Assembly: GCA_900018345.1 (NCBI GenBank)
Contig: FCNA01000143.1
Coordinates: 1 to 58,575, forward strand
Source: Clostridiales bacterium CHKCI006
GTDB lineage: Bacteria; Bacillota_I; Bacilli_A; Erysipelotrichales; Coprobacillaceae
Reading direction: 5' to 3'
Length of the DNA: 58,575 nucleotides
Shown here: positions 1 through 58,575 of the stretch, piece by piece
How the letters are laid out: each line of letters starts with the position of its first letter
Numbering within the stretch: position 1 is the stretch's first letter
Made by a program: the position numbers and the translations under genes
The notes under the pieces: generated by a model
What the model was told of the DNA's origin: nothing
Database searches by the model: none
The model's input: only the letters and a program-made list of their open reading frames with translations

Positions 1-103
1 TCAGGATTTGACGTTTCTAAATTAACTAAATTAGAATAATCTATTTTTGTTTTTTTCAAACATAATTCAAACTTGTTTTTAGGTTTGTCTTTTTTTATGC
101 AGT

Positions 104-568
104 TTAGCTTTGTTTTGTTTCACACTTCTTTTCTCCTTCCAGGATGATACTTGAGCGCCTGGCTAAAGCAATCAAGCATTGATAAAGCGTTTCTCTTTCT
201 TGCGCGGAATAGCCTTCGAAGAGCTGATCCAGCCACCAGTTACGCAGTTCTAAAATCGAAGCAATGGGCTGGTCAGTCTTGGGCGTTGGGTAAAGATGTT
301 TGACCCGCCGGTCCTGAGCATCGATCGTCATCGTAATATAGCTTTTTTCAATCAGTTCGTTCACGATCTTGGAAATCGCGCTTTTCTGATAGTGTGTCAC
401 CTGGCCTAATTGTGACATGGTCAGGCCGGGATTCTCGTAAATTTTTAATAGGGCAATCTGACGACTGGATGATAAATTCTGTTTTTCAAACGAGCGGCTG
501 AAAAACAGTTCCGTATTATCGCTGAGAATGGTAATGTAACGTAAAATAGAAATAAAGTCCTGTTGCAT
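104..568 (-). CDS. MarR family transcriptional regulator
   Basis: Small winged-helix repressor of the MarR family (154 aa). A helix-turn-helix (GLTMSQLGQVTHYQKSAISK, about residues 48-67) is followed by a wing ending DRRVKHLYPT, matching the family's basic D-x-R motif. The ATG at 568 is chosen over the TTG three bases upstream because AGGAGGT (577-583, complement) lies 8 nt before it. It is divergent from the GNAT genes, and a palindrome lies directly upstream of its RBS, as expected for an autorepressor. Its ligand and other targets are unknown; the adjacent acetyltransferases could be among them. The family call is firm; the role is inference. Confidence 0.9.
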   Translation of the reverse strand: MQQDFISILRYITILSDNTELFFSRSFEKQNLSSSRQIALLKIYENPGLTMSQLGQVTHYQKSAISKIVNELIEKSYITMTIDAQDRRVKHLYPTPKTDQPIASILELRNWWLDQLFEGYSAQERETLYQCLIALARRSSIILEGEKKCETKQS

Positions 569-585
569 CAATGGTTACCTCCTGA

Positions 586-603
586 TAGTTTCCTTGGAAA
601 CTA
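586..603. promoter_or_regulatory. Candidate MarR operator palindrome
   Basis: TAGTTTCC-TT-GGAAACTA, 8-bp perfect arms around a 2-bp centre, sits immediately upstream of the marR RBS. MarR dimers bind palindromes of about this size, so autoregulation is likely. Binding is inferred, not shown. Confidence 0.55.
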
Positions 604-643
604 AATAAAAGATAAGTGAAAAAATTTTCGACGCAAGCATAAA

Positions 644-672
644 TTGACAGACATAGGATAAAGTGTTAGGAT
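644..672 (+). promoter_or_regulatory. Sigma-A promoter for the GNAT pair
   Basis: TTGACA (644-649), 17-bp spacer, TAGGAT (667-672). Transcription would start near 679, placing the stem-loop at 685-721 at the very 5' end of the message. Confidence 0.65.
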
Positions 673-684
673 TAATAAAAATAC

Positions 685-724
685 AGGCATTCCATGAGTC
701 GTCAAAGACTCACGAATGCCTTTT
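685..724 (+). terminator. Leader stem-loop with T run (possible attenuator)
   Basis: AGGCATTC (685-692) pairs with GAATGCCT (714-721) and TGAGTC (695-700) with GACTCA (707-712), followed by TTTT. It lies between the promoter at 644-672 and the RBS at 732-739, so it would terminate most transcripts before the acetyltransferase genes unless relieved. It could also be the terminator of a tiny transcript. Confidence 0.55.
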
Positions 725-747
725 CGTTAAAAGGGAGGTCGAGACAG

Positions 748-1176
748 ATGATTCAGATTTATGACAAATTAACAGAGGCAGCTAAAAGAATCCGTGAAGA
801 AGTCTTTATGAAAGAGCAGGGCTTTCAGGATGAATTTGATAGTCTGGATGCCATCAGCAGGCATGTGGTGATCGAAGTCGATGGCATACCGGCTGGGACC
901 TGCCGTTTCTATCAGGGAGAGACGCCATCAACCTGGGTCATCGGTCGGGTCGCCGTTTCGCAGGCTTATCGTGGCAGACATTTAGGTTCATTATTGATCG
1001 AAGCGGCAGAGAAAGATGCGTCCCAAAAACAGGCTGAACGCATGATCTTACATGCGCAATGCACGGCAGCTCCATTTTATGAAAAGTTAGGATACAAGGG
1101 CTTTGGTGAGGTCGATGAGGATGAAGGATGTCCCCACATTTGGATGGAAAAAGACCTTTTGAAAGCGGAGAAATGA
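748..1176 (+). CDS. GNAT family N-acetyltransferase (YjcF/ElaA-like)
   Basis: Predicted acetyl-CoA-dependent N-acetyltransferase (142 aa). The GNAT core is visible: an R-F-Y strand, then IGRVAVSQAYRGRHLGSLLI, where Q-A-Y-R-G-R-H-L-G is the pyrophosphate-binding loop of motif A, and a C-terminal FYEKLGY motif B. The N-terminal IREEVFMKEQGFQ segment is typical of YjcF/ElaA-type GNATs. The start at 748 is preceded by AGGGAGGT (732-739). An upstream in-frame ATG at 694 lies inside the leader hairpin and lacks an RBS. A second GNAT gene follows 14 nt after the stop, so the two are probably co-transcribed. The substrate is unknown. Confidence 0.85.
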   Translation: MIQIYDKLTEAAKRIREEVFMKEQGFQDEFDSLDAISRHVVIEVDGIPAGTCRFYQGETPSTWVIGRVAVSQAYRGRHLGSLLIEAAEKDASQKQAERMILHAQCTAAPFYEKLGYKGFGEVDEDEGCPHIWMEKDLLKAEK

Positions 1177-1190
1177 AAGGAGGAAGGCAA

Positions 1191-1745
1191 ATGAATGCAC
1201 CCATTGATATTAGCCAAGTCGTTTTAAAGACAGAGCGCTTGTGTTTGCGTCCCTGGACGCCAGATGATCTGGCAGATTTTTATGCCTATGCATCCGTCGA
1301 TGGGGTCGGGCAGATGGCAGGTTGGCTGCCTCATAAGGATATTGAGGAGTCCAGGATGATCCTGCAGCATTTTATCGATGGCAAAAAGACCTTTGCCCTG
1401 GAATATCAGGGAAAGGTCATCGGTTCATTAGGAATCGAACGTTACGATGAAGATTATTTTTCAGAACTGGCTATGAAAAAGGGGCGTGAGATCGGTTACG
1501 TGCTGGCTAAGGATGACTGGGGACAAGGACTCATGCCCGAAGCCGTACAGGCGGTCGTGGATTGTTTATTCCATGTGCAAAACCTGGACTTTTTAATGAT
1601 TGGTTATTTTATGTATAACCATCAATCTGGACGGGTTGCAGAAAAATGCGGATTTAAGCCCTATCGCCGTAAGATGCACAAGACTCATTTTGGTACCAAT
1701 GAAGAAACACAAATGACGATCTTATACAATCAGCCAAAGCAGTAG
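1191..1745 (+). CDS. GNAT family N-acetyltransferase (RimJ/RimL type)
   Basis: Acetyltransferase of the RimJ/RimL/Acetyltransf_3 group (184 aa). LKTERLCLRPWTPDDL near the N terminus is the family's usual opening, and REIGYVLAKDDWGQGLMPEA carries the acetyl-CoA loop (W-G-Q-G). The C-terminal part has the N-x-x-S-x-R-V-A-E-K-C-G-F element in which Asn-Ser helps bind CoA. AAGGAGG (1178-1184) precedes the ATG at 1191; longer in-frame starts overlap the previous gene. It is second in a two-gene unit, closed by a terminator that contains its stop codon. The substrate (ribosomal protein, antibiotic or metabolite) cannot be told from sequence. Confidence 0.88.
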   Translation: MNAPIDISQVVLKTERLCLRPWTPDDLADFYAYASVDGVGQMAGWLPHKDIEESRMILQHFIDGKKTFALEYQGKVIGSLGIERYDEDYFSELAMKKGREIGYVLAKDDWGQGLMPEAVQAVVDCLFHVQNLDFLMIGYFMYNHQSGRVAEKCGFKPYRRKMHKTHFGTNEETQMTILYNQPKQ

Positions 1746-1760
1746 GATGCTTTGGCTTTT
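1732..1760 (+). terminator. Intrinsic terminator after GNAT genes
   Basis: Perfect 10-bp stem AGCCAAAGCA / TGCTTTGGCT around GTAGGA, then TTT. The stop codon of the preceding gene lies at the loop. Confidence 0.85.
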
Positions 1761-1797
1761 CAATTTGTAAAAATCATTTTCATAAAATGAGAAAATC

Positions 1798-1827
1798 TTG
1801 AAAGTGCTTGCATAAATGACATATGAT
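1798..1827 (+). promoter_or_regulatory. Promoter of hexuronate genes
   Basis: TTGAAA (1798-1803), 18-bp spacer, TATGAT (1822-1827), about 27 bp before the uxuB ATG. Confidence 0.5.
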
Positions 1828-1854
1828 GAAGCTATCAGAAAAGGAGGAAAGCGT

Positions 1855-2676
1855 ATGGTTGATTTAACTGGAAAAGTCGCTGTCGTGACAGGCGCAGGCG
1901 GTGTCCTATGCAGCGTATTAGCGAAAGCCTTAGCATCATCCGGGGCAAAAGTGGCTTTGTTGGATCTTAATGAAGAGGCCTGTCATACCGTCGCCAGGCA
2001 GATTGTTGCCGATGGTGGACAAGCGCAAGGGTATGTGTGTAATGTCTTAGAGAAAGCTGCACTGGAAAAGGTATGTCAGTCGATTATGAAAGAGTGGGGC
2101 AGCATCGATATTCTGGTCAATGGTGCTGGTGGCAATCATCCGCGGGCAACGACTAATGATGAATATTATGATCGTCAGGCCCCTGCCGATTCAAATTTCT
2201 TTGATTTAGATCCACAGGGTGTCGAATTTGTTTTCTCTTTGAATTTTATGGGTTCTTTTCTGCCCAGTCAAGTCTTTGCACACGAGATGAAAGAAGGATC
2301 AACGATCATCAATATTTCCAGTATGAATGCCTTTACCCCGTTGACGAAGATCCCGGCTTATTCGGCTGCCAAAGCCAGTATTTCCAATTTTACGCAATGG
2401 CTGGCAGTTTATTTTGCGAAAGCTGGCATTCGTTGCAATGCACTGGCACCGGGCTTCTTTGCGACGAGTCAGAATGCCCGACTCTTGTTTAATGAAAATG
2501 GTGAACCAACACCGCGTCTTGAAAAAATACTGGCCGGAACACCGATGGCACGTTTAGGTAAGCCGGAGGAAATTGTGGGAACATTACTTTATTTAGTCGA
2601 TGAAAAAGCAAGCGGATTTGTGAATGGTGTGGTTATTCCGATCGATGGCGGTTTTAGTGCTTACTCAGGGGTGTAA
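1855..2676 (+). CDS. uxuB: SDR-type D-mannonate oxidoreductase (fructuronate reductase)
   Basis: Short-chain dehydrogenase likely interconverting D-fructuronate and D-mannonate with NAD(H) in glucuronate catabolism (273 aa). The Rossmann motif TGAGGVLCS (a TGxxxGxG variant) lies near residue 14, NGAGG is the NNAG-type motif, and S-x12-Y-x3-K (NISSMNAF...YSAAK) is the catalytic set. The insert NHPRATTNDEYYD is typical of the YjmF/UxuB SDR group rather than generic SDRs. The ATG at 1855 has AAGGAGG just upstream; an in-frame ATG at 1816 lacks one. The stop overlaps the uxaC start by one base, so the two are translationally coupled. Hexuronate function is supported mainly by that neighbour. Confidence 0.82.
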   Translation: MVDLTGKVAVVTGAGGVLCSVLAKALASSGAKVALLDLNEEACHTVARQIVADGGQAQGYVCNVLEKAALEKVCQSIMKEWGSIDILVNGAGGNHPRATTNDEYYDRQAPADSNFFDLDPQGVEFVFSLNFMGSFLPSQVFAHEMKEGSTIINISSMNAFTPLTKIPAYSAAKASISNFTQWLAVYFAKAGIRCNALAPGFFATSQNARLLFNENGEPTPRLEKILAGTPMARLGKPEEIVGTLLYLVDEKASGFVNGVVIPIDGGFSAYSGV

Positions 2677-4076
2677 TGAAGATGCAGGATTTTATGGATC
2701 AGGATTTTCTCTTATATAATGATACCAGCAAACTGCTTTATCATGAGTTCGCAAAGGATCTGCCGATATTTGATTTCCACAATCATTTGAGTGCGAAAGA
2801 AATCTATGAAGATGTGACCTATCCGGATCTAGCCAGTCTCTGGTTGGATCACGATCATTACAAATGGCGCGCTATGCGTGCCTGCGGGGTTGAAGAAAAG
2901 TATATTACCGGTGATGCTTCACATCATGAAAAATTTGCATATTGGGCAAAGACCGTGCCACAGCTTTTTTTGAATCCGCTTTATCATTGGACCCATTTGG
3001 AACTGCAGCGTTATTTTGATATCGATGAATGTCTCAATCCTGAGACGGCAGAGCGCATCGAAAGAGATACATCCATTATTTTGCAGGATGGCGAGCATAC
3101 GACCCGCGGCTTGCTTCGGATGATGCATATTGATACTTTATGCACGACTGATGATCCGATTGACGATCTTCGTTACCATCGTTTATTAAAGCAGGAAGGG
3201 TTTGAAATTCATGTCCTGCCGACCTTTAGACCGGATCAGGTTTTGAAACTGCGAAATGAGAATTATGGTGATTATATTCAAAAACTGCAGGCGACGAGCG
3301 GCATGGTCATCAACGATCTTGACTCCCTTTTGACGGCGTTACAAAGACGGCTGGATGACTTTGTGACGGTCGGGTGTGTCGGAGCCGATCACAGTCTGGA
3401 AAATTTCCGCTTCCGTTCTGCCTCAGCCGATCAGGTCAATACAATCTTCCAAAAACGTTTATGTGGCGCAGCTGTTCAGGATGAGGAAGTCTGGCAGTTC
3501 CAGAGTTATGTGCTCGTCGCTTTGGGGCGTTATTACCATGAGCGTGATCTGGTCATGCAGCTGCATATTGGGGCATTGCGCAATAATGCGACGCGTTATG
3601 CCATGTTGGATGCCGGTTTTGATTCGATGGATGATCGCTGTTATGCGTATGATCTGAGTCAGCTCTTAAATGCTTTAGACAGCCATGATCAATTGCCTAA
3701 AACGATTCTTTTTGGTATCAATGCCCGCGATTTTGGGATGCTGGCAACGATGGCTGGGAACTTCCAGTCAGCGCCTTATTTTGGCAAGGTCCAGCTGGGA
3801 GCAGCCTGGTGGTTTTTGGATAATCAGTTTGGCATCACAGAACAATTAACGACCTTAGCGAGCATGGGGGTGCTGGGAACTTTTGTAGGCATGTTGACGG
3901 ATTCACGCAGCTTCTTATCTTTCCCACGGCACGAATATTTCCGTCGCCTTCTATGCGGCTGGATGGGGGAAGCGGTTGAGAAGGGGCTTTATCCGATGGA
4001 TTGTGAACAATTATCGCGGATAGTGAAGGGAATCTGTTTTGAAAACGCGAAACGCTTCTTCCGGCGGGAGCGCTAG
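2676..4076 (+). CDS. uxaC: Glucuronate/galacturonate isomerase
   Basis: Uronate isomerase converting D-glucuronate to D-fructuronate (or galacturonate to tagaturonate), first step of hexuronate breakdown. At 466 aa it is the normal family length. FDFHNHLSAKEI near residue 31 holds the metal-site His-x-His of the amidohydrolase-like barrel. LASLWLDHDHYKWRAMR, the MQLHIGALRNN strand and a late WWF segment are characteristic of UxaC. ATG 2676 overlaps the uxuB stop (TAATG); ATG 2682 is a better-spaced alternative behind GGGGTG. Together with uxuB it yields mannonate, but mannonate dehydratase and KDG kinase/aldolase are not in this window. Confidence 0.93.
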   Translation: MKMQDFMDQDFLLYNDTSKLLYHEFAKDLPIFDFHNHLSAKEIYEDVTYPDLASLWLDHDHYKWRAMRACGVEEKYITGDASHHEKFAYWAKTVPQLFLNPLYHWTHLELQRYFDIDECLNPETAERIERDTSIILQDGEHTTRGLLRMMHIDTLCTTDDPIDDLRYHRLLKQEGFEIHVLPTFRPDQVLKLRNENYGDYIQKLQATSGMVINDLDSLLTALQRRLDDFVTVGCVGADHSLENFRFRSASADQVNTIFQKRLCGAAVQDEEVWQFQSYVLVALGRYYHERDLVMQLHIGALRNNATRYAMLDAGFDSMDDRCYAYDLSQLLNALDSHDQLPKTILFGINARDFGMLATMAGNFQSAPYFGKVQLGAAWWFLDNQFGITEQLTTLASMGVLGTFVGMLTDSRSFLSFPRHEYFRRLLCGWMGEAVEKGLYPMDCEQLSRIVKGICFENAKRFFRRER

Positions 4077-4114
4077 TGAGGGATAACGCTTCGCTATTAG
4101 AAGGAGGCATCGGG

Positions 4115-4747
4115 ATGAAAACCTGGAAACTGGATGGTCGTACGGTGCATTATTATCCGACCACTAAGCAAGGGGCGCCGCTCATCTATTTGAATGGCAC
4201 GCGCCTGGATGCTTCTCTCATCCTGCCCGATCATCATCTGGTCATCATTGAGGATGTCGACTGGCATCATGACCTCGCGCCCTGGCCGATGGGTCCATTA
4301 TTTAAGAAGGATCTTCCTTATACGGGCGGTGCGGATGCCTATCTGGACTGGCTCGTCAATAAAGTAGCCCATCCGTTGGAAGATACTATTCAAGGGGGTG
4401 TGCCCTGGCGTGGCCTGGTCGGATATTCGCTGGCCGGTCTGTTTAGTATATATGCCTTATATCAAACGGATCATTTTGAGCGTGTAGCCAGTGTTTCTGG
4501 TTCTCTCTGGTATCCCGGTTTTCTGACTTATGCGCGCACTCATACCCTATGTTGCCAACCTCAAAAAGTGTACCTGTCACTTGGTGACAGGGAACATCGG
4601 ACACGCCACCCCTTGATGAAGGAAGTGGCCCACTGTACGCAAGCTTTGACAGAATTATTGGACTGTCCGGTAATTTTTCAAAGCCAGCCGGGCAATCATT
4701 TTGATCATCTCACCGATCGCCTCAGACAGGCGATCCAGACTTTATGA
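4115..4747 (+). CDS. Alpha/beta-hydrolase fold esterase
   Basis: Predicted serine esterase of the esterase-D/IroE-like group (210 aa). GYSLAGLFSIYAL contains the nucleophile elbow G-Y-S-L-A-G, VASVSGSLWYPGF follows as in this group, and KVYLSLGDREHRTRHPLM is its conserved post-nucleophile strand. GNHFDH near the C terminus supplies the likely catalytic His. AAGGAGG (4101-4107) supports ATG 4115; an earlier GTG overlapping the uxaC stop has no RBS. It sits 38 nt after uxaC in the same direction and may release uronic acids or esterified sugars for that pathway. That link is inference from position only. Confidence 0.78.
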   Translation: MKTWKLDGRTVHYYPTTKQGAPLIYLNGTRLDASLILPDHHLVIIEDVDWHHDLAPWPMGPLFKKDLPYTGGADAYLDWLVNKVAHPLEDTIQGGVPWRGLVGYSLAGLFSIYALYQTDHFERVASVSGSLWYPGFLTYARTHTLCCQPQKVYLSLGDREHRTRHPLMKEVAHCTQALTELLDCPVIFQSQPGNHFDHLTDRLRQAIQTL

Positions 4748-4774
4748 TGTGCAGGATGGGCTAACAAAACTGGC

Positions 4775-4803
4775 TTGTTCTCGATCCGGTAATAGACTAT
4801 AAT
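4775..4803 (+). promoter_or_regulatory. Promoter of the AstE/AspA-like gene
   Basis: TTGTTC (4775-4780), 17-bp spacer, TATAAT (4798-4803). The predicted start is only about 13 nt before the ATG at 4823, so the leader is very short. Confidence 0.6.
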
Positions 4804-4822
4804 GGGGGCAGGAGGAGAGCAA

Positions 4823-5779
4823 ATGTTTGGATATGATCAAAAACCTGGCACAAAATATCAGTTTGACTGGGAACCGGATGTGAGAGGTTATGCGATCCCT
4901 GTGACTTTGATCAATGGGATCAGACCTGGAAAGACGGTTCTGTTGACAGCACAGATCCACAGTGGAGAATACCCGGGCACGGTCGCGCTGATACGCTTGG
5001 CTCAAAAATTGGAACCTTCACAGGTCAGCGGACGGCTCATTATCATGCCGCTGGTAAACATCAGTGGCTTTTATGCCAGAACGCATGCCGTTCTTCCGGA
5101 GGATGGGGCTAATCTGAATCAGAATTACCCTGGTTCTCCTGATGGAAGTCCAGGCGAGCGGATTGCCCATTGTTTTGCAACCAAGATCTTTCCGAAAGTT
5201 GATTTTGTGTTGGATCTGCATAGCGGAGATGTTACAGAAACCTTGACTCCCTGCCTGTTTTATTCAGATATCATGGAAAGTCAGATCTTGCCGATCGCAA
5301 GGTATCTTCGAGTGCCTTACTTGATTCGTTCAACCGCAACGACGGGCCATTACAGTTGGCCCGGGCATCATTTAAAGATACCGGGGATCCTCTTGGAACG
5401 CGGTCATGGTGGTCGCTGTCTGGAACATTGGGTTGAGGAAGATCAAAGAGATGTGCTCAGTTGTTTACAAGCTTTGGGAGTGCTGCCTGCCTGTCATCTG
5501 ACGCCTTATCAGGATCAATGGATCATGCGGCATAGCGTTTATCTAGAGAGCCGGCATAGCGGGCTTTGGTATCCAAAGGTCGAGGCAGGACAATTCGTTA
5601 AAAAAGGGCAATGTTTAGGCTATGTAGAAGATCATTTTGGGAATCTGCTGGAACGGTATGAAGCTCAGGCAGATGGCATTGTTTATTATTATACGCATTG
5701 CTTAGCCATTTTAAAGGGGCAGCCTTTAGCAGCATATGGCGTTGTCACAGAAATGGCGCAAATAAAAAAACATGGGTAA
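4823..5779 (+). CDS. Succinylglutamate desuccinylase/aspartoacylase family metallo-hydrolase
   Basis: Zinc hydrolase of the M14-like AstE/AspA family (318 aa) acting on an N-acyl amino acid or peptide-like amide. The zinc ligands are visible: TAQIHSGEYPG (His and Glu) near residue 47 and DLHSGD near residue 130. NLNQNYPG is the family's substrate-binding Asn-Arg-like segment, and a late GILLERGHGG holds a probable catalytic Glu. The ~80 C-terminal residues form the usual beta-barrel (YPKVEAGQFVKKGQCLGYV, a biotinyl/hybrid-motif-like fold). AGGAGG at 4810-4815 fixes the start. It has its own promoter and ends in a terminator shared with the converging gene. The exact substrate cannot be read. 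Confidence 0.8.
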   Translation: MFGYDQKPGTKYQFDWEPDVRGYAIPVTLINGIRPGKTVLLTAQIHSGEYPGTVALIRLAQKLEPSQVSGRLIIMPLVNISGFYARTHAVLPEDGANLNQNYPGSPDGSPGERIAHCFATKIFPKVDFVLDLHSGDVTETLTPCLFYSDIMESQILPIARYLRVPYLIRSTATTGHYSWPGHHLKIPGILLERGHGGRCLEHWVEEDQRDVLSCLQALGVLPACHLTPYQDQWIMRHSVYLESRHSGLWYPKVEAGQFVKKGQCLGYVEDHFGNLLERYEAQADGIVYYYTHCLAILKGQPLAAYGVVTEMAQIKKHG

Positions 5780-5791
5780 CCATGTTTTTTT
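5764..5791. terminator. Bidirectional terminator
   Basis: An A7 tract, CATGG-GTAA-CCATG, then T7. The symmetric A/T tails let it terminate both converging genes. The stop of the plus-strand gene is in the loop. Confidence 0.9.
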
Positions 5792-6128
5792 ACTTCAGCT
5801 GATGGGCTTGTTTATAAGCTTCCAGTTCGGCATCTGAAAGATCCTTTTTTCTTTGATAATAAGCTTTGCTTTCTTTCATTTCAGTAGGTAAATAAGGTGT
5901 GAGGTCGATGATGCCTTTATACAGCGGATAGATCTCATACACCAGGATCGATCCGAGTTTAGCTTTGATCTGTGCTTTGACATAAGGAATGACCTCGTCT
6001 TCTGGTAAGTTCCCGTTATAATAAAAGAAGGCCTTCGGTCCAAATTTCTTAACACAATAAAAATCGTCCAAATTTTCTACAACCGGTCTAATCTGATGAA
6101 TGAAAGAGGCAATGATTACAAATGTCAT
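5790..6128 (-). CDS. Hypothetical protein, 112 aa
   Basis: I do not recognise a family. The reading frame is supported by AAAGGAGGT nine bases before the ATG and by the shared terminator at its end. The protein starts with a hydrophobic stretch (MTFVIIASFIHQIRP) too short to be sure of as a membrane anchor, has several aromatic residues (FFYYNGN), and a charged C-terminal third (KESKAYYQRKKDLSDAELEA). It is probably a small cytosolic alpha/beta protein. It stands alone between two plus-strand transcription units, and its promoter region abuts the spoIIE regulatory region. Confidence 0.7.
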   Translation of the reverse strand: MTFVIIASFIHQIRPVVENLDDFYCVKKFGPKAFFYYNGNLPEDEVIPYVKAQIKAKLGSILVYEIYPLYKGIIDLTPYLPTEMKESKAYYQRKKDLSDAELEAYKQAHQLK

Positions 6129-6194
6129 GGGTAAAACCTCCTTTACGCGCTTTATTATACCATTAATTAAACGTAAGCTCTATCTTTTTTGTGC

Positions 6195-6258
6195 TGACAA
6201 AACAAATTTGTATCATCTTTCTTCTTTGACAAATAATGCAATTTCACCTCTCTATAAT
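6195..6258 (+). promoter_or_regulatory. spoIIE promoter with Spo0A-box-like sites
   Basis: TTGACA (6226-6231) and TATAAT (6253-6258) are separated by 21 bp, not 17. Two sequences close to the Spo0A box (TTTGTCGAA) occur on the minus strand: TTTGTCAAA at 6225-6233, overlapping the -35, and TTTTGTCA at 6195-6202. From memory, B. subtilis spoIIE has the same kind of abnormally spaced sigma-A promoter activated by phosphorylated Spo0A. Confidence 0.65.
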
Positions 6259-6275
6259 AAGGGCAAGGAGAAGAG

Positions 6276-8540
6276 GTGAACAACGTGGAACTATCGAAGA
6301 TCCAATTATCGCGCCACAGCCTGCGTTACGAGAAGCTGCTTTTTATCTTTGGTATTTCTTTTTGTGTCTGTCAGGTTCCTTTTTTAGGCAGTGAGGCCGT
6401 CTTGTGCCTGCCTGTTTTAGGCGTGGCTTTTGCCTGTGGCTACCTGGATGTGCTGATGTATTTTTTAGGTGTGGGACTGGCAGTGATCATTTTAGATGTG
6501 AGCTGGGAATTGCTGGCATTGAGTCTGGCGACCCTGGGGGTGCTTGTCGTCCTGTCGTTTGTCTATGCGATGAAGACCCATTTTTTAGGATATGTCGTGA
6601 CTTTTTGTTTGGGCGCTTACCTGCTTTTGAAAGGATATCTTGGCGGACGGTGGATGCCAGCTGGCACACTTGTTCAGCTGCTGACAGCGCTGGGTCTAAG
6701 TTTGCTTTATATCGACGCTTTGCCATTACTACGCCATCGACAGATCGAAGATCCAAGCGATCGGATGCTGATGGGGGGCTTTCTCATGGTCATGAGCGCC
6801 TTGTTTTGTCTGGAACGGATCGATATGCATTTGTTGATGGTGATGCTCCGCTTTGGCATTTTAGTTGTCATGTATGTCAAAAGCATCGAAATGGGGTATC
6901 AGCTGGTCATATATGCCAGCTACTGGTTATTGCTGAATGAAAGCGGCCTGATGGGCGAGGTCGAAAGTCTGTTTATTTGTCTGGCTGTTTTTTTTCTAGT
7001 GAAGGCCAAAAGCCGTCTGGCCTTTGTGCTGACTTTTCTTTTCAGTCATCTGGTCATGCCTTTTTTTGTCCAGGAGGGATTATGGGTCATTGCGGTGGAA
7101 GTCATGCTGACAGGATTCCTTTTTATGCTCATTCCCCAAAAAATATACGCTTCCTGGCGTTATCGGCTGAATGGGGATTCCCCTTTGGCGACCCAGATCG
7201 GCGGATTGATTTCCTATCAGCGCAAGATGAGCCGTCAGCTGGAGACCTTCAGTGATCTGTTTTTGCGCATTGCGACTTCTTTTGAAGAGGAAAATCTGGA
7301 GACCAATGCCGCTTTGTATGTGGGCAATATGTATGAGCAGGTCTGCAGTACATGCCTGAACTGTGATCAGTGTTATAATCGTGAGACAGGGGATCATCGA
7401 CTGGTGAAGCTGATTCGCAAAGGGGTGATTCAGGGCCTGACGAATCAGGAAACCCGTTATGTCGAACGCTATTGTCTGAAGATGGCTGAATATAAAAAGG
7501 CTTTGCGTGAACAACATAAGCTTTATTTACATCAAGCTGAGATGAATGAAGAATATCATCAGCTCAAGCATCATCTTTACGGACAGCTGTCGCTGGTGGG
7601 CAAGCTTTTAGAACGCTTTTCTAAACATGTGGACTGTTCTGATCTGGAGAGTGAGGAAAATATTCGAGATCTGTTGGAAGGCTATCATTATTTGGTCCCT
7701 TATATCCATAAGGACTATCTTTCACGGGATGATTACTGTCTAGATATCGGGATGATGGAAGTCAACAAACATGAGGTCTATGACGTCGTGATTCCTGTTC
7801 TCGAACGCTATCTCAACACACCCTTGAATGTCATCAAAATGGAAACTTCCGGTCGCCAGTTAGGCTATATGCGCCTGGTCTTATCGAATCATCAGAATTA
7901 CCAGCTGGTGTATGGGGTACAGCAGTTATCCAAAGATGCCGCCAGCTGCGGGGACAGCTATCTTTGTTTTCATTTCAAACAGTTCACGTTAATGGCGCTA
8001 AGTGATGGCATGGGATATGGCCCCAAAGCACATAAAGAAAGCGAACTGACTTTGGATGTCTTCAGTCGCTTATTGAAAAGCGGGATCGGCTTGGAGGAAA
8101 GCATTCAAACGATCAACTCGCTGCTTAAAATTAAAAATCGTATTGAGATGTTTACGACCCTTGATCTGCTGATGTTTAATACGCGGGATGCCTCAGTGAC
8201 TTTTCTGAAAAATGGTGCGACTGCATCCTATGTTTATCACTATAATCAATTAGATAAAGTGCAGACCAGAGCTTTGCCGATCGGCATCGTTTCGAAGGTG
8301 GATACCCATACGGAAAAATACCAGTGCTCCGATGGAGATCTGTTATTTATGTATAGTGATGGCTTAGAAGAGGGCATTGAGGAAGTCATTGAACAATGTC
8401 TTCGGGAGGTCGGTGACCGTCATCCGCAGTTGATTGCGGATACGATCATGAACACCTTCATTGATCGGGGCAAGGTAGATGATGACGCGACGATCATTGT
8501 TGTCAGGGTCGAGGACATTACCCAGATACATACCGATTAG
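6276..8540 (+). CDS. spoIIE: Stage II sporulation protein E (PP2C phosphatase)
   Basis: Membrane serine phosphatase that dephosphorylates SpoIIAA to release sigma-F in the forespore, and also interacts with FtsZ. Residues ~20-290 are a run of hydrophobic helices (about ten TM segments), followed by a central domain with a cysteine cluster (CSTCLNCDQC, ~350-360) and a C-terminal PP2C domain. Visible PP2C motifs: GDSYLCF, ALSDGMGYGPKA, LPIGI, LLFMYSDG and DDDATIIVV, so the metal-binding aspartates are retained. At 754 aa it is slightly shorter than B. subtilis SpoIIE (827). GTG 6276 has AAGGAG at 6265-6270; GTG 6285 after GAGGTGA is an alternative. The position before tilS-hpt-ftsH is conserved in Firmicutes and implies sporulation ability. 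Confidence 0.92.
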   Translation: MNNVELSKIQLSRHSLRYEKLLFIFGISFCVCQVPFLGSEAVLCLPVLGVAFACGYLDVLMYFLGVGLAVIILDVSWELLALSLATLGVLVVLSFVYAMKTHFLGYVVTFCLGAYLLLKGYLGGRWMPAGTLVQLLTALGLSLLYIDALPLLRHRQIEDPSDRMLMGGFLMVMSALFCLERIDMHLLMVMLRFGILVVMYVKSIEMGYQLVIYASYWLLLNESGLMGEVESLFICLAVFFLVKAKSRLAFVLTFLFSHLVMPFFVQEGLWVIAVEVMLTGFLFMLIPQKIYASWRYRLNGDSPLATQIGGLISYQRKMSRQLETFSDLFLRIATSFEEENLETNAALYVGNMYEQVCSTCLNCDQCYNRETGDHRLVKLIRKGVIQGLTNQETRYVERYCLKMAEYKKALREQHKLYLHQAEMNEEYHQLKHHLYGQLSLVGKLLERFSKHVDCSDLESEENIRDLLEGYHYLVPYIHKDYLSRDDYCLDIGMMEVNKHEVYDVVIPVLERYLNTPLNVIKMETSGRQLGYMRLVLSNHQNYQLVYGVQQLSKDAASCGDSYLCFHFKQFTLMALSDGMGYGPKAHKESELTLDVFSRLLKSGIGLEESIQTINSLLKIKNRIEMFTTLDLLMFNTRDASVTFLKNGATASYVYHYNQLDKVQTRALPIGIVSKVDTHTEKYQCSDGDLLFMYSDGLEEGIEEVIEQCLREVGDRHPQLIADTIMNTFIDRGKVDDDATIIVVRVEDITQIHTD

Positions 8541-8563
8541 ACGCTTTATGCGTCTATTTTTTT
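8538..8563 (+). terminator. Intrinsic terminator after spoIIE
   Basis: TAGACGC / GCGTCTA perfect stem with TTTAT loop, then T7. It starts at the spoIIE stop codon. Confidence 0.88.
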
Positions 8564-8564
8564 G

Positions 8565-8573
8565 TGTTATAAT
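8565..8573 (+). promoter_or_regulatory. Extended -10 promoter of tilS-hpt-ftsH
   Basis: TGTTATAAT matches TGnTATAAT. No good -35 is visible because the spoIIE terminator occupies that region, so the promoter probably relies on the extended -10. Confidence 0.5.
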
Positions 8574-8591
8574 GCAACGGGAAGTGAGTGT

Positions 8592-9842
8592 ATGGAAAAA
8601 GTCAGAGAAGCGTTAAGAAAATTAGACCCACAAGCCACTTATGTGATTGGTGTGTCCGGCGGACCGGACTCCATGGCTTTGCTGCATCTGGCAGTCAGCA
8701 TGGGACTTGACGTCATCGTGGCGCTGGTGAATTATCATAAAAGAGTAGACAGTGATTTAGATTATGAATTGGTCAAAGCCTACGCCAAGTCGCATGGGCT
8801 ACGATTGGCTTATCTGGAAGTGAACGAGTATACCAAAGAAAACTTTCAGGCTCAGGCCAGGACGATCCGCTATCGTTTTTTTGTAGAGACGGTTCATCGT
8901 TATCAGGCTAAAGGGATCTTGTTAGCTCATCATGCCGATGACTGTGTCGAAACGATCCTGATGCAAAAGGCACGGCATACGCGTGTACCGTATTTGGGAA
9001 TCGCACCGCTTTCCTATTATCAGGGTGTTCCGGTCTATCGTCCTTGTTTAGGTGTCTTTAAAGAGGATCTGGCTCATTATTGTGAAGTGGAGGGTGTTGC
9101 TTACCGGATCGACTCCAGTAATCTCGAAAACCACTATACCCGGAATTATTTTCGAAATGTGGTCTTAAAGAAGACCGGTCGGGAAGAAAAGGAACGCCTT
9201 TTATCCTGGGCAAGTGTGAAAAATGAACAGGTTCAAAGGCAACAGGACAAACTAGAAGCCTTACTGGCCAGCGAGGTCACATCTGGATTCTGGCGGATCG
9301 ACCTTTCGCATGATGACAAGACCCTGGGTGAACTGTTAGACTGTTTCTTGCGACAGGATCAGCGTTTAGATCCAAGGCGGATCTCGGCTGCTCTGATCCG
9401 GGAAGGGGTCCATATGCTAAGAGGCAAAAAAAATAGCCAGATGGATCTGCCGGATGGATTTCAGTTAAAAAAGCAGGACGGTCAGGTTTATGTCTGTTTA
9501 AAAACGGTCAAGCTTAGCTATGCCTACCAGATCGATGCCCCGCAGGAACTCCAAACGCCTTATTTCAGCCTTCAAACACGTGGTCAGGATCGGGAAGGCA
9601 TCCCGGTGCGTATGCAGGATTTCCCTTTGACGATTCGAACCATCCAGCCAGGCGATGCGATGGAGCTGAGCTATGGCACCAAAAAAGTCTCCCGGTTGTT
9701 CATAGATGCCAAAATTCCACGCGAAAAACGTCAGCTTTGGCCGATCGTCTGTGATTGTCATGGTAAAATTTTGCTTGTGCCAAAAATCGCAAAAAACAAA
9801 GACTATTTAATGGAAAAAGCAACGCTGTTTGTGGTACAATAA
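8592..9842 (+). CDS. tilS: tRNA(Ile)-lysidine synthase
   Basis: Essential enzyme that attaches lysine to C34 of the CAU-anticodon tRNA-Ile using ATP, converting it to read AUA. The PP-loop SGGPDS is at residues 22-27, and LLAHHADDCVETILM is the conserved second ATP-site segment. The C-terminal domain (IRTIQPGD...VSRLFIDAKIPREKRQLWPIV) is the TilS substrate-binding domain. It is 416 aa from ATG 8592, a normal length. An upstream in-frame ATG at 8562 overlaps the terminator and -10 box and is rejected. It heads the tilS-hpt-ftsH operon. Confidence 0.95.
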   Translation: MEKVREALRKLDPQATYVIGVSGGPDSMALLHLAVSMGLDVIVALVNYHKRVDSDLDYELVKAYAKSHGLRLAYLEVNEYTKENFQAQARTIRYRFFVETVHRYQAKGILLAHHADDCVETILMQKARHTRVPYLGIAPLSYYQGVPVYRPCLGVFKEDLAHYCEVEGVAYRIDSSNLENHYTRNYFRNVVLKKTGREEKERLLSWASVKNEQVQRQQDKLEALLASEVTSGFWRIDLSHDDKTLGELLDCFLRQDQRLDPRRISAALIREGVHMLRGKKNSQMDLPDGFQLKKQDGQVYVCLKTVKLSYAYQIDAPQELQTPYFSLQTRGQDREGIPVRMQDFPLTIRTIQPGDAMELSYGTKKVSRLFIDAKIPREKRQLWPIVCDCHGKILLVPKIAKNKDYLMEKATLFVVQ

Positions 9843-9871
9843 GTTAGTGTTGATTTAAAGGGGGAAGAAAC

Positions 9872-10402
9872 ATGCATCAGGATGTTCAGGAAATTTTATT
9901 TTCCTTGGAAGAAATACAACATCGGACCCGGAAGTTAGGCGAACAGATCAGTCGGGATTATGCGGGCAAGACGCTGATCCTGGTCGGGCTTTTAAAGGGT
10001 TCTGTTCCTTTTATGGCAGAGTTAATGCGCTATTTGACAGTAGATGTGCGCATTGATTTTATGAATGTTTCCAGTTATACGGGAGCACAATCGGGACAGG
10101 TTGTCATTAAAAAAGATATGGAACAGGATATTGCCGGTAAAGACGTATTGATTGTGGAGGACATCATCGATACAGGCAATACTTTATACAATATTAAAAA
10201 AATGCTGGAAGAACGCAAATGTGCTAGCTGTAAAATTGTGACATTATTAGATAAGGTAGAAAGCCGTACCATTGATATTCAGGCGGATTATGTCGGTTTT
10301 GATATTCCGAATGCTTTTGTGGTGGGCTTTGGACTCGATTTTGACGAAAAATATCGACAGCTGCCTTATATTGGTATACTAAAGAAAGAATGTTATGAGT
10401 AA
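9872..10402 (+). CDS. hpt: Hypoxanthine-guanine phosphoribosyltransferase
   Basis: Purine salvage enzyme making IMP/GMP from hypoxanthine/guanine and PRPP (176 aa, usual length). VLIVEDIIDTGNTL is the PRPP-binding motif with the two acidic residues. GLLKGSVPFMAEL holds the pyrophosphate-binding loop, and FVVGFGLDFDEKYRQLPYIG is the conserved C-terminal base-binding segment. AAAGGGGGAAG precedes the ATG. It lies 29 nt after tilS and 12 nt before ftsH, the standard Firmicutes arrangement. Confidence 0.96.
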   Translation: MHQDVQEILFSLEEIQHRTRKLGEQISRDYAGKTLILVGLLKGSVPFMAELMRYLTVDVRIDFMNVSSYTGAQSGQVVIKKDMEQDIAGKDVLIVEDIIDTGNTLYNIKKMLEERKCASCKIVTLLDKVESRTIDIQADYVGFDIPNAFVVGFGLDFDEKYRQLPYIGILKKECYE

Positions 10403-10414
10403 AGGAGAGTTGTA

Positions 10415-12436
10415 ATGGATAGAAAACCTGGCGGTACAATGAAATATCTTTTGCCCTGGATTGCCATTTTACTGTTTATTCTTTTCATGTGGACCATCAT
10501 CAACCCAGTGACTTCTACAACGGTGGATTATGTGGGACTGTCTACGATCCTCAATGAAGAGAATGTCACAGAAGTGACCCTGTCTCCTTCCAGCTATGTC
10601 GTGGGAGTAGATGGTGTGTATCTGGATGAGACAACCGGGCGTGAGGTGAGCTTTAGCTCTGAAATCGTGAATTCCAACGGTCAGGTCGACACGTTAATGG
10701 AGACCTTGGATGAAATCAATGCCAGTCGAGCTGCGAACAACGAGACACCAGTGACGATCAATGTCAAAAATACGCAAAACGACAACATCTGGATGTCTTT
10801 ATTAGTGAACGGATTACCTATCCTGATCATGATTGGCTTAGGCATGCTGATGTTCAGCAAGATCAATGGTGCCAGCGGCAATGCCAAAGCGTTTGAGTTT
10901 GGTAATTCCAGAGCACGTCTGGAGAAGAATCAGAAGACGCGCTTCAGTGATGTCGCAGGTGCGGATGAAGAAAAAGAAGAATTAGAAGAACTGGTTGAAT
11001 TCTTGAAGAGCCCAATGAAATTTGTGGATATGGGTGCCCGTATTCCTAAAGGTGTGCTTTTAGTTGGTCCACCGGGAACAGGTAAGACTTTGCTGGCTCG
11101 AGCAGTTGCCGGTGAAGCGGGTGTGCCTTTCTATTCTATTTCCGGTTCTGACTTCGTTGAAATGTTTGTCGGTACCGGTGCGAGCCGTGTGCGTGATATG
11201 TTTAAGAAAGCAAAGGAAAATGCGCCATGTATCATCTTTATCGATGAGATCGATGCGGTTGGGCGTCAGCGTGGTGCCGGTGTCGGTGGTGGACATGATG
11301 AACGTGAACAGACACTGAACCAGTTGCTGGTTGAGATGGACGGATTCACTGGCAATTCCGGGATCATCGTGATGGCTGCAACGAACCGTGCCGATGTTCT
11401 GGACCCTGCTTTATTACGTCCAGGTCGTTTTGACCGTCAGATCTTAGTTTCTAATCCGGATAAAGAAGCGCGTGCCAAGATCCTGCAGGTTCATGCGCGC
11501 AACAAACGCTTTGCGGAAGATGTCAACTTCGAAAATATTGCGAAAAGAACACCGGGCTTCAGCGGTGCCCAGTTAGAGAACGTATTAAACGAAGCCGCCC
11601 TGTTAGCGGTGCGTAATCATCGTAAGGTCATTACGATGGATGATATCGATGAAGGAATCGACCGTGTCATCGGAGGTCCGGCAAAGAAATCTCGTAAATA
11701 CATCGAACGTGAACGCCGTCTGGTTGCTTATCATGAGGCTGGCCATGCGATCATTGGCTTAGTGCTTGAGGATGCCCAGGTGGTACAGAAAGTCACGATC
11801 ATCCCGCGTGGGGAAGCCGGTGGTTATAACTTGATGACCCCTTCTGAAGAAACTTACTTCCAGACCAAATCCCAGTTAAAAGCCAGCATTACCGGTTATA
11901 TGGGTGGTCGCGTATCAGAAGAAGTCTTCTTTGGGGATGTTTCCACAGGTGCCCATAACGATATCGAACAGGCCACGCGAATTGCCCGCTTGATGGTGAC
12001 GCAGTTAGGAATGAGTGAATTAGGACCGATTCGTTATGAAGGCGATTCAAATCAGGTCTTCCTGGGTCGTGAATTAGGTCATCAGGCCAGTCATTCCGGC
12101 CAGGTAGCTTATGAGATCGACCAGCAGGTACGTAAGATCATTGGTGACTGCTATGATGAGGCAAAGAAGATCATCGAAGCGCATAAGACACAGTTAGAGA
12201 CGATTGCGAATGCATTGCTTGAATATGAAACGTTGGCAAATGAGGAAATCGAACATCTCTTTAAGTATGGAACGATGCCTAAGGTCAGCGGTAAAACGGA
12301 CAAAGAAGACGTCCAGGAAATCACCCATGCGCCAGAAGACACGCTTGAAGCCGCGCCTGTTGAGGTCGAAAGACCTAAACAGCCTGAGCCGGTGGATGAT
12401 CCGGAGGACGATTTATTAGATGAAATGAAAGACTAG
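10415..12436 (+). CDS. ftsH: ATP-dependent zinc metalloprotease FtsH
   Basis: Membrane-anchored AAA+ protease (673 aa) that degrades misfolded membrane proteins and some regulators. TM1 is about residues 11-30 and TM2 about 126-148, with an extracytoplasmic domain between them. Walker A GPPGTGKT is at 218-225, Walker B IIFIDEID near 273-280, and the second region of homology includes RPGRFDR near 335-341. The zinc protease motif HEAGH is at 440-444. The C-terminal tail is acidic and low in complexity. AAAGGAG lies upstream of ATG 10415. It ends in a UUCG-loop terminator. Confidence 0.97.
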
Positions 12437-12452
12437 TTCGCTAGTCTTTTTT
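12428..12452 (+). terminator. Terminator after ftsH (TTCG loop)
   Basis: AAAGACTAG-TTCG-CTAGTCTTT perfect stem with a stable tetraloop, followed by Ts. The ftsH stop is in the stem. Confidence 0.92.
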
Positions 12453-12473
12453 CTTTGGTTTTGATTGGCTTTC

Positions 12474-12482
12474 TGCTATAAT
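12474..12482 (+). promoter_or_regulatory. Extended -10 promoter
   Basis: TGCTATAAT, with TTGGTT (12455-12460) as a weak -35 at a 16-bp spacing. It drives the membrane protein gene at 12509. Confidence 0.5.
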
Positions 12483-12508
12483 GGTCATGAAATGAAGGGA
12501 GCATCATT

Positions 12509-13165
12509 ATGGAGAAAAAAGAACGGGGTTTAAAACGAACGGTCATTGGACTCTATCTGGCTTATTATCTGGTATTGATCTATGCTTTTTATCGTAATGC
12601 CAGACTGCAGGATATGACTGCATTGATGTTGGGATTTGTCGCGATGCTGACGCCATGGATCGTTCCAGTCGTTTTTCGTCTTTTCAAATTAAAACGGATC
12701 TATGAGATCGATATTCTGAATATTATTTTCGTCTTCTTTGCCAGTCTGGTCGGCAGTTGTTTAAGCGGGTATGCGCTTCCTTATTTCGATAAGGTGGTCC
12801 ATTTTGCCAGCGGTTTGCTGTTATGTCAGGTGGTTTATATGCTGTATAGCCTTATCAGTAAACGCCGGGAGCCCACCAGTCCGGAAGAAAGACGTCTGGT
12901 TCTTTGTTTTAACTTTGTAGGCAATGGTTTTGTTGCTTTATTATGGGAGTTTTATGAATATGCGATGCTGGTCTTTTTTAACTATGACTGCATCAAGCAT
13001 TTCAGTACCGGGGTCCATGATTCTCTGACTGATATGCTGGCCGGGACCTTAGGCGGTCTAGTGATGTGCTTATGCTATTATCAGGCTTTTCATAGCGGCA
13101 AGGACAATTTCTTTACCCGCCTGCATAATCGTTTTTATGATGCGAATATCCAAAAGAACGCATGA
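12509..13165 (+). CDS. YjdF/DUF2238-like integral membrane protein
   Basis: Polytopic membrane protein (218 aa) with about six TM helices: two near residues 12-60, one near 68-90, one at ~100-115, and two after ~130. Conserved polar motifs sit in or near membrane segments: FDKVVHFASG, LLWEFYEYAM and GVHDSLTDMLAGTLGGL. This D-K-x-x-H / W-E-x-x-E / D-x-x-x-D pattern is what I recall for the YjdF (DUF2238) family, whose function is not established. It has its own promoter and terminator, so it is monocistronic. Confidence 0.7.
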   Translation: MEKKERGLKRTVIGLYLAYYLVLIYAFYRNARLQDMTALMLGFVAMLTPWIVPVVFRLFKLKRIYEIDILNIIFVFFASLVGSCLSGYALPYFDKVVHFASGLLLCQVVYMLYSLISKRREPTSPEERRLVLCFNFVGNGFVALLWEFYEYAMLVFFNYDCIKHFSTGVHDSLTDMLAGTLGGLVMCLCYYQAFHSGKDNFFTRLHNRFYDANIQKNA

Positions 13166-13180
13166 TCATTGATCAGCCCT

Positions 13181-13223
13181 CCTGGTAGATGTCACAAGCT
13201 ATGTGTCATCTATCAGGTTTTTT
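13181..13223 (+). terminator. Long-stem terminator
   Basis: CCTGGTAGATGTCACA (13181-13196) pairs with TGTGTCATCTATCAGG (13202-13217) with few mismatches, loop AGCTA, then T6. Confidence 0.88.
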
Positions 13224-13258
13224 GTTGCTCGTAAAGTGTTTCTATTTGCCGAGAATCA

Positions 13259-13278
13259 AATATTTCTCGGGAAATATT
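13259..13278. promoter_or_regulatory. Palindrome upstream of the AraC-type regulator
   Basis: AATATTTC-TCGG-GAAATATT, 8-bp perfect arms, ~110 bp before the regulator start. It could be an operator. A TTGACA at 13332 lies downstream, but I see no well-placed -10 for it. Confidence 0.35.
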
Positions 13279-13387
13279 GCCGCAAAAAACAGTCTGTTTT
13301 CTTTTAGGAAAATGTTCAATTTTTAAATCGCTTGACAACAATTCGTGATAATGTCATTCATGAAGGGACAGAAAGGGAAGAGGAGCT

Positions 13388-14257
13388 ATGTCTATAAAAC
13401 AAGTGAAAGAGAATGATTTAGATATCGGTAAAATGGTATATGAGAATGTAGAATTCGCGAAAAACCGTCCCATCAGGATCACGAAGATCAAAGTGACTGA
13501 AAATCAGTTGGAATGTGTGGTTCCCTACCATTGGCATCACTGTATCGAAATGATTGTGCCCATCTTGAATGGGGCAGAGATCTGGGCTGAGGATGAGATC
13601 TATCGGATCTTTCCGGGAGACTATTTCCTGATCAACTCACAGTCTGCCCATTTATGTCGGGATATCTATCCATATTTAGAATATCAAGGCTATATCATAC
13701 AGGTCAACTATGCTTTTTTGAAACACCATTGTCCCCATTTTGATGACCTGTTTTTTCCTAATGATCTGCCAATCGAAGTCAAAGGCAAGATCTATCAGCA
13801 CATCCAGGACATGATTGCTGCCAGTCAGATGGAAACGGCGTATGCGCATCTGGTCGTAGAAAGCCAGTTATTACTTATTTTGGTCAAGCTGCTGCAGCAT
13901 TCAACACCACGTACGAAGATGGCAAAGACCGGGGTACCACAAAACATTACCAACTATATTTCAGAAAATGATGCTTTGCCGCTTTCAGTACAGGAAATTG
14001 CGGATCATTATCACATCGCCTACAGTTCACTTGAGAAAATGTTTCAAAAACATTTTGGGATGAGCGTCAAAAAATATATTGCTTCCATTTGCTTGAAGAA
14101 TGATGTCTATCAGTTACTGAATCAGGATGAGGATAATATCACGAAGATCGCCTTTGAGAATGGTTTTGTCAACATGAAATCTTTCTATAAGACCTTTAAG
14201 GATACCTATCATATGACACCCGGGGAACTCAAAAAGAAAATGAATGAGCGAAAATGA
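13388..14257 (+). CDS. AraC family transcriptional regulator
   Basis: One-component regulator (289 aa) with an N-terminal cupin-like sensor (HWHHCIEMIVPILNG, residues ~54-68, and FPGDYFLINSQSAH) and a C-terminal pair of helix-turn-helix motifs (VQEIADHYHIAYSSLEKMFQ and ITKIAFENGFVNMKSFYKTF, ending MTPGELKKK). This is the standard AraC/XylS layout for sensing a small carbohydrate-like ligand. GAAGAGGAG precedes the ATG. The next gene downstream, in the same direction, is the broken lipoprotein esterase, a plausible target. No other candidate regulon member is obvious. Confidence 0.92.
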   Translation: MSIKQVKENDLDIGKMVYENVEFAKNRPIRITKIKVTENQLECVVPYHWHHCIEMIVPILNGAEIWAEDEIYRIFPGDYFLINSQSAHLCRDIYPYLEYQGYIIQVNYAFLKHHCPHFDDLFFPNDLPIEVKGKIYQHIQDMIAASQMETAYAHLVVESQLLLILVKLLQHSTPRTKMAKTGVPQNITNYISENDALPLSVQEIADHYHIAYSSLEKMFQKHFGMSVKKYIASICLKNDVYQLLNQDEDNITKIAFENGFVNMKSFYKTFKDTYHMTPGELKKKMNERK

Positions 14258-14589
14258 CATAAAAGACGATTGATTTTGGATATCCTTTCACCGCATTTTT
14301 TAGTTTAATAAAGGCAGGGAGGAAGTTTCAGACCAATAATGCGGAAAATGTTGGTATCGTCAGCTCATTAGACATTTCATGGAAGAATGCTGTGCGTTAG
14401 ATGGTCAGTGATTTTTAGAAAGGAGCGGAGCAGAGTCAAGTAATGGGGTTGACCGAGCGCTGGAGCACCATGAGAAAAGAGCAAACACCTCCTAAAAGAG
14501 GTAGGACAGCATTTTTTTGGGACAAGAACAGGGTTTAGACCTTTTGTGATTGGCGTGGTCCTACTAAAAGTGAAAGGTGATGGGTACAA
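14258..14589. other. Intergenic region without a recognisable gene
   Basis: No ORF with an RBS. A short hairpin ACCTC-CTAAAA-GAGGT near 14491-14506, followed ten bases later by T7, could be a weak terminator or leader structure. A frame near 14300-14400 reads protein-like for about 35 codons before a TAG and may be a remnant, but it is too short to assign. Confidence 0.4.
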
Positions 14590-15888
14590 ATGAAAAAAAT
14601 CATAAGTTTGAGTTTGGCATTTTTCATGCTTCTGACACTGGTGGCCTGTGGCAGTCAGACAGGAAGTGATACGCTGACGGGAAGTTATCGTATTCATGTC
14701 AGTGGCTATGATTGGGGGGCTGGTGTGGATAGTATCATGGTCACATTGGATCATGTGGTTGATGCGGTGGATCCAGAGGATTTTGTGATTCAGGAAACGA
14801 AACAGGCAACAGACTTCGCTTCAGAGAACAAAGATGTTGTCATCGTCAATAATGAGCGTTCGATCAAAGACGTTTATCTATGTGATGAAAAGGGCGAGAA
14901 GACCGATCAGGCTTCTAAGTATATTCAGTTTGAATTAGGGGTCAGCCCAACTGAAGGATCGCCATTGTTGTATAGCGCCAAGACTGGTTTTAACACCTGG
15001 AGCGGTCCATATGAATTAAATATTCAGCTTTCTGAAGATGCAGATCTGACTTCAAATGGTAAAGAAGTGACCTCCTGGACGATTGATACTGCCTATACAG
15101 AAAGAGTAACGAGTGTCGATCAGTTTAAGAAATAAAGCTTTTCGGCAACAGATAGCGTCACTTATCAGTATGCCAGCTATGAGCCACAAGATGGTTCAGA
15201 CACATTGTTTGTCTGGCTCCATGGCGGTGGCGAAGGCGGTGTCGAGAACACGGATCCTTATGTGACATTGCTTGGCAATAAGGTCAGTGTCTATGGCAGT
15301 GAAGCCTTCCAGGAAGCCATTGGCGGCGCTAATGTATTAGTACCACAGTGTCCAACTTTCTGGCTGGATCCAAAAGGCAATCAAATTGCCGGCGGCAATG
15401 CTTCGGCATATAGTGATGGGACTTCTTACTATACGAAGTCACTCATGGAATTGATTGAAATGTATAAAGAGAAGACCGGCTCTACGAAGGTCATTTTGAC
15501 AGGATGTTCCAATGGTGGTTTCATGGCTTTAAGATTAGCCATTGATTATCCGGATGCATTCATAGCCGTTGCACCTGTGGCTGAAGCGATGCAGGAACGC
15601 TTCCTGAGTGATGAGGACCTTAATAAGATCAAAGATCTTCCAATGTACTTTGTTTATTCAACCAATGATCCAGTAGCAGATCCAACACTGCATGAGATCC
15701 CAACGCTCGCAAGATTACAAGCGCTTGGTGCCAGCAATCTCCATATTGCGACAACCGACCAGGTCATTGATACTTCAGGAACGATCGAAACCGAAGATGG
15801 AATGCCTTATGAATACAGCGGTCATTGGTCCTGGATCTATTTCCACAATAATGAAGTGACTTGTAATGACTGTGGTTTAACGCCATAG
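14590..15888 (+). pseudogene. Lipoprotein esterase/peptidase interrupted by an in-frame TAA
   Basis: The reading frame is continuous from ATG 14590 to the TAG ending at 15888 (432 sense-or-stop codons) except for one TAA at 15133-15135. The first part (181 aa) has a lipoprotein signal peptide with lipobox LVAC and an Ig-like esterase N-terminal domain. After the TAA the same frame goes on as SFSATDSVTYQYASYE and into a PHB-depolymerase/Ig-like-esterase catalytic domain: FVWLHGGGEGG (oxyanion region), GCSNGGFMAL (nucleophile Ser), DPVADP (Asp) and SGHWSW (His). The upstream part cannot be catalytic alone. A downstream ATG at 15205-15207 lacks a good RBS. This is a single nonsense change, recoding, or a sequencing error. 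Confidence 0.8.
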
Positions 15889-15934
15889 CAATGGATGGCG
15901 GAAGTGCTCCGTTCATAACTAAGCGCATAAACGC

Positions 15935-15987
15935 AAAAAGACAATGTCCAATCTAGCCCCAAAAGTGGCTAGCTGACATTGTCTTTT
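15935..15987. terminator. Bidirectional terminator
   Basis: AAAAAGACAATGTC (15935-15948) pairs with GACATTGTCTTTT (15975-15987). An inner CTAGCC/GGCTAG stem adds strength. It serves the esterase and the converging DUF3842 gene. Confidence 0.9.
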
Positions 15988-15996
15988 AGTATGACT

Positions 15997-16428
15997 TTAT
16001 TCATTTGTACTGTCTAAAGCTTTTCTTAAAATTGAAATGGCATCCTGGATATAGGCTTCCATGGGCTTTTGTTCCACCCCGGCCATGACGACATGGCAGG
16101 AATTTGAAGGAATCAGGATCTTCTGGGCTCGCGAGCCGGAAATATGACTGGCAACAGTATAGGATACTTCTCCCATCAGACCATTGCCGACGATCATGCC
16201 GATCGGTCCTAAGATAAAATCGGCTCTTTCACAGTTATAGATCAACGCATTATCTCCGGTTGCTCCTTTGCGTGCTCCGGCACGCAGCATGGAACTGGTT
16301 GCATTGACATTCGTACCGACAGCGATGACTTCATGCTGTTCTTTGATTTCGGGCGGCATGACACCAAGAAGACGTGAACCGATCCCGCCTCCTTGTCCAT
16401 CAATGACACAGATCAATTTTTTAGACAA
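15997..16428 (-). CDS. DUF3842 family protein
   Basis: Small Rossmann-like protein (143 aa) of the DUF3842 family. The N-terminal LICVIDGQGGGIGSRLL is a glycine-rich nucleotide-binding-like loop characteristic of this family. A conserved middle part reads IVGNGLMGEVSYTVASHI, followed by KILIPSN. Function is not established. The start is TTG at 16428, directly after the TAA of the upstream ECF gene, with AAGGTGAT (16432-16440) as RBS, so the two are co-transcribed and coupled. Association with an ECF S-component suggests a link with cofactor or metabolite uptake, which is inference. Confidence 0.82.
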   Translation of the reverse strand: MSKKLICVIDGQGGGIGSRLLGVMPPEIKEQHEVIAVGTNVNATSSMLRAGARKGATGDNALIYNCERADFILGPIGMIVGNGLMGEVSYTVASHISGSRAQKILIPSNSCHVVMAGVEQKPMEAYIQDAISILRKALDSTNE

Positions 16429-16950
16429 TTAGATCACCTTACTTTTATATTTTAAAATATACACGAGAATAGGAATAATGATCAGCTGGATCAGAATTCC
16501 AGGGATTGCCGTAAAGAGAGCGGCAGAAAGAAAGATCTCCAGAGAGTAATTCCCCACTCTGAAAATTAACGCATTCACGATCCCGCTCACAATGCGTCCT
16601 GCCAGCATCGCACCAATCAGATGTGTATAGGTGGAAGCCAGCGGGTTTTTGAAATTCACAAACTGACTCAATAGTCCGGAAGTCAGACCATAAGTAAATA
16701 ATTCACACATCATCGCAGGCAACATAGCTGCCGGTGGCATCCCGGTAAAAGTTGACGATAAAAATGGGGTTAAAATGCCGCAAATCGCGCCGTACTGCCA
16801 GCCGCATAAAATACCACATAATAATACAGGAATATGCATTGGTAAGAAAATACTTCCCGCATTTGGAATCATGTGGAAAGCCATCGGCAGGATGATCCCT
16901 AAGGCAATGCAGCATCCGGTAATCGTCATTTTTTTGATTGATTTGTTCAT
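16429..16950 (-). CDS. ECF transporter S component
   Basis: Substrate-binding membrane subunit of an energy-coupling-factor transporter (173 aa, about six TM helices). MNKSIKKMTITGCCIALGIILPMAFHM is split over a basic N terminus and TM1 in the usual ECF-S style. MHIPVLLCGILCGWQYGAICGI is the conserved A-x-x-x-A/G-rich segment that docks to EcfT, and ELFTYGLTSGLL follows. ATG 16950 has AAAGGGAG at 16957-16964; an in-frame ATG 21 nt upstream has none. No EcfA/EcfT genes are nearby, so it must use a shared group II module. The substrate is unknown; no vitamin-specific riboswitch was recognised in its leader. Confidence 0.82.
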   Translation of the reverse strand: MNKSIKKMTITGCCIALGIILPMAFHMIPNAGSIFLPMHIPVLLCGILCGWQYGAICGILTPFLSSTFTGMPPAAMLPAMMCELFTYGLTSGLLSQFVNFKNPLASTYTHLIGAMLAGRIVSGIVNALIFRVGNYSLEIFLSAALFTAIPGILIQLIIIPILVYILKYKSKVI

Positions 16951-17009
16951 ATGTATCTCCCTTTCTATCACTGAGTGATTTCTGGCGAGATATATTCATA
17001 CATCTCTGT

Positions 17010-17086
17010 TTGACTTCCTGTCAACATCCAATGAGAACCTAAAAATGATAACCTTCCTGGTTATCGCTTCGGCTACCATTATAACA
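17010..17086 (-). promoter_or_regulatory. Promoter and structured leader of the ECF-S/DUF3842 operon
   Basis: On the minus strand TGTTATAAT (17086-17078) is an extended -10. The leader RNA then forms GATAACC-AGGAA-GGTTATC (17065-17047) followed by ATTTTT, and further on TTGAC-AGGAA-GTCAA (17024-17010). Both hairpins present an identical AGGAA loop. The first has terminator character, so premature termination or RNA-binding-protein control is likely. Confidence 0.55.
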
Positions 17087-17102
17087 TACCCTGGAGTCAG
17101 CT

Positions 17103-17429
17103 TCAACCTTTTTTTGCTTTCAGGGTCACAACGACATGTTTGATGGCCATGGTAGGATGAACAAAGAGCATGCGTGGTCCGGCAAAGCGCATGACTTCAC
17201 GAATTTTTTCACGATACTCTTTTTGATAACAGTGGACTTTGCAGGCAGAGCAGAAAGTCTTGGTTTCCATAAAGGGACAGCGGTCGATCCGCTGGCAGGC
17301 ATAGTCTGCCAGTTTCTGACATTCAGGACACAGATCCCGCGTATGATGTTTTTTTCTGCAGTAGATGGCAATCATCTCGCAGACCATCTTTTTTTCTTCT
17401 AAACGTTTTTTCTCAATTGAATTTGGCAC
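17103..17429 (-). CDS. ygbA: YgbA-family (nitrous oxide-stimulated promoter) protein
   Basis: Cysteine-rich small protein (108 aa) of the YgbA_NO family. The cysteines are spaced YC-x8-LCPEC ... RCPFMETKTFCSACKVHCY, and the end reads VMRFAGPRMLFVHPTMAIKH, the family's signature C terminus. In enterobacteria ygbA is induced by nitric oxide; the biochemical role is unclear, and the cysteines suggest metal or Fe-S binding. It starts with GTG 17429, nine bases after AAAGGAGG. Its promoter region holds a 22-bp palindrome shared with the ZIP gene at 40711. It is divergent from the hemolysin III gene. Confidence 0.85.
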   Translation of the reverse strand: MPNSIEKKRLEEKKMVCEMIAIYCRKKHHTRDLCPECQKLADYACQRIDRCPFMETKTFCSACKVHCYQKEYREKIREVMRFAGPRMLFVHPTMAIKHVVVTLKAKKG

Positions 17430-17450
17430 GAGGCAATCCTCCTTTTTTTA

Positions 17451-17480
17451 TAAGTTAGCACAAACTAACTTAATAGTCAA
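17451..17480 (-). promoter_or_regulatory. ygbA promoter overlapped by an AGTTAG-N6-CTAACT operator
   Basis: The minus strand reads TTGACT (17480-17475), 17-bp spacer, TAACTT (17457-17452). The palindrome TAAGTTAG-CACAAA-CTAACTTA (17451-17472) covers the spacer and -10, an ideal repressor position. The same inner arms and 6-bp centre size occur at 40654-40675. Confidence 0.6.
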
Positions 17481-17495
17481 GGTCTATCGTTTCGC

Positions 17496-17550
17496 TTGCA
17501 TTCATATAAAATAGTGATATAATATCACACGTAGTATTCAATACTACGTG
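17496..17550 (+). promoter_or_regulatory. Hemolysin III gene promoter with two adjoining palindromes
   Basis: TTGCAT (17496-17501), 16-bp spacer, extended -10 TGATATAAT (17515-17523). GTGATAT-A-ATATCAC (17514-17528) covers the -10. CACGTAGTATT-C-AATACTACGTG (17528-17550) covers the start site with perfect 11-bp arms. Both are plausible repressor sites; the second can also fold in the RNA just before the RBS. Confidence 0.6.
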
Positions 17551-17566
17551 TTGCAAGTGAGGTGTT

Positions 17567-18226
17567 ATGATGAAGAAAATTTGGAATCAGTCTAGAGAAC
17601 CCATGAATTGCATGACGCATCTGGTCGGTGTCTTTCTTTTTGCCATAGCGACACTGATCATGCTTTTAAGAGCGCATGAAGTAGGAGCGAGCCTGCAGAC
17701 AACCGTGTCAGTGGTTGTGTTTGGTATTTCGCTGATGGCCTTATATGCAGCCAGTGCACTCTATCATTATTATCCAGGCGAACATCCGCATACTTTGCTT
17801 TGGTTAAGAAAACTGGACCACTCTATGATTTATGTCCTGATTGTCGGTACTTACACTCCGATCAGCTTATATTATCTGCCGGCTGGGGAAAATCTGCTTT
17901 TTACCGGTATTCTATGGGCGATTGCTTTAGTAGGGATCATCGTTAAATTATGCTGGATGGGAGCGCCGCGCTTCTTGTCTACGCTAGTGTATCTGCTGCT
18001 TGGCTGGTCCGTTCTGTTTGACTTCAATTCCTTTCTATCGATTCCGACCAGCGGTCTATGGCTGATTGCAGCAGGTGGGATCGCTTATTCGATCGGGGCG
18101 GTGATTTATATCATCAAAAAGCCCAATCTGTCGAAATATTTTGGCTTTCATGAAATCTTTCATCTGTTTATCCTATTGGGTTCCTTCCTGCATGTTTTAG
18201 CGGTCTATTTCTATGTCCTTGTTTAA
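17567..18226 (+). CDS. Hemolysin III / PAQR family membrane protein
   Basis: Seven-TM protein (219 aa) of the hemolysin III (YqfA/TrhA, PAQR-like) family, probable zinc-dependent membrane hydrolases involved in membrane homeostasis. Family motifs are all present: MTHLVGVFLF near residue 17, SALYHYYP near 62, KLDHSMIYVLIVGTYTP near 84 and HEIFHLFILLGSFLHV at the C terminus, giving the conserved Ser, Asp and His metal-site residues. A second ATG lies three bases after the first; GTGAGGTG is the RBS. It is monocistronic, with an elaborate operator region upstream and its own terminator. Haemolytic activity should not be assumed from the name. Confidence 0.93.
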   Translation: MMKKIWNQSREPMNCMTHLVGVFLFAIATLIMLLRAHEVGASLQTTVSVVVFGISLMALYAASALYHYYPGEHPHTLLWLRKLDHSMIYVLIVGTYTPISLYYLPAGENLLFTGILWAIALVGIIVKLCWMGAPRFLSTLVYLLLGWSVLFDFNSFLSIPTSGLWLIAAGGIAYSIGAVIYIIKKPNLSKYFGFHEIFHLFILLGSFLHVLAVYFYVLV

Positions 18227-18241
18227 CAGGGACTTTTTTTT
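18215..18241 (+). terminator. Intrinsic terminator
   Basis: GTCCTTGT / ACAGGGAC (one wobble) around TTA, then T8. It overlaps the end of the hemolysin III gene. Confidence 0.85.
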
Positions 18242-18509
18242 GGACTTTCAATTCCAAGGACAAAAGGAATGTTGGATAAAATTCTAAGACGGTAAAATAA
18301 AGAAAGTTGAAATGATATCTTTTTTTTCATAACCCTTTTCTCTTTTCAACAGCATATCCTATCAGCGCCAGCTCGTCATTCATTTTCTAAACACTTGTTC
18401 TGGAAAAGCAAGGGCGTTTTCGAACTGCTTTAGTTTTCATTTGTTGTAAATAGCTAAACAATGTCCCATATCTGATATAGGTCAATAGTTCAAAATAAAA
18501 AGAAAGCGA
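18242..18509. other. AT-rich intergenic stretch with one near-palindrome
   Basis: No ORF seen. CCCATATC-T-GATATAGG (18465-18481, one mismatched pair) lies about 30 bp upstream of the next promoter and could be a regulator site. Otherwise nothing recognisable. Confidence 0.4.
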
Positions 18510-18537
18510 TTGCATTTTTAGTGTGTTGTGCTATAAT
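18510..18537 (+). promoter_or_regulatory. Promoter of the secreted-protein gene
   Basis: TTGCAT (18510-18515), 16-bp spacer, extended -10 TGCTATAAT (18529-18537). Confidence 0.6.
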
Positions 18538-18595
18538 ATATATAGGGAGAAAACAAGTAGCTTATCGATGTTATCAGACATATCGGAGGAATTGA

Positions 18596-19108
18596 ATGAT
18601 GAAGAAATTGAGAAAAGGGTTCGTTGCGCTTTTTGTCCCATTGTTCTTAGTTGGTGCAATGACAGTCAGTTGTTTGGAGGCTGCTTCGGCAAGAACTTCC
18701 GTTCCTGCTGAAGGTACCATTATTTTAGATTCAGACACACCTAACCCTAGGATAGATGTTGGTCCAGGTGGTGTCATGATTCATACAATTTCTTTAGGAA
18801 CATCGAACATGTACTTCCCTGGAAGTCCGTTGTTATTTACAGCTGAAGTCGGTGTTAATGTTCAAGTGGGATATCAAATTAATAATGGCACACCGATCAT
18901 AACGCTAGTAAATCCAATTACTCATTATGTATGGGTTAATGATCAAGGTGTGATTGCTGTAGATAGTACAAAACTCATTTTTGATTATAGCTACTCTATT
19001 TCTGGTAGAACTATTACCTTTACTTCTAGCTACAAATTGAGAGTCTATACTGCGGATGTGTACTATGATTCGATAACTTATACCTACACAGATACTTTTA
19101 CTGTATAG
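18596..19108 (+). CDS. Secreted protein of unknown function
   Basis: A 170-aa protein with a clear N-terminal signal peptide (MMKKLRKGFVALFVPLFLVG, cleavage probably after a small-residue site such as ASA near residue 32). The mature part is rich in Thr, Ser, Tyr and beta-prone sequence (VWVNDQGVIAVDS, TITFTSSYKLRVYT, ITYTYTDTFTV), suggesting a small extracellular beta-sandwich. The single internal Cys lies in the signal region and does not form a lipobox. I recognise no family. GGAGGA precedes the ATG; ATG 18599 is equally possible. A protein-like remnant and a membrane gene follow, so this may be one accessory locus. Confidence 0.72.
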   Translation: MMKKLRKGFVALFVPLFLVGAMTVSCLEAASARTSVPAEGTIILDSDTPNPRIDVGPGGVMIHTISLGTSNMYFPGSPLLFTAEVGVNVQVGYQINNGTPIITLVNPITHYVWVNDQGVIAVDSTKLIFDYSYSISGRTITFTSSYKLRVYTADVYYDSITYTYTDTFTV

Positions 19109-19141
19109 ATAGACTCATCAATCATGGTGGAAGCGTGTGCG

Positions 19142-19169
19142 ATGGGCGAAGTCTAAAGACCTCGCCCAT
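19142..19169 (+). terminator. GC-rich stem-loop after the secreted-protein gene
   Basis: ATGGGCGA (19142-19149) pairs with TCGCCCAT (19162-19169), with an inner GTCT/AGAC. No long T run follows, so it is either a weak terminator or an mRNA-stabilising 3' hairpin. Confidence 0.5.
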
Positions 19170-19241
19170 TCTCAAATATGAACAGCCGTATTTAATTACA
19201 TTCATCGATGAATGTAGTCATGACATTGTAAAAAATAGTCA

Positions 19242-19376
19242 TTGTTGACCAACTGGGATACCTTTCGTTGGATTTTTACGCAGAATAAGGTCGGAGACTT
19301 TACAATATCAGGTGGAATGTTTGATTTCAAATGGAAGATGGATGAAGGTTTTCAACAGAGCATGGAGAGGAGATGA
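19242..19376 (+). pseudogene. Protein-like gene remnant, 44 codons
   Basis: From 19242 the frame reads LLTNWDTFRWIFTQNKVG then DFTISGGMFDFKWKMDEGF and ends at TGA 19374-19376, just before the next gene's ATG. The composition (W, F, D-G turns) looks like the tail of a real protein, but there is no ATG and a TAG lies just upstream (19236). It could be a leftover C terminus or a TTG-started small protein. Not assignable to a family. Confidence 0.4.
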
Positions 19377-19380
19377 TCTT

Positions 19381-20205
19381 ATGAAGTATCTGAGAACCTT
19401 GGGAATGGGATATTTGTTATTGCTCATCTTGATTTTGCTATATGGCATGACAAGTAGATATCTGGTCACATCATTTCTTGTTGACCGCCTTCCGCTTTCA
19501 GACGGACGTCTGCAGTCATTGGATTTTGCCTTACTCACTTTGGTTCAATATGTTTTTATTGCTTTAAGCTTATTGATCCCATCTGTTTCTAAGCAAGATC
19601 GAATCATCAAAACGCTGATGGTGTTATGTGTGCTGATACTCAGTCCGATTCTTTTAAGCAACTGGTTTACGACAACGCATGCCGGACCTGCGCAGTTGAC
19701 TATTTTTCGAAATGCGTTTAGCCGTCAGATATATCCAGCCGCTTTATTTGTCATCATAGCGCAATGCGCTTTGCTGTTTGAAAATAAATGGTTGACGCAT
19801 CAAGTATGTGTTTTTCTGGTTATTGCCGGCAGTTTCATTTTTATAGCATTTCGGCTGTACTGTCTTTTCACTGTATCAACTTCCAACTATGTTTGGGAAG
19901 ATTACATTCAAACATTTGTATTTAGACTTAAGTTATTACAGTGCTCTTTAGCGGTTAGCTCAGGTTTATGGTTTAGTGCTTTGTTGAAGATGGAGCTAAA
20001 AGGACGATTACTATCGAGTGTGGGGATCTTGATGACCCTATTTGTATATGCAGGACTCTTTTTTTACAGGCAGCAAGGAGCGATAGGAGACAATACGTTA
20101 AACTATGAGATGCTTACCGTTTATTTGCCGGTATTGATCATTCTAATTACAGGAAATCTTTTAGCTGTCTTTCCTTTTCAAAAAAAGGAAGCATACACGT
20201 CATAA
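19381..20205 (+). CDS. Integral membrane protein, unknown
   Basis: Hydrophobic 274-aa protein with about eight predicted TM helices in adjacent pairs (for example YLLLLILILLYGM near residue 13, LTLVQYVFIALSLLIP near 56, ALFVIIAQCALLF near 120, FLVIAGSFIFIAFRLYCLF near 145, and VYLPVLIILITGNLLAVF near the C terminus). No catalytic motif or family is recognised. GAGAGGAGATG precedes ATG 19381; an in-frame ATG 69 nt upstream lies in the preceding remnant and has no RBS. It is followed by a terminator. Confidence 0.7.
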   Translation: MKYLRTLGMGYLLLLILILLYGMTSRYLVTSFLVDRLPLSDGRLQSLDFALLTLVQYVFIALSLLIPSVSKQDRIIKTLMVLCVLILSPILLSNWFTTTHAGPAQLTIFRNAFSRQIYPAALFVIIAQCALLFENKWLTHQVCVFLVIAGSFIFIAFRLYCLFTVSTSNYVWEDYIQTFVFRLKLLQCSLAVSSGLWFSALLKMELKGRLLSSVGILMTLFVYAGLFFYRQQGAIGDNTLNYEMLTVYLPVLIILITGNLLAVFPFQKKEAYTS

Positions 20206-20253
20206 ATAAAGTTCCTTTTGCCATGGAAGCCATGAAGAAAAAGGAGCAGATCC

Positions 20254-20291
20254 AAAAGTCTCATTCAGATCATAAGCTGAGAGACTTTTTT
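20254..20291 (+). terminator. Intrinsic terminator
   Basis: AAAAGTCTC (20254-20262) and GAGACTTTTTT (20281-20291) form a stem with a T tail. Confidence 0.75.
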
Positions 20292-20332
20292 GATGTCAGC
20301 CTTTTCATCGTGTCGTAAAAGCCGTATAATAG

Positions 20333-21765
<1,433 letters not shown>

Positions 21766-21766
<1 letters not shown>

Positions 21767-21788
21767 GAGCGGGAATACCGCTCTTTTT
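21766..21788 (+). terminator. Intrinsic terminator after the GH1 gene
   Basis: AGAGCGG-GAATA-CCGCTCT, perfect 7-bp stem, then T run. The stem begins at the stop codon. Confidence 0.9.
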
Positions 21789-21826
21789 CAGTTTCACTAA
21801 AAAAAGCTGTAATCACTTACAAACTG

Positions 21827-21835
21827 TGCTATAAT
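21827..21835 (+). promoter_or_regulatory. Extended -10 promoter of the MupG gene
   Basis: TGCTATAAT; no convincing -35. Confidence 0.5.
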
Positions 21836-21866
21836 ATTCATAGCATGAATAAGGAGGATGAAAACA

Positions 21867-22964
21867 ATGCACAAACTCGGGATTTCACTTTATCCGGAAC
21901 ATTCAACTAAAGAAAAAGATTGGGCGTATATGGAGTTAGCTGCTAAATACGGTTTCACACGTATTTTTACATGTTTACTTTCGGTAACAGAAACAAAAGA
22001 AGAGATTATTAAAAACTTCACAGAATTCATGAACAAAGCACACGAGTATGGTTATGAAGTCGCTGTTGACACCAACCAGTTTGTTTTTGAACGCTTAGGT
22101 GCTAAACCAGATGATATTAAAGTTTTCGCTGATATGGGCGTAGACATCATCCGTCTGGATATGGATTTTGGTTTACACGGGAATGTATTGATTACCCAGA
22201 ATCCATACAACATCAAGATCGAATTCAACGGCAGCGGCGATACAGAAATCGAACGTCTGATTCGTCATGGCGCCAATCCTTACAACATGATTATCTGCCA
22301 TAACTTCTATCCACAGAAATATACGGGACTTGGATGGGAAACTTTCTGTAACTTCAATAAAGCATGGGCAAAGACCGGTTTACGTTTAGCTGCCTTTGTT
22401 TCCAGCAACAACGCGGATACTTTTGGCCCTTGGCCAGTTAAAGCTGGTTTACCTACTTGTGAGATTCATCGTCATCTGCCAATCGATGTACAGGCACGTC
22501 ATTTATTGGCAACAGGTGTCATCGATGATATCCTGATCGGTAACTGCTTTGCGACGGAAGAAGAATTAAAAGCTTTATCAGAAATCGATCTCAATAAAAC
22601 GACTTTCAATATTGATTTAGTAGATGGTCTGCAGGAATCTGAACTGGATGTTATCTTTAATTATCCTCATGGCGGACGTGGCGATGCTCCAGATTATATG
22701 CTGAGAAGTTCAATGCCTCGTTTCAAATACAAACAACCAGATCAGTCTATTGCACCACGTGCTTATGAAGGCGAATGCTTCCATCGTGGTGACATCGTTG
22801 TGGTTAATGATAACCTCAAACATTACTGCGGTGAATTACAGGTTGTTTTGAAAGATATGCCTAACGATGGTGAAAGAAACTTAGTTGGTCGTATTCCTGA
22901 AAATGAACTGATCATTCTGGATTTAGTGAAAGAAAATATGCCATTTGGCTTTATTAAAAAATAA
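21867..22964 (+). CDS. mupG: MupG/DUF871 family TIM-barrel protein (6-phospho-N-acetylmuramidase type)
   Basis: A 365-aa protein matching the DUF871 family, which includes MupG, a 6-phosphomuramidase that splits MurNAc-6P-GlcNAc in cell-wall recycling. The N-terminal TIM barrel starts LGISLYPEHSTKEKDWAYM and holds VAVDTNQFVFERLG, VDIIRLDMDFG and ICHNFYPQKYTGL. The C-terminal cyclophilin-like domain includes FHRGDIVVVND. These strings are very characteristic of the family. ATG 21867 is nine bases after AAGGAGG; ATG 21858 abuts it and is rejected. Adjacent to a phospho-glycosidase, with an RpiR/MurR-type regulator elsewhere in the window. Substrate is inferred from the family. Confidence 0.88.
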   Translation: MHKLGISLYPEHSTKEKDWAYMELAAKYGFTRIFTCLLSVTETKEEIIKNFTEFMNKAHEYGYEVAVDTNQFVFERLGAKPDDIKVFADMGVDIIRLDMDFGLHGNVLITQNPYNIKIEFNGSGDTEIERLIRHGANPYNMIICHNFYPQKYTGLGWETFCNFNKAWAKTGLRLAAFVSSNNADTFGPWPVKAGLPTCEIHRHLPIDVQARHLLATGVIDDILIGNCFATEEELKALSEIDLNKTTFNIDLVDGLQESELDVIFNYPHGGRGDAPDYMLRSSMPRFKYKQPDQSIAPRAYEGECFHRGDIVVVNDNLKHYCGELQVVLKDMPNDGERNLVGRIPENELIILDLVKENMPFGFIKK

Positions 22965-22988
22965 AAGGAGCGCGTGCTCCTTTTTTTT
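22963..22988 (+). terminator. Intrinsic terminator after mupG
   Basis: AGGAGC-GCGT-GCTCCT stem with A/T-rich extensions and T8. Confidence 0.88.
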
Positions 22989-23009
22989 AGGATAAGGGAG
23001 GCAAAAGAG

Positions 23010-23870
23010 ATGAGTTGGAAAACAAGAATGAATGAAAAAATCATACAGAAGGATAGCTGTTTAGTGGTGGGACTGGATCCCATGCCGTCCTATTTTCCTG
23101 AGGCATTGCCAGGCGGGTCGATTCCAGAGAAAATCGTTCATTTCAATAGAATGGTCATCGATGCGGTGGCGGATCAATGTGTGGCGGTAAAACCGCAGTC
23201 CGCCTACTATGAAATATACGGCAGCCAGGGGATCCTGGCTTTAGAGAAGACGCTTGCTTACGCGAAGCAAAAAGGGCTGCTGGTGATATTGGATGCCAAA
23301 CGCGGTGATATCGGATCGACCTGTGAGGCTTATGCCAAGGCCTATCTGGAAGAGGGACCTTTAAGTGTGGATGCTCTGACGGTTCATCCATACCTGGGTA
23401 GGGATGGCCTGCTGCCGTTTATCCATCAGGCTAAAGCACATGAGAAAGGGATCTTTGTGCTGGTCAAGACATCCAATCCGTCTTCGGGCGATCTGCAGGA
23501 TCTGGAATTGCCCGATCATCAGCTGGTGTATCAGAAGATCGCACGTATGCTTGCAGAGTTGGATGATGGACAGGTTGTCGGTGCTGTTGTTGGCGGGACT
23601 TATCCACAGGCAGCCCAACAGGTACGCCAGCAGTTGCCTGAGACGTGTTTTCTGGTACCCGGTTATGGTGCTCAGGGTGCACGCGGTAAGGATCTAACAG
23701 GGTTCTATGATGCGTAGGGATTCGGAGCCTTGATCTCAGCTTCACGCTCCATTCTCTATCCAGCCTATGGATCCAAAGAGGACTTGACAAAACGGTCCTT
23801 AAAAGATTATGGTTATCTTGTAAGAGAGGCCGCGCTGCAGGCAAAACAGGATATCAATGCTTATCGATGA
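23010..23870 (+). pseudogene. pyrF: Orotidine 5'-phosphate decarboxylase (type 2) with in-frame amber codon
   Basis: UMP-forming decarboxylase of the long type-2 (PyrF-2) group. VGLDPMPSYFP, AVKPQSAYYEIYG and the catalytic LDAKRGDIGST are intact, as are LTVHPYLGRDGL and VKTSNPSSGDLQ. At 23715-23717 a TAG follows FYDA, yet the same frame continues GFGALISASRSILYPAYG and on for 50 codons to a normal TGA at 23868-23870. The lost part includes the S-x-S-R segment expected to bind the substrate phosphate, so the 235-aa truncated product should be poor or inactive unless TAG is read through. AAGGGAGG precedes ATG 23010. It lacks pyrimidine-operon neighbours. Confidence 0.85.
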
Positions 23871-23885
23871 GAAGGAGGAATGCTC

Positions 23886-25436
23886 ATGCGAAATACCCTG
23901 GAAAACTTCCATATGGAAGTCAATGACGCTTTTGTGGCTGAGGCGGAAAGGCTCAGACCCGAACTCAAACGTGAGCGGGTGCACCCTCAGGCAATCATTA
24001 CTTATGCCAAAAAAGGAGAAGACTGGGTGGTGCAAGAAAAAAAGCCTTTTATGCCTAGTGAACTACACCCTGGTGAGAAGATTTGTTTCGATTTTGGGAA
24101 TCATTATGTCGGCTATGTCAGCCTGACTTTAAACAATGTCGGCAGCCCTGCCGATGCGCCTTGTTTGCTTTCAATGAAACTGGGTGAATTAGTATGTGAG
24201 ATAGCAGAAGAGAAGGGAGATTATCAGGGAAGTATCAGTTCTAGCTGGATCCAGGAAGATACTTTCCACATTGACTGGATCCCATCGACGACCCGTTTTG
24301 AACGCCGCTATGCGTTTCGTTATCTGGAAATCACCTTACATGAGACCTCACCTAAATACCATATCTGTATTGAGGATATTCAGGTGGAAGCCGTCAGTGC
24401 TGTTGATGATCGGACCTTGCCTGCATTGATGACGGATGATCCGCTTTTGGCAAGACTGGATGCGGTGAGTGTACGAACGATGCATGAATGCATGCAGGAT
24501 GTTTTTGAAGATGGTCCTAAAAGAGATCGCCGTCTTTGGCTGGGAGATCTGCGCTTACAGGCGCTGGTCAACTACGAGACCTATCGGGAAAATGATCTGG
24601 TGAAACGCTGCTTGTATTTATTCGCAGGTCTGAAACAAAATGACGGTCGCGTGGGAGCCTGTCTGTTTACACAACCCCACCTACAGGTGGATGATACTTA
24701 CTTGATGGATTATGCGCTCTTCTTTATCTCGGTTCTTGATGACTACTATTTAGCTAGCGACGATCTAAAGACCGTGCAGGATCTTTATCCCACCGCGAAA
24801 CGGCAGATCAAGATCGCCCTTGCACAATTTGATGAGGATCTTCACGTTTTACCGATCGAGGGCTGGGGCTGCTTTATTGATTGGCAGCCGGAATTGGACA
24901 AGCATGCCAGTTTACAGGCCATCCTCATCTATGCGATGAGACAGGCGAAGCATCTGGCCGAAGTCTTAGGACAAGAAACGGATGTCCAATGGCTGGAGGC
25001 TTTATTGACGAAAGCCATACGGGCAGCCATGCGTTTCTATGATCCTGAAAAGCATTGTTTTGTCAGTGGCGCTGAGCGCCAGGTTTCCTGGGCCAGTCAG
25101 GTCTGGATGGTTCTGGCAAAGGTACTACCGGACAGTCAGAATCGAGAAGTCATGCGTCAAGCCCTCAAGACACCTGGGCTGGTAGGCATGACCACACCTT
25201 ATATGCACCATCATCTGGTGCAGGCACTTTTGGACTGTGATCTGAAAAAAGAAGCCTATGATCATCTGGTCAGCTATTGGGGAGGCATGCTGGAAATGGG
25301 GGCGGATACTTTCTTTGAAGCCTTTGACCCAGAGAATCCCTTTGTGTCGCCTTATGGTTCACGCCTGGTCAACAGTTACTGTCATGCCTGGAGTGGGACA
25401 CCGGCCTACTTCATTCGAAAATACTTCGCTAAATAG
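23886..25436 (+). CDS. GH78-like alpha-L-rhamnosidase family (six-hairpin) protein
   Basis: A 516-aa predicted glycosidase with an N-terminal beta-sandwich (~residues 1-160, including FDFGNHYVGYVSLTL) and an alpha/alpha six-hairpin domain. VFEDGPKRDRRLWLGDLRLQ corresponds to the family's E-D-C-P-K-R-E-R-x-x-W-x-G-D block; here C is G and the second acidic residue is Asp instead of Glu. The end, SYCHAWSGTPAYFI, matches the GH78 C-terminal S-x-C-H-x-W. It is shorter than typical multidomain rhamnosidases. ATG 23886 is seven bases after AAGGAGG; ATG 23880 abuts it. It starts 15 nt after the pyrF frame ends. Specificity is uncertain. Confidence 0.78.
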   Translation: MRNTLENFHMEVNDAFVAEAERLRPELKRERVHPQAIITYAKKGEDWVVQEKKPFMPSELHPGEKICFDFGNHYVGYVSLTLNNVGSPADAPCLLSMKLGELVCEIAEEKGDYQGSISSSWIQEDTFHIDWIPSTTRFERRYAFRYLEITLHETSPKYHICIEDIQVEAVSAVDDRTLPALMTDDPLLARLDAVSVRTMHECMQDVFEDGPKRDRRLWLGDLRLQALVNYETYRENDLVKRCLYLFAGLKQNDGRVGACLFTQPHLQVDDTYLMDYALFFISVLDDYYLASDDLKTVQDLYPTAKRQIKIALAQFDEDLHVLPIEGWGCFIDWQPELDKHASLQAILIYAMRQAKHLAEVLGQETDVQWLEALLTKAIRAAMRFYDPEKHCFVSGAERQVSWASQVWMVLAKVLPDSQNREVMRQALKTPGLVGMTTPYMHHHLVQALLDCDLKKEAYDHLVSYWGGMLEMGADTFFEAFDPENPFVSPYGSRLVNSYCHAWSGTPAYFIRKYFAK

Positions 25437-25439
25437 AAC

Positions 25440-25468
25440 AAAAGCCCGGCTGATTTGGCCGGGCTTTT
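25440..25468 (+). terminator. Strong GC-rich terminator
   Basis: AAAGCCCGGC-TGATTTG-GCCGGGCTTTT perfect stem with T tail. Confidence 0.93.
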
Positions 25469-25502
25469 ACTTTTGATCCTTCATGATTTAACATCTATTT
25501 AA

Positions 25503-25531
25503 TTTTCAATTCACATGAATAATGCTATAAT
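25503..25531 (+). promoter_or_regulatory. Promoter of the ppx-like/ppk operon
   Basis: TTTTCA (25503-25508), 17-bp spacer, extended -10 TGCTATAAT (25523-25531). Confidence 0.55.
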
Positions 25532-25557
25532 AGATTCTGAATATAGGAGGGATTAAA

Positions 25558-27093
25558 ATGGCTGTTACTTCCTTTGCGGCAATGCATGTCGGGCTAGCCG
25601 TAATGACGTTAAGGGTCTATCAGTTAAATAAAAAAAGCGGGATTTCCTGCATGGATGAATTAGCGCATCCGATCAAATGTGGGGTCGAGCTTTATTCGGA
25701 AGGTCGTTTAAGTTTTGAGAGTGTTGATGAGATCACCGATGTCCTTAAAGAATTCCAGTTGAAATTATTGGAGTATGGCATCGAGAATGCACAGTTATAT
25801 GTTGCAAGCTCGCTGGGAGAAGCGAAGAATATTGAATTTGTCTTAAATCAAATTCGCTTAAAGACAGGCCTGAAGCCAAAACTGCTGAACAACTCGAAAG
25901 AAAGATATTTGATGCTGCAAAGCATTGCGCGTTCCATGCCTAATTTTAATGAAGTCATTCAAAAAGGAACGTTGATATTGGAGATTGGGTATGGCAGTGT
26001 ACAGATTACCATTTATGATCAGTCCAACCTGATTGCAACACAGAATATCAGTATTGGACTGCAGCGTATTACGGAATTCTTAAGTCGGGTCGAATCGCGT
26101 ACTTCCCATTATCCTGAATTGATTTCTGAATACTTAAAAAGTGATATGGAAGAGTTTAAACGTCTCTATTTACAAAAGGTGAAGATAGAGAATTTTATTG
26201 TCGTTGGACGTGAGATCAGTCATCTGAATACATTACAGAAACAAAATGGTTTTGGCATCTATACGCTGGATGATCTCAAGGCGATTCATGAGCGCTTTTC
26301 TAAGCACAGCATGCTGGAATTGTCCAATCAGTATGATCTGCCATATGAACAGGTCAAGCTGATGAGTCCGTTGTATTTGATTCTGAAAGGCTTCTTTGAG
26401 ATGAGCTCAGTGGAACGGATGTATTGTCCGGATGTGCATATCTGTGATGGCATCGTGACGGACTACGGTTATAAGAAACTGGGGATCTTCTCCGGGCATC
26501 ATTTTACTGAGGATCGCTTGAGCGGAGCCAAACATCTGGCGGAACGCTTTGGCTGTGATATGGTGCATAATGAATATGTGGCGAAGGTGGCCAAGATCCT
26601 TTTTAAAGCTTTAGCTAAGCCTTACGGGCTGACCAACAAGGATTCACAGATCCTGGAGCTAGCCAGCATCCTGCATAATTGCGGGCGTTATGTGAATCTG
26701 CATTTTGAAGATGATCTCTCTTATCATATTGTCAAAGAGAGCGAATTTATCAATTTAAGTGACACCAATCGCGATTTGATTGCCTGTGTCCTGAAATATA
26801 AGAATAGGGAGTTCCCGGCGTATCGGGAATTGAACGAACCGAGCCTGAATAATGATTATTATGTTATTTTAGCCCGTCTGACGGCGATCTTCCGTATTGC
26901 TGAGGCATTGGATGACTGTCACCTGCAGAAAATGACGAATATAAAGGCGGTCATCAAAGGGGACGAATTTGTGATTCGTGCCACCAGTTATATGGATATT
27001 TTGATCGAAGAGAGTGAATTTGAAGAAAGTTCAAAATTATTTGTTGAGGTCTTTGGTTTAAAACCAGTCCTGAAATGTAAAAGGAGTGTATAA
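25558..27093 (+). CDS. Degenerate Ppx/GppA-like protein with C-terminal HD-type domain
   Basis: A 511-aa protein with the Ppx/GppA layout: actin-like ATPase fold (~1-300) plus an HD-like helical domain (~330-500). Key motifs have changed. The usual N-terminal D-x-G-S-N is replaced in FAAMHVGLAVMTLRVY, and the D-x-G-G-G-S phosphate loop reads LILEIGYGSVQITIYD. In the HD part LELASILHNCGRYVN has HN where HD is expected. Canonical exopolyphosphatase activity is therefore doubtful; a regulatory or polyP-binding role is possible. It is two bases upstream of ppk and co-transcribed with it, the classic ppx-ppk pairing, which supports the family assignment. Confidence 0.78.
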   Translation: MAVTSFAAMHVGLAVMTLRVYQLNKKSGISCMDELAHPIKCGVELYSEGRLSFESVDEITDVLKEFQLKLLEYGIENAQLYVASSLGEAKNIEFVLNQIRLKTGLKPKLLNNSKERYLMLQSIARSMPNFNEVIQKGTLILEIGYGSVQITIYDQSNLIATQNISIGLQRITEFLSRVESRTSHYPELISEYLKSDMEEFKRLYLQKVKIENFIVVGREISHLNTLQKQNGFGIYTLDDLKAIHERFSKHSMLELSNQYDLPYEQVKLMSPLYLILKGFFEMSSVERMYCPDVHICDGIVTDYGYKKLGIFSGHHFTEDRLSGAKHLAERFGCDMVHNEYVAKVAKILFKALAKPYGLTNKDSQILELASILHNCGRYVNLHFEDDLSYHIVKESEFINLSDTNRDLIACVLKYKNREFPAYRELNEPSLNNDYYVILARLTAIFRIAEALDDCHLQKMTNIKAVIKGDEFVIRATSYMDILIEESEFEESSKLFVEVFGLKPVLKCKRSV

Positions 27094-27095
27094 GG

Positions 27096-29198
27096 ATGGA
27101 TATCTATGACCCGAAATATTATATCAATCGTGAGTTAAGCTGGCTGCAGTTTAACTACCGCATTATTGAAGAAGCACGCAATAAGCAAAATCCATTAATG
27201 GAGCGCTTAAAATTCCTGGCGATCTCTGCCAGCAATCTGGATGAGTTTTTCATGGTGCGTGTCGCCGGTGTGGAAGATGATGTTTATGATGGTGTGGTGA
27301 AGAAGGATCTGGCAGGCATGACGCCGAAGGATCAGCTGAAGGCGATCCTGCAGGAGACCCACGAGATGATGAATCTGATGTGTTCTACCTTCACCCGGTC
27401 TTTGCTTCCAACGCTGAAACAGAATCATTTATGTATTCTGGATATGGATGAATTGAGTGATCAGCAGCGAGTCTGGCTCGATGAGTATTTTCATTTGAAT
27501 GTTTATCCGGTCTTAACGCCGATGGCGGTAGATGCCTCAAGACCATTTCCGCTGATCCTGAATAAGACTTTAAATTTAGGCGTCATTTTGCATAAGGATG
27601 AGGAAGAATCTTTTGCGACGGTTCAGGTACCATCTGTGCTCGGCCGTTTTATTGAACTGCCCAAAGGCAAGGATGAGACCGATCGCGCTTTTGTCATGCT
27701 GGAGGATCTGATTGCCGCCCATTTAAGTGATCTGTTTTCGAAATACGAGATCAAGGCTTATGCGCCTTATCGTATTACCCGTAATGCCGGTTTTGAACTG
27801 GATGAAGATGATACGCGTAACCTGCTGACTGAAGTGGAAAGTAAATTGAAGAAGCGTCGTACCGGTGAGGCGATCCGACTGGAGATTGCCAGTGGTGCGG
27901 ACGAAAGAATTTACGATATTCTAAAAGACAAGCTGGATATTAAAAAGAGTTCTGTTTTCAGTATGCAGGGACCATTGGATCTGACCTTCCTGTTTAAATT
28001 TTACGGTGTCGAGGACGAGATGAAATTTGCACCGTTTAAACCGGTGCGTCCAGCGATGATCGAACGCCGCAATATGTTCGAACAGATCAAAGAAAGAGAT
28101 CTCTTCCTGCATCTGCCATATGAAAGCTTTGATCCTGTAATTGAATTTGTTTCACAGGCTGCCGAAGATCCGAATGTTCTGGCCATCAAGCAGACCCTGT
28201 ATAGAGTCAGCGGAAATTCACCAATCATTGCAGCCTTAGAAAAAGCTGCCGATAATGGGAAACAGGTAACGGTCCTGGTAGAAGTTAAAGCTCGTTTTGA
28301 TGAAGAAAATAATATCATTTGGGCTAAAAAACTCGAAAAGGCCGGCTGCCATGTCATCTATGGTCTGTTAGGGTTAAAGACACACAGCAAGATCACGCTG
28401 GTCGTTCGGCGTGAAGAAGAAGGCATCATTCGTTATGTCCATTTAGGTACCGGAAACTACAATGATGCCACAGCCACCGTTTATACGGACCTTGGCCTAT
28501 TTACGTGCAGTGAACCGATCGGAGAGGATGCAACGGCCTTATTTAATATGATCTCCGGATTCAATGAGCCTAGACACTGGAATCGTCTGGCCATTGCACC
28601 GCATTGGCTGAGAAAGAAATTTGTCGATCTGATCGATCGTGAGATCGAACATGCGCGTCAGGGCAGCGAAGCCAAGATCATTGCTAAGATGAACTCGCTG
28701 ATTGATAAAGAGATCATCGCTAAACTCTACGAAGCCAGTCAGGCCGGGGTAAAGATTCAGCTGATTGTCAGAGGAATTTGCGGTTTACGTCCGGGCATTG
28801 TCGGCTTGAGTGAGAATATTGAGGTCCGTTCGATCGTTGGACAATTTTTGGAACACAGCCGTATCTATTATTTCTATAATGATGGGGATGAAGAATACTA
28901 TTGCTCCAGTGCGGACTGGATGCCGCGTAACCTGGATCGTCGGGTAGAGATCCTCTTCCCGGTTGAAGATGAAACGATCCAGCAGCGGGTCAGAGAGATC
29001 CTGGATGCCCAACTCGCCGATACCGTGCGGGCTTCCATCATGCATCCGGATGGCTCTTATTCACATATTGACCTCAGAGGCAAGACACGCTTTGATTCCC
29101 AGCAGTATTTTGTGGATGTGACGAACAAGCGCCATAGCGAAGATACAGAAGCTTACCCGCATCATACTTTTATTCCGATGAAAAATCCGGAGGCATAG
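27096..29198 (+). CDS. ppk1: Polyphosphate kinase 1
   Basis: Reversibly makes long-chain polyphosphate from ATP (700 aa, normal length). YINRELSWLQFNYRIIEEA at the N terminus and FLAISASNLDEFFMVRVAG are hallmark segments of the N and head domains. The autophosphorylated histidine is H430 in LKTHSKI. IRYVHLGTGNYND holds the second conserved His of the phospholipase-D-like fold, and IIRGICGLRPG-like text (IVRGICGLRPGIVG) is present in C2. AAAGGAG precedes ATG 27096. It follows the Ppx-like gene without a gap. Confidence 0.96.
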   Translation: MDIYDPKYYINRELSWLQFNYRIIEEARNKQNPLMERLKFLAISASNLDEFFMVRVAGVEDDVYDGVVKKDLAGMTPKDQLKAILQETHEMMNLMCSTFTRSLLPTLKQNHLCILDMDELSDQQRVWLDEYFHLNVYPVLTPMAVDASRPFPLILNKTLNLGVILHKDEEESFATVQVPSVLGRFIELPKGKDETDRAFVMLEDLIAAHLSDLFSKYEIKAYAPYRITRNAGFELDEDDTRNLLTEVESKLKKRRTGEAIRLEIASGADERIYDILKDKLDIKKSSVFSMQGPLDLTFLFKFYGVEDEMKFAPFKPVRPAMIERRNMFEQIKERDLFLHLPYESFDPVIEFVSQAAEDPNVLAIKQTLYRVSGNSPIIAALEKAADNGKQVTVLVEVKARFDEENNIIWAKKLEKAGCHVIYGLLGLKTHSKITLVVRREEEGIIRYVHLGTGNYNDATATVYTDLGLFTCSEPIGEDATALFNMISGFNEPRHWNRLAIAPHWLRKKFVDLIDREIEHARQGSEAKIIAKMNSLIDKEIIAKLYEASQAGVKIQLIVRGICGLRPGIVGLSENIEVRSIVGQFLEHSRIYYFYNDGDEEYYCSSADWMPRNLDRRVEILFPVEDETIQQRVREILDAQLADTVRASIMHPDGSYSHIDLRGKTRFDSQQYFVDVTNKRHSEDTEAYPHHTFIPMKNPEA

Positions 29199-29208
29199 AT
29201 AAATTCGT

Positions 29209-29237
29209 TTACAGATGATGTCGAAGTTTGGTATAAT
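29209..29237 (+). promoter_or_regulatory. Promoter of the threonine aldolase gene
   Basis: TTTACA (29209-29214), exact 17-bp spacer, TATAAT (29232-29237). Confidence 0.75.
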
Positions 29238-29261
29238 GGATGAACCAAGGGGGTAGGAGAA

Positions 29262-30305
29262 ATGGAAAAGATTTATTTTCAAAGTGACAATACGTCCGGT
29301 GTTCATCCACAGATCATGGAAGCCATCAACAAGGCGAATCAGGATCATGCCATGCCGTATGGTTCGGATGCATACTCACTTCAGGTACAGGAGAAATTCA
29401 GAGAACTTTCTGGCCGGGACTGTGATGTGGTCTTTGTCTTAGGTGGTACGGGCGGGAATGTGCTGGCCATGGATTCCATGCTGTCCAGTTATGAAGCGTT
29501 GATCTGTACAGATGTCTGTCATATTCATACAACAGAAACCGGCGCTTTTGAAAAGATTGTCTCCGCAAAGATCTATCCCACACCTAACCGTGACGGGAAA
29601 CTGGATCTCAATGAAGTCAAAAAAGTCATTGATGAATATATCGGGACCTTCCATCACAATCAGCCATCCGTCATCTCGATTGCGCAGACAACCGAACTCG
29701 GTACGGTTTATACAGTGGATGAGATTCGTGAGATCTGCGAATTTGCCCATCAGTATCATTTAAAGGTACATATGGACGGTGCGCGCATCTCTAATGCGTT
29801 AGCGTATTTAGGCTGCAGTTATCGGGAAATGGTCGTTGATACCGGTGTTGATGTCGTGACATTTGGTGGTACTAAAAATGGCATGCTGTTTGGGGAAGCA
29901 AATGTCTATTATGATAAGCGCTGTTATCAGCGTGCGGTCTATATGCAAAAGCAGGATCTCCAGCTGATCAGTAAGATGCGTTTCATACCGGCGCAGTTTC
30001 TCGCTTTTTTCCAGGATGATCTCTATTTGAAGATGGCCGATCATGCTAATCGTCTGATCACGAAGACGCTTAAAGAAGGGTTAAAAGATATTCCAGGCGT
30101 TGAAGTCTCCAATACCTTGCAATCCAATCAGGCTTTCCTGGTCCTGCCTGAAGACAAGGTCGAAGCCTTGGATGAAAAATTCTATTTTGCCATCAATCGC
30201 GATCTGGGCGATAAAAAAGAGATTCGTCTGGTGACCAGCTTCCAGACAACACAAGCCGAAATGGATGCTTTTGTGACCAGCTTAAAGGAAATCATGTCTC
30301 ATTAA
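29262..30305 (+). CDS. Low-specificity L-threonine aldolase / beta-eliminating lyase
   Basis: PLP-dependent fold-type I enzyme (347 aa) that splits L-threonine or allo-threonine to glycine and acetaldehyde. FQSDNTSGVHPQIMEAI at the N terminus is the family opening. VFVLGGTGGNVLAMD is the cofactor phosphate loop, KVHMDGARISNAL has the Asp that contacts the PLP ring nitrogen, and VVTFGGTKNGML has the Schiff-base lysine. Single-gene unit with a good promoter and terminator. Some members act on other beta-hydroxy amino acids, so substrate preference is inferred. Confidence 0.92.
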   Translation: MEKIYFQSDNTSGVHPQIMEAINKANQDHAMPYGSDAYSLQVQEKFRELSGRDCDVVFVLGGTGGNVLAMDSMLSSYEALICTDVCHIHTTETGAFEKIVSAKIYPTPNRDGKLDLNEVKKVIDEYIGTFHHNQPSVISIAQTTELGTVYTVDEIREICEFAHQYHLKVHMDGARISNALAYLGCSYREMVVDTGVDVVTFGGTKNGMLFGEANVYYDKRCYQRAVYMQKQDLQLISKMRFIPAQFLAFFQDDLYLKMADHANRLITKTLKEGLKDIPGVEVSNTLQSNQAFLVLPEDKVEALDEKFYFAINRDLGDKKEIRLVTSFQTTQAEMDAFVTSLKEIMSH

Positions 30306-30316
30306 GATAAGAAGTC

Positions 30317-30367
30317 AAGAGGTTGTCAGATAACCATCCTATAGGTGGTGTTGGCAGCCTCTTTTTT
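30317..30367 (+). terminator. Intrinsic terminator
   Basis: A left arm starting AAGAGGTTGTC and a right arm ending GGCAGCCTCTTTTTT, with wobble pairs and an inner ACCATCCTATAGGTGGT stem. Confidence 0.8.
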
Positions 30368-30399
30368 GTGTTGAGAATCAGCTGGTGTTAGAATGCTTT

Positions 30400-30461
30400 T
30401 TGTCATTTAAATGACAATGATTGTAAAAAAAGTTGTTCATCAGGAAGCTGGATGATATACT
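30400..30461 (+). promoter_or_regulatory. Promoter with upstream 18-bp palindrome
   Basis: TTGTTC (30433-30438), 17-bp spacer, TATACT (30456-30461). About 16 bp upstream of the -35 lies the perfect palindrome TTGTCATTTAAATGACAA (30400-30417), a likely activator or repressor site. Confidence 0.6.
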
Positions 30462-30482
30462 AAGAGTAGGAGGTGGATGGTT

Positions 30483-30770
30483 ATGAAGAAATACGGCTAT
30501 ATGGTCTATTATCTGCTGGCTACGGCGGCGTTGATCTGTTCGGTAACGGGCATCTATTCCTTTCAAACATCGGCCTTTGTGCTGAGCGGTTTATTGATGC
30601 TTGTCAAAGTGCTGACATCGATCGCCTTACCAAGCCAGTTATCCAATTCCTATTCACAGGAGTTGCTGTCAAGCGACCTCAATAACCATCCTGTGATGAG
30701 CTATCGGACGCTGGGGCTATTATTGCTTCCATTGCTGGTCATCATTGTGGTGACAAGTTTAGTCGGATAG
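30483..30770 (+). CDS. Small membrane protein (95 aa), unknown
   Basis: Three hydrophobic segments are visible: YMVYYLLATAALICSVTGIY (about residues 7-26), FVLSGLLMLVKVLTSIAL (~31-48) and LGLLLLPLLVIIVVTSLVG at the C terminus, with a polar loop SNSYSQELLSSDLNNHPVMS before the last. No family recognised. ATG 30483 is nine bases after AGGAGGT; ATG 30477 is too close. It has its own regulated-looking promoter and terminator and lies just before an ABC transporter unit, to which it may be unrelated. Confidence 0.7.
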   Translation: MKKYGYMVYYLLATAALICSVTGIYSFQTSAFVLSGLLMLVKVLTSIALPSQLSNSYSQELLSSDLNNHPVMSYRTLGLLLLPLLVIIVVTSLVG

Positions 30771-30780
30771 TCAATCTTAC

Positions 30781-30803
30781 AAGAGGCAGGGATGCCTCTT
30801 TTT
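30781..30803 (+). terminator. Intrinsic terminator
   Basis: AAGAGGCA-GGGA-TGCCTCTT perfect stem, then Ts. Confidence 0.9.
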
Positions 30804-30853
30804 ATTTGGCATCAAGAGGATAGTGGTTATGCATGCACTTTTTGAAAAAAATA

Positions 30854-30881
30854 TTGAACTAATCATAAAATATGTTATGCT
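30854..30881 (+). promoter_or_regulatory. Probable promoter of the ABC transporter pair
   Basis: TTGAAC (30854-30859), 16-bp spacer, TATGCT (30876-30881). Confidence 0.45.
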
Positions 30882-30924
30882 GATAGTAAGAAGAAAGAGC
30901 TTACATTTACTGGGAGGTGATCGT

Positions 30925-32883
30925 ATGATCGAACTGCAGTCTCTCTCGATTCAATTTAAGGATAGGGTCATTCTTGAAAAAGCGCATATGACTCTGATGG
31001 CCGGTCAGTTGACCGGACTGGTAGGCAAGAGCGGCAGCGGTAAGACGAGCCTGTTGAATCTCTTGGAAAAGCGGTTAAAAGATAAACGCGTCCTCTACAT
31101 TCACCAACAGGATAATTTCTTCGAGAATATGACTTGTCTGGATAACCTGCGAATGCTTGGATGCCTCTATGGTATGCGCCTGGATGAAGCCACGATGCTA
31201 GAAGCCATGGAACGTGTCGGTTTGAAGATCTCATTAAGATCCTACCCCGCCAATCTTTCAGGCGGTGAAAAGCAGCGTCTGCTGCTTGTCATGGCCCTGC
31301 TGGTTCAGGCGGATATCATACTCATGGATGAGATCACCGCTTCCATGGATCAACAAGGCAGGGATCAATTGATCAGGTTGCTGAGATCTTTTGCCCGCCA
31401 GACGCATTGTATCATGGTATTGGCGACACATGATCCGATCCTGGTGGCAGCCTGCGATGTGGTCTATGCCATCGATCATCGTCAGCTGGTCTTAAAAAAA
31501 GAAGCACAAGAGAAGCAAGCTTTTCCATTAGGGAAAAGACGCCGCGCGCTTTCTGTCGGTGGGCTGTATCTCAAAGGCTGCTTTCGTAAACGCGCCTTCC
31601 TGCATTTGTTAACGATGCTGGTCGAAGGGCTGATCGTGGCTGGCCTGGTCGTTGGGATGCTTTTCTTTATGCAGATCGATCGTGAGACAAAAAAGGTGCT
31701 TGCAAATACCCCTGCGAATCAGCTGTTGATTCATCATGACAATGATGCTTCAGCGAGGTATCGGTCGTATAATCTCTTCTTTTCGGATGAGGAGATCGAA
31801 AGGCTTTATGCCCTGGAAGGAACCACCATCTATCCGTTCTTTAACTGGGAAACGGCACAGTATCCTTCCAGTTCCCAACAAAGAGGAGATTGGTACTATG
31901 AGATGACCTTGACATATAATGGTGATGAAGTCAGAAAGCATCATGTGGAGTCCAGGGATGATCCGAGCTATGATCCACCGGTCTTCTTCCCTTATTATGA
32001 GGAGCAGCAGTTTGAGCAAAGTGCACTGCTGACTTTGCCTTCCAGCAAAGAAGCAGATGCGATCCCATGTTATCTTTTAGAAGATTATTTACCTTATCTG
32101 GGGATCGACTGGAACACCCTCTCTTCTTTGCAAATCGAAATGGAAGTCATGATTCCTGTTAAAGCCGGAACAACGATGGGCTATCAGATCATCGATGGAC
32201 AGGAAGTCGAGATGGAATCCACACAATATACGTATGCCACGGTTCCGCTGAAGCTGGATGTGCTGGGGATCGTCCCTCATAAAAGCGGTAACTATCAGGA
32301 ATTTGCGGAAATCTATTTACCTTATGCAACGATGCAGGCGATGATGGCGGCTTATCCTGATTCGAATCTGCTAAAGGACGGACAAGTGTATTATGCGAGC
32401 TCCTATATGGCTTTTAGTGAAGATGTGGAGAAGACGACGACCGAGGTGCATACCCGTTTGCCTAATGCTGGCATTTCCCATTCTCAAATGACTGAAGCTA
32501 ACATCATGCACGAGGCACAAAAGCAGTATGTGACAACGGTCCAGAATTTACTGCTTGGGCTTGGTGTCGGTGCATTGCTGGCATTTGTTCTTTTCAGTGT
32601 GTTAAATGAAAGAAGCTTTCGCAAGGACCGGCAGTTATTCCATCGACGTGGACTCACAAAGCCAAAGATCCGCCTGCTGGTGATCCAGATGGGACTGGCT
32701 GAAAGCGTGGGGATCATGATGATCGGATGGGTAGGCTTCTTTGCGGCCTATACCATCATGTATCGCGCGCGATACATGGTCGCGCTGGATGGCCTGTATG
32801 GCGGATTAGGGGCAGTTTTGGTTGTTCTAGGCAGTCTGGTATTTGGGTTAGTCAGTCATGCCTATTCCTTGTTGAGGAGATGA
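30925..32883 (+). CDS. ABC transporter, fused ATPase and FtsX/MacB-like permease
   Basis: A 652-aa MacB-type protein. The N-terminal ATPase (~1-215) has Walker A GKSGSGKT near residue 37, signature LSGGEKQR and Walker B DIILMDEITASMD. The rest follows the MacB/FtsX layout: one TM (~238-256), a large extracytoplasmic domain of about 270 residues (with HHVESRDDPSYDPPVF), then three TM segments at the C terminus. ATG 30925 follows GGGAGGTGATC; longer in-frame starts lack an RBS. It is four bases upstream of a sister gene of the same architecture, so a heterodimer is likely. Such systems handle peptides, bacteriocins or lipoprotein-type substrates by mechanotransmission; the substrate here is unknown. 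Confidence 0.85.
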   Translation: MIELQSLSIQFKDRVILEKAHMTLMAGQLTGLVGKSGSGKTSLLNLLEKRLKDKRVLYIHQQDNFFENMTCLDNLRMLGCLYGMRLDEATMLEAMERVGLKISLRSYPANLSGGEKQRLLLVMALLVQADIILMDEITASMDQQGRDQLIRLLRSFARQTHCIMVLATHDPILVAACDVVYAIDHRQLVLKKEAQEKQAFPLGKRRRALSVGGLYLKGCFRKRAFLHLLTMLVEGLIVAGLVVGMLFFMQIDRETKKVLANTPANQLLIHHDNDASARYRSYNLFFSDEEIERLYALEGTTIYPFFNWETAQYPSSSQQRGDWYYEMTLTYNGDEVRKHHVESRDDPSYDPPVFFPYYEEQQFEQSALLTLPSSKEADAIPCYLLEDYLPYLGIDWNTLSSLQIEMEVMIPVKAGTTMGYQIIDGQEVEMESTQYTYATVPLKLDVLGIVPHKSGNYQEFAEIYLPYATMQAMMAAYPDSNLLKDGQVYYASSYMAFSEDVEKTTTEVHTRLPNAGISHSQMTEANIMHEAQKQYVTTVQNLLLGLGVGALLAFVLFSVLNERSFRKDRQLFHRRGLTKPKIRLLVIQMGLAESVGIMMIGWVGFFAAYTIMYRARYMVALDGLYGGLGAVLVVLGSLVFGLVSHAYSLLRR

Positions 32884-32887
32884 TGCG

Positions 32888-34564
32888 ATGTTTCAAATGA
32901 GTCATATTCATCTGGCATTTGATCGGATCCTGTTTGAGGATGCTTCTATCACCATCCCTGAAGGCTTAACGACGATCATTACCGGCGATAACGGCTGCGG
33001 CAAGAGTACCTTGCTTGATTTATTGGCGGGCTTGCGGAAGCTGCCGGATGTCCAACTGGAAGGATTTCCCCATGATTTGACGGATCCTTCCTGGCGTGCC
33101 CAGGCTGTGGGGATGGTAGCTCAGGAGCCACGCTTTCCTTCCTTGAAGACGATTCGGGATCAATTTGAACTGGCAGCTGCCTTAGCGCATCGTTCCATCC
33201 AACGGACGGAGATGCTGGCTTATTTAGAGACGATGCGGCTGGATCTTTGTCTGGAAGATGAAGTCGACCATTTATCCGGCGGCGAGAAACAGCGCCTGGC
33301 CTTAGCCTTGGCATTGGTGAAAAGACCGCGTTTATTATTGCTGGATGAGCCGACCAGTGCCCTGGAAAAAGAAGACAGTATCCTGTTTATGGAAGTACTG
33401 GAGAGAGTTCGACAGCACACAGCCCTGACCATTGTGATGGTCACGCATCAAGCCTGGCTGTTAGAATATGCGGACTGGATCTATCGGATTGAGGATCGCG
33501 AGATCCAGTTGGTTTTCCAAAGCGGAAAGGAAAGAAAGCTCATTTCTCCAAGAAAGGCCAAGAAAGTGAAATCATGGTATCGGATCCTGAATGGACGCCA
33601 CCAGTGTCAGCTAAGTAATGCCTGGTATTGGTTTCTAGTGGCAGGGGTGAGCCTCTTATGGATCCTGGCCAGTCATTGGATCACAGCTTCGCAGCCTCGA
33701 TCCGCTTATGTTCCCGATCCTTTGGGTGTGATCCTGATCAATGCGCCTTCTGCCAGTCGCGATGAGGCTGTTTATCCCGCCTTTTCTCAAACGACGCTTG
33801 CCACCCTGGCAGAGATCGAACTGGTTCAACGGATCGATCCATATACTTCCTGGCAGGTCGATGATCAGCTGGTCAAGGTCGTCTATCCATCTCAAGCTTT
33901 AGAACATCAGATCATGCCAAACGAGAAGGCCAGTTATTCCGGACTCAACTTACCTATCATCAAAACCGACGGCAGGACAGATCATCTGTTGATCACCAGT
34001 GAGGATGTCGGAAGGGTATCCGATGGGTCTGATATCCCGACGATCTATGTCTCCTATGCTTTGGTGGAGCCAGCTTTATCCGAGCCTGATACCAAGATCA
34101 GTGCTTTGCATCTTGAAGTTGCTTATGCCAGTGAGCTGGCCCAATTAGAAACGACCCTGGAAAGACTCAATCCGGAATGGACGGTTTTAAGCACGCGGGC
34201 GATGCAGGCGGCTGATGCATCACGTTCTCAAGAGATGGCGCGCCTCTTTACATGGTTTACCTTCCTACTGATCGGGATGAGTCTGGTGATCGGGGTGCTC
34301 TTCTGTCTTCATGAAAACACGCTGGCCAAGCTGGACTGGGCGATCCTGATGAGGATGGGGATGTCTAAAAGACAGCTGCTGCTTTTCGAATCGACAAAAT
34401 GTGCCAAAGAAGGACTGTTTGCGATCATATGCTTATGGTTTGAACCGGTCCTATGGATCCAGGCAGTGACTTTGATGGGTGGCCGTATCCTTTGCCTGCT
34501 GCTTGCGCTTTGGCGCTTGGATCCGCTTGTGCTCTTGCGTGGTAAACAAAAATCCAGTCTATGA
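32888..34564 (+). CDS. ABC transporter, fused ATPase and permease (partner)
   Basis: A 558-aa homologue of the preceding protein. The ATPase has Walker A GDNGCGKST near residue 33, LSGGEKQRLALALALV and Walker B RLLLLDEPTSALEK. A TM at ~245-262 (WYWFLVAGVSLLWILASHW) is followed by an extracytoplasmic domain, one clear TM (LFTWFTFLLIGMSLVIGVLF) and more hydrophobic sequence to the end. The extracytoplasmic domain is smaller than in its partner. GAGGAGATG provides the RBS. The last bases overlap the converging DUF1836 gene by 6 nt inside a shared terminator. Confidence 0.82.
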   Translation: MFQMSHIHLAFDRILFEDASITIPEGLTTIITGDNGCGKSTLLDLLAGLRKLPDVQLEGFPHDLTDPSWRAQAVGMVAQEPRFPSLKTIRDQFELAAALAHRSIQRTEMLAYLETMRLDLCLEDEVDHLSGGEKQRLALALALVKRPRLLLLDEPTSALEKEDSILFMEVLERVRQHTALTIVMVTHQAWLLEYADWIYRIEDREIQLVFQSGKERKLISPRKAKKVKSWYRILNGRHQCQLSNAWYWFLVAGVSLLWILASHWITASQPRSAYVPDPLGVILINAPSASRDEAVYPAFSQTTLATLAEIELVQRIDPYTSWQVDDQLVKVVYPSQALEHQIMPNEKASYSGLNLPIIKTDGRTDHLLITSEDVGRVSDGSDIPTIYVSYALVEPALSEPDTKISALHLEVAYASELAQLETTLERLNPEWTVLSTRAMQAADASRSQEMARLFTWFTFLLIGMSLVIGVLFCLHENTLAKLDWAILMRMGMSKRQLLLFESTKCAKEGLFAIICLWFEPVLWIQAVTLMGGRILCLLLALWRLDPLVLLRGKQKSSL

Positions 34565-34572
34565 GCTGGATT
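34551..34572. terminator. Bidirectional terminator across overlapping stops
   Basis: AATCCAG (34551-34557) pairs with CTGGATT (34566-34572). The stop codons of both converging genes lie inside the loop. T-rich and A-rich flanks suit both directions. Confidence 0.7.
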
Positions 34573-35110
34573 CTTTCTTTTCTAGAATACGCCGGGTGAC
34601 CTCATCCATGGATTTTTGAACATAGATCTTATCCACCGTGGACTGGATGGCATGTTGGATGAGATGGACGGCAAAGAGATCTTCATCGGTTGCCGGATGA
34701 TGGGAGATGGGTTGGTTTGTAAAGGTGGCCTGCAGGCATTGCTCCAGTTCGTCACAGAAATAATTATAGGCTCTTTCAAATGGGTAAGAAATCATTTGAA
34801 ATTGAAGAAGGCTGGAGATTTCCTGCATAGAATAGACTTTTTTTAAAAAAGAAACGACAATCAGATAGGCCAAATGATAGCGCGTATATTTCTTTTTAAC
34901 AGGCGCATAGATGATCCCGTGTTTGACATAATTATTGATCATGGTCTTGGTCATGACCCGTGTTTCACCAGGTTCGATAAAAAGGTAGAGGTGGGTATCC
35001 AACACCTGCAGCACCTGATCCATATAGAGATCAAGATCGGGCAATTCCTCGAAACGCGGACAATGAAACTGCAGGATGTCTTCGTGCATGCTGACTTTAG
35101 ATGAGCCCAT
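34559..35110 (-). CDS. DUF1836 domain protein (MerR-like HTH)
   Basis: A 183-aa protein with a DUF1836 domain: LFIEPGETRVMTKTMINNYV, then GIIYAPVKKKYTRYHLAYLI, a MerR-like winged-helix with the usual K-K-Y-T-R/K-x-H-L segment, then SMQEISSLLQ. DNA binding is likely but targets are unknown. ATG 35110 overlaps the end of the HAD gene by 14 nt; ATG 35089 is an alternative. No strong RBS is visible, consistent with translational coupling to the HAD gene. A much longer in-frame extension to 35578 is out-of-frame reading of the HAD gene and is not used. Confidence 0.75.
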   Translation of the reverse strand: MGSSKVSMHEDILQFHCPRFEELPDLDLYMDQVLQVLDTHLYLFIEPGETRVMTKTMINNYVKHGIIYAPVKKKYTRYHLAYLIVVSFLKKVYSMQEISSLLQFQMISYPFERAYNYFCDELEQCLQATFTNQPISHHPATDEDLFAVHLIQHAIQSTVDKIYVQKSMDEVTRRILEKKESSS

Positions 35111-35879
35111 AGTGCACCAGTGCCTTTCTGATCCCGTCGTGATCCACAGTATCTGTGATGTATTCGACACAAGCCAGGACTTCTGGATCACTGTTTTGCA
35201 TGCCGATGCTATGCTTGACATATTGCAGCATCGCCAGATCATTCGTGCTGTCACCAAATGCATAAGCATCCTCGATGGATAGATTGAAGTAATCCAGGAA
35301 ATAAGCGATTCCGCTGGCCTTGGAGATGTGATGGGGCATGAGCTCATAGAAAATAGGGCCGCGTTTGATAAAATGCAAATCCTCTTTGAGCGCCTGATAG
35401 AAAGTCTCAAAATCGCTCTCGGGATTAAGAAAGACAGTGAGCTTATCAAAATGCAAAGGATCCTGATCCCAGTCGCTGATAACGAGCTGGTCTTTAGCGA
35501 GGCGCTGCTGATACTCAGCAACGATCGGATTGCGGTTGTCCTTATCAAAATAGGTGGCTTCCGTTCCCTCGAGGACACCGGAAAGCTGACATGCCTTCAA
35601 CAGGTGTTTGATCTTCTCACACAGGACAAGGGGCAAAGGAGTGGTCTTCAGGATCTTCCCCTGAAATTCCAGATACCCTCCACATCCGCACACATATCCA
35701 TCCATTCCTAGACCTGTCATCTGTTGGTTTAAAGCCGCTTTGGTCCGACCGGTATTGATAAACAGGAAGTGACCGTTCTGTTTCGCCTGTTTGAGTGCCT
35801 GGCGTACTTCAACAGGAATCGTTTGTGTTTTTTCATCTAAAATGGTATTGTCAATATCGAAAAAAAGTAATTTTGGCAT
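35097..35879 (-). CDS. Cof-type HAD family phosphatase
   Basis: HAD-superfamily sugar-phosphate-type phosphatase (260 aa). Motif I is LLFFDIDNTILDEK (nucleophile Asp near residue 8), motif II FINTGRTKAAL, the Lys motif HISKASGIAYFL and motif IV YAFGDSTNDLAML. The cap between ~80 and 190 is the Cof type (C2B). GGTGGGAG precedes the ATG. It leads a two-gene unit with the DUF1836 protein. Substrate unknown. Confidence 0.9.
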   Translation of the reverse strand: MPKLLFFDIDNTILDEKTQTIPVEVRQALKQAKQNGHFLFINTGRTKAALNQQMTGLGMDGYVCGCGGYLEFQGKILKTTPLPLVLCEKIKHLLKACQLSGVLEGTEATYFDKDNRNPIVAEYQQRLAKDQLVISDWDQDPLHFDKLTVFLNPESDFETFYQALKEDLHFIKRGPIFYELMPHHISKASGIAYFLDYFNLSIEDAYAFGDSTNDLAMLQYVKHSIGMQNSDPEVLACVEYITDTVDHDGIRKALVHYGLI

Positions 35880-35955
35880 AATCTCCCACCTTTACTATGA
35901 ATCTAGATATATTTTACTGAAAACAGAATGAAAAGACAAGAAAATCGAAAAGGTT

Positions 35956-35984
35956 TTGGCAAGAAAGCCATCTTAAGGTAAAAT
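35956..35984 (+). promoter_or_regulatory. Promoter of the aldo/keto reductase gene
   Basis: TTGGCA (35956-35961), 17-bp spacer, TAAAAT (35979-35984). Confidence 0.6.
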
Positions 35985-36010
35985 AGAAGATGAAAGGAAG
36001 TGAAACGGGA

Positions 36011-36931
36011 ATGAAATATATGAAAATTGCCCAGACAGATCTGGAGGTTTCACGTCTGGCCTTAGGGTGCATGCGTTTATCTTCACGCAGCCTGCAGGAA
36101 GCCGAGCAGTTGATTGGGACGGCCTTGGATTTAGGTATCAACTTCTTTGATCACGCAGATATTTACGGTGGCGGTGAATGCGAAAGATTATTTGGACAGG
36201 TCTTAGCCAAACATCCAGAATGGCGGGAAAAAATGGTATTGCAGTCTAAATGTGGGATCGTACCAGGTGTTGCCTATGACTTGAGCCGGGAACACATCCT
36301 TGCTAAAGTCAAGGAGAGTCTTGCGAATCTGCAGACAGATCATTTAGATGTCCTGCTGCTGCATCGTCCGGATGCCTTGATGGATCCACGCGAAGTTGCC
36401 CGTGCCTTTGATGAATGCTATGCCCAGGGCTGGGTGCGGTATTTTGGTGTCTCCAACATGAATCCGCGTCAGATCGAGCTGATTGGTAAGTATAGCGCGC
36501 ATCCATTGGTGATCAATCAGCTCCAGTTCAATCTTGTCAACAGCGGCATGATCGATACGGGAATCAACGTGAATATGAAAAATGCGGCTTCACTGGATCA
36601 CGATGACAGTGTCCTGGATTACTGCTACTATCATGAAATGACCATCCAGCCATGGTCCATCCTGCAGGCCAGCTGGGAAGAAGGCAACTTTATTGATCAT
36701 CCGGACTATGCGAAACTGAACCAGTCCCTGGAAGAGATGGGACAGCGGTATGGCTTGAGTAAAGCCGCGATGTCTGTTGCCTGGATCCTGCGTCATCCAG
36801 CCATGATGCAGCCGATTGCAGGAACGACTTCAGTCACACATCTGCAGGAATTAGCCAAGGCCTGTGATGTGACCGTGAGCCGGGAAGACTGGTATCAGCT
36901 TTACATGGCTTCAGGAAAAACCCTGCCTTAG
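36011..36931 (+). CDS. Aldo/keto reductase (YdhF-like)
   Basis: NADPH-dependent oxidoreductase with an (alpha/beta)8 barrel (306 aa). NFFDHADIYGGGECERLFG has the catalytic Asp and Tyr, MVLQSKCGI the catalytic Lys, and VLLLHRPD the active-site His. QLQFNLV and the C-terminal PIAGTTSVTHLQE are the cofactor-binding segments of the E. coli YdhF-type group. ATG 36011 lies ten bases after AAAGGAAG; the ATG at 35990 overlaps that RBS. A small membrane gene follows after 20 nt and is probably co-transcribed. Natural substrate unknown. Confidence 0.9.
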   Translation: MKYMKIAQTDLEVSRLALGCMRLSSRSLQEAEQLIGTALDLGINFFDHADIYGGGECERLFGQVLAKHPEWREKMVLQSKCGIVPGVAYDLSREHILAKVKESLANLQTDHLDVLLLHRPDALMDPREVARAFDECYAQGWVRYFGVSNMNPRQIELIGKYSAHPLVINQLQFNLVNSGMIDTGINVNMKNAASLDHDDSVLDYCYYHEMTIQPWSILQASWEEGNFIDHPDYAKLNQSLEEMGQRYGLSKAAMSVAWILRHPAMMQPIAGTTSVTHLQELAKACDVTVSREDWYQLYMASGKTLP

Positions 36932-36951
36932 AAAAGAAAGAAGGAATCAAT

Positions 36952-37296
36952 ATGTCTAAAACAATGGATTTTGTGGTCTCGTTGATATTGACCTGTGTAT
37001 TTGCCTGCTTGAGCTATACGTTGGACGGAACGTCTTTAGCGAATGCCAGTTATTTCCATTGTTTAGCTTTAGGCAGTGCCGTATACATGAGCCAGGTACT
37101 CTATCATAAGGGCAAAGCGCCTTTTACGCTGGCTATTTTTAATCGCTGGTTTCTATTGATGGTGTGTATGCTGGTGGCAGTCTATGTCGCGATGCCAATT
37201 GCACTTGAGTTAGAGGCCGCTTCGGTTTATTTAGATTTATTCCGACTCATTTGCGTGCTGATCGGTGCCGGTGCTTATCGCCTTCTACACGAATGA
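36952..37296 (+). CDS. Small four-TM membrane protein, unknown
   Basis: A 114-aa hydrophobic protein with four probable TM helices (MDFVVSLILTCVFACLSY, NASYFHCLALGSAVYMSQVL, WFLLMVCMLVAVYVAMPIA, YLDLFRLICVLIGAGAYRLL). No family recognised. AAAGGAATCA precedes the ATG. It lies 20 nt after the aldo/keto reductase gene and just before a decayed region. Confidence 0.65.
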   Translation: MSKTMDFVVSLILTCVFACLSYTLDGTSLANASYFHCLALGSAVYMSQVLYHKGKAPFTLAIFNRWFLLMVCMLVAVYVAMPIALELEAASVYLDLFRLICVLIGAGAYRLLHE

Positions 37297-37306
37297 CCGG
37301 AAGCTT

Positions 37307-37362
37307 AGGGGGACTGTAATGAGATGACTTTTTAAGGAGTTGATTTCGTTACATCCCCTTTT
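37307..37362 (+). terminator. Imperfect terminator hairpin
   Basis: AGGGGGACTGTAAT (from 37307) pairs imperfectly with GTTACATCCCCT, followed by TTT. It probably ends the preceding unit. Confidence 0.55.
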
Positions 37363-37652
37363 ATATTATATGAAAATGGCTTTAATAAGACGTTTTGATG
37401 TCGTATGCCAGACATGACACAAATTCAGATGGAGACAAATTCACCACAGGTAGTTACGCTCAAGTGTCGTGAACCACAAATTGTTGACTGGAATGTTAAG
37501 GGTGCATTGATTCTTTCAAGTAAATCCTTGAGATTAACCAGGTAGGTTCATCATAAACAAGCTTCATTCAATCAAATGATTTTCGCTGGCTGCATTGATC
37601 GGTTGAGAATTATAGATGAGATAGCGATTGTTGCGTATCTATTCTTTGTTAA

Positions 37653-37823
37653 AAGACCTCCGGTTTTGATGCGCTTTGGAAAGTGTTAGAGGGGTATGGT
37701 TATCAGATGGACTCACCAAGAAGTGGCAGCAGTTATTTTCCATTCAGAAAAGCTGGATGTCAGCCAATAACGAATCCAAAGCATGAACCCATTATGAAAG
37801 TTTATGCGGAGCTTGTCCGATAG
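37653..37823 (+). pseudogene. HicA toxin remnant
   Basis: In this frame the text reads GFDALWKVLEGYGYQMDSPR, then SGSSYFPFRKAG and NPKHEPIMKVYAELVR before TAG 37821-37823. This matches the HicA dsRBD-like toxin: L-E-x-x-G-Y, G-S-S-H (here G-S-S-Y, so the catalytic His is lost), F-R-K, and a C-terminal P-K-H-x-P-I. The start is missing; a TAA lies directly upstream (37650-37652). Non-functional. Confidence 0.7.
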
Positions 37824-37848
37824 GTTGTAGAAAGTGAGATGAAAAATA

Positions 37849-38022
37849 ATGAAGAAGCTGAATGATTATATGAAGAGGCCTTATCGAATGGAAATCATAG
37901 AGCACAAAGAAGAAGGAGAATTTGTGGTTTTTTATCCTGATTTACTTGGCAGTATTACAAGTGAAGAAACGATCGAATCTGCAGTTGCAAATGCGGTAGA
38001 TGCAAAGGAAATCTCTGAATAA
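37849..38022 (+). pseudogene. Truncated HicB antitoxin
   Basis: A 57-codon ORF: YMKRPYRMEIIEHKEEGEFV, then VFYPDLLGSITSEETIESAV and ANAVDAKEISE before TAA. This is the N-terminal HicB domain (P-Y-x-M-x-I-x..E-G-x-F-V, F-P-D-L-x-G, G-E/S-x-E-T-x-E-x-A-x-x-N-A). The DNA-binding C-terminal half is absent. It follows the HicA remnant by 25 nt in the usual hicA-hicB order, so the pair decayed together. Confidence 0.72.
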
Positions 38023-38409
38023 TATGCAATTGATGTCATTGTTGATCCAACGCTATTCAGTTATCTTTGCCATTAGATTTAGTATCAAGATCGATCCTGA
38101 TGATGAGGTTGTTTCTTTCTAAGATGTGCTGAAAGGATATGCTTGAATGGATTGGTATTGGATCAAGATGAGGGAAAAAAGAAGACAGATCAGCTAAAAG
38201 ATTGCATCTTGCAATCAGAAGAAGAGAGAAGCTGTTTTTTTATTGCCTAAAATGAGAGAATGAAAAGAGTTGAAACAAATCCACATTTTCAAAAAGTGAT
38301 TTTGTTATAGTGCTTCTTTTTGTTTCATCAAGACTTGATCTTTTTTTAACAGAATCATGGTCGAAAAGAATACTGCCATGCGGTACCCTTTAAACAGGGA
38401 GGGATGTCT

Positions 38410-39216
38410 ATGTGGATCAAAGGCGCGGTGTGGATAAGTGTCTTGGTTTTGATGATGATCCTCTATCAAAGGCGTCGCCATGCCAGAATACAGCTATTAA
38501 AAGGCAGCAAAACAGTCCAAGCACGTGTGCGTGCCTGCAGGCCTGTTTTCAAAATGATCCATCCTGGATTATATCAGTCGATCACTTATCATATTGAACT
38601 GGAGTGGATCGAAGAGGGTAGATGGCAAACGGCAAGCATCGACCTTGATCATGAGATCTGGCCGGGACATGTGCTTGATCTAGTCAGCATGGCGGATGGT
38701 CAGTGGCAGATCCGGACTTCTGGAGTGACGCGTTTTCCTTATCGCATCTATCTACTCATCGGATCATTGGTATTCATGATGTGTTTGGTTGATCAATTGG
38801 CTCAGCAATGGAGTGGACCGGCAATCGTCAGTTTCGTGTTTGTCGGGGTGGCCATCTTATTGATAGGTATCGCCATCTGGTTGATTCATCTTTCCTTGAA
38901 GTTGAAGCGACGTTGGCAGGCGGTTGGTCAGGCACATGTGCACGCGCAGTATCTGGGACAGGTGGAGGTCGAAGAAGAGAACGGGAAGAGCTATCATATG
39001 CTTTTTAGTTACCATTATGGTGGGGATGAACATTGGTTCGAAACGCCCTATACCCATCCGGATAAAGAAAAAGGGATCGAACTATTGATCGATCCTCAAA
39101 AAGAAGAAGCCATTGAAAATACGCTCCCCACTTATCGGAAAGCCATCTTTATTTGTATGGGGATGGGTCTCTTCTTTGCTATCCTAGCTCTGGTGATCGG
39201 TAGGCTATCTTCTTAA
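38410..39216 (+). CDS. Membrane protein, DUF3592-like
   Basis: A 268-aa protein with an N-terminal TM (WIKGAVWISVLVLMMILY), a beta-rich extracytoplasmic-like domain (ITYHIELEWIEEG), two central TMs (YRIYLLIGSLVFMMCLV and IVSFVFVGVAILLIGIAIW), a second beta domain (YHMLFSYHYGGDEHWFETPY) and a C-terminal TM (IFICMGMGLFFAILALVIG). The duplicated TM plus small beta-domain layout with a late LLIDPQ segment resembles DUF3592 proteins, whose function is unknown. ATG 38410 is six bases after AGGGAGGG; ATG 38404 abuts it. It converges with the next gene, overlapping by four bases. Confidence 0.6.
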   Translation: MWIKGAVWISVLVLMMILYQRRRHARIQLLKGSKTVQARVRACRPVFKMIHPGLYQSITYHIELEWIEEGRWQTASIDLDHEIWPGHVLDLVSMADGQWQIRTSGVTRFPYRIYLLIGSLVFMMCLVDQLAQQWSGPAIVSFVFVGVAILLIGIAIWLIHLSLKLKRRWQAVGQAHVHAQYLGQVEVEEENGKSYHMLFSYHYGGDEHWFETPYTHPDKEKGIELLIDPQKEEAIENTLPTYRKAIFICMGMGLFFAILALVIGRLSS

Positions 39217-39716
39217 GACTGGTGGAAACGCGCATTGGGCAGTATCTTTTCCAGCTCCTGAAGCAAGCTCAAGGTCTCTTTTTCGTGACAGTCCGTCCTT
39301 ACTTGGCGGCCATTGCATAGATCAAAGATGAGTGAATCTGCCTGGTCAAAAGAAGCATATGCCCTGACGGCAATGATCCAGGAGCGCGGCATGAAATGCC
39401 CTTTATAATAGAGCCAGTGGGCTGAATAGGCCAGTTGTTTAGTATGGTAGGTCCAGTTTTCCTGTTGGATCAAGGTGGGGATCCTGTCTTTGCCTAGATC
39501 GTCCTCACATGCTTCAAAACCGATCCAGTCGCTTAGACCAAGATAATGCCGGGCAAACACCAGGATGCCGGCCATGAATAAGCTGTAGGCAATGAGGGCA
39601 CCTAATTCACACTGGTTAGATAACCAGGCTGTGATGACCCCTATCCAACCTGTCAAAAGCAATGCGGAAAACAGCACCCATAGCCGTTTGTATAGACAGC
39701 GGCTTTTGAGTTTCAT
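39213..39716 (-). CDS. Membrane protein, unknown (167 aa)
   Basis: Two N-terminal TM segments (LWVLFSALLLTGWIGVITAWL and ALIAYSLFMAGILVFARHY), then a soluble domain of ~105 residues with YTHKQLAYSAHWLYYKG-like beta sequence and RSWIIAVRAYASFDQADSL. This resembles a PH-like bacterial domain, but I cannot assign it. Its ATG overlaps the stop of the upstream gene (ATGA), so the two are co-translated. Confidence 0.65.
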   Translation of the reverse strand: MKLKSRCLYKRLWVLFSALLLTGWIGVITAWLSNQCELGALIAYSLFMAGILVFARHYLGLSDWIGFEACEDDLGKDRIPTLIQQENWTYHTKQLAYSAHWLYYKGHFMPRSWIIAVRAYASFDQADSLIFDLCNGRQVRTDCHEKETLSLLQELEKILPNARFHQS

Positions 39717-40549
39717 ACAAAAGGAGTTTCCTTTAAATACATCAGGACCTCCTGCATGTGCTGATAGTGGTTTTGGATCTCTAAGAGGTTCAGATGGGTG
39801 TCCTGCTGCCAGTTCTGATCCAAGCTGGCATGGGGATCTAGCACATAGAGGGTTTGATTGGTAATATACAGGCGCATCTGATGATGCGTTTTGGCATAGA
39901 AACGCTGAATGTTTTCCAGTCTTGAATCATTAAAACTGTTGAGGACCTGTTCGGGTTCCGGACTGATAAGGTAAAGGGAATGACCAGGTACTTGAATGGA
40001 CTTGTAAGGTGGTTTTAAGCCATTTTGTGGTTCGAGCGGTTCGCGATAGCTGATCATGACTTCGGGTAAACGCGAAGCAAAACTGGTCGCAGGAATGCGC
40101 ATTTCATAAATCAGCCATTCCGTTCGGTGGGTGTTATCTTTCTCAATAAAATGGGAAACCTGAATATGATCATATTTTAGAGTTCCGCCATAAATGAAGA
40201 GCGTCCCGTGGATAAATGGTTGAATATGGGTCTTTATGGTCTCGTAATCCTGACGAATGACAAAACGCGCTTCGGGATAGAGATCCTTCATCAAGGCGGG
40301 TCTCACCTTCACTAGATAGGGGTCCTGGGTGGGGTAATGCTTAGGTTTAGGCCATATGTAAACCAAAAAGGCCAAACAGGAAATCAGCAGGATCATCAGT
40401 AAGGAGAAGTTGTCTAATTGCAAGCCATGATTCAGATAACGAAATAGGATCATATAAACAATGATTCCTAAAAGTCCCAGCATGAGATGATTTTTGCGAG
40501 TCCGATAATATTGTTTGGCTAGACGGATCGTCGCTGCAGAAAGACTCAT
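39713..40549 (-). CDS. Membrane protein, unknown (278 aa)
   Basis: Two TM segments near the N terminus (MLGLLGIIVYMILFRYL and FSLLMILLISCLAFLVYIW) are followed by a soluble domain of ~200 residues with beta-rich text (GTLFIYGGTLKYDHIQVSHF, IYEMRIPATSF, MRLYITNQTLYVLDP). The layout is parallel to the downstream partner (two TM then a beta domain), so the two may interact. ATG 40549 is preceded by GAGGAGGTG; the GTG at 40558 lies within that RBS. No family recognised. Confidence 0.65.
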   Translation of the reverse strand: MSLSAATIRLAKQYYRTRKNHLMLGLLGIIVYMILFRYLNHGLQLDNFSLLMILLISCLAFLVYIWPKPKHYPTQDPYLVKVRPALMKDLYPEARFVIRQDYETIKTHIQPFIHGTLFIYGGTLKYDHIQVSHFIEKDNTHRTEWLIYEMRIPATSFASRLPEVMISYREPLEPQNGLKPPYKSIQVPGHSLYLISPEPEQVLNSFNDSRLENIQRFYAKTHHQMRLYITNQTLYVLDPHASLDQNWQQDTHLNLLEIQNHYQHMQEVLMYLKETPFV

Positions 40550-40653
40550 CAAAAACACCTCCTCTATTATCTATTGTAACGATAGGTTATATTTTTATCT
40601 ATCATGTTCATGTCAGATTTACGTAAAATCGATGTTAGAAAAAGAATGAGCAT

Positions 40654-40687
40654 TTAGTTAGCTAAGACTAACTGAATAGGCTATAAT
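40654..40687 (+). promoter_or_regulatory. ZIP gene promoter with AGTTAG-N6-CTAACT operator
   Basis: TATAAT at 40682-40687. The -35 region is covered by TTAGTTAG-CTAAGA-CTAACTGA (40654-40675), sharing both inner arms and the 6-bp spacing with the ygbA operator at 17451-17472. A metal-responsive repressor is a reasonable guess. Confidence 0.6.
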
Positions 40688-40710
40688 ATAGGAAAGTGAG
40701 GAGGTGTTTT

Positions 40711-41493
40711 ATGCCAACAACAACGCTGATCGTTCTACTGATTCCTTTTCTGGGAACGACGCTTGGGTCAGGGATGATTTTTTTGGTAAGAGACAAAGTC
40801 TCTGACAAACTTCAAAAAGTGTTATTAGGATTTGCATCCGGAGTGATGCTGGCAGCATCTGTTTGGTCACTCATTATTCCGGCGATGGAAATGGCTGAGC
40901 AAAATGGCAGCAATGTTCTTTTGTCGGTAGCCGGGGGATTATTACTGGGCATGCTGTTTTTATTGGGGTTGGATACCCTTACGCCCCATCTGCATTTGAA
41001 CCATGAGGATCCGGAGGGGATCCACAGTCATTTGAAAAAGCGCACCATGATGCTCTTAGCGGTCACTTTGCATAATATTCCTGAAGGAATGGCTGTCGGT
41101 GTCGTCTTGGCTGGCGCGATGGGCGCCGGACATGAGATGGCGTTTGGCAGTGCTTTGGCGCTTGCCATCGGGATTGCGCTGCAAAACTTTCCGGAAGGTG
41201 CGATTATATCCCTGCCTCTGAAAGGGACGGGCATCAGTTCCTGGAAAGCCTTTATCTACGGCGTTTTATCCGGTGTCGTAGAGCCCTTAGGCGGTTTGCT
41301 GACCATATATCTGACGCGCTTCTTTGTTCCCTGGCTGCCTGCCTGTCTGGCCTTTGCAGCGGGGGCAATGATCTATGTGGTGGTCGAGGAATTGATTCCT
41401 GAATCCCAGGAAGGAAAGCACAGCAATTTACCGACCGTGAGTCTTTTTATTGGTTTTGTGCTGATGATGGTTCTGGATGTAGCACTTGGCTAG
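40711..41493 (+). CDS. ZIP family metal transporter
   Basis: Zinc or other divalent metal importer of the ZIP family (260 aa, eight TM). TM4 holds LHNIPEGMAVGVVLAG and TM5 LQNFPEGAIISLPL, the paired H/N-x-P-E-G metal-binding helices. A His-rich loop (HLHLNHEDPEGIHSH) between TM3 and TM4 is usual in the family. ATG 40711 follows GAGGAGGT. Its promoter carries the palindrome shared with the ygbA-like gene, consistent with metal-dependent repression. The ABC-F promoter begins at the base after its stop. Confidence 0.92.
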   Translation: MPTTTLIVLLIPFLGTTLGSGMIFLVRDKVSDKLQKVLLGFASGVMLAASVWSLIIPAMEMAEQNGSNVLLSVAGGLLLGMLFLLGLDTLTPHLHLNHEDPEGIHSHLKKRTMMLLAVTLHNIPEGMAVGVVLAGAMGAGHEMAFGSALALAIGIALQNFPEGAIISLPLKGTGISSWKAFIYGVLSGVVEPLGGLLTIYLTRFFVPWLPACLAFAAGAMIYVVVEELIPESQEGKHSNLPTVSLFIGFVLMMVLDVALG

Positions 41494-41522
41494 TTGACAA
41501 GTCAGATAGGCTTGTGTATAAT
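41494..41522 (+). promoter_or_regulatory. Consensus sigma-A promoter of the ABC-F gene
   Basis: TTGACA (41494-41499), exactly 17 bp, TATAAT (41517-41522). Both hexamers are perfect consensus, the strongest promoter in the window. It starts directly after the ZIP stop codon; the start site should be near 41529. Confidence 0.85.
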
Positions 41523-41545
41523 GTGAGCTAAAAGGGGATGGAAGG

Positions 41546-41566
41546 ATGTATCATACTTTCTGCTAA
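41546..41566 (+). CDS. Attenuator leader peptide (6 codons)
   Basis: ATG TAT CAT ACT TTC TGC TAA encodes MYHTFC. AAAAGGGG (41530-41537) lies eight bases before the ATG, at the extreme 5' end of the transcript. The codons ACT-TTC-TGC form the left arm of the first leader hairpin, so a ribosome stalled here would open it. This is the expected sensor of a ribosome-mediated attenuator. The leader peptide is inferred; no homologue was checked. Confidence 0.65.
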   Translation: MYHTFC

Positions 41567-41682
41567 AAAATGAAAACGACAAAAATGGTTTGTGAAAGCA
41601 GTGTTTTTGTCATGCGCAGAAAGTGGACATCTGGATATCATGTAAGTAATGACAGGTAGAAACTTTTTACCTGTCTTTTTTT
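41555..41682 (+). promoter_or_regulatory. Ribosome-mediated transcription attenuator of the ABC-F gene
   Basis: Three nested structures. ACTTTCTGC (41555-41563, inside the leader ORF) pairs with GCAGAAAGT (41616-41624). GACAAAAA (41578-41585) pairs with TTTTTGTC (41604-41611) inside that loop. GACAGGTA (41651-41658) pairs with TACCTGTC (41668-41675), followed by T7, a perfect intrinsic terminator. If a stalled ribosome frees AGAAAGT (41618-41624), it can pair with ACTTTTT (41662-41668) and break the terminator. This predicts induction of the ABC-F gene by ribosome-targeting antibiotics. Confidence 0.8.
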
Positions 41683-41702
41683 GTGGAGAGGAGGAGATCA
41701 AC

Positions 41703-43175
41703 ATGTCCATGATTCAAGTCAGCCATTTAACTTTTCATTATGAAGATGGCAGTGAAAATATTTTTGAGGACGTTTCATTTGAGTTGGATACGAGCTGGAA
41801 ATTAGGTTTGACAGGACGCAACGGGAAAGGCAAGACAACGCTGTTTAAGATCTTAAGCGGGAAGCAGAAAGGAAAAGGCACTGTGATCAGTCCGGTCGAC
41901 TATCTGTATTTTCCTTTTCAGATCCAAGATGCGACGCAGTTGACGTTGTTTGTGATCGAAGACCTGTTGGGTGAAGTGGCCTCGTGGCAATTGGAACGCG
42001 AGCTGAATTTATTGGAAGTAGACAGCGAGGTCCTGTATCGTCCTTTCGATACCCTGAGTCAGGGAGAGCAGACCAAAGTTTTACTGGCCAGTCTGTTTAT
42101 TCGCGATGATACCTTTGTATTGATTGATGAGCCGACCAATCATCTTGACTTGAAAGGTCGTGAACTGGTCTCCGCTTACCTGAAAAAGAAAAAAGGCTTT
42201 ATCCTTGTCAGCCATGATCGTGCTTTCTTAGACGGTTGTATCGATCACATCATGTCTTTAAATAAGACGAGCATCGATATTCAAAAAGGCAACTATTCAA
42301 GTTGGGAAGACAATATGTCAAGACGCATGCAGGACGAGAAGAGTCAGCAGCAGCGGTTGAAGACGGAAATCAAAAAAATGGAGAAAGCGAAACGGCAGAC
42401 CGCTGACTGGAGCGATCAGGTCGAGAAGAGCAAGATCGGTGCGGCGGACAAAGGCTACGTTGGGCATATGGCTGCCAAGATGATGAAGCGGTCTAAAAGT
42501 CTGGAGAAACGCCAGCAAAAACACATCGATGAGAAAAAAACATTATTAAGGGATCTGGAGGAGCAGGAAGATCTGAAGATCCATCTCTTGCCCTTGCGCC
42601 GTTCCTATGTGCTAAGAATGACCGGCGTCACTGCCGGATATGAAGCCCCATTATTTGAACCGCTGAGTTTCGAAATGCAACCTCATGATCGCATTGCCCT
42701 GGTGGGCGGTAACGGGTGTGGCAAATCAACACTGCTGCATCTATTGACCAAGGATCAGACGCATTTGCTTTCCGGCAAGATCGAGATCCCTTCCGATTTA
42801 GTCATCTCTTCTATTGCTCAGGATCCCTCATTTTTAAAGGGTCCCATGATTGCCTACGCTGAAGGTGAAGGGCTGGATATCAGTTTATTTTTAGCGATCC
42901 TGGCTAAATTAGGACTGACCAAGGAGCATTTTGAACGACCGATGGAATCCATGAGTCCCGGTCAGCAAAAAAAGATCCTCATTGCAGCCAGTCTGGCCAA
43001 GCCGGCGCACCTTTATATTTACGATGAACCTTTGAACTATCTCGATATCATCAGTCGTGCCCAACTCGAAAAAGTCATCCTGACCTATCAGCCTACGATG
43101 CTTTTTGTGGAACATGATGCGGTGTTTTTAGAAAAAGTCGCTACCAGGCGCATTGAAATGCATCCTTTCGGTTAA
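41703..43175 (+). CDS. ABC-F ribosomal protection protein (Lsa-type)
   Basis: Cytosolic dual-ATPase protein (490 aa, no TM) that binds the ribosomal E site and dislodges antibiotics. NBD1: Walker A GRNGKGKTT near residue 39, signature LSQGEQTK, Walker B FVLIDEPTNHLDL. The linker (~190-290) has ADWSDQVEKSKIG and AAKMMKRSKSLEKR, typical of the Lsa/Eat group. NBD2: GGNGCGKST, MSPGQQKK and LYIYDEPLNYLD. Lsa-type proteins give resistance to lincosamides, pleuromutilins and streptogramin A; that spectrum is inferred here. GAGGAGGAG precedes ATG 41703; longer starts run back into the terminator. The leader attenuator strongly supports a drug-inducible resistance role. Confidence 0.9.
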   Translation: MSMIQVSHLTFHYEDGSENIFEDVSFELDTSWKLGLTGRNGKGKTTLFKILSGKQKGKGTVISPVDYLYFPFQIQDATQLTLFVIEDLLGEVASWQLERELNLLEVDSEVLYRPFDTLSQGEQTKVLLASLFIRDDTFVLIDEPTNHLDLKGRELVSAYLKKKKGFILVSHDRAFLDGCIDHIMSLNKTSIDIQKGNYSSWEDNMSRRMQDEKSQQQRLKTEIKKMEKAKRQTADWSDQVEKSKIGAADKGYVGHMAAKMMKRSKSLEKRQQKHIDEKKTLLRDLEEQEDLKIHLLPLRRSYVLRMTGVTAGYEAPLFEPLSFEMQPHDRIALVGGNGCGKSTLLHLLTKDQTHLLSGKIEIPSDLVISSIAQDPSFLKGPMIAYAEGEGLDISLFLAILAKLGLTKEHFERPMESMSPGQQKKILIAASLAKPAHLYIYDEPLNYLDIISRAQLEKVILTYQPTMLFVEHDAVFLEKVATRRIEMHPFG

Positions 43176-43196
43176 AACCTGAAGGGATGTTTTTTC
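43161..43196 (+). terminator. Intrinsic terminator after the ABC-F gene
   Basis: CATCCTTTCGGTT pairs with AACCTGAAGGGATG with a bulge, then T6. The stop codon is in the loop. Confidence 0.78.
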
Positions 43197-43208
43197 AATA
43201 CTTAGAGA

Positions 43209-43237
43209 TTGAGTTCAAGTTGAAATTGCTATATAAT
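43209..43237 (+). promoter_or_regulatory. Promoter of the YheO-like/pyrophosphatase unit
   Basis: TTGAGT (43209-43214), 17-bp spacer, TATAAT (43232-43237). Confidence 0.65.
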
Positions 43238-43258
43238 AAGGAAAGAGAGGATGATTGG

Positions 43259-43918
43259 ATGCATCAATTATTAGAACGCTATGTCCCCCTGGTACATTTT
43301 TTAGCACAGGCGTTAGGGGAAAATGTCGAGATCGCGTTGCACGATATGACGCTTAAGGATGGCCCTATTGTTGCTTTGGCCAACGGTTTAAGCGGGCGCG
43401 AAGTGGGCTCTACTTTAACTAATCTGGGAAAACATATCATAGAGGAAAAACAATATTTGAAGCAGGATTTTGTCATGAACTATAAATCCCTCAGTCAGGA
43501 TGGAAAACTGCTGCGTTCTTCCTCTTATTTTATTAAAGATGAAAATGGAGAACTCATCGGAATGTTGTGCATCAATGTCAATATTTCGGATTATGCCTAT
43601 ATCAACCAGGCTCTGCAGCGCATCTTAGGCATGAGCACGGAGCCAGAGATGGAGTATGAGATGGAAAATCCGATCGAGATCTTGTCCAATGATTTAGAAA
43701 CGACGATCTCACAATACTGTCAGGAGGCTTTGAGCGACATGGGATGTTTCGATTCATCTCGACTGACGGCTAAGGAAAAACAGCGTGTTGTTTCGTATTT
43801 AAATCAGAAAGGTGTCTTTCAGATGAAAGGCGCTATACATATTGTCGCCAACATCATCCATAGCTCTACCCCAACAATTTATCGCTATTTACAAAATATT
43901 AGAGGAGGTTCGTTATGA
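43259..43918 (+). CDS. YheO/DauR-like PAS and HTH regulator
   Basis: A 219-aa transcription factor. The N-terminal YheO-like PAS domain starts LLERYVPLVHFLAQALGENV and continues with EIALHDMT, NYKSLSQDGKLLRSSSYFI and GMLCINVNISD, all typical of the family. A C-terminal HTH (YLNQKGVFQMKGAIHIVAN, then STPTIYRYL) matches the DauR-type DNA-binding domain. The ligand is unknown. ATG 43259 is used; earlier in-frame codons run into the promoter. Its stop overlaps the pyrophosphatase start by four bases, so the two genes are coupled, which is unusual for this regulator family. Confidence 0.85.
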   Translation: MHQLLERYVPLVHFLAQALGENVEIALHDMTLKDGPIVALANGLSGREVGSTLTNLGKHIIEEKQYLKQDFVMNYKSLSQDGKLLRSSSYFIKDENGELIGMLCINVNISDYAYINQALQRILGMSTEPEMEYEMENPIEILSNDLETTISQYCQEALSDMGCFDSSRLTAKEKQRVVSYLNQKGVFQMKGAIHIVANIIHSSTPTIYRYLQNIRGGSL

Positions 43919-45558
43919 AAGATACCGTTTATGTGAGCGGACATCGTAATCCCGATACGGATTCGATCATCAGTGCGATTGCTTATGCTCACCTGTTGAA
44001 TGTTACAGGCAAATATCATGCCATTCCGGTGCGCTTAGGAGAAGTGAACAAGGAAACGCAGTTCGTTCTCGATTATTTTCATTTAGAAAAACCGGTCTTA
44101 TTGAAAACTGTCAAACAGAAGGTCGAAGATCTGGATTATGATAAGGTGACCCTTTTTGCCAAGGAACTGACTTTAAAGACGGCCTGGGCACTGATGAAAC
44201 AGGGAAATCTGAAATCTGCACCTGTCCTGGATGAAAATTCCCATTTGTTAGGGGTGCTGTCAACTTCTAATATCATTGCCGGTTATATGGATGACTGGGA
44301 TAGCAATATTCTGGCTAAAAGTGGGACTTCCATTGAAAACATCGTGGATACCCTGGATGCTAAGGTGCTGCACCTCAATCGTGATGTCAAGATCTTTAAA
44401 GGTGAGATCCATGTGGCGGCCATGAATAATGAAGAAGCGAAAAAGCGAATCAAAAAAGACGATATTGTTATTGTGGGGGGGGACCGTGAAGAAGCGGTGA
44501 CCATGTTGTTGGATCAGCAGGTTTCCCTGATCATTCTGACAGGATCGCTGACTTTGACACCTGAATTATCCAAGAAAGTCAAAGAAGCCAATATTACGAC
44601 GATCTCCACACCGCATAATACTTTTGTCACTTCACAGCTGATCATTCAGTCCGTTCCGGTGGAATTTGTCATGCAGAAGGGAAATATCACTACTTTCTCA
44701 ACGGATGATACGGTGGATTATATGAAAGAGGTCATGACCGAGACCCGTTTTAGAGCGTATCCTGTTGTTGATCTCAATGGACGTGTTGTTGGAACCTTGT
44801 CACGTTATCAGTTATTAAGTGGTATGCGTAAAAAAGTCATCCAGGTTGACCATAATGAGCGCGCCCAATCCATTCCTGGCTTGGAGGAAGCAGAGATCTT
44901 AGAGATCATTGACCATCACCGTGTGGCCGATATTCAAACGACAGGTCCTGTTTATTTCCGCTGTGAGCCATTGGGTTCGACGGCAACCATTGTCACTAAA
45001 GCTTATCAGGAACAGGGTGTAGAGATTCCTAAAGAGATTGCCGGTGCCCTGTTGAGTGCGATCATTTCTGATACCCTTTTATTTAAGAGCCCAACCTGCA
45101 CACCGGTGGATACCAGGATTGCGAAATACTTAGCCGATATTGCCGGTGTCGATATGGTTAGCTATGCTCAGGAGATGTTTAAAGCAGGAACATCACTTAA
45201 AGGATTCACGGTGGCTGAGATCTTCAATCAGGATTACAAACGCTTCACGATTTCTGATCGCAAGGTCGGCATTGCTCAGGTCAATACGATGGATATTGAT
45301 GGCTTTGCGGAATACAAGAAAGACATGCTTGCCTATATGGATGAACAGGCCCATGAACAGAACCTGGATCTTGTTCTGTTATTACTGACAGATGTCTTGA
45401 ATGCTGCCAGTGTACTGTTCGCGGCAGGTCCAAAGAAAGAAATTGCCAATCGTGCTTTCAATGTGGAACTGAAGGAAAATGAGGCTTTCCTGCCAGGTGT
45501 CATCTCACGTAAAAAACAGGTGGTCCCTGCAGTCACAGAAGCGATTGAACAGAATTAA
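43915..45558 (+). CDS. ppaC: CBS-regulated family II (Mn-dependent) inorganic pyrophosphatase
   Basis: Hydrolyses pyrophosphate (547 aa). The DHH core is split: GHRNPDTDSIISAIAYA (residues 9-25) carries metal ligands, LEIIDHHRVAD has the DHH motif, and SDTLLFKSPTCTP the third metal site. SRKKQVVP near the C terminus is the substrate-binding S-R-K-K-Q of the DHHA2 domain. Between the first two lies a ~240-aa regulatory insert with two CBS halves (LKSAPVLDENSHLLGVLS and FRAYPVVDLNGRVVGTLS) flanking a DRTGG domain (IVGGDREEAVTMLL), which senses adenine nucleotides or diadenosine polyphosphates in known members. AGGAGG precedes ATG 43915. Confidence 0.95.
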   Translation: MKDTVYVSGHRNPDTDSIISAIAYAHLLNVTGKYHAIPVRLGEVNKETQFVLDYFHLEKPVLLKTVKQKVEDLDYDKVTLFAKELTLKTAWALMKQGNLKSAPVLDENSHLLGVLSTSNIIAGYMDDWDSNILAKSGTSIENIVDTLDAKVLHLNRDVKIFKGEIHVAAMNNEEAKKRIKKDDIVIVGGDREEAVTMLLDQQVSLIILTGSLTLTPELSKKVKEANITTISTPHNTFVTSQLIIQSVPVEFVMQKGNITTFSTDDTVDYMKEVMTETRFRAYPVVDLNGRVVGTLSRYQLLSGMRKKVIQVDHNERAQSIPGLEEAEILEIIDHHRVADIQTTGPVYFRCEPLGSTATIVTKAYQEQGVEIPKEIAGALLSAIISDTLLFKSPTCTPVDTRIAKYLADIAGVDMVSYAQEMFKAGTSLKGFTVAEIFNQDYKRFTISDRKVGIAQVNTMDIDGFAEYKKDMLAYMDEQAHEQNLDLVLLLLTDVLNAASVLFAAGPKKEIANRAFNVELKENEAFLPGVISRKKQVVPAVTEAIEQN

Positions 45559-45566
45559 AGGATGGT

Positions 45567-45595
45567 GAGACGGAACGATCAGTTCTGTCTCTTTT
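45567..45595 (+). terminator. Intrinsic terminator after ppaC
   Basis: GAGACGGAAC / GTTCTGTCTC (one wobble) around GATCA, then TTTT. Confidence 0.85.
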
Positions 45596-45683
45596 CAGAT
45601 AGGAAAAGAATCAGCCAAACAGGCTTAGTTTGCTTAGACATGATGCATCGTCTGGCCAACCTAAACGAAATGAAGGGATGAAA

Positions 45684-46523
45684 ATGGAGAGGATCCTGGA
45701 ACACATCGTCCAAGATTATCAACTGAATGAAAATGACAGATATATGCTTCAATATGTGCTCGATCATAGTGAAGAAGTGGTTCACATGTCTACTCGTCAA
45801 CTGGCTGAAAAGACGTATACCAATGCGACGGCGGTTCTCCGCTTTGTCAAAAAGTTAGGCTTTGCGAATGACGGTGATTTCAAGATTCATCTTCACGATT
45901 TTTTAAGTCGGTATCATCTGCAGAAAATGGAGATCCTATCTCATGAAGGTCTGCTTTCGATCATGGATAAATTAGCGGCACTGGAAGCGGGAATCATTGA
46001 TCAGACGCGAAGCATGATCTCTTTTGAGACCTTTAAACAGGTGATGGCCTGCATCTCCCAAAAGCAATATATTGATATCATTGCGAAAGATACGAATGCC
46101 TGTATTGGCGATTATGCCAGTCACCTCTTATGCAGCCTGGGAAAGATCGTCACAGTCTATCAAAATGAAGATAGACAACTATGGTTAAGTTTAAATAGCG
46201 ATGATCAGCATATAGTCATCGTCATCAGTAAGTACGGCAGGGATCCACATTTGAAAAATGTGGCGAATATACTCATGCAGCGTGGCCTGCCTTTGATCAT
46301 TATCACGAGTCATAAAGCCAGTCCGCTTACCAAGAAACAGGCGCTAACATTATATGGGGTCATTCATGATGAATTTGCAGGGTTGAAGGATATGATCTTT
46401 TATGTGTCCCTTAAATATCTGTTTGATCTTGTCTACAGCCTGCTCATTTCGGAAAATTTGAGTCATGCTGAAGAATGGGATCGGTTGTATGAGCGTCTAT
46501 ATAATCAACAGTTCAAAGGATAA
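45684..46523 (+). CDS. MurR/RpiR family transcriptional regulator
   Basis: A 279-aa regulator. An N-terminal HTH_6 domain (VVHMSTRQLAEKTYTNATAV, then LRFVKKLGFANDGDFKIHLH) is followed by a SIS sugar-phosphate-binding domain (YIDIIAKDTNACIGDYASHL, IVIVISKYGRDPHLKNVANI). Such proteins sense sugar phosphates, including MurNAc-6P in MurR. Some SIS residues look degraded: the usual G-x-G-x-S start is absent. ATG 45684 is six bases after AAGGG. It stands alone; MupG at 21867 and the GH1 gene are possible but unproven targets. Confidence 0.85.
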   Translation: MERILEHIVQDYQLNENDRYMLQYVLDHSEEVVHMSTRQLAEKTYTNATAVLRFVKKLGFANDGDFKIHLHDFLSRYHLQKMEILSHEGLLSIMDKLAALEAGIIDQTRSMISFETFKQVMACISQKQYIDIIAKDTNACIGDYASHLLCSLGKIVTVYQNEDRQLWLSLNSDDQHIVIVISKYGRDPHLKNVANILMQRGLPLIIITSHKASPLTKKQALTLYGVIHDEFAGLKDMIFYVSLKYLFDLVYSLLISENLSHAEEWDRLYERLYNQQFKG

Positions 46524-46609
46524 ATGGCCATCTTTTGTCACAATGTAACAGGCATATGCGCTTTTTGATGGATGATGTTGTGATATTGTCACTGATCTCA
46601 TATGTCCTC

Positions 46610-46638
46610 TTGAATTGTCTGCGGGAAGTGTCTATGAT
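46610..46638 (+). promoter_or_regulatory. Promoter of the PNPOx-like gene
   Basis: TTGAAT (46610-46615), 17-bp spacer, TATGAT (46633-46638). Confidence 0.6.
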
Positions 46639-46710
46639 AAGTAGTGTATTGAGCGGGACCCGTTGTTTAAACAAAACAAGGCAAAGGATGGTCAGGTTGG
46701 AGGAGCATAA

Positions 46711-47220
46711 ATGAGAAGAAAAGATAGAGAAATAACAGATTTTAATGAGATCATGAAGATCATTGACAAGTGTGATACGTGTCGGCTGGCTCTGATTGAT
46801 GAGGAATATCCCTATATTGTCCCATTAAATTTTGGGGTCGATGTTGTGGACGGGCAGGTGTATTTCTATTTTCATAGTGCCAATCAGGGAAAGAAATTAG
46901 ACTTGATACGCAAGCATCCTAAAGCGACTTTTGAAATGGACTGCGAGCATCGTATCATTCTTTATAAAGAAAGAATGTCCTGCACCATGGGCTATGCCAG
47001 TGTTATTGGTCATGGAACGATTGAATTTGTTGATGACGAATACAAGTATGACGCTTTGAAGATCTTAATGAGACATTATCATTCTGAAGCGTTTCAGTTT
47101 AATACCGATCTGATGAAAGCGACCACAGTGTTCTGTTTAAAGGTACAGGATATGGTGGGCAAGCGAAGAGATAACTGGCATCCCGAAGAGAAGACAAAGA
47201 TGGCTGTTTCATTGGAATAA
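46711..47220 (+). CDS. Pyridoxamine 5'-phosphate oxidase-like (NimA-type) flavoprotein
   Basis: Split-barrel FMN-binding protein (169 aa) of the PNPOx-like/NimA family. MRRKDREITDFNEIMKIID, then CDTCRLALIDEEYPYIVPLN and YFHSANQGKKLDLIRKHPKA are the typical NimA-like segments that bind FMN and the nitroimidazole or other reducible ligand. The C-terminal VFCLKVQDMVGKRRD is also standard. Some members reduce nitroimidazoles; most are of unknown physiological role. TTGGAGGAG lies before the ATG. Monocistronic. Confidence 0.9.
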   Translation: MRRKDREITDFNEIMKIIDKCDTCRLALIDEEYPYIVPLNFGVDVVDGQVYFYFHSANQGKKLDLIRKHPKATFEMDCEHRIILYKERMSCTMGYASVIGHGTIEFVDDEYKYDALKILMRHYHSEAFQFNTDLMKATTVFCLKVQDMVGKRRDNWHPEEKTKMAVSLE

Positions 47221-47239
47221 AACAGCGTATAGATCATGC

Positions 47240-47266
47240 AAAGCAGTTGTGACAGACTGCTTTTTT
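47240..47266 (+). terminator. Intrinsic terminator
   Basis: AAAGCAGT-TGTGACAG-ACTGCTTT perfect stem, then Ts. Confidence 0.88.
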
Positions 47267-47359
47267 GGCTACAGAGGAAGCATGTGAACGCCGGTATCCT
47301 CCTGCTGGCAAGGCATGCTCTTCACCATGTCCGGACATAGTCCAAACCAAAATAAGGAG

Positions 47360-47516
47360 GATATCGCCTTATTTAGTGAGATGATCTTTAAGGTTCTATG
47401 AAGATGTGTTTAAAGCGTACGATCCATATCGTATGGAACCATTCATGTCGATTATCTGTTTTGATTGTCTGACGCATTTAATATTTGAATGGTATAAAGC
47501 TCATTATTTCGCCTGA
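47360..47516 (+). pseudogene. Frameshifted protein remnant (regulator C terminus-like)
   Basis: Two adjoining frames read protein-like: DIALFSEMIFKVL (47360-47401) and, shifted, FYEDVFKAYDPYRMEPFMSI, then ICFDCLTHLIFEWYKAHYFA (47394-47516). The second resembles a TetR-type C-terminal helix bundle, but that is a guess. There is no start or RBS. The rest of 47267-47600 shows no gene. Confidence 0.35.
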
Positions 47517-47604
47517 AGAGCGTTAAATGAGGGAAATCATCAGTTTCTCTTTTTTCTAGTCTATGCCTGATCTCTTCTTTGCAGTATTTCACTATCTGAG
47601 AGTG

Positions 47605-47683
47605 TTTTCATATTTTGAAAATTGTCACAAATTGTGAATTGATTTGTTTCAAAGTGCTTTAATTTTGATATAATGATTATATC
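47605..47683 (+). promoter_or_regulatory. Promoter of the GTPase-vWA-subtilase operon with three palindromes
   Basis: An extended -10 TGATATAAT (47666-47674) lies in the perfect palindrome GATATAAT-G-ATTATATC (47667-47683). Upstream are TCACAA-A-TTGTGA (47625-47637) and TTTTCA-TATTT-TGAAAA (47605-47621). The clustering suggests tight repression or activation. No good -35 at 17 bp; TTGTTT lies at a 19-bp spacing. Confidence 0.55.
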
Positions 47684-47753
47684 AGCAGACAATAAATGAT
47701 TGTAGAGCGACTGATGAAAACTACGATGATGCGAAGAATAGGTGCGCATGAGA

Positions 47754-47785
47754 AAAGGGGAAGCAGATCGTTTTGCTTTCCCTTT
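47754..47785 (+). promoter_or_regulatory. Leader stem-loop of the operon
   Basis: AAAGGGGAAGCA pairs with TGCTTTCCCTTT (12 bp, one wobble) around GATCGTTT, in the ~135-nt leader and 18 nt before the RBS. T-rich sequence follows weakly, so it is an attenuator or mRNA-stability element rather than a clear terminator. Confidence 0.5.
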
Positions 47786-47818
47786 GTTGTATGATTAAAA
47801 AATGGGGAGGGAATAAAT

Positions 47819-50074
47819 ATGGCCATTAAGGATCAGATTCAGCAAATTATCAGCATTCGTCAGTTAAAAGGGGAAAAGCTGAAGAAGAAAAAGGAAACGC
47901 TTCAACAGGTCAAAGACAAGCTAAGAGAATGTGACCAGTTGTACTCACAGGCCAGACAGATTTCAGATGAGAAACTGCGGCGTCAGTATATGGAATTATT
48001 CAGTACGGTGCAAACGAAAAAGGTTCAGCGCGAGCTAGATATCCTGATTCGGCGGATGAACGAAGGGATGAAGCGTTTTTCACGCAATTACATCAGTATT
48101 GCTACGGTCGGACGGGCCAGACAGGGGAAGAGTCAGTTTCTGCAGACCGTTGGTAATCTGGATAATGATATCATTCCGGCATATAGTGCCACTGACTGTA
48201 CGGGGGCAACCTCCATTATCCACAATGATATGAGTCAAAAGGTGGGCGAAGTCAAGGTGAAGATCACCTTTAAGCAGCCGGAGGATCTGGTGCGGATCGT
48301 TGAGGGGTATATTCAGGGCATTGATCCAAGCTACCTGGAAGATCATCCTGTTGAATTCGATGATATTGCGTACTTGCCCTTAAGTGAGCTGGAACTGAGA
48401 GTGGAGGAAGGAAATGTGTCGCAGGCCACACCACTCAAGCATCTCACCAAGATCGTTGAACATTTTGAAGAAATCCGTGATTTATTCGGAAAGAGTCCGG
48501 AAGTTATGACAGATCCTGAATTGATTCGTACCTATGTGGCGCAAAATAACGGAAAATCGAGTGATGATCCAGAATTGGAACGCTATTACAGTTATCTGGC
48601 GGTTCAGAGAGCGGATATTTACTGTCGTTTCTATGAGGACTGCGGGGACATCGTCCTGGTGGATACAGTTGGTCTGGAGGATACCCAGTTCGGGATCGAA
48701 GAGGCGATGCTTAATACGGTGGATCAGGAATGCGACGCCGCTATCGTTGTGACCAAACCGATTGCCGGTGTGCATAAGACCGATGAACAGATCTACAACC
48801 TGCTGCGTGATCATTTCAAGAATCGTCGCATGGATCAATGGCTTTTTTATGCCGTCAACTGGTATAAGGGACAAAATGATAACGTGGTCCATGCTTTCAA
48901 GCATGATGTGGAAAATGGCAATTTTGCCGTGTGTGACTGCATGATCGTGGATTGTTCGGATCCTGTGGATGTTCGTGATCATTTCGTGATGCCGATGCTG
49001 CAAAAGCTGGTGGCAAATATGGATACGATCGATCAGGCGTATCTCAATGAGATCAATGAGTTGGAAAAAGCTTTTTTTAAGAAATACGAAGCCTTCATTG
49101 CCGAGCTGCCCGAAGCCAAGACCTTTGATCCAGGTGCTCAGGAAGGAATTAAAGCCTTTTTGAAGGGCAAGGATTGTTATCATAAGCTGGCGGCGAACCT
49201 GCGCAATCGGGTGGAATACTGGAATGAGGAAAAGGACCAGCCTAACAGCAATTTATGGAATCGCGTGCAGAAGATCCTGAATCATATGGATGATCTGCCC
49301 CCAAGTGCTGAAGTGCTGCAAAAGACCATTAATGAAAATGGTGCGCTTTTGCCGGTGGATCTGTGGCACGCGGCTTTGCACTATACGCGTAATGAGATTA
49401 CTGATCAATTCATCGCTATTGATGATGTGCTGGAAAAAGAAACCAAAGAATTTAAGAATTCGCTGGTCAGCGATCTCTATCATGAGCTCAAGAATCTCTC
49501 TGATGGAGAGGGCGTCGAGAAGACGGATGAAGAAGATATGGTGGAATGGCTGAAGGAAATGATGGATCATGTCATCAATGATAAGCCGCAGTATGAGCAG
49601 ATCCATAAAGCGTTCCAGTTCCTCTATCAGTTCGAGTTTAATACGCGGGCACAGTTGATCCAGGAAATTCGTCGACAGCTCTATATCATCAATCCAATCT
49701 GTCAGGAATATGCGATGCCGATGTACAATTTCCAGCGTGCGAATGCCGGAAAGGCGGTCTATCACTATCTGACCAGTCGTCTTTCGGTGATTGAGGATGA
49801 TCTACGTTATTCGCTCTCGAAGCTCTATCGTGCACCTAATCAGGCTTTCTATGCTGCCAGTGAGGAATTTTATGATCGGCTGACCTTTGCCAGCAATCTG
49901 AAGGATGGGCAGTTTAAGAGCATGGACACCGTCTGGGGTGAATTCTTTATGGAATACAGCAAGCAGTTATGGCAGGATAATCTGGAAAAATATGACGAAC
50001 CCAACGCACTGGTTGAAAAATATCATACGATCTTGCAGGATCTCGGTCAACTGGTTACCTTAGCACGCTATTAG
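47819..50074 (+). CDS. Large dynamin-like GTPase, first gene of the operon
   Basis: A 751-aa P-loop GTPase. Residues 1-85 are a charged coiled coil (LKKKKETLQQVKDKLRECDQ). Walker A GRARQGKS is at 98-105, a switch I Thr follows in SATDCTGATSI (~123-133), G3 is VDTVGLED (281-288), and a G4-like VTKPIAGVHK begins near 311 without the usual N/T-K-x-D aspartate. The remaining ~400 residues are helical and contain no TM, as in dynamin-superfamily stalks. It is soluble and likely oligomeric. GGGGAGGG precedes ATG 47819. A second GTPase follows after 13 nt. I do not recognise an exact family; a TRAFAC/dynamin relation is inferred from motif spacing. Confidence 0.72.
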   Translation: MAIKDQIQQIISIRQLKGEKLKKKKETLQQVKDKLRECDQLYSQARQISDEKLRRQYMELFSTVQTKKVQRELDILIRRMNEGMKRFSRNYISIATVGRARQGKSQFLQTVGNLDNDIIPAYSATDCTGATSIIHNDMSQKVGEVKVKITFKQPEDLVRIVEGYIQGIDPSYLEDHPVEFDDIAYLPLSELELRVEEGNVSQATPLKHLTKIVEHFEEIRDLFGKSPEVMTDPELIRTYVAQNNGKSSDDPELERYYSYLAVQRADIYCRFYEDCGDIVLVDTVGLEDTQFGIEEAMLNTVDQECDAAIVVTKPIAGVHKTDEQIYNLLRDHFKNRRMDQWLFYAVNWYKGQNDNVVHAFKHDVENGNFAVCDCMIVDCSDPVDVRDHFVMPMLQKLVANMDTIDQAYLNEINELEKAFFKKYEAFIAELPEAKTFDPGAQEGIKAFLKGKDCYHKLAANLRNRVEYWNEEKDQPNSNLWNRVQKILNHMDDLPPSAEVLQKTINENGALLPVDLWHAALHYTRNEITDQFIAIDDVLEKETKEFKNSLVSDLYHELKNLSDGEGVEKTDEEDMVEWLKEMMDHVINDKPQYEQIHKAFQFLYQFEFNTRAQLIQEIRRQLYIINPICQEYAMPMYNFQRANAGKAVYHYLTSRLSVIEDDLRYSLSKLYRAPNQAFYAASEEFYDRLTFASNLKDGQFKSMDTVWGEFFMEYSKQLWQDNLEKYDEPNALVEKYHTILQDLGQLVTLARY

Positions 50075-50087
50075 GAGGGACATGGAA

Positions 50088-51152
50088 ATGAATAATCAAA
50101 ATGTGAATATTCTGATGCTAGGCGGCAAGCGCTGTGGAAAGACCACGGTCCTTGCCAGCATGTGCAATGAGATCAATAAAGCTTTAGCGGGAACTGGAAT
50201 GGAAATCAGCATTTTAGATGAGCGGACCCGTCAGGACCTCGCTAATGCGCGAATCAAGATCCAGCAGAAGCTGGAGATCTTTAAGACGCCGCTGACACGT
50301 ATTGAGATGGATGACAATCCCACCAGTGCCCAGAAGACTTATTCTTTTCGTCTGACGATCAACGGAAAGGGCACTGGGATCCCTTTTGAAATGCATGATA
50401 TCCCTGGTGAATGGCTGACTGACGCACATCAGGAGCAGGTGAAGGCATTGATCCATAATTGTCAGGTTATCATTATCGCCATCGATACGCCTTACTTATT
50501 TAGCAAGATGACAGGTAAAGGTTATGGTGCTTATCATGAAGAGTATAATAAACCTTTAGAAATTACCAACTTTTTTAAAAATAGCTTATCTGTTTCTGAT
50601 ATTCAGGATCGCATGATCCTCTTCGTACCGATTAAATGTGAGAGATACTATCATTTGACCAATACGCCTCAGCTCAATGTCTTTAATCGTAATTATATGC
50701 GTGAATTGGTCAATGCTGTCAGTTTCGGTTATCAGGAATTGATCCTGTATCTGCGTTCAACACAGGCGCTGGCAAGCAGCTGTACGATTGCCATCACCCC
50801 GATCCTTTCGGCCGGCGGAATTGATTTTGTCCGCTTCCGGAAGGATGAGAAGACAGGCCGGATGGTTGCGCTTTATCAGGAACCGGAATTTTTGGATCCA
50901 CGGGAACGTGGCTATTCTCCGCGTTTCTGTGAGCAGCCGATGGTCTATGCCTTAACGTATATCCTGGTTCAGGCACAGCTCAACATGAAAGTCAAGAATC
51001 CCCTGTTCCAGGTCAGCAACAATGTCATCAGCGGGCGAAGTCAAAATGAGGTCCAGGTCGCTTTGAATACTTTGCGTCAAAAGCTGAAACGGTCATCCGG
51101 ACTTTACGCTCAGGATGGTTATTTCATCATTCAGAATCCCCGTGGTATCTAA
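50088..51152 (+). CDS. TRAFAC-like P-loop GTPase, second gene of the operon
   Basis: A 354-aa P-loop protein. VNILMLGGKRCGKTTVLASM has Walker A GGKRCGKT at 12-19, and FEMHDIPGEWLTD near residues 103-115 has a D-x-x-G switch II. VIIIAIDTPYLF and MILFVPIKCERYY follow where G4 would be, with C instead of the usual N-K-x-D. The D-x-P-G-E pattern resembles the double-GTPase and YcjX-like groups found with larger GTPases in conflict systems. The C-terminal part (~250-354) is helical. ATG 50088 is eight bases after AGGAGGG; ATG 50082 is too close. Pairing with the larger GTPase suggests they work as a couple. Confidence 0.7.
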   Translation: MNNQNVNILMLGGKRCGKTTVLASMCNEINKALAGTGMEISILDERTRQDLANARIKIQQKLEIFKTPLTRIEMDDNPTSAQKTYSFRLTINGKGTGIPFEMHDIPGEWLTDAHQEQVKALIHNCQVIIIAIDTPYLFSKMTGKGYGAYHEEYNKPLEITNFFKNSLSVSDIQDRMILFVPIKCERYYHLTNTPQLNVFNRNYMRELVNAVSFGYQELILYLRSTQALASSCTIAITPILSAGGIDFVRFRKDEKTGRMVALYQEPEFLDPRERGYSPRFCEQPMVYALTYILVQAQLNMKVKNPLFQVSNNVISGRSQNEVQVALNTLRQKLKRSSGLYAQDGYFIIQNPRGI

Positions 51153-51154
51153 CG

Positions 51155-51763
51155 ATGGAAGTCTATTTTTATGGTTCCTATGCCATGAGTCAAAAGGGCT
51201 TCTACTTCAGTCGGCTGGAAGAAGGCCGACTGAAGGAAGTGACAGAGCTGCCCCCAGTGGTCAATCAGTTTTTTTCGTATGATGCTTTCTGGTTGATCTG
51301 GCAGGACCTGGATCATGAGAACTGGCTTTTTCCTCAGGCAACGAACACTTTTTTTGGAGTACGTAACCTCAGGGGAATCATCGATGATCGTGAGGCTTAT
51401 ATGAATCTGGCAATCCTTGGTTCGATTGAAGAGCAGGCCAGCATTGCCCGGATCGCTATGCACTGGTTTTGTCATTATCATCAATTAGAACAGGATTTCT
51501 TTGCTTGTCTTTCATTTGATGAAGGGATGTGCTTCCAAATCGATGCACCACGCTTTTTTCGTCTGTTTCAAGCAGAACTTGAGCAGACGTCGGCATTTCT
51601 GGTGGAACGCTCACCGCTTAGCATTAGAGGTCTGATCCACTATGCGGTATGCAGTTATAGCTGGGAGGATACTTGCCGTTATCTGAAACCAAAGTGGTTA
51701 TGGAAGCAGCCGCCAAGGCGAGTTTTCAGTGCAGATGAATTCAAACAGAAGGAGGCTCTTTAG
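51155..51763 (+). CDS. Unknown soluble protein, third gene of the operon
   Basis: A 202-aa protein with no TM or signal peptide. It opens EVYFYGSYAMSQKGFYFSRL, which resembles the start of GTPase-associated GAP1-N-type proteins, but I cannot confirm this. The middle is rich in W, F and H (AFWLIWQDLDHENW, IAMHWFCHYHQ). It begins three bases after the second GTPase with no strong RBS, so it depends on coupling. The position suggests an adaptor or GTPase-activating partner. Confidence 0.65.
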   Translation: MEVYFYGSYAMSQKGFYFSRLEEGRLKEVTELPPVVNQFFSYDAFWLIWQDLDHENWLFPQATNTFFGVRNLRGIIDDREAYMNLAILGSIEEQASIARIAMHWFCHYHQLEQDFFACLSFDEGMCFQIDAPRFFRLFQAELEQTSAFLVERSPLSIRGLIHYAVCSYSWEDTCRYLKPKWLWKQPPRRVFSADEFKQKEAL

Positions 51764-52759
51764 ATGGTATTCGGTATATTTAAGACCAGGCGACACATCA
51801 CTAGTCCTAAACGCGAAAACAGTGTGAAAGAGACGCAGCCTGCCAAGCCCGCACCAGCACCCGTTGTTGAGCCCCAGCAGGCTCCGGTAGTGAAAAATCC
51901 CTATTTTCAACGGGCTGGGCATGTAGTGGAGATCATGTTAATTGGACCGAGTGATGCATTGATCGAAGATTATCTGGCCAGTATGCAGATCGATATGAGT
52001 CATTTGAGTGCTAATGAAGGGCTTGCCTTCTATACTCAGGATCTTTGGACGATTACCCGGACAGTTCGTGCCAAGAAGCGCCTGGAAAACTGTTTTATGG
52101 ATGATGAAGCTTTGCCTTATATCCCCCTGCGGGAAAAAAATGAGCAAGAAAGGCAGGCCTATGTTTATGAGATCAGCCCAGCTGGTCGTCAGGATCATTT
52201 TTTAGGGCTCTCACTCAATACCTATACTCCTGAGACGCTTAGAACCATACCCGAGGAGGTTCAGGCTGTGTGGGTGCTTCTGCCTGAGCCGGTGCTGTCC
52301 TTTAAAGTACGGCATTATCTTGATGCGCTGCAGCCTTTTCTGGATAAGTTGACTCTTCCGCTGATTTATTTGGTGGGTTATTTTGAGAAAAAGGCAACCT
52401 TCCGTCATAATGATCATCTTGATGCGAACTTTGTCGCTTCTTTGCAAGAGCGTTGCCGGAGCCTTTCAGGAAGTCGTTATACGGTCGTTCCGGTCCAGAT
52501 CTATGGCGGTTTGTCCATTACGGGCTGGCAGAGTGTTGATGAACCGATCTTTGATCTTAATGAGAATGGTTATCAGCAATATCAGCCTATACATTGTGCT
52601 TTACCGCTGCTGCTTTTGATCCATCGCCAAAAAGACCACCCATTCTTTAGCTCAACTGAGGGACAGCTGATCATGGAAGGGTTGATGCAGTCTCTCCATA
52701 AGCTGACATGTCTAAGCTGGCAAGTGGGGGAGGAGGATGAGAATGAAGAAGACATATAA
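51764..52759 (+). CDS. Unknown soluble protein with Pro-rich linker, fourth gene of the operon
   Basis: A 331-aa protein. A basic N terminus (FKTRRHITSPKR) is followed by a Pro/Ala/Gln-rich linker (about residues 28-46, PAKPAPAPVVEPQQAPVV) and a domain beginning VVEIMLIGPSDALIEDYLAS. That beta-strand-plus-loop start looks like a degenerate P-loop fold without G-K-S/T, then VQAVWVLLPEPVLSF. It could be a catalytically dead GTPase-like partner, which is speculative. No TM. AAGGAGG overlaps the end of the previous gene. Its last 17 nt overlap the vWA gene. Confidence 0.65.
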   Translation: MVFGIFKTRRHITSPKRENSVKETQPAKPAPAPVVEPQQAPVVKNPYFQRAGHVVEIMLIGPSDALIEDYLASMQIDMSHLSANEGLAFYTQDLWTITRTVRAKKRLENCFMDDEALPYIPLREKNEQERQAYVYEISPAGRQDHFLGLSLNTYTPETLRTIPEEVQAVWVLLPEPVLSFKVRHYLDALQPFLDKLTLPLIYLVGYFEKKATFRHNDHLDANFVASLQERCRSLSGSRYTVVPVQIYGGLSITGWQSVDEPIFDLNENGYQQYQPIHCALPLLLLIHRQKDHPFFSSTEGQLIMEGLMQSLHKLTCLSWQVGEEDENEEDI

Positions 52760-53879
52760 CTTTTGGGTCCCACTATGCGCTATCCTCTTTTCCAGTATTG
52801 TTTTTTGGGGATTGTTGGAGCAGGAGATGCTTGCGCAAGAATATCCGATCCTTTGGACCGGCGCATGCCTGAGTCTACCATTATTGGCAGGTTATGTGGG
52901 CAGTCATTTGGGCAATGCATTTTCCCGATCGACGAAAATCTTATTTCCATCTGCGCATCCTTTGCGTCTTGTACTTTGTCTGGCTGCAGCTTTTGGACTT
53001 GGTGCGGGTGGACAGGTGCTCTATAGCTTATCCTGGAATGAGGTTTCCGAAGAGGTTCAGGTCGTCTTTATGTTGGATGGTTCTAATTCAATGCAGGATT
53101 TTCAGGCAGACTGTCAGGAAGCTGCCAGTACGATCATTGACTCGCTGGATGAACATTATGAGGTTCAGGTCGTCAGTTTTGCGAGCCTGGTATTGGATGC
53201 AACCGATTTTTTGATCATGGACGATGCCGGAAAAGCGGAAGCAATCACTTTTATTGAAACGATGGATATTGTCGGTGGAACGAATTTTGATAATGCTTTT
53301 CAATTTGCCCGCCAATCTTTAGAAGGCAAAGAGAACCCTGCTGTCATCATGTTGACGGATGGAGATGCGCCGTTAAGCGATGATTTGATCAGTGATTATA
53401 CAGCAGCCAATATCCGCGTATACACGATCCGTATCGAGAATGATTTTGCTTTAGCGGAAAATGTGGACAAGTTGATCGACTTTGCCGATGCAAGCGGTGG
53501 TATGGATATGTTCATAGAAGTTGATCATGGTGGATCGGTCGATCAAAAGGAGATCCTGGCTGCTTTCGATGAAGCTTTTGCTTCGTCAGGTGGTCTGGTG
53601 ATGGCTGATCGATTGTTGTTGGCAGGAGCTTGTCCCGAACCGATGTTTGTGTATCTAGCCGTTCGTCTGATTGTCTTTGGTCTATTTGGGTTGGCGGCTG
53701 CCTATTTTCACTATGGCAAGTTACCTGCTGCCTATCTTTTCGGCAACATTTTATCCGGTATGCTGGTAGCTGTGGCGCTTTCTTTGACTGAGCTGAACGA
53801 ACTTGCTTTCGTTATTTTGATGGGGGGACTCTTATTTGGGGTACTGCCATCTTATAGGGAGGTGGATGCGCATGTATGA
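52743..53879 (+). CDS. Membrane-anchored von Willebrand factor A domain protein
   Basis: A 378-aa protein with about three N-terminal TM segments (FWVPLCAILFSSIVFWGLL, WTGACLSLPLLAGYVGSHLG, LRLVLCLAAAFGLGAGG), a vWA domain (~105-290) and about three C-terminal TMs from ~305 on. The MIDAS is complete: D112-G-S114-N-S116 in FMLDGSNSMQD, a conserved Thr in GGTNFDNAF and Asp in IMLTDGDAPL. It should bind a divalent metal and a protein ligand. Three preceding TMs would put the vWA domain outside if the N terminus is cytoplasmic. ATG 52743 follows AGGAGG by six bases. Likely the membrane hub of the system. Confidence 0.82.
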   Translation: MKKTYNFWVPLCAILFSSIVFWGLLEQEMLAQEYPILWTGACLSLPLLAGYVGSHLGNAFSRSTKILFPSAHPLRLVLCLAAAFGLGAGGQVLYSLSWNEVSEEVQVVFMLDGSNSMQDFQADCQEAASTIIDSLDEHYEVQVVSFASLVLDATDFLIMDDAGKAEAITFIETMDIVGGTNFDNAFQFARQSLEGKENPAVIMLTDGDAPLSDDLISDYTAANIRVYTIRIENDFALAENVDKLIDFADASGGMDMFIEVDHGGSVDQKEILAAFDEAFASSGGLVMADRLLLAGACPEPMFVYLAVRLIVFGLFGLAAAYFHYGKLPAAYLFGNILSGMLVAVALSLTELNELAFVILMGGLLFGVLPSYREVDAHV

Positions 53880-55506
53880 TCCCAAAAAGAAACTTTGGAT
53901 CTCAGACTGTCAGGAGGCATTGTTGATGGAATGGGCCATGGCGCCTGAACAGCAGGATAATCCCCGAGCACTCTTCTTACGTGCAAGTGATCTATTGGCT
54001 CAAAAGGATAAAGTGGTAGATGCCGTTTATGAAATGGAAAAAAGCGCCAAACTGGGCTGCCCGGATGCGATGGTTGCGATGGGTCAAATGTATGAATATG
54101 GATGTGGTGTTGCTCGCCATTTCAGATATGCCTTGGACTGGTATGAGAAGGCGGCTAAGCAGGGGGATACGCGTGCCATCACGTATCTCTCAAAACTGAA
54201 AAAACAAAGACGACGACGTCAGATCGTCATTTTTGGAAGTATCATGATTGGTCTAGGCGCGATCCTGATGGTGATCATGGTCACTGGCTGGTTGGGAAGT
54301 GAAGGACATTTTAAGGTCACGGTCGCTGATCATACGACCCTGCAGGACACCACGTCATTTGCATCCTATGAGGAAGCGACAGCTAAGCTGGTGGAGCGCT
54401 ATGATGATGAAGCAGTCAAAAGTGGACAAAAGCCTACCAATCGGCTGATTGTTGGTTATGATGGGGATGAACTTGACCTCACTGCATTTCCGGCGACACA
54501 TGTGATTACGCGAGAGGGAGGCATTGTCATCATCCAATTTGATAATGAGGCAGATGCGGCTGCTTGTTTTGATGCACTTTCGCAATTAGAGGCAGTCCGT
54601 TTTGTAGAATGGGATGAATATGATAATATGCCCAGCACGTATACGATGGCCTATCCCTCCACATATACGGGAGAGGATTATCTCTCCTGGGGAATTGCGC
54701 CAATGCAGATGGATGAGCTGGCTGCTTATATTCAACAGGAAAACCTGAATCGTGAGGTCACGGTCGCTGTCATCGACTCAGGCATAGAACCCCCATCTGA
54801 AATGCAAGATCGGATCCAGGCTGGAACAGACTATGTGGATGGCGGAGATGGTCTGATAGATATTGGGGGACATGGGACCCATGTATCAGGAACTATCCTT
54901 GATGCAACGCGTGGTTTAGATGTCACGGTTTTTCCCGTAAGGGTGTTTGATGGCATTACGGGGTGCAGCACGCTGACGACTTGTCAGGCGATTGAATTTG
55001 CGATGACCAAACAACCCGATGTCATTAACATGAGCTTAGGTGGGACCAAGAATACCTACAGCAGTTATGAAGAAGAGCTGATCTTGCAGGCAGTGGATCA
55101 GGGCATCGTGGTCGTGGTGGCTGCCGGTAATGGTGATGAAAACGGTACCCCTATGGATACCGCTACGGTGACGCCAGCCTATATAGATGCCTGTATCGTG
55201 GTAGGAGCCATCGATGATCAGGGTCAGATTGCCAGCTTTTCCAATTATGGAGACAGTGTGGATGTTGTTGCTCCCGGTGTTTATGTGGAAAGCTATGGCA
55301 TTAATGGCGAACAGTATGCGACCATGAGCGGGACCTCTATGGCTACGCCTCATGTGAGCGCCTTAGCCAGCATGCTTTGCATGATCTATCCCGAGGCGAC
55401 ACCTGTTCAAATCGAAAAATATATCAAATATTATTGCCAGAATCTTGGTGATGAACGATCCTATGGAGAGGGACTTCCTTTGGGAGGTATGTTCGTCGAA
55501 AATTAA
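53872..55506 (+). CDS. Sel1 repeat-TM-subtilase (S8) fusion protease
   Basis: A 544-aa fusion. Residues ~35-110 hold two Sel1-like repeats (KLGCPDAMVAMGQMYEYGCG, ALDWYEKAAKQGDTRAI). A TM follows at ~120-142 (IVIFGSIMIGLGAILMVIMV), then an I9-like propeptide (~185-255, NRLIVGYDGDE...AVRFVEWDEYD) and a subtilisin domain. The triad is complete: D302 in AVIDSG, H334 in GHGTHVSG, S489 in GTSMATPH, with the oxyanion Asn in AAGNGD. This predicts a cytoplasmic Sel1 protein-binding part and an extracytoplasmic protease. ATG 53872 overlaps the vWA stop. I know of no common family with this exact order. Confidence 0.9.
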   Translation: MYDPKKKLWISDCQEALLMEWAMAPEQQDNPRALFLRASDLLAQKDKVVDAVYEMEKSAKLGCPDAMVAMGQMYEYGCGVARHFRYALDWYEKAAKQGDTRAITYLSKLKKQRRRRQIVIFGSIMIGLGAILMVIMVTGWLGSEGHFKVTVADHTTLQDTTSFASYEEATAKLVERYDDEAVKSGQKPTNRLIVGYDGDELDLTAFPATHVITREGGIVIIQFDNEADAAACFDALSQLEAVRFVEWDEYDNMPSTYTMAYPSTYTGEDYLSWGIAPMQMDELAAYIQQENLNREVTVAVIDSGIEPPSEMQDRIQAGTDYVDGGDGLIDIGGHGTHVSGTILDATRGLDVTVFPVRVFDGITGCSTLTTCQAIEFAMTKQPDVINMSLGGTKNTYSSYEEELILQAVDQGIVVVVAAGNGDENGTPMDTATVTPAYIDACIVVGAIDDQGQIASFSNYGDSVDVVAPGVYVESYGINGEQYATMSGTSMATPHVSALASMLCMIYPEATPVQIEKYIKYYCQNLGDERSYGEGLPLGGMFVEN

Positions 55507-55520
55507 AGGAGGATGATCAC

Positions 55521-56363
55521 ATGCGTCAAATGTGTCAATGTAATCAATGTCAGAAGCTGAATCCAGTCAATCAGGGGGTTTGTCAGCAGTGTGGAGAAAA
55601 TCTGATCTTAAATGGAACGATGGTCAATGTGGATGAAAACGGGCGGATCTATCCGATGGAAAAGGTGGATAGTCAACCATTTCAGGTTCAATTTGAGGAA
55701 TTCGCATCCCAAAAGGTGGAAACACCCGTCTCTTCTGTCCCTCCACAACCCCCAGTCCAACCCCAAGCACAGCCACAACCCCCTGTTCAACCCCAAATAA
55801 CAAGACCAACACCGGTGCCCCCTTCACGTCCACCACGTAAAAAAGGAGCGGGTCTGGTCAAGTTTTTTCTGATCATATTATTGTTTGCCGGCATTTGTGC
55901 CGGAGGTTACTATGTCTGGGATGAATACCTGGATTCACCGCGGTCGAGTGGATCGGGCGGCGATGGAAAGAGCTATGAAGACATCGTAGATAGCCAGAAA
56001 ACGGAAATGCTTTGTTCGGGTACGGTTTCAGGATTTGATACAGAGATAGCGATGACCTTTGAAGATGAAGCACTGACTTATATGGAATTCATGCTGGAAG
56101 TGGATGCCGGCTCGAGCAGTACGGCACGTGAGTTTATCACAATGTTCAGAAATGATAAGGAAGCTTTCTTACAGGAAGCCGGATTACCTGAGGAAGCGAT
56201 GGATCTTGTCAGCTGCCAGGCTAACGGTTCAAAGATTGTCGTTATCATCGAAGGCAGTCCGGATGAGATGGTTGATGGAAATATGTTTGAGGCTGATGAT
56301 ATCGATCTGCCAAAGGATGAGTTAATTGCCCAGGTGGAAGGTAGCGGCTTGAACTGTCATTAA
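55521..56363 (+). CDS. Zinc-ribbon/TM protein with YehR-like outer domain
   Basis: A 280-aa protein. The N terminus has a Cys cluster (CQCNQCQKLNPVNQGVCQQC) forming a zinc ribbon, then VNVDENGRIYP. A Pro/Gln linker (~75-105) contains two copies of PQPPVQP. A TM at ~113-133 (VKFFLIILLFAGICAGGYYV) leads to an outer domain with MLCSGTVSGFDTEIAMTFED, similar to the DUF1307/YehR fold, an assignment made with moderate confidence. AAAGGAGGATG precedes the ATG. The N-terminal ~45 residues are clearly homologous to the next gene product. Probably a cytoplasmic ribbon that docks on a partner, with an extracytoplasmic effector or sensor. Confidence 0.78.
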   Translation: MRQMCQCNQCQKLNPVNQGVCQQCGENLILNGTMVNVDENGRIYPMEKVDSQPFQVQFEEFASQKVETPVSSVPPQPPVQPQAQPQPPVQPQITRPTPVPPSRPPRKKGAGLVKFFLIILLFAGICAGGYYVWDEYLDSPRSSGSGGDGKSYEDIVDSQKTEMLCSGTVSGFDTEIAMTFEDEALTYMEFMLEVDAGSSSTAREFITMFRNDKEAFLQEAGLPEEAMDLVSCQANGSKIVVIIEGSPDEMVDGNMFEADDIDLPKDELIAQVEGSGLNCH

Positions 56364-56381
56364 AGGTGAGGAGTGAGAAAA

Positions 56382-57332
56382 ATGCCAGAACAGAAATTGC
56401 GTAGGATGCGCCAATGTCCAAAGTGTGGAAAGTTAAATCCTTTGAATCAGGCGACTTGCAGCGGTCAAGGTTGTCATGAGAATCTTGTGATCAGTGGTAT
56501 TCTGGTGGATGTCGATGAAAAGGGAAATATCTATCCGGTGAATATGGAAAATACCAATGCTCCTTTTGATATTGTTGTAGAGAGTGCCGAGGAGAAGATG
56601 CCTGAAACCGATCAGTCAATAGTTGAAAAGCCACTGCCTGAAAAAAAAGAAAAGCCTTCTTTAGAAGACAAAAAAGTGCCTACGCCGACTTCTAAAGAAC
56701 TCAAGCAGATGATGAAGGCACAAAAGAAAGAAGAAAAAAGAGCCCGTAAGGGCAAGCGTTCGACAGGACAGAAGCTTGCCAGAGGGGTACTTTGTTTATT
56801 GCTTATTGCTGGGATTGGTGTTGGAGGCTATTTTGCCTATGATTATTGGCAGGGTCAACAGGAAAAAGAGGATAGGACGACAGTTCGTTCGAATGATGAT
56901 GAAACAGAAGAAGACTCGGATACGCATGATGACAGAACCCAGCCCGAAGAAGTGAACAGTGAGGATGACACAGAAACCTGGACCGATGCAAATGGGACGA
57001 CCTATACGGGATCCAGGGTCAATGGGAAACTGGAAGGTAGTGGGAAAGCGGTCTATGCCGAAGGAGATACTTATGAAGGGGAGTTTGTAGGTGGTTATCG
57101 TCAAGGCAAAGGAGAGTATCATTGGGTTGATGGAGACAGATATGTTGGTTCCTGGGATAATGGTGTGATCAGCGGTTATGGCGTATACTGGTGGACTAGT
57201 GGTAACCGCTATGTTGGTTACTGGGAAAATAATATGAAAAATGGCATCGGTACCCTCTATTATGCGGACGGTACGATCGAGTATGGGCGTTGGCTGGATG
57301 ATGAGCTGGTTGAAGTGATGGAACAGGAATAA
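56382..57332 (+). CDS. Zinc-ribbon/TM protein with MORN repeats
   Basis: A 316-aa protein. The N-terminal ribbon RQCPKCGKLNPLNQATC, then GCHENL and VDVDEKGNIYP parallel the previous protein. A Lys/Glu-rich linker (~80-130), a TM at ~137-155 (VLCLLLIAGIGVGGYFAYDY), an acidic spacer (~165-200) and four or five MORN repeats follow (YEGEFVGGYRQGKGEYHWVD, YVGSWDNGVISGYGVYWW, YVGYWENNMKNGIGTLYY). MORN repeats usually bind lipids or proteins; here they are predicted outside. ATG 56382 follows AAGGTGAGGAG. Last gene of the operon, ended by a bidirectional terminator. Confidence 0.82.
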   Translation: MPEQKLRRMRQCPKCGKLNPLNQATCSGQGCHENLVISGILVDVDEKGNIYPVNMENTNAPFDIVVESAEEKMPETDQSIVEKPLPEKKEKPSLEDKKVPTPTSKELKQMMKAQKKEEKRARKGKRSTGQKLARGVLCLLLIAGIGVGGYFAYDYWQGQQEKEDRTTVRSNDDETEEDSDTHDDRTQPEEVNSEDDTETWTDANGTTYTGSRVNGKLEGSGKAVYAEGDTYEGEFVGGYRQGKGEYHWVDGDRYVGSWDNGVISGYGVYWWTSGNRYVGYWENNMKNGIGTLYYADGTIEYGRWLDDELVEVMEQE

Positions 57333-57359
57333 AAAAACGGAAATGATTCCGTTTTTTTT
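57331..57359. terminator. Bidirectional terminator ending the operon
   Basis: ACGGAA-ATGA-TTCCGT stem flanked by an A run and a T run. It serves the operon and the converging HAD gene. Confidence 0.92.
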
Positions 57360-58164
57360 AGAGAAAATGTTGTTCAATATAAGTGGCAACGCCATCTTCG
57401 GCATTGCTCAACGTAATGGCTTTGGCAACGGCTTTAGTGACTTCGTCACCATTTGCCATACAGATGCCTAGACCGCAGTCGCGTACCATTTCCATATCGT
57501 TTTGAGCGTCTCCGAAGACACAGACAGCATTCATATCAAAGCCATGCAGATTGCAGATATGTTGGATACCATGGCTCTTTGAGACTTCCGGATGCACGTA
57601 TTCAAACAGGTGGGGTGCAGAACGGAAGCAGCGATAATGTGGACTCTGGAAGGTCTTAGAGCGTTCAATGACCTGATCCATCCTGGCTGGATCAATAGCT
57701 ACCAGCAATTTGATATAGCTTTTGTTTTCAAAGAACGTCGCCAGATCCAAATGCTTTTTCGTAAAATAATTATGTGTGGCAATCCGGTCACCAATTTCGT
57801 CATCGCGGGTGCAGTACATGTCGCCACCGTCATAAACAATGAGATTGACATCCATATCCAGATAATGAGAAGCAATCTCCTTAAGATAGGCGCCATCGAG
57901 AGCATGCTGCAGTTCATGGAGATGGAGCTGATGGTCGATCAGCTCAGCTCCGTTAAAGCCCATCAGAATGTCACAGTCATCAGCAATCTGCCAGTCATGG
58001 ACGAGCTTTTGAACTCCGTGCAGACTGCGCCCGGTGGCAATCCCAAAGAGGATGCCTTTTTGTCTGACATCATGAATGGCTTTTCTGGTGCGTTCACTGA
58101 CGATTCCATCCGGGTTAAGCAGTGTGCCGTCTAAATCACATAAAATCATTTGAATGGCTTGCAT
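57358..58164 (-). CDS. Cof-type HAD family phosphatase
   Basis: A 268-aa HAD hydrolase. ILCDLDGTLLNPDG (motif I, nucleophile Asp near residue 10), FGIATGRSLHGV (motif II), EVSKSHGIQHIC (Lys motif) and VCVFGDAQNDMEMVRDC (motif IV), with a Cof-type cap between. Such enzymes dephosphorylate sugar or cofactor phosphates; substrate unknown. ATG 58164 is chosen because GAAGGAGG lies upstream; the 50-codon upstream extension is not protein-like. It shows no more than about 45% apparent likeness by eye to the HAD at 35097, so not a recent duplicate. Confidence 0.9.
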   Translation of the reverse strand: MQAIQMILCDLDGTLLNPDGIVSERTRKAIHDVRQKGILFGIATGRSLHGVQKLVHDWQIADDCDILMGFNGAELIDHQLHLHELQHALDGAYLKEIASHYLDMDVNLIVYDGGDMYCTRDDEIGDRIATHNYFTKKHLDLATFFENKSYIKLLVAIDPARMDQVIERSKTFQSPHYRCFRSAPHLFEYVHPEVSKSHGIQHICNLHGFDMNAVCVFGDAQNDMEMVRDCGLGICMANGDEVTKAVAKAITLSNAEDGVATYIEQHFL

Positions 58165-58575
58165 TTTCTTTTCCTCCTTCAATGCGTATTTGTTTATCCG
58201 TATTTGTTGCATCCGGTTTTGACATTTGGTGATCCCCGTTTGATGTTGTTTTGTCAAACCCTTTTTATATTTCAGAAGAGGGGCCATCGCTCTTTGTACC
58301 CAAAGCTTCATCAAACAGGTCCAGATGCGCCTGTTCCTGAGCGGTCTAGCTGACCTTTACTGTTTTCTCGTCTTTTGATGCAGTCATTGTTATAACTTCA
58401 TTATAACGGAAAAATGGTTGCCTGAATATAGCTAATTTCGTTATAATTGAGTAGTCTCGGAAACTCAGAACAAAAAAAGCATTCATCCTAGCCAAGGATG
58501 ATGAAAAAATGCTTAAACAGTCTAAAATCAGTGAAAGATGAAGTTGCTTTAGTAATCAGATACTTAAAATCCAAA
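58165..58575. other. Intergenic edge region with divergent promoter candidates
   Basis: No gene seen to the window end. On the minus strand TATAAT (58405-58400) may serve the HAD gene. On the plus strand TTGCCT (58418-58423) and TATAAT (58442-58447), 18 bp apart, could drive a gene beyond the window. A stem CATCCT-AGCCA-AGGATG (58484-58500) inside AAGCATT/AATGCTT arms may be a leader structure. Confidence 0.4.

Follow-up and report, generated by a model that had tools for sequence, protein, structure and literature searches.

Attenuation of ABC-F genes through short leader ORFs has precedents in vmlR (PMC9226507), cplR (PMC10201436), and Streptomyces leaders (PMC12421871), and this class of mechanism is well established, as a first-pass annotation of the DNA considered here had stated for drug-stalled ribosomes on leader ORFs. 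The vmlR leader of Bacillus subtilis shares with the present locus a short leader ORF inside an anti-antiterminator hairpin, an antiterminator that is freed by stalling, and an intrinsic terminator ahead of an ARE-ABCF gene; it differs in its subfamily (ARE2), its 3-codon uORF (MIN), a separate pause hairpin, a stem sequestering the Shine-Dalgarno (SD) sequence, and NusG pausing, which has been shown (PMC9226507). In contrast, leaders of the type described below have six codons (MYxFSC, or MYHTFC in the locus analyzed), precede Lsa-clade genes and, in the relatives of this locus, have a terminator arm that copies the leader ORF. The Clostridioides difficile gene cplR is likewise a chromosomal ARE-ABCF gene behind a premature terminator, and its leader ORF is essential for induction; however, it is an ARE1 member with a three-codon leader (MR[I/M]) and a terminator stem that also covers the SD, giving strong translational attenuation (PMC10201436). 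Leader-ORF control has also been predicted for Enterococcus faecalis lsa(A), which belongs to the same ARE3/Lsa subfamily but has a uORF4u leader consensus of MAGN instead of MYxFSC, a comparison made by published consensus alone (PMC10201436). Finally, tiaA and are5sc of Streptomyces coelicolor are ABCF genes under ribosome-mediated attenuation, for which start-codon stalling by lincosamide, streptogramin A, and pleuromutilin was toeprinted; they differ from the present case in their subfamily (ARE5) and leaders (MLV and MVGDDDISG) (PMC12421871).

The window, i.e., the whole stretch of 58,575 nucleotides that was analyzed (Clostridiales bacterium CHKCI006, contig FCNA01000143.1), comes from the sole member of its genus among the genomes compared. 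It contains, on the forward strand, an ABC-F ribosome protection gene of 490 aa (41703-43175) preceded by the SD GGAGGAG. A longer ORF opens at 41649, within the terminator, and the real start is probably elsewhere, at 41703. The protein scored 436 bits against NCBIfam profile NF000355, above the cut-off of 380, 654.4 bits against the Lsa profile NF000167, below its cut-off of 750, and 219 bits against the Msr profile. It forms a long branch of its own in the phylogenetic tree and belongs there to the Lsa(B)/Lsa(E) clade (support 100/100). The Lsa-type assignment of the first-pass annotation thus stands by phylogeny and fails on the formal profile score, and because of these two results the gene is named here Lsa-like (ARE3) and is given no named Lsa allele. 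Judging from its sequence, it is a probable ABC-F gene of the antibiotic-resistance type, with putative resistance function. The region downstream (43259-45558) encodes a YheO-like PAS/HTH regulator and a protein that combines DHH/DHHA2, CBS, and DRTGG domains and is likely an inorganic pyrophosphatase of the CBS type; these genes show no sign of belonging to a resistance unit.

Transcription of the leader can be assigned to a sigma-A type promoter (41494-41522, forward strand), in which a -35 box TTGACA (41494-41499) and a -10 box TATAAT (41517-41522) are separated by a 17-nt spacer. It matches the consensus at 12/12 positions, is the only such site in the 2.4 kb between 41200 and 43600, and was equaled by none of 200 shuffles of the stretch; the inferred transcription start is at about 41529. 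The promoters of relatives mostly match at 8-12 of 12 positions, the distance from the end of the -10 box to the leader AUG is 22-36 nt in most of them, and only some of these matches exceed shuffles. Behind the promoter, the SD AAGGGG (41532-41537) lies 8 nt 5' of the AUG of a six-codon leader ORF, MYHTFC-stop (41546-41566; AUG at 41546, stop at 41564-41566), both on the forward strand. The ORF and its SD are conserved across relatives, where the latter occurs as GAGGTGGAAGG-ATG. An out-of-frame ATG ORF (MEGCIILSAKK) overlaps MYHTFC, and conservation favours the latter as the putative leader.

Three further segments of the same strand define the predicted switch. Segment 1 (ACUUUCUGC, 41555-41563) covers positions +10 to +18 within the leader ORF and forms the 5' arm of the anti-antiterminator; its partner, segment 2 (GCAGAAAGU, 41616-41624), pairs with it in nine perfect base pairs and could alternatively pair with segment 3 (ACUUUUU, 41662-41668), which lies inside the intrinsic terminator. 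The terminator (41651-41682) consists of a hairpin of 11 bp (41651-41675, -12.5 kcal/mol) and a U7 tract (41676-41682), and 27 nt separate the hairpin end at 41675 from the gene start at 41703. Within the anti-antiterminator loop, the minimum free energy (MFE) structure contains an inner hairpin (41578-41611), possibly an RNA polymerase pause hairpin; relatives often have a hairpin of other sequence in the same place. The promoter, leader ORF, leader-ORF stem, inner stem, and terminator proposed in the first-pass annotation were therefore all recovered.

In RNAfold, the region 41529-41685 folds at -42.9 kcal/mol (z = -4.0), a stability reached by 0/200 shuffles. Unmasked RNA of every length up to 41700 keeps the leader-ORF helix and then forms the terminator. 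A stalled ribosome was mimicked by masking all nucleotides through leader-ORF position +15, +17, or +30, and for transcripts ending at 41668-41672 the MFE structure then became the antiterminator, with AGAAAGU (41618-41624) paired to ACUUUUU (41662-41668); the alternative pairing that had been read from the letters alone was thus reproduced exactly, and conservation backs it. In these masked folds the antiterminator is extended by AUCUG (41629-41633) pairing with CAGGU (41653-41657) of the terminator 5' arm, which is thereby also sequestered, and by a small closing stem. With 7 bp, the 5-bp inner helix, and this closing stem, the antiterminator of the window is weaker than most. From 41674 onward, masked transcripts yield -25.7 kcal/mol for the terminator versus -19.8 kcal/mol for the antiterminator. 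Since the finished terminator wins by about 6 kcal/mol despite the masking, switching in the window must be kinetic, with the antiterminator forming first; the masked folds presuppose the ribosome footprint and represent structures apart from NusA/NusG and co-transcriptional kinetics. Taken by itself, the window has paired-base counts that stand out only modestly (4/150 linker shuffles reach both counts) and are not decisive, so the case rests on comparison, with conservation as the decisive evidence.

A relative of the ABC-F gene is encoded by 27 of the 43 genomes of the same family (E up to 1e-60). The 350 nt upstream of these relatives and of nine more distant ones share a recurring layout: GGTGGAAGG-ATGTATAAATTTTCTTGCTAA, followed by a hairpin, then GCAAGAAAATATATCC, and lastly a terminator with ATATTTTCTTG as its loop and 3' arm. 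The usual leader peptide is MYxFSC, while others read MYKISC, MINFSC, and similar; L110 and L111 are without a MYxFSC leader. In the relatives this loop and arm repeat the leader ORF over its 3' half, segment 3 being a near copy, so that segment 2 is able to pair with either version. The window is the divergent case, most of the leader-ORF copy having been lost from its terminator. When only the DNA similarity of the leader was considered, G042 was the single real homologue, and a second candidate, G010, looked like an A-rich chance match.

Masked folding of 31 leaders predicted the same switch in nearly all, and in 17 of them the antiterminator was still the MFE structure after completion of the terminator. 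An alignment of 22 leaders gives 95.4% pairing for the leader-ORF and terminator helices (at most 60% in slid controls), with 24 cells of two-sided changes versus 10.1 in shuffles (0/500), and 99.1% pairing for the antiterminator, versus 50-63% when slid. The core columns of the anti-antiterminator and antiterminator vary little, so that these two helices by themselves offer thin covariation. The window contributes further covariation: compared with the family consensus, its leader-ORF helix shows four two-sided compensatory differences with all ten pairs still formed; these were read by eye in a corrected register, the MAFFT alignment being one column off. Sequence, folding, and conservation together show three mutually exclusive helices as the predicted architecture.

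A covariance model, R1, was built from the 22 leaders, all of one training family. It matches the window's genome exactly once (41529-41681) and 245 genomes of the order 35 times, once per genome. By group, matches occur in 23 of the 43 genomes of the same family, in 12 of the sister family and, in the phylum sample, in two of other orders (G447 and G356). Outside the training family there are 14 matches, 12 of them directly ahead of an Lsa-like gene; the remaining two (G073 and G077), weak and ahead of another ABC-F-like gene (L169, 286 bits to NF000355, below the cut-off of 380), were not counted as the same element, since the stretch has an MDRISF leader but no evident terminator. The two sister-family genomes with this MDRISF leader ORF (L169:1513-1572 and L170) carry it right before a different, very divergent ABC-F-like gene, with no terminator evident. 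None of the 4227 models of Rfam release 15 reached its gathering score in the window, the best weak match being GibS (23 vs 115 bits).

On this comparative evidence, the element is very probably a real, conserved ribosome-mediated transcription attenuator ahead of an Lsa-like ABC-F gene, which it would hold off until translation is blocked early. In the off state, segment 2 would pair with the 3' half of the leader ORF (anti-antiterminator), leaving the terminator free: without drug, the ribosome would complete the tiny ORF and depart, the anti-antiterminator would form, and transcription would stop near 41680. In the on state, the leader ORF would be covered and segment 2 would pair with segment 3 within the terminator. 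A lincosamide, pleuromutilin, or streptogramin A would bring this about by stalling the ribosome at or just past the AUG, where it would cover most of +10 to +18; the antiterminator would then form first and the polymerase would continue into the gene. An antibiotic that stalls ribosomes on the six-codon leader is, from the sequence features, the most likely trigger.

With regard to how stalling might be specified, the strongest perfect helix has a 5' arm that ends +14 to +23 from the AUG in 39/44 leaders, although segment 2 may start at any point between +37 and +119. That segment 1 stays at a set distance from the AUG while the peptides differ points to the ribosome footprint at the start codon, more than the peptide, as what matters. 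This spacing fits drugs that halt the ribosome on the start codon or right behind it, as toeprinting has demonstrated on ABCF leaders from elsewhere (PMC12421871), and, as a pattern in sequence, argues against a strict peptide need. The same attenuator might instead depend on a leader peptide whose Cys before the stop codon arrests the ribosome in a sequence-dependent manner with the drug, FSC being selected as peptide. Almost every MYxFSC-type member does have Cys (TGC/TGT) as codon 6, and leader identity (MIN) matters to lincomycin induction of vmlR (PMC10201436); however, the conserved nucleotides are those required to pair with segment 2, and codon positions cannot separate peptide from RNA constraint because the same nucleotides serve both. 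Moreover, the spacing between helix and AUG changes little both where the window has TFC and L095/L099 have FPY/FPD and in L015-L017, where MRK or MKK places the arm past the stop. Peptide-specific arrest has a small chance of being right. L015-L017 are basal Lsa-clade genes with three-codon leaders whose pairing arm lies beyond the stop codon. Another leader class (MKMxxQ...) was observed in L124, L129, L130, and L133, with the pairing arm equally far from the AUG; the upstream regions of these four show no obvious leader-arm copy in the terminator.

Three other explanations are less probable. Control might be mainly translational, the structure masking the ribosome-binding site of the ABC-F gene, as is partly the case in cplR, whose terminator stem covers the SD (PMC10201436). 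In the window, however, the hairpin ends at 41675 and is followed by U7, so that the SD (about 41685-41696) lies outside it, and the full-length fold shows only weak pairing between the U-tract and the SD; mainly translational control is very unlikely. It is less likely still that the hairpin does nothing more than terminate the upstream ZIP transporter transcript, or belongs to a passive 5' leader, with no switch: the ZIP ORF does end at 41493, adjoining the promoter, but a consensus promoter sits between it and the terminator, and many genomes that differ further upstream have kept the whole set of leader ORF, alternative helices (both), and terminator ahead of the same gene. Hardly credible is amino-acid attenuation, i.e., readthrough triggered without drug by a ribosome starved at a Cys or Tyr codon, for although members often have a Cys codon ahead of the stop, it is one codon only, is missing in several of them, and precedes a gene for an Lsa-clade ribosome protection factor with no tie to Cys metabolism.

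A leader of the same type precedes the mobile gene lsa(E) on the Enterococcus faecium plasmid pY13 (L184:237-447, NZ_KR936172.1), with GGAGGTGG and the peptide MYNFSC; it matches R1 at 30 bits (E = 7e-4). As in the window, the anti-antiterminator, antiterminator, and terminator are predicted in the same order, here with an antiterminator core of 12 bp. It differs from the window in that the masked-fold antiterminator is clearly more stable than the terminator and about 150 extra nt separate terminator and gene. The leader is found at 99% identity or more in at least 106 plasmid records, and the searchable literature, which leaves out most subscription journals, holds no description of it. A stretch in another genome of the order (L132, G090:C14) matches 2.5 kb of the lsa(E)-lnu(B) segment at 96.6% identity and may represent a lineage near the donor or an old transfer. 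Lsa(B) (L183) was rejected as a leader carrier, its upstream region being different (R1 E = 0.026).

The first-pass annotation had suggested that the leader peptide and structure may be new while the class of mechanism is not. The class is well established, with ARE-ABCF attenuators such as vmlR and cplR already known, and novelty of the leader holds provisionally: neither the MYxFSC-type leader nor Erysipelotrichia ABC-F leaders are described in the searchable literature, with subscription papers mostly outside it. What is added here is the Lsa-clade leader class and its distribution, together with the connection to lsa(E) and the divergent version that the window carries. We lean slightly toward a broader reading, in which the attenuator would be an ancient part of the Lsa clade, a single drug-sensing leader defined by the distance between arm and AUG rather than by the peptide; it would have spread over several orders by descent or by transfer along with the gene, and would also be the undescribed control element of lsa(E). 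What began as a guess from a single sequence is thereby an RNA element that is conserved and for which a computable model exists. The MYxFSC, MYHTFC, MRK, and MKMxxQ leaders, with the arm about equidistant from the AUG, provide a natural comparison for judging whether the peptide has any role in lincosamide/pleuromutilin sensing. The attenuator model also predicts that mobile lsa(E) would be drug-inducible, which, if true, would affect the reading of susceptibility tests.
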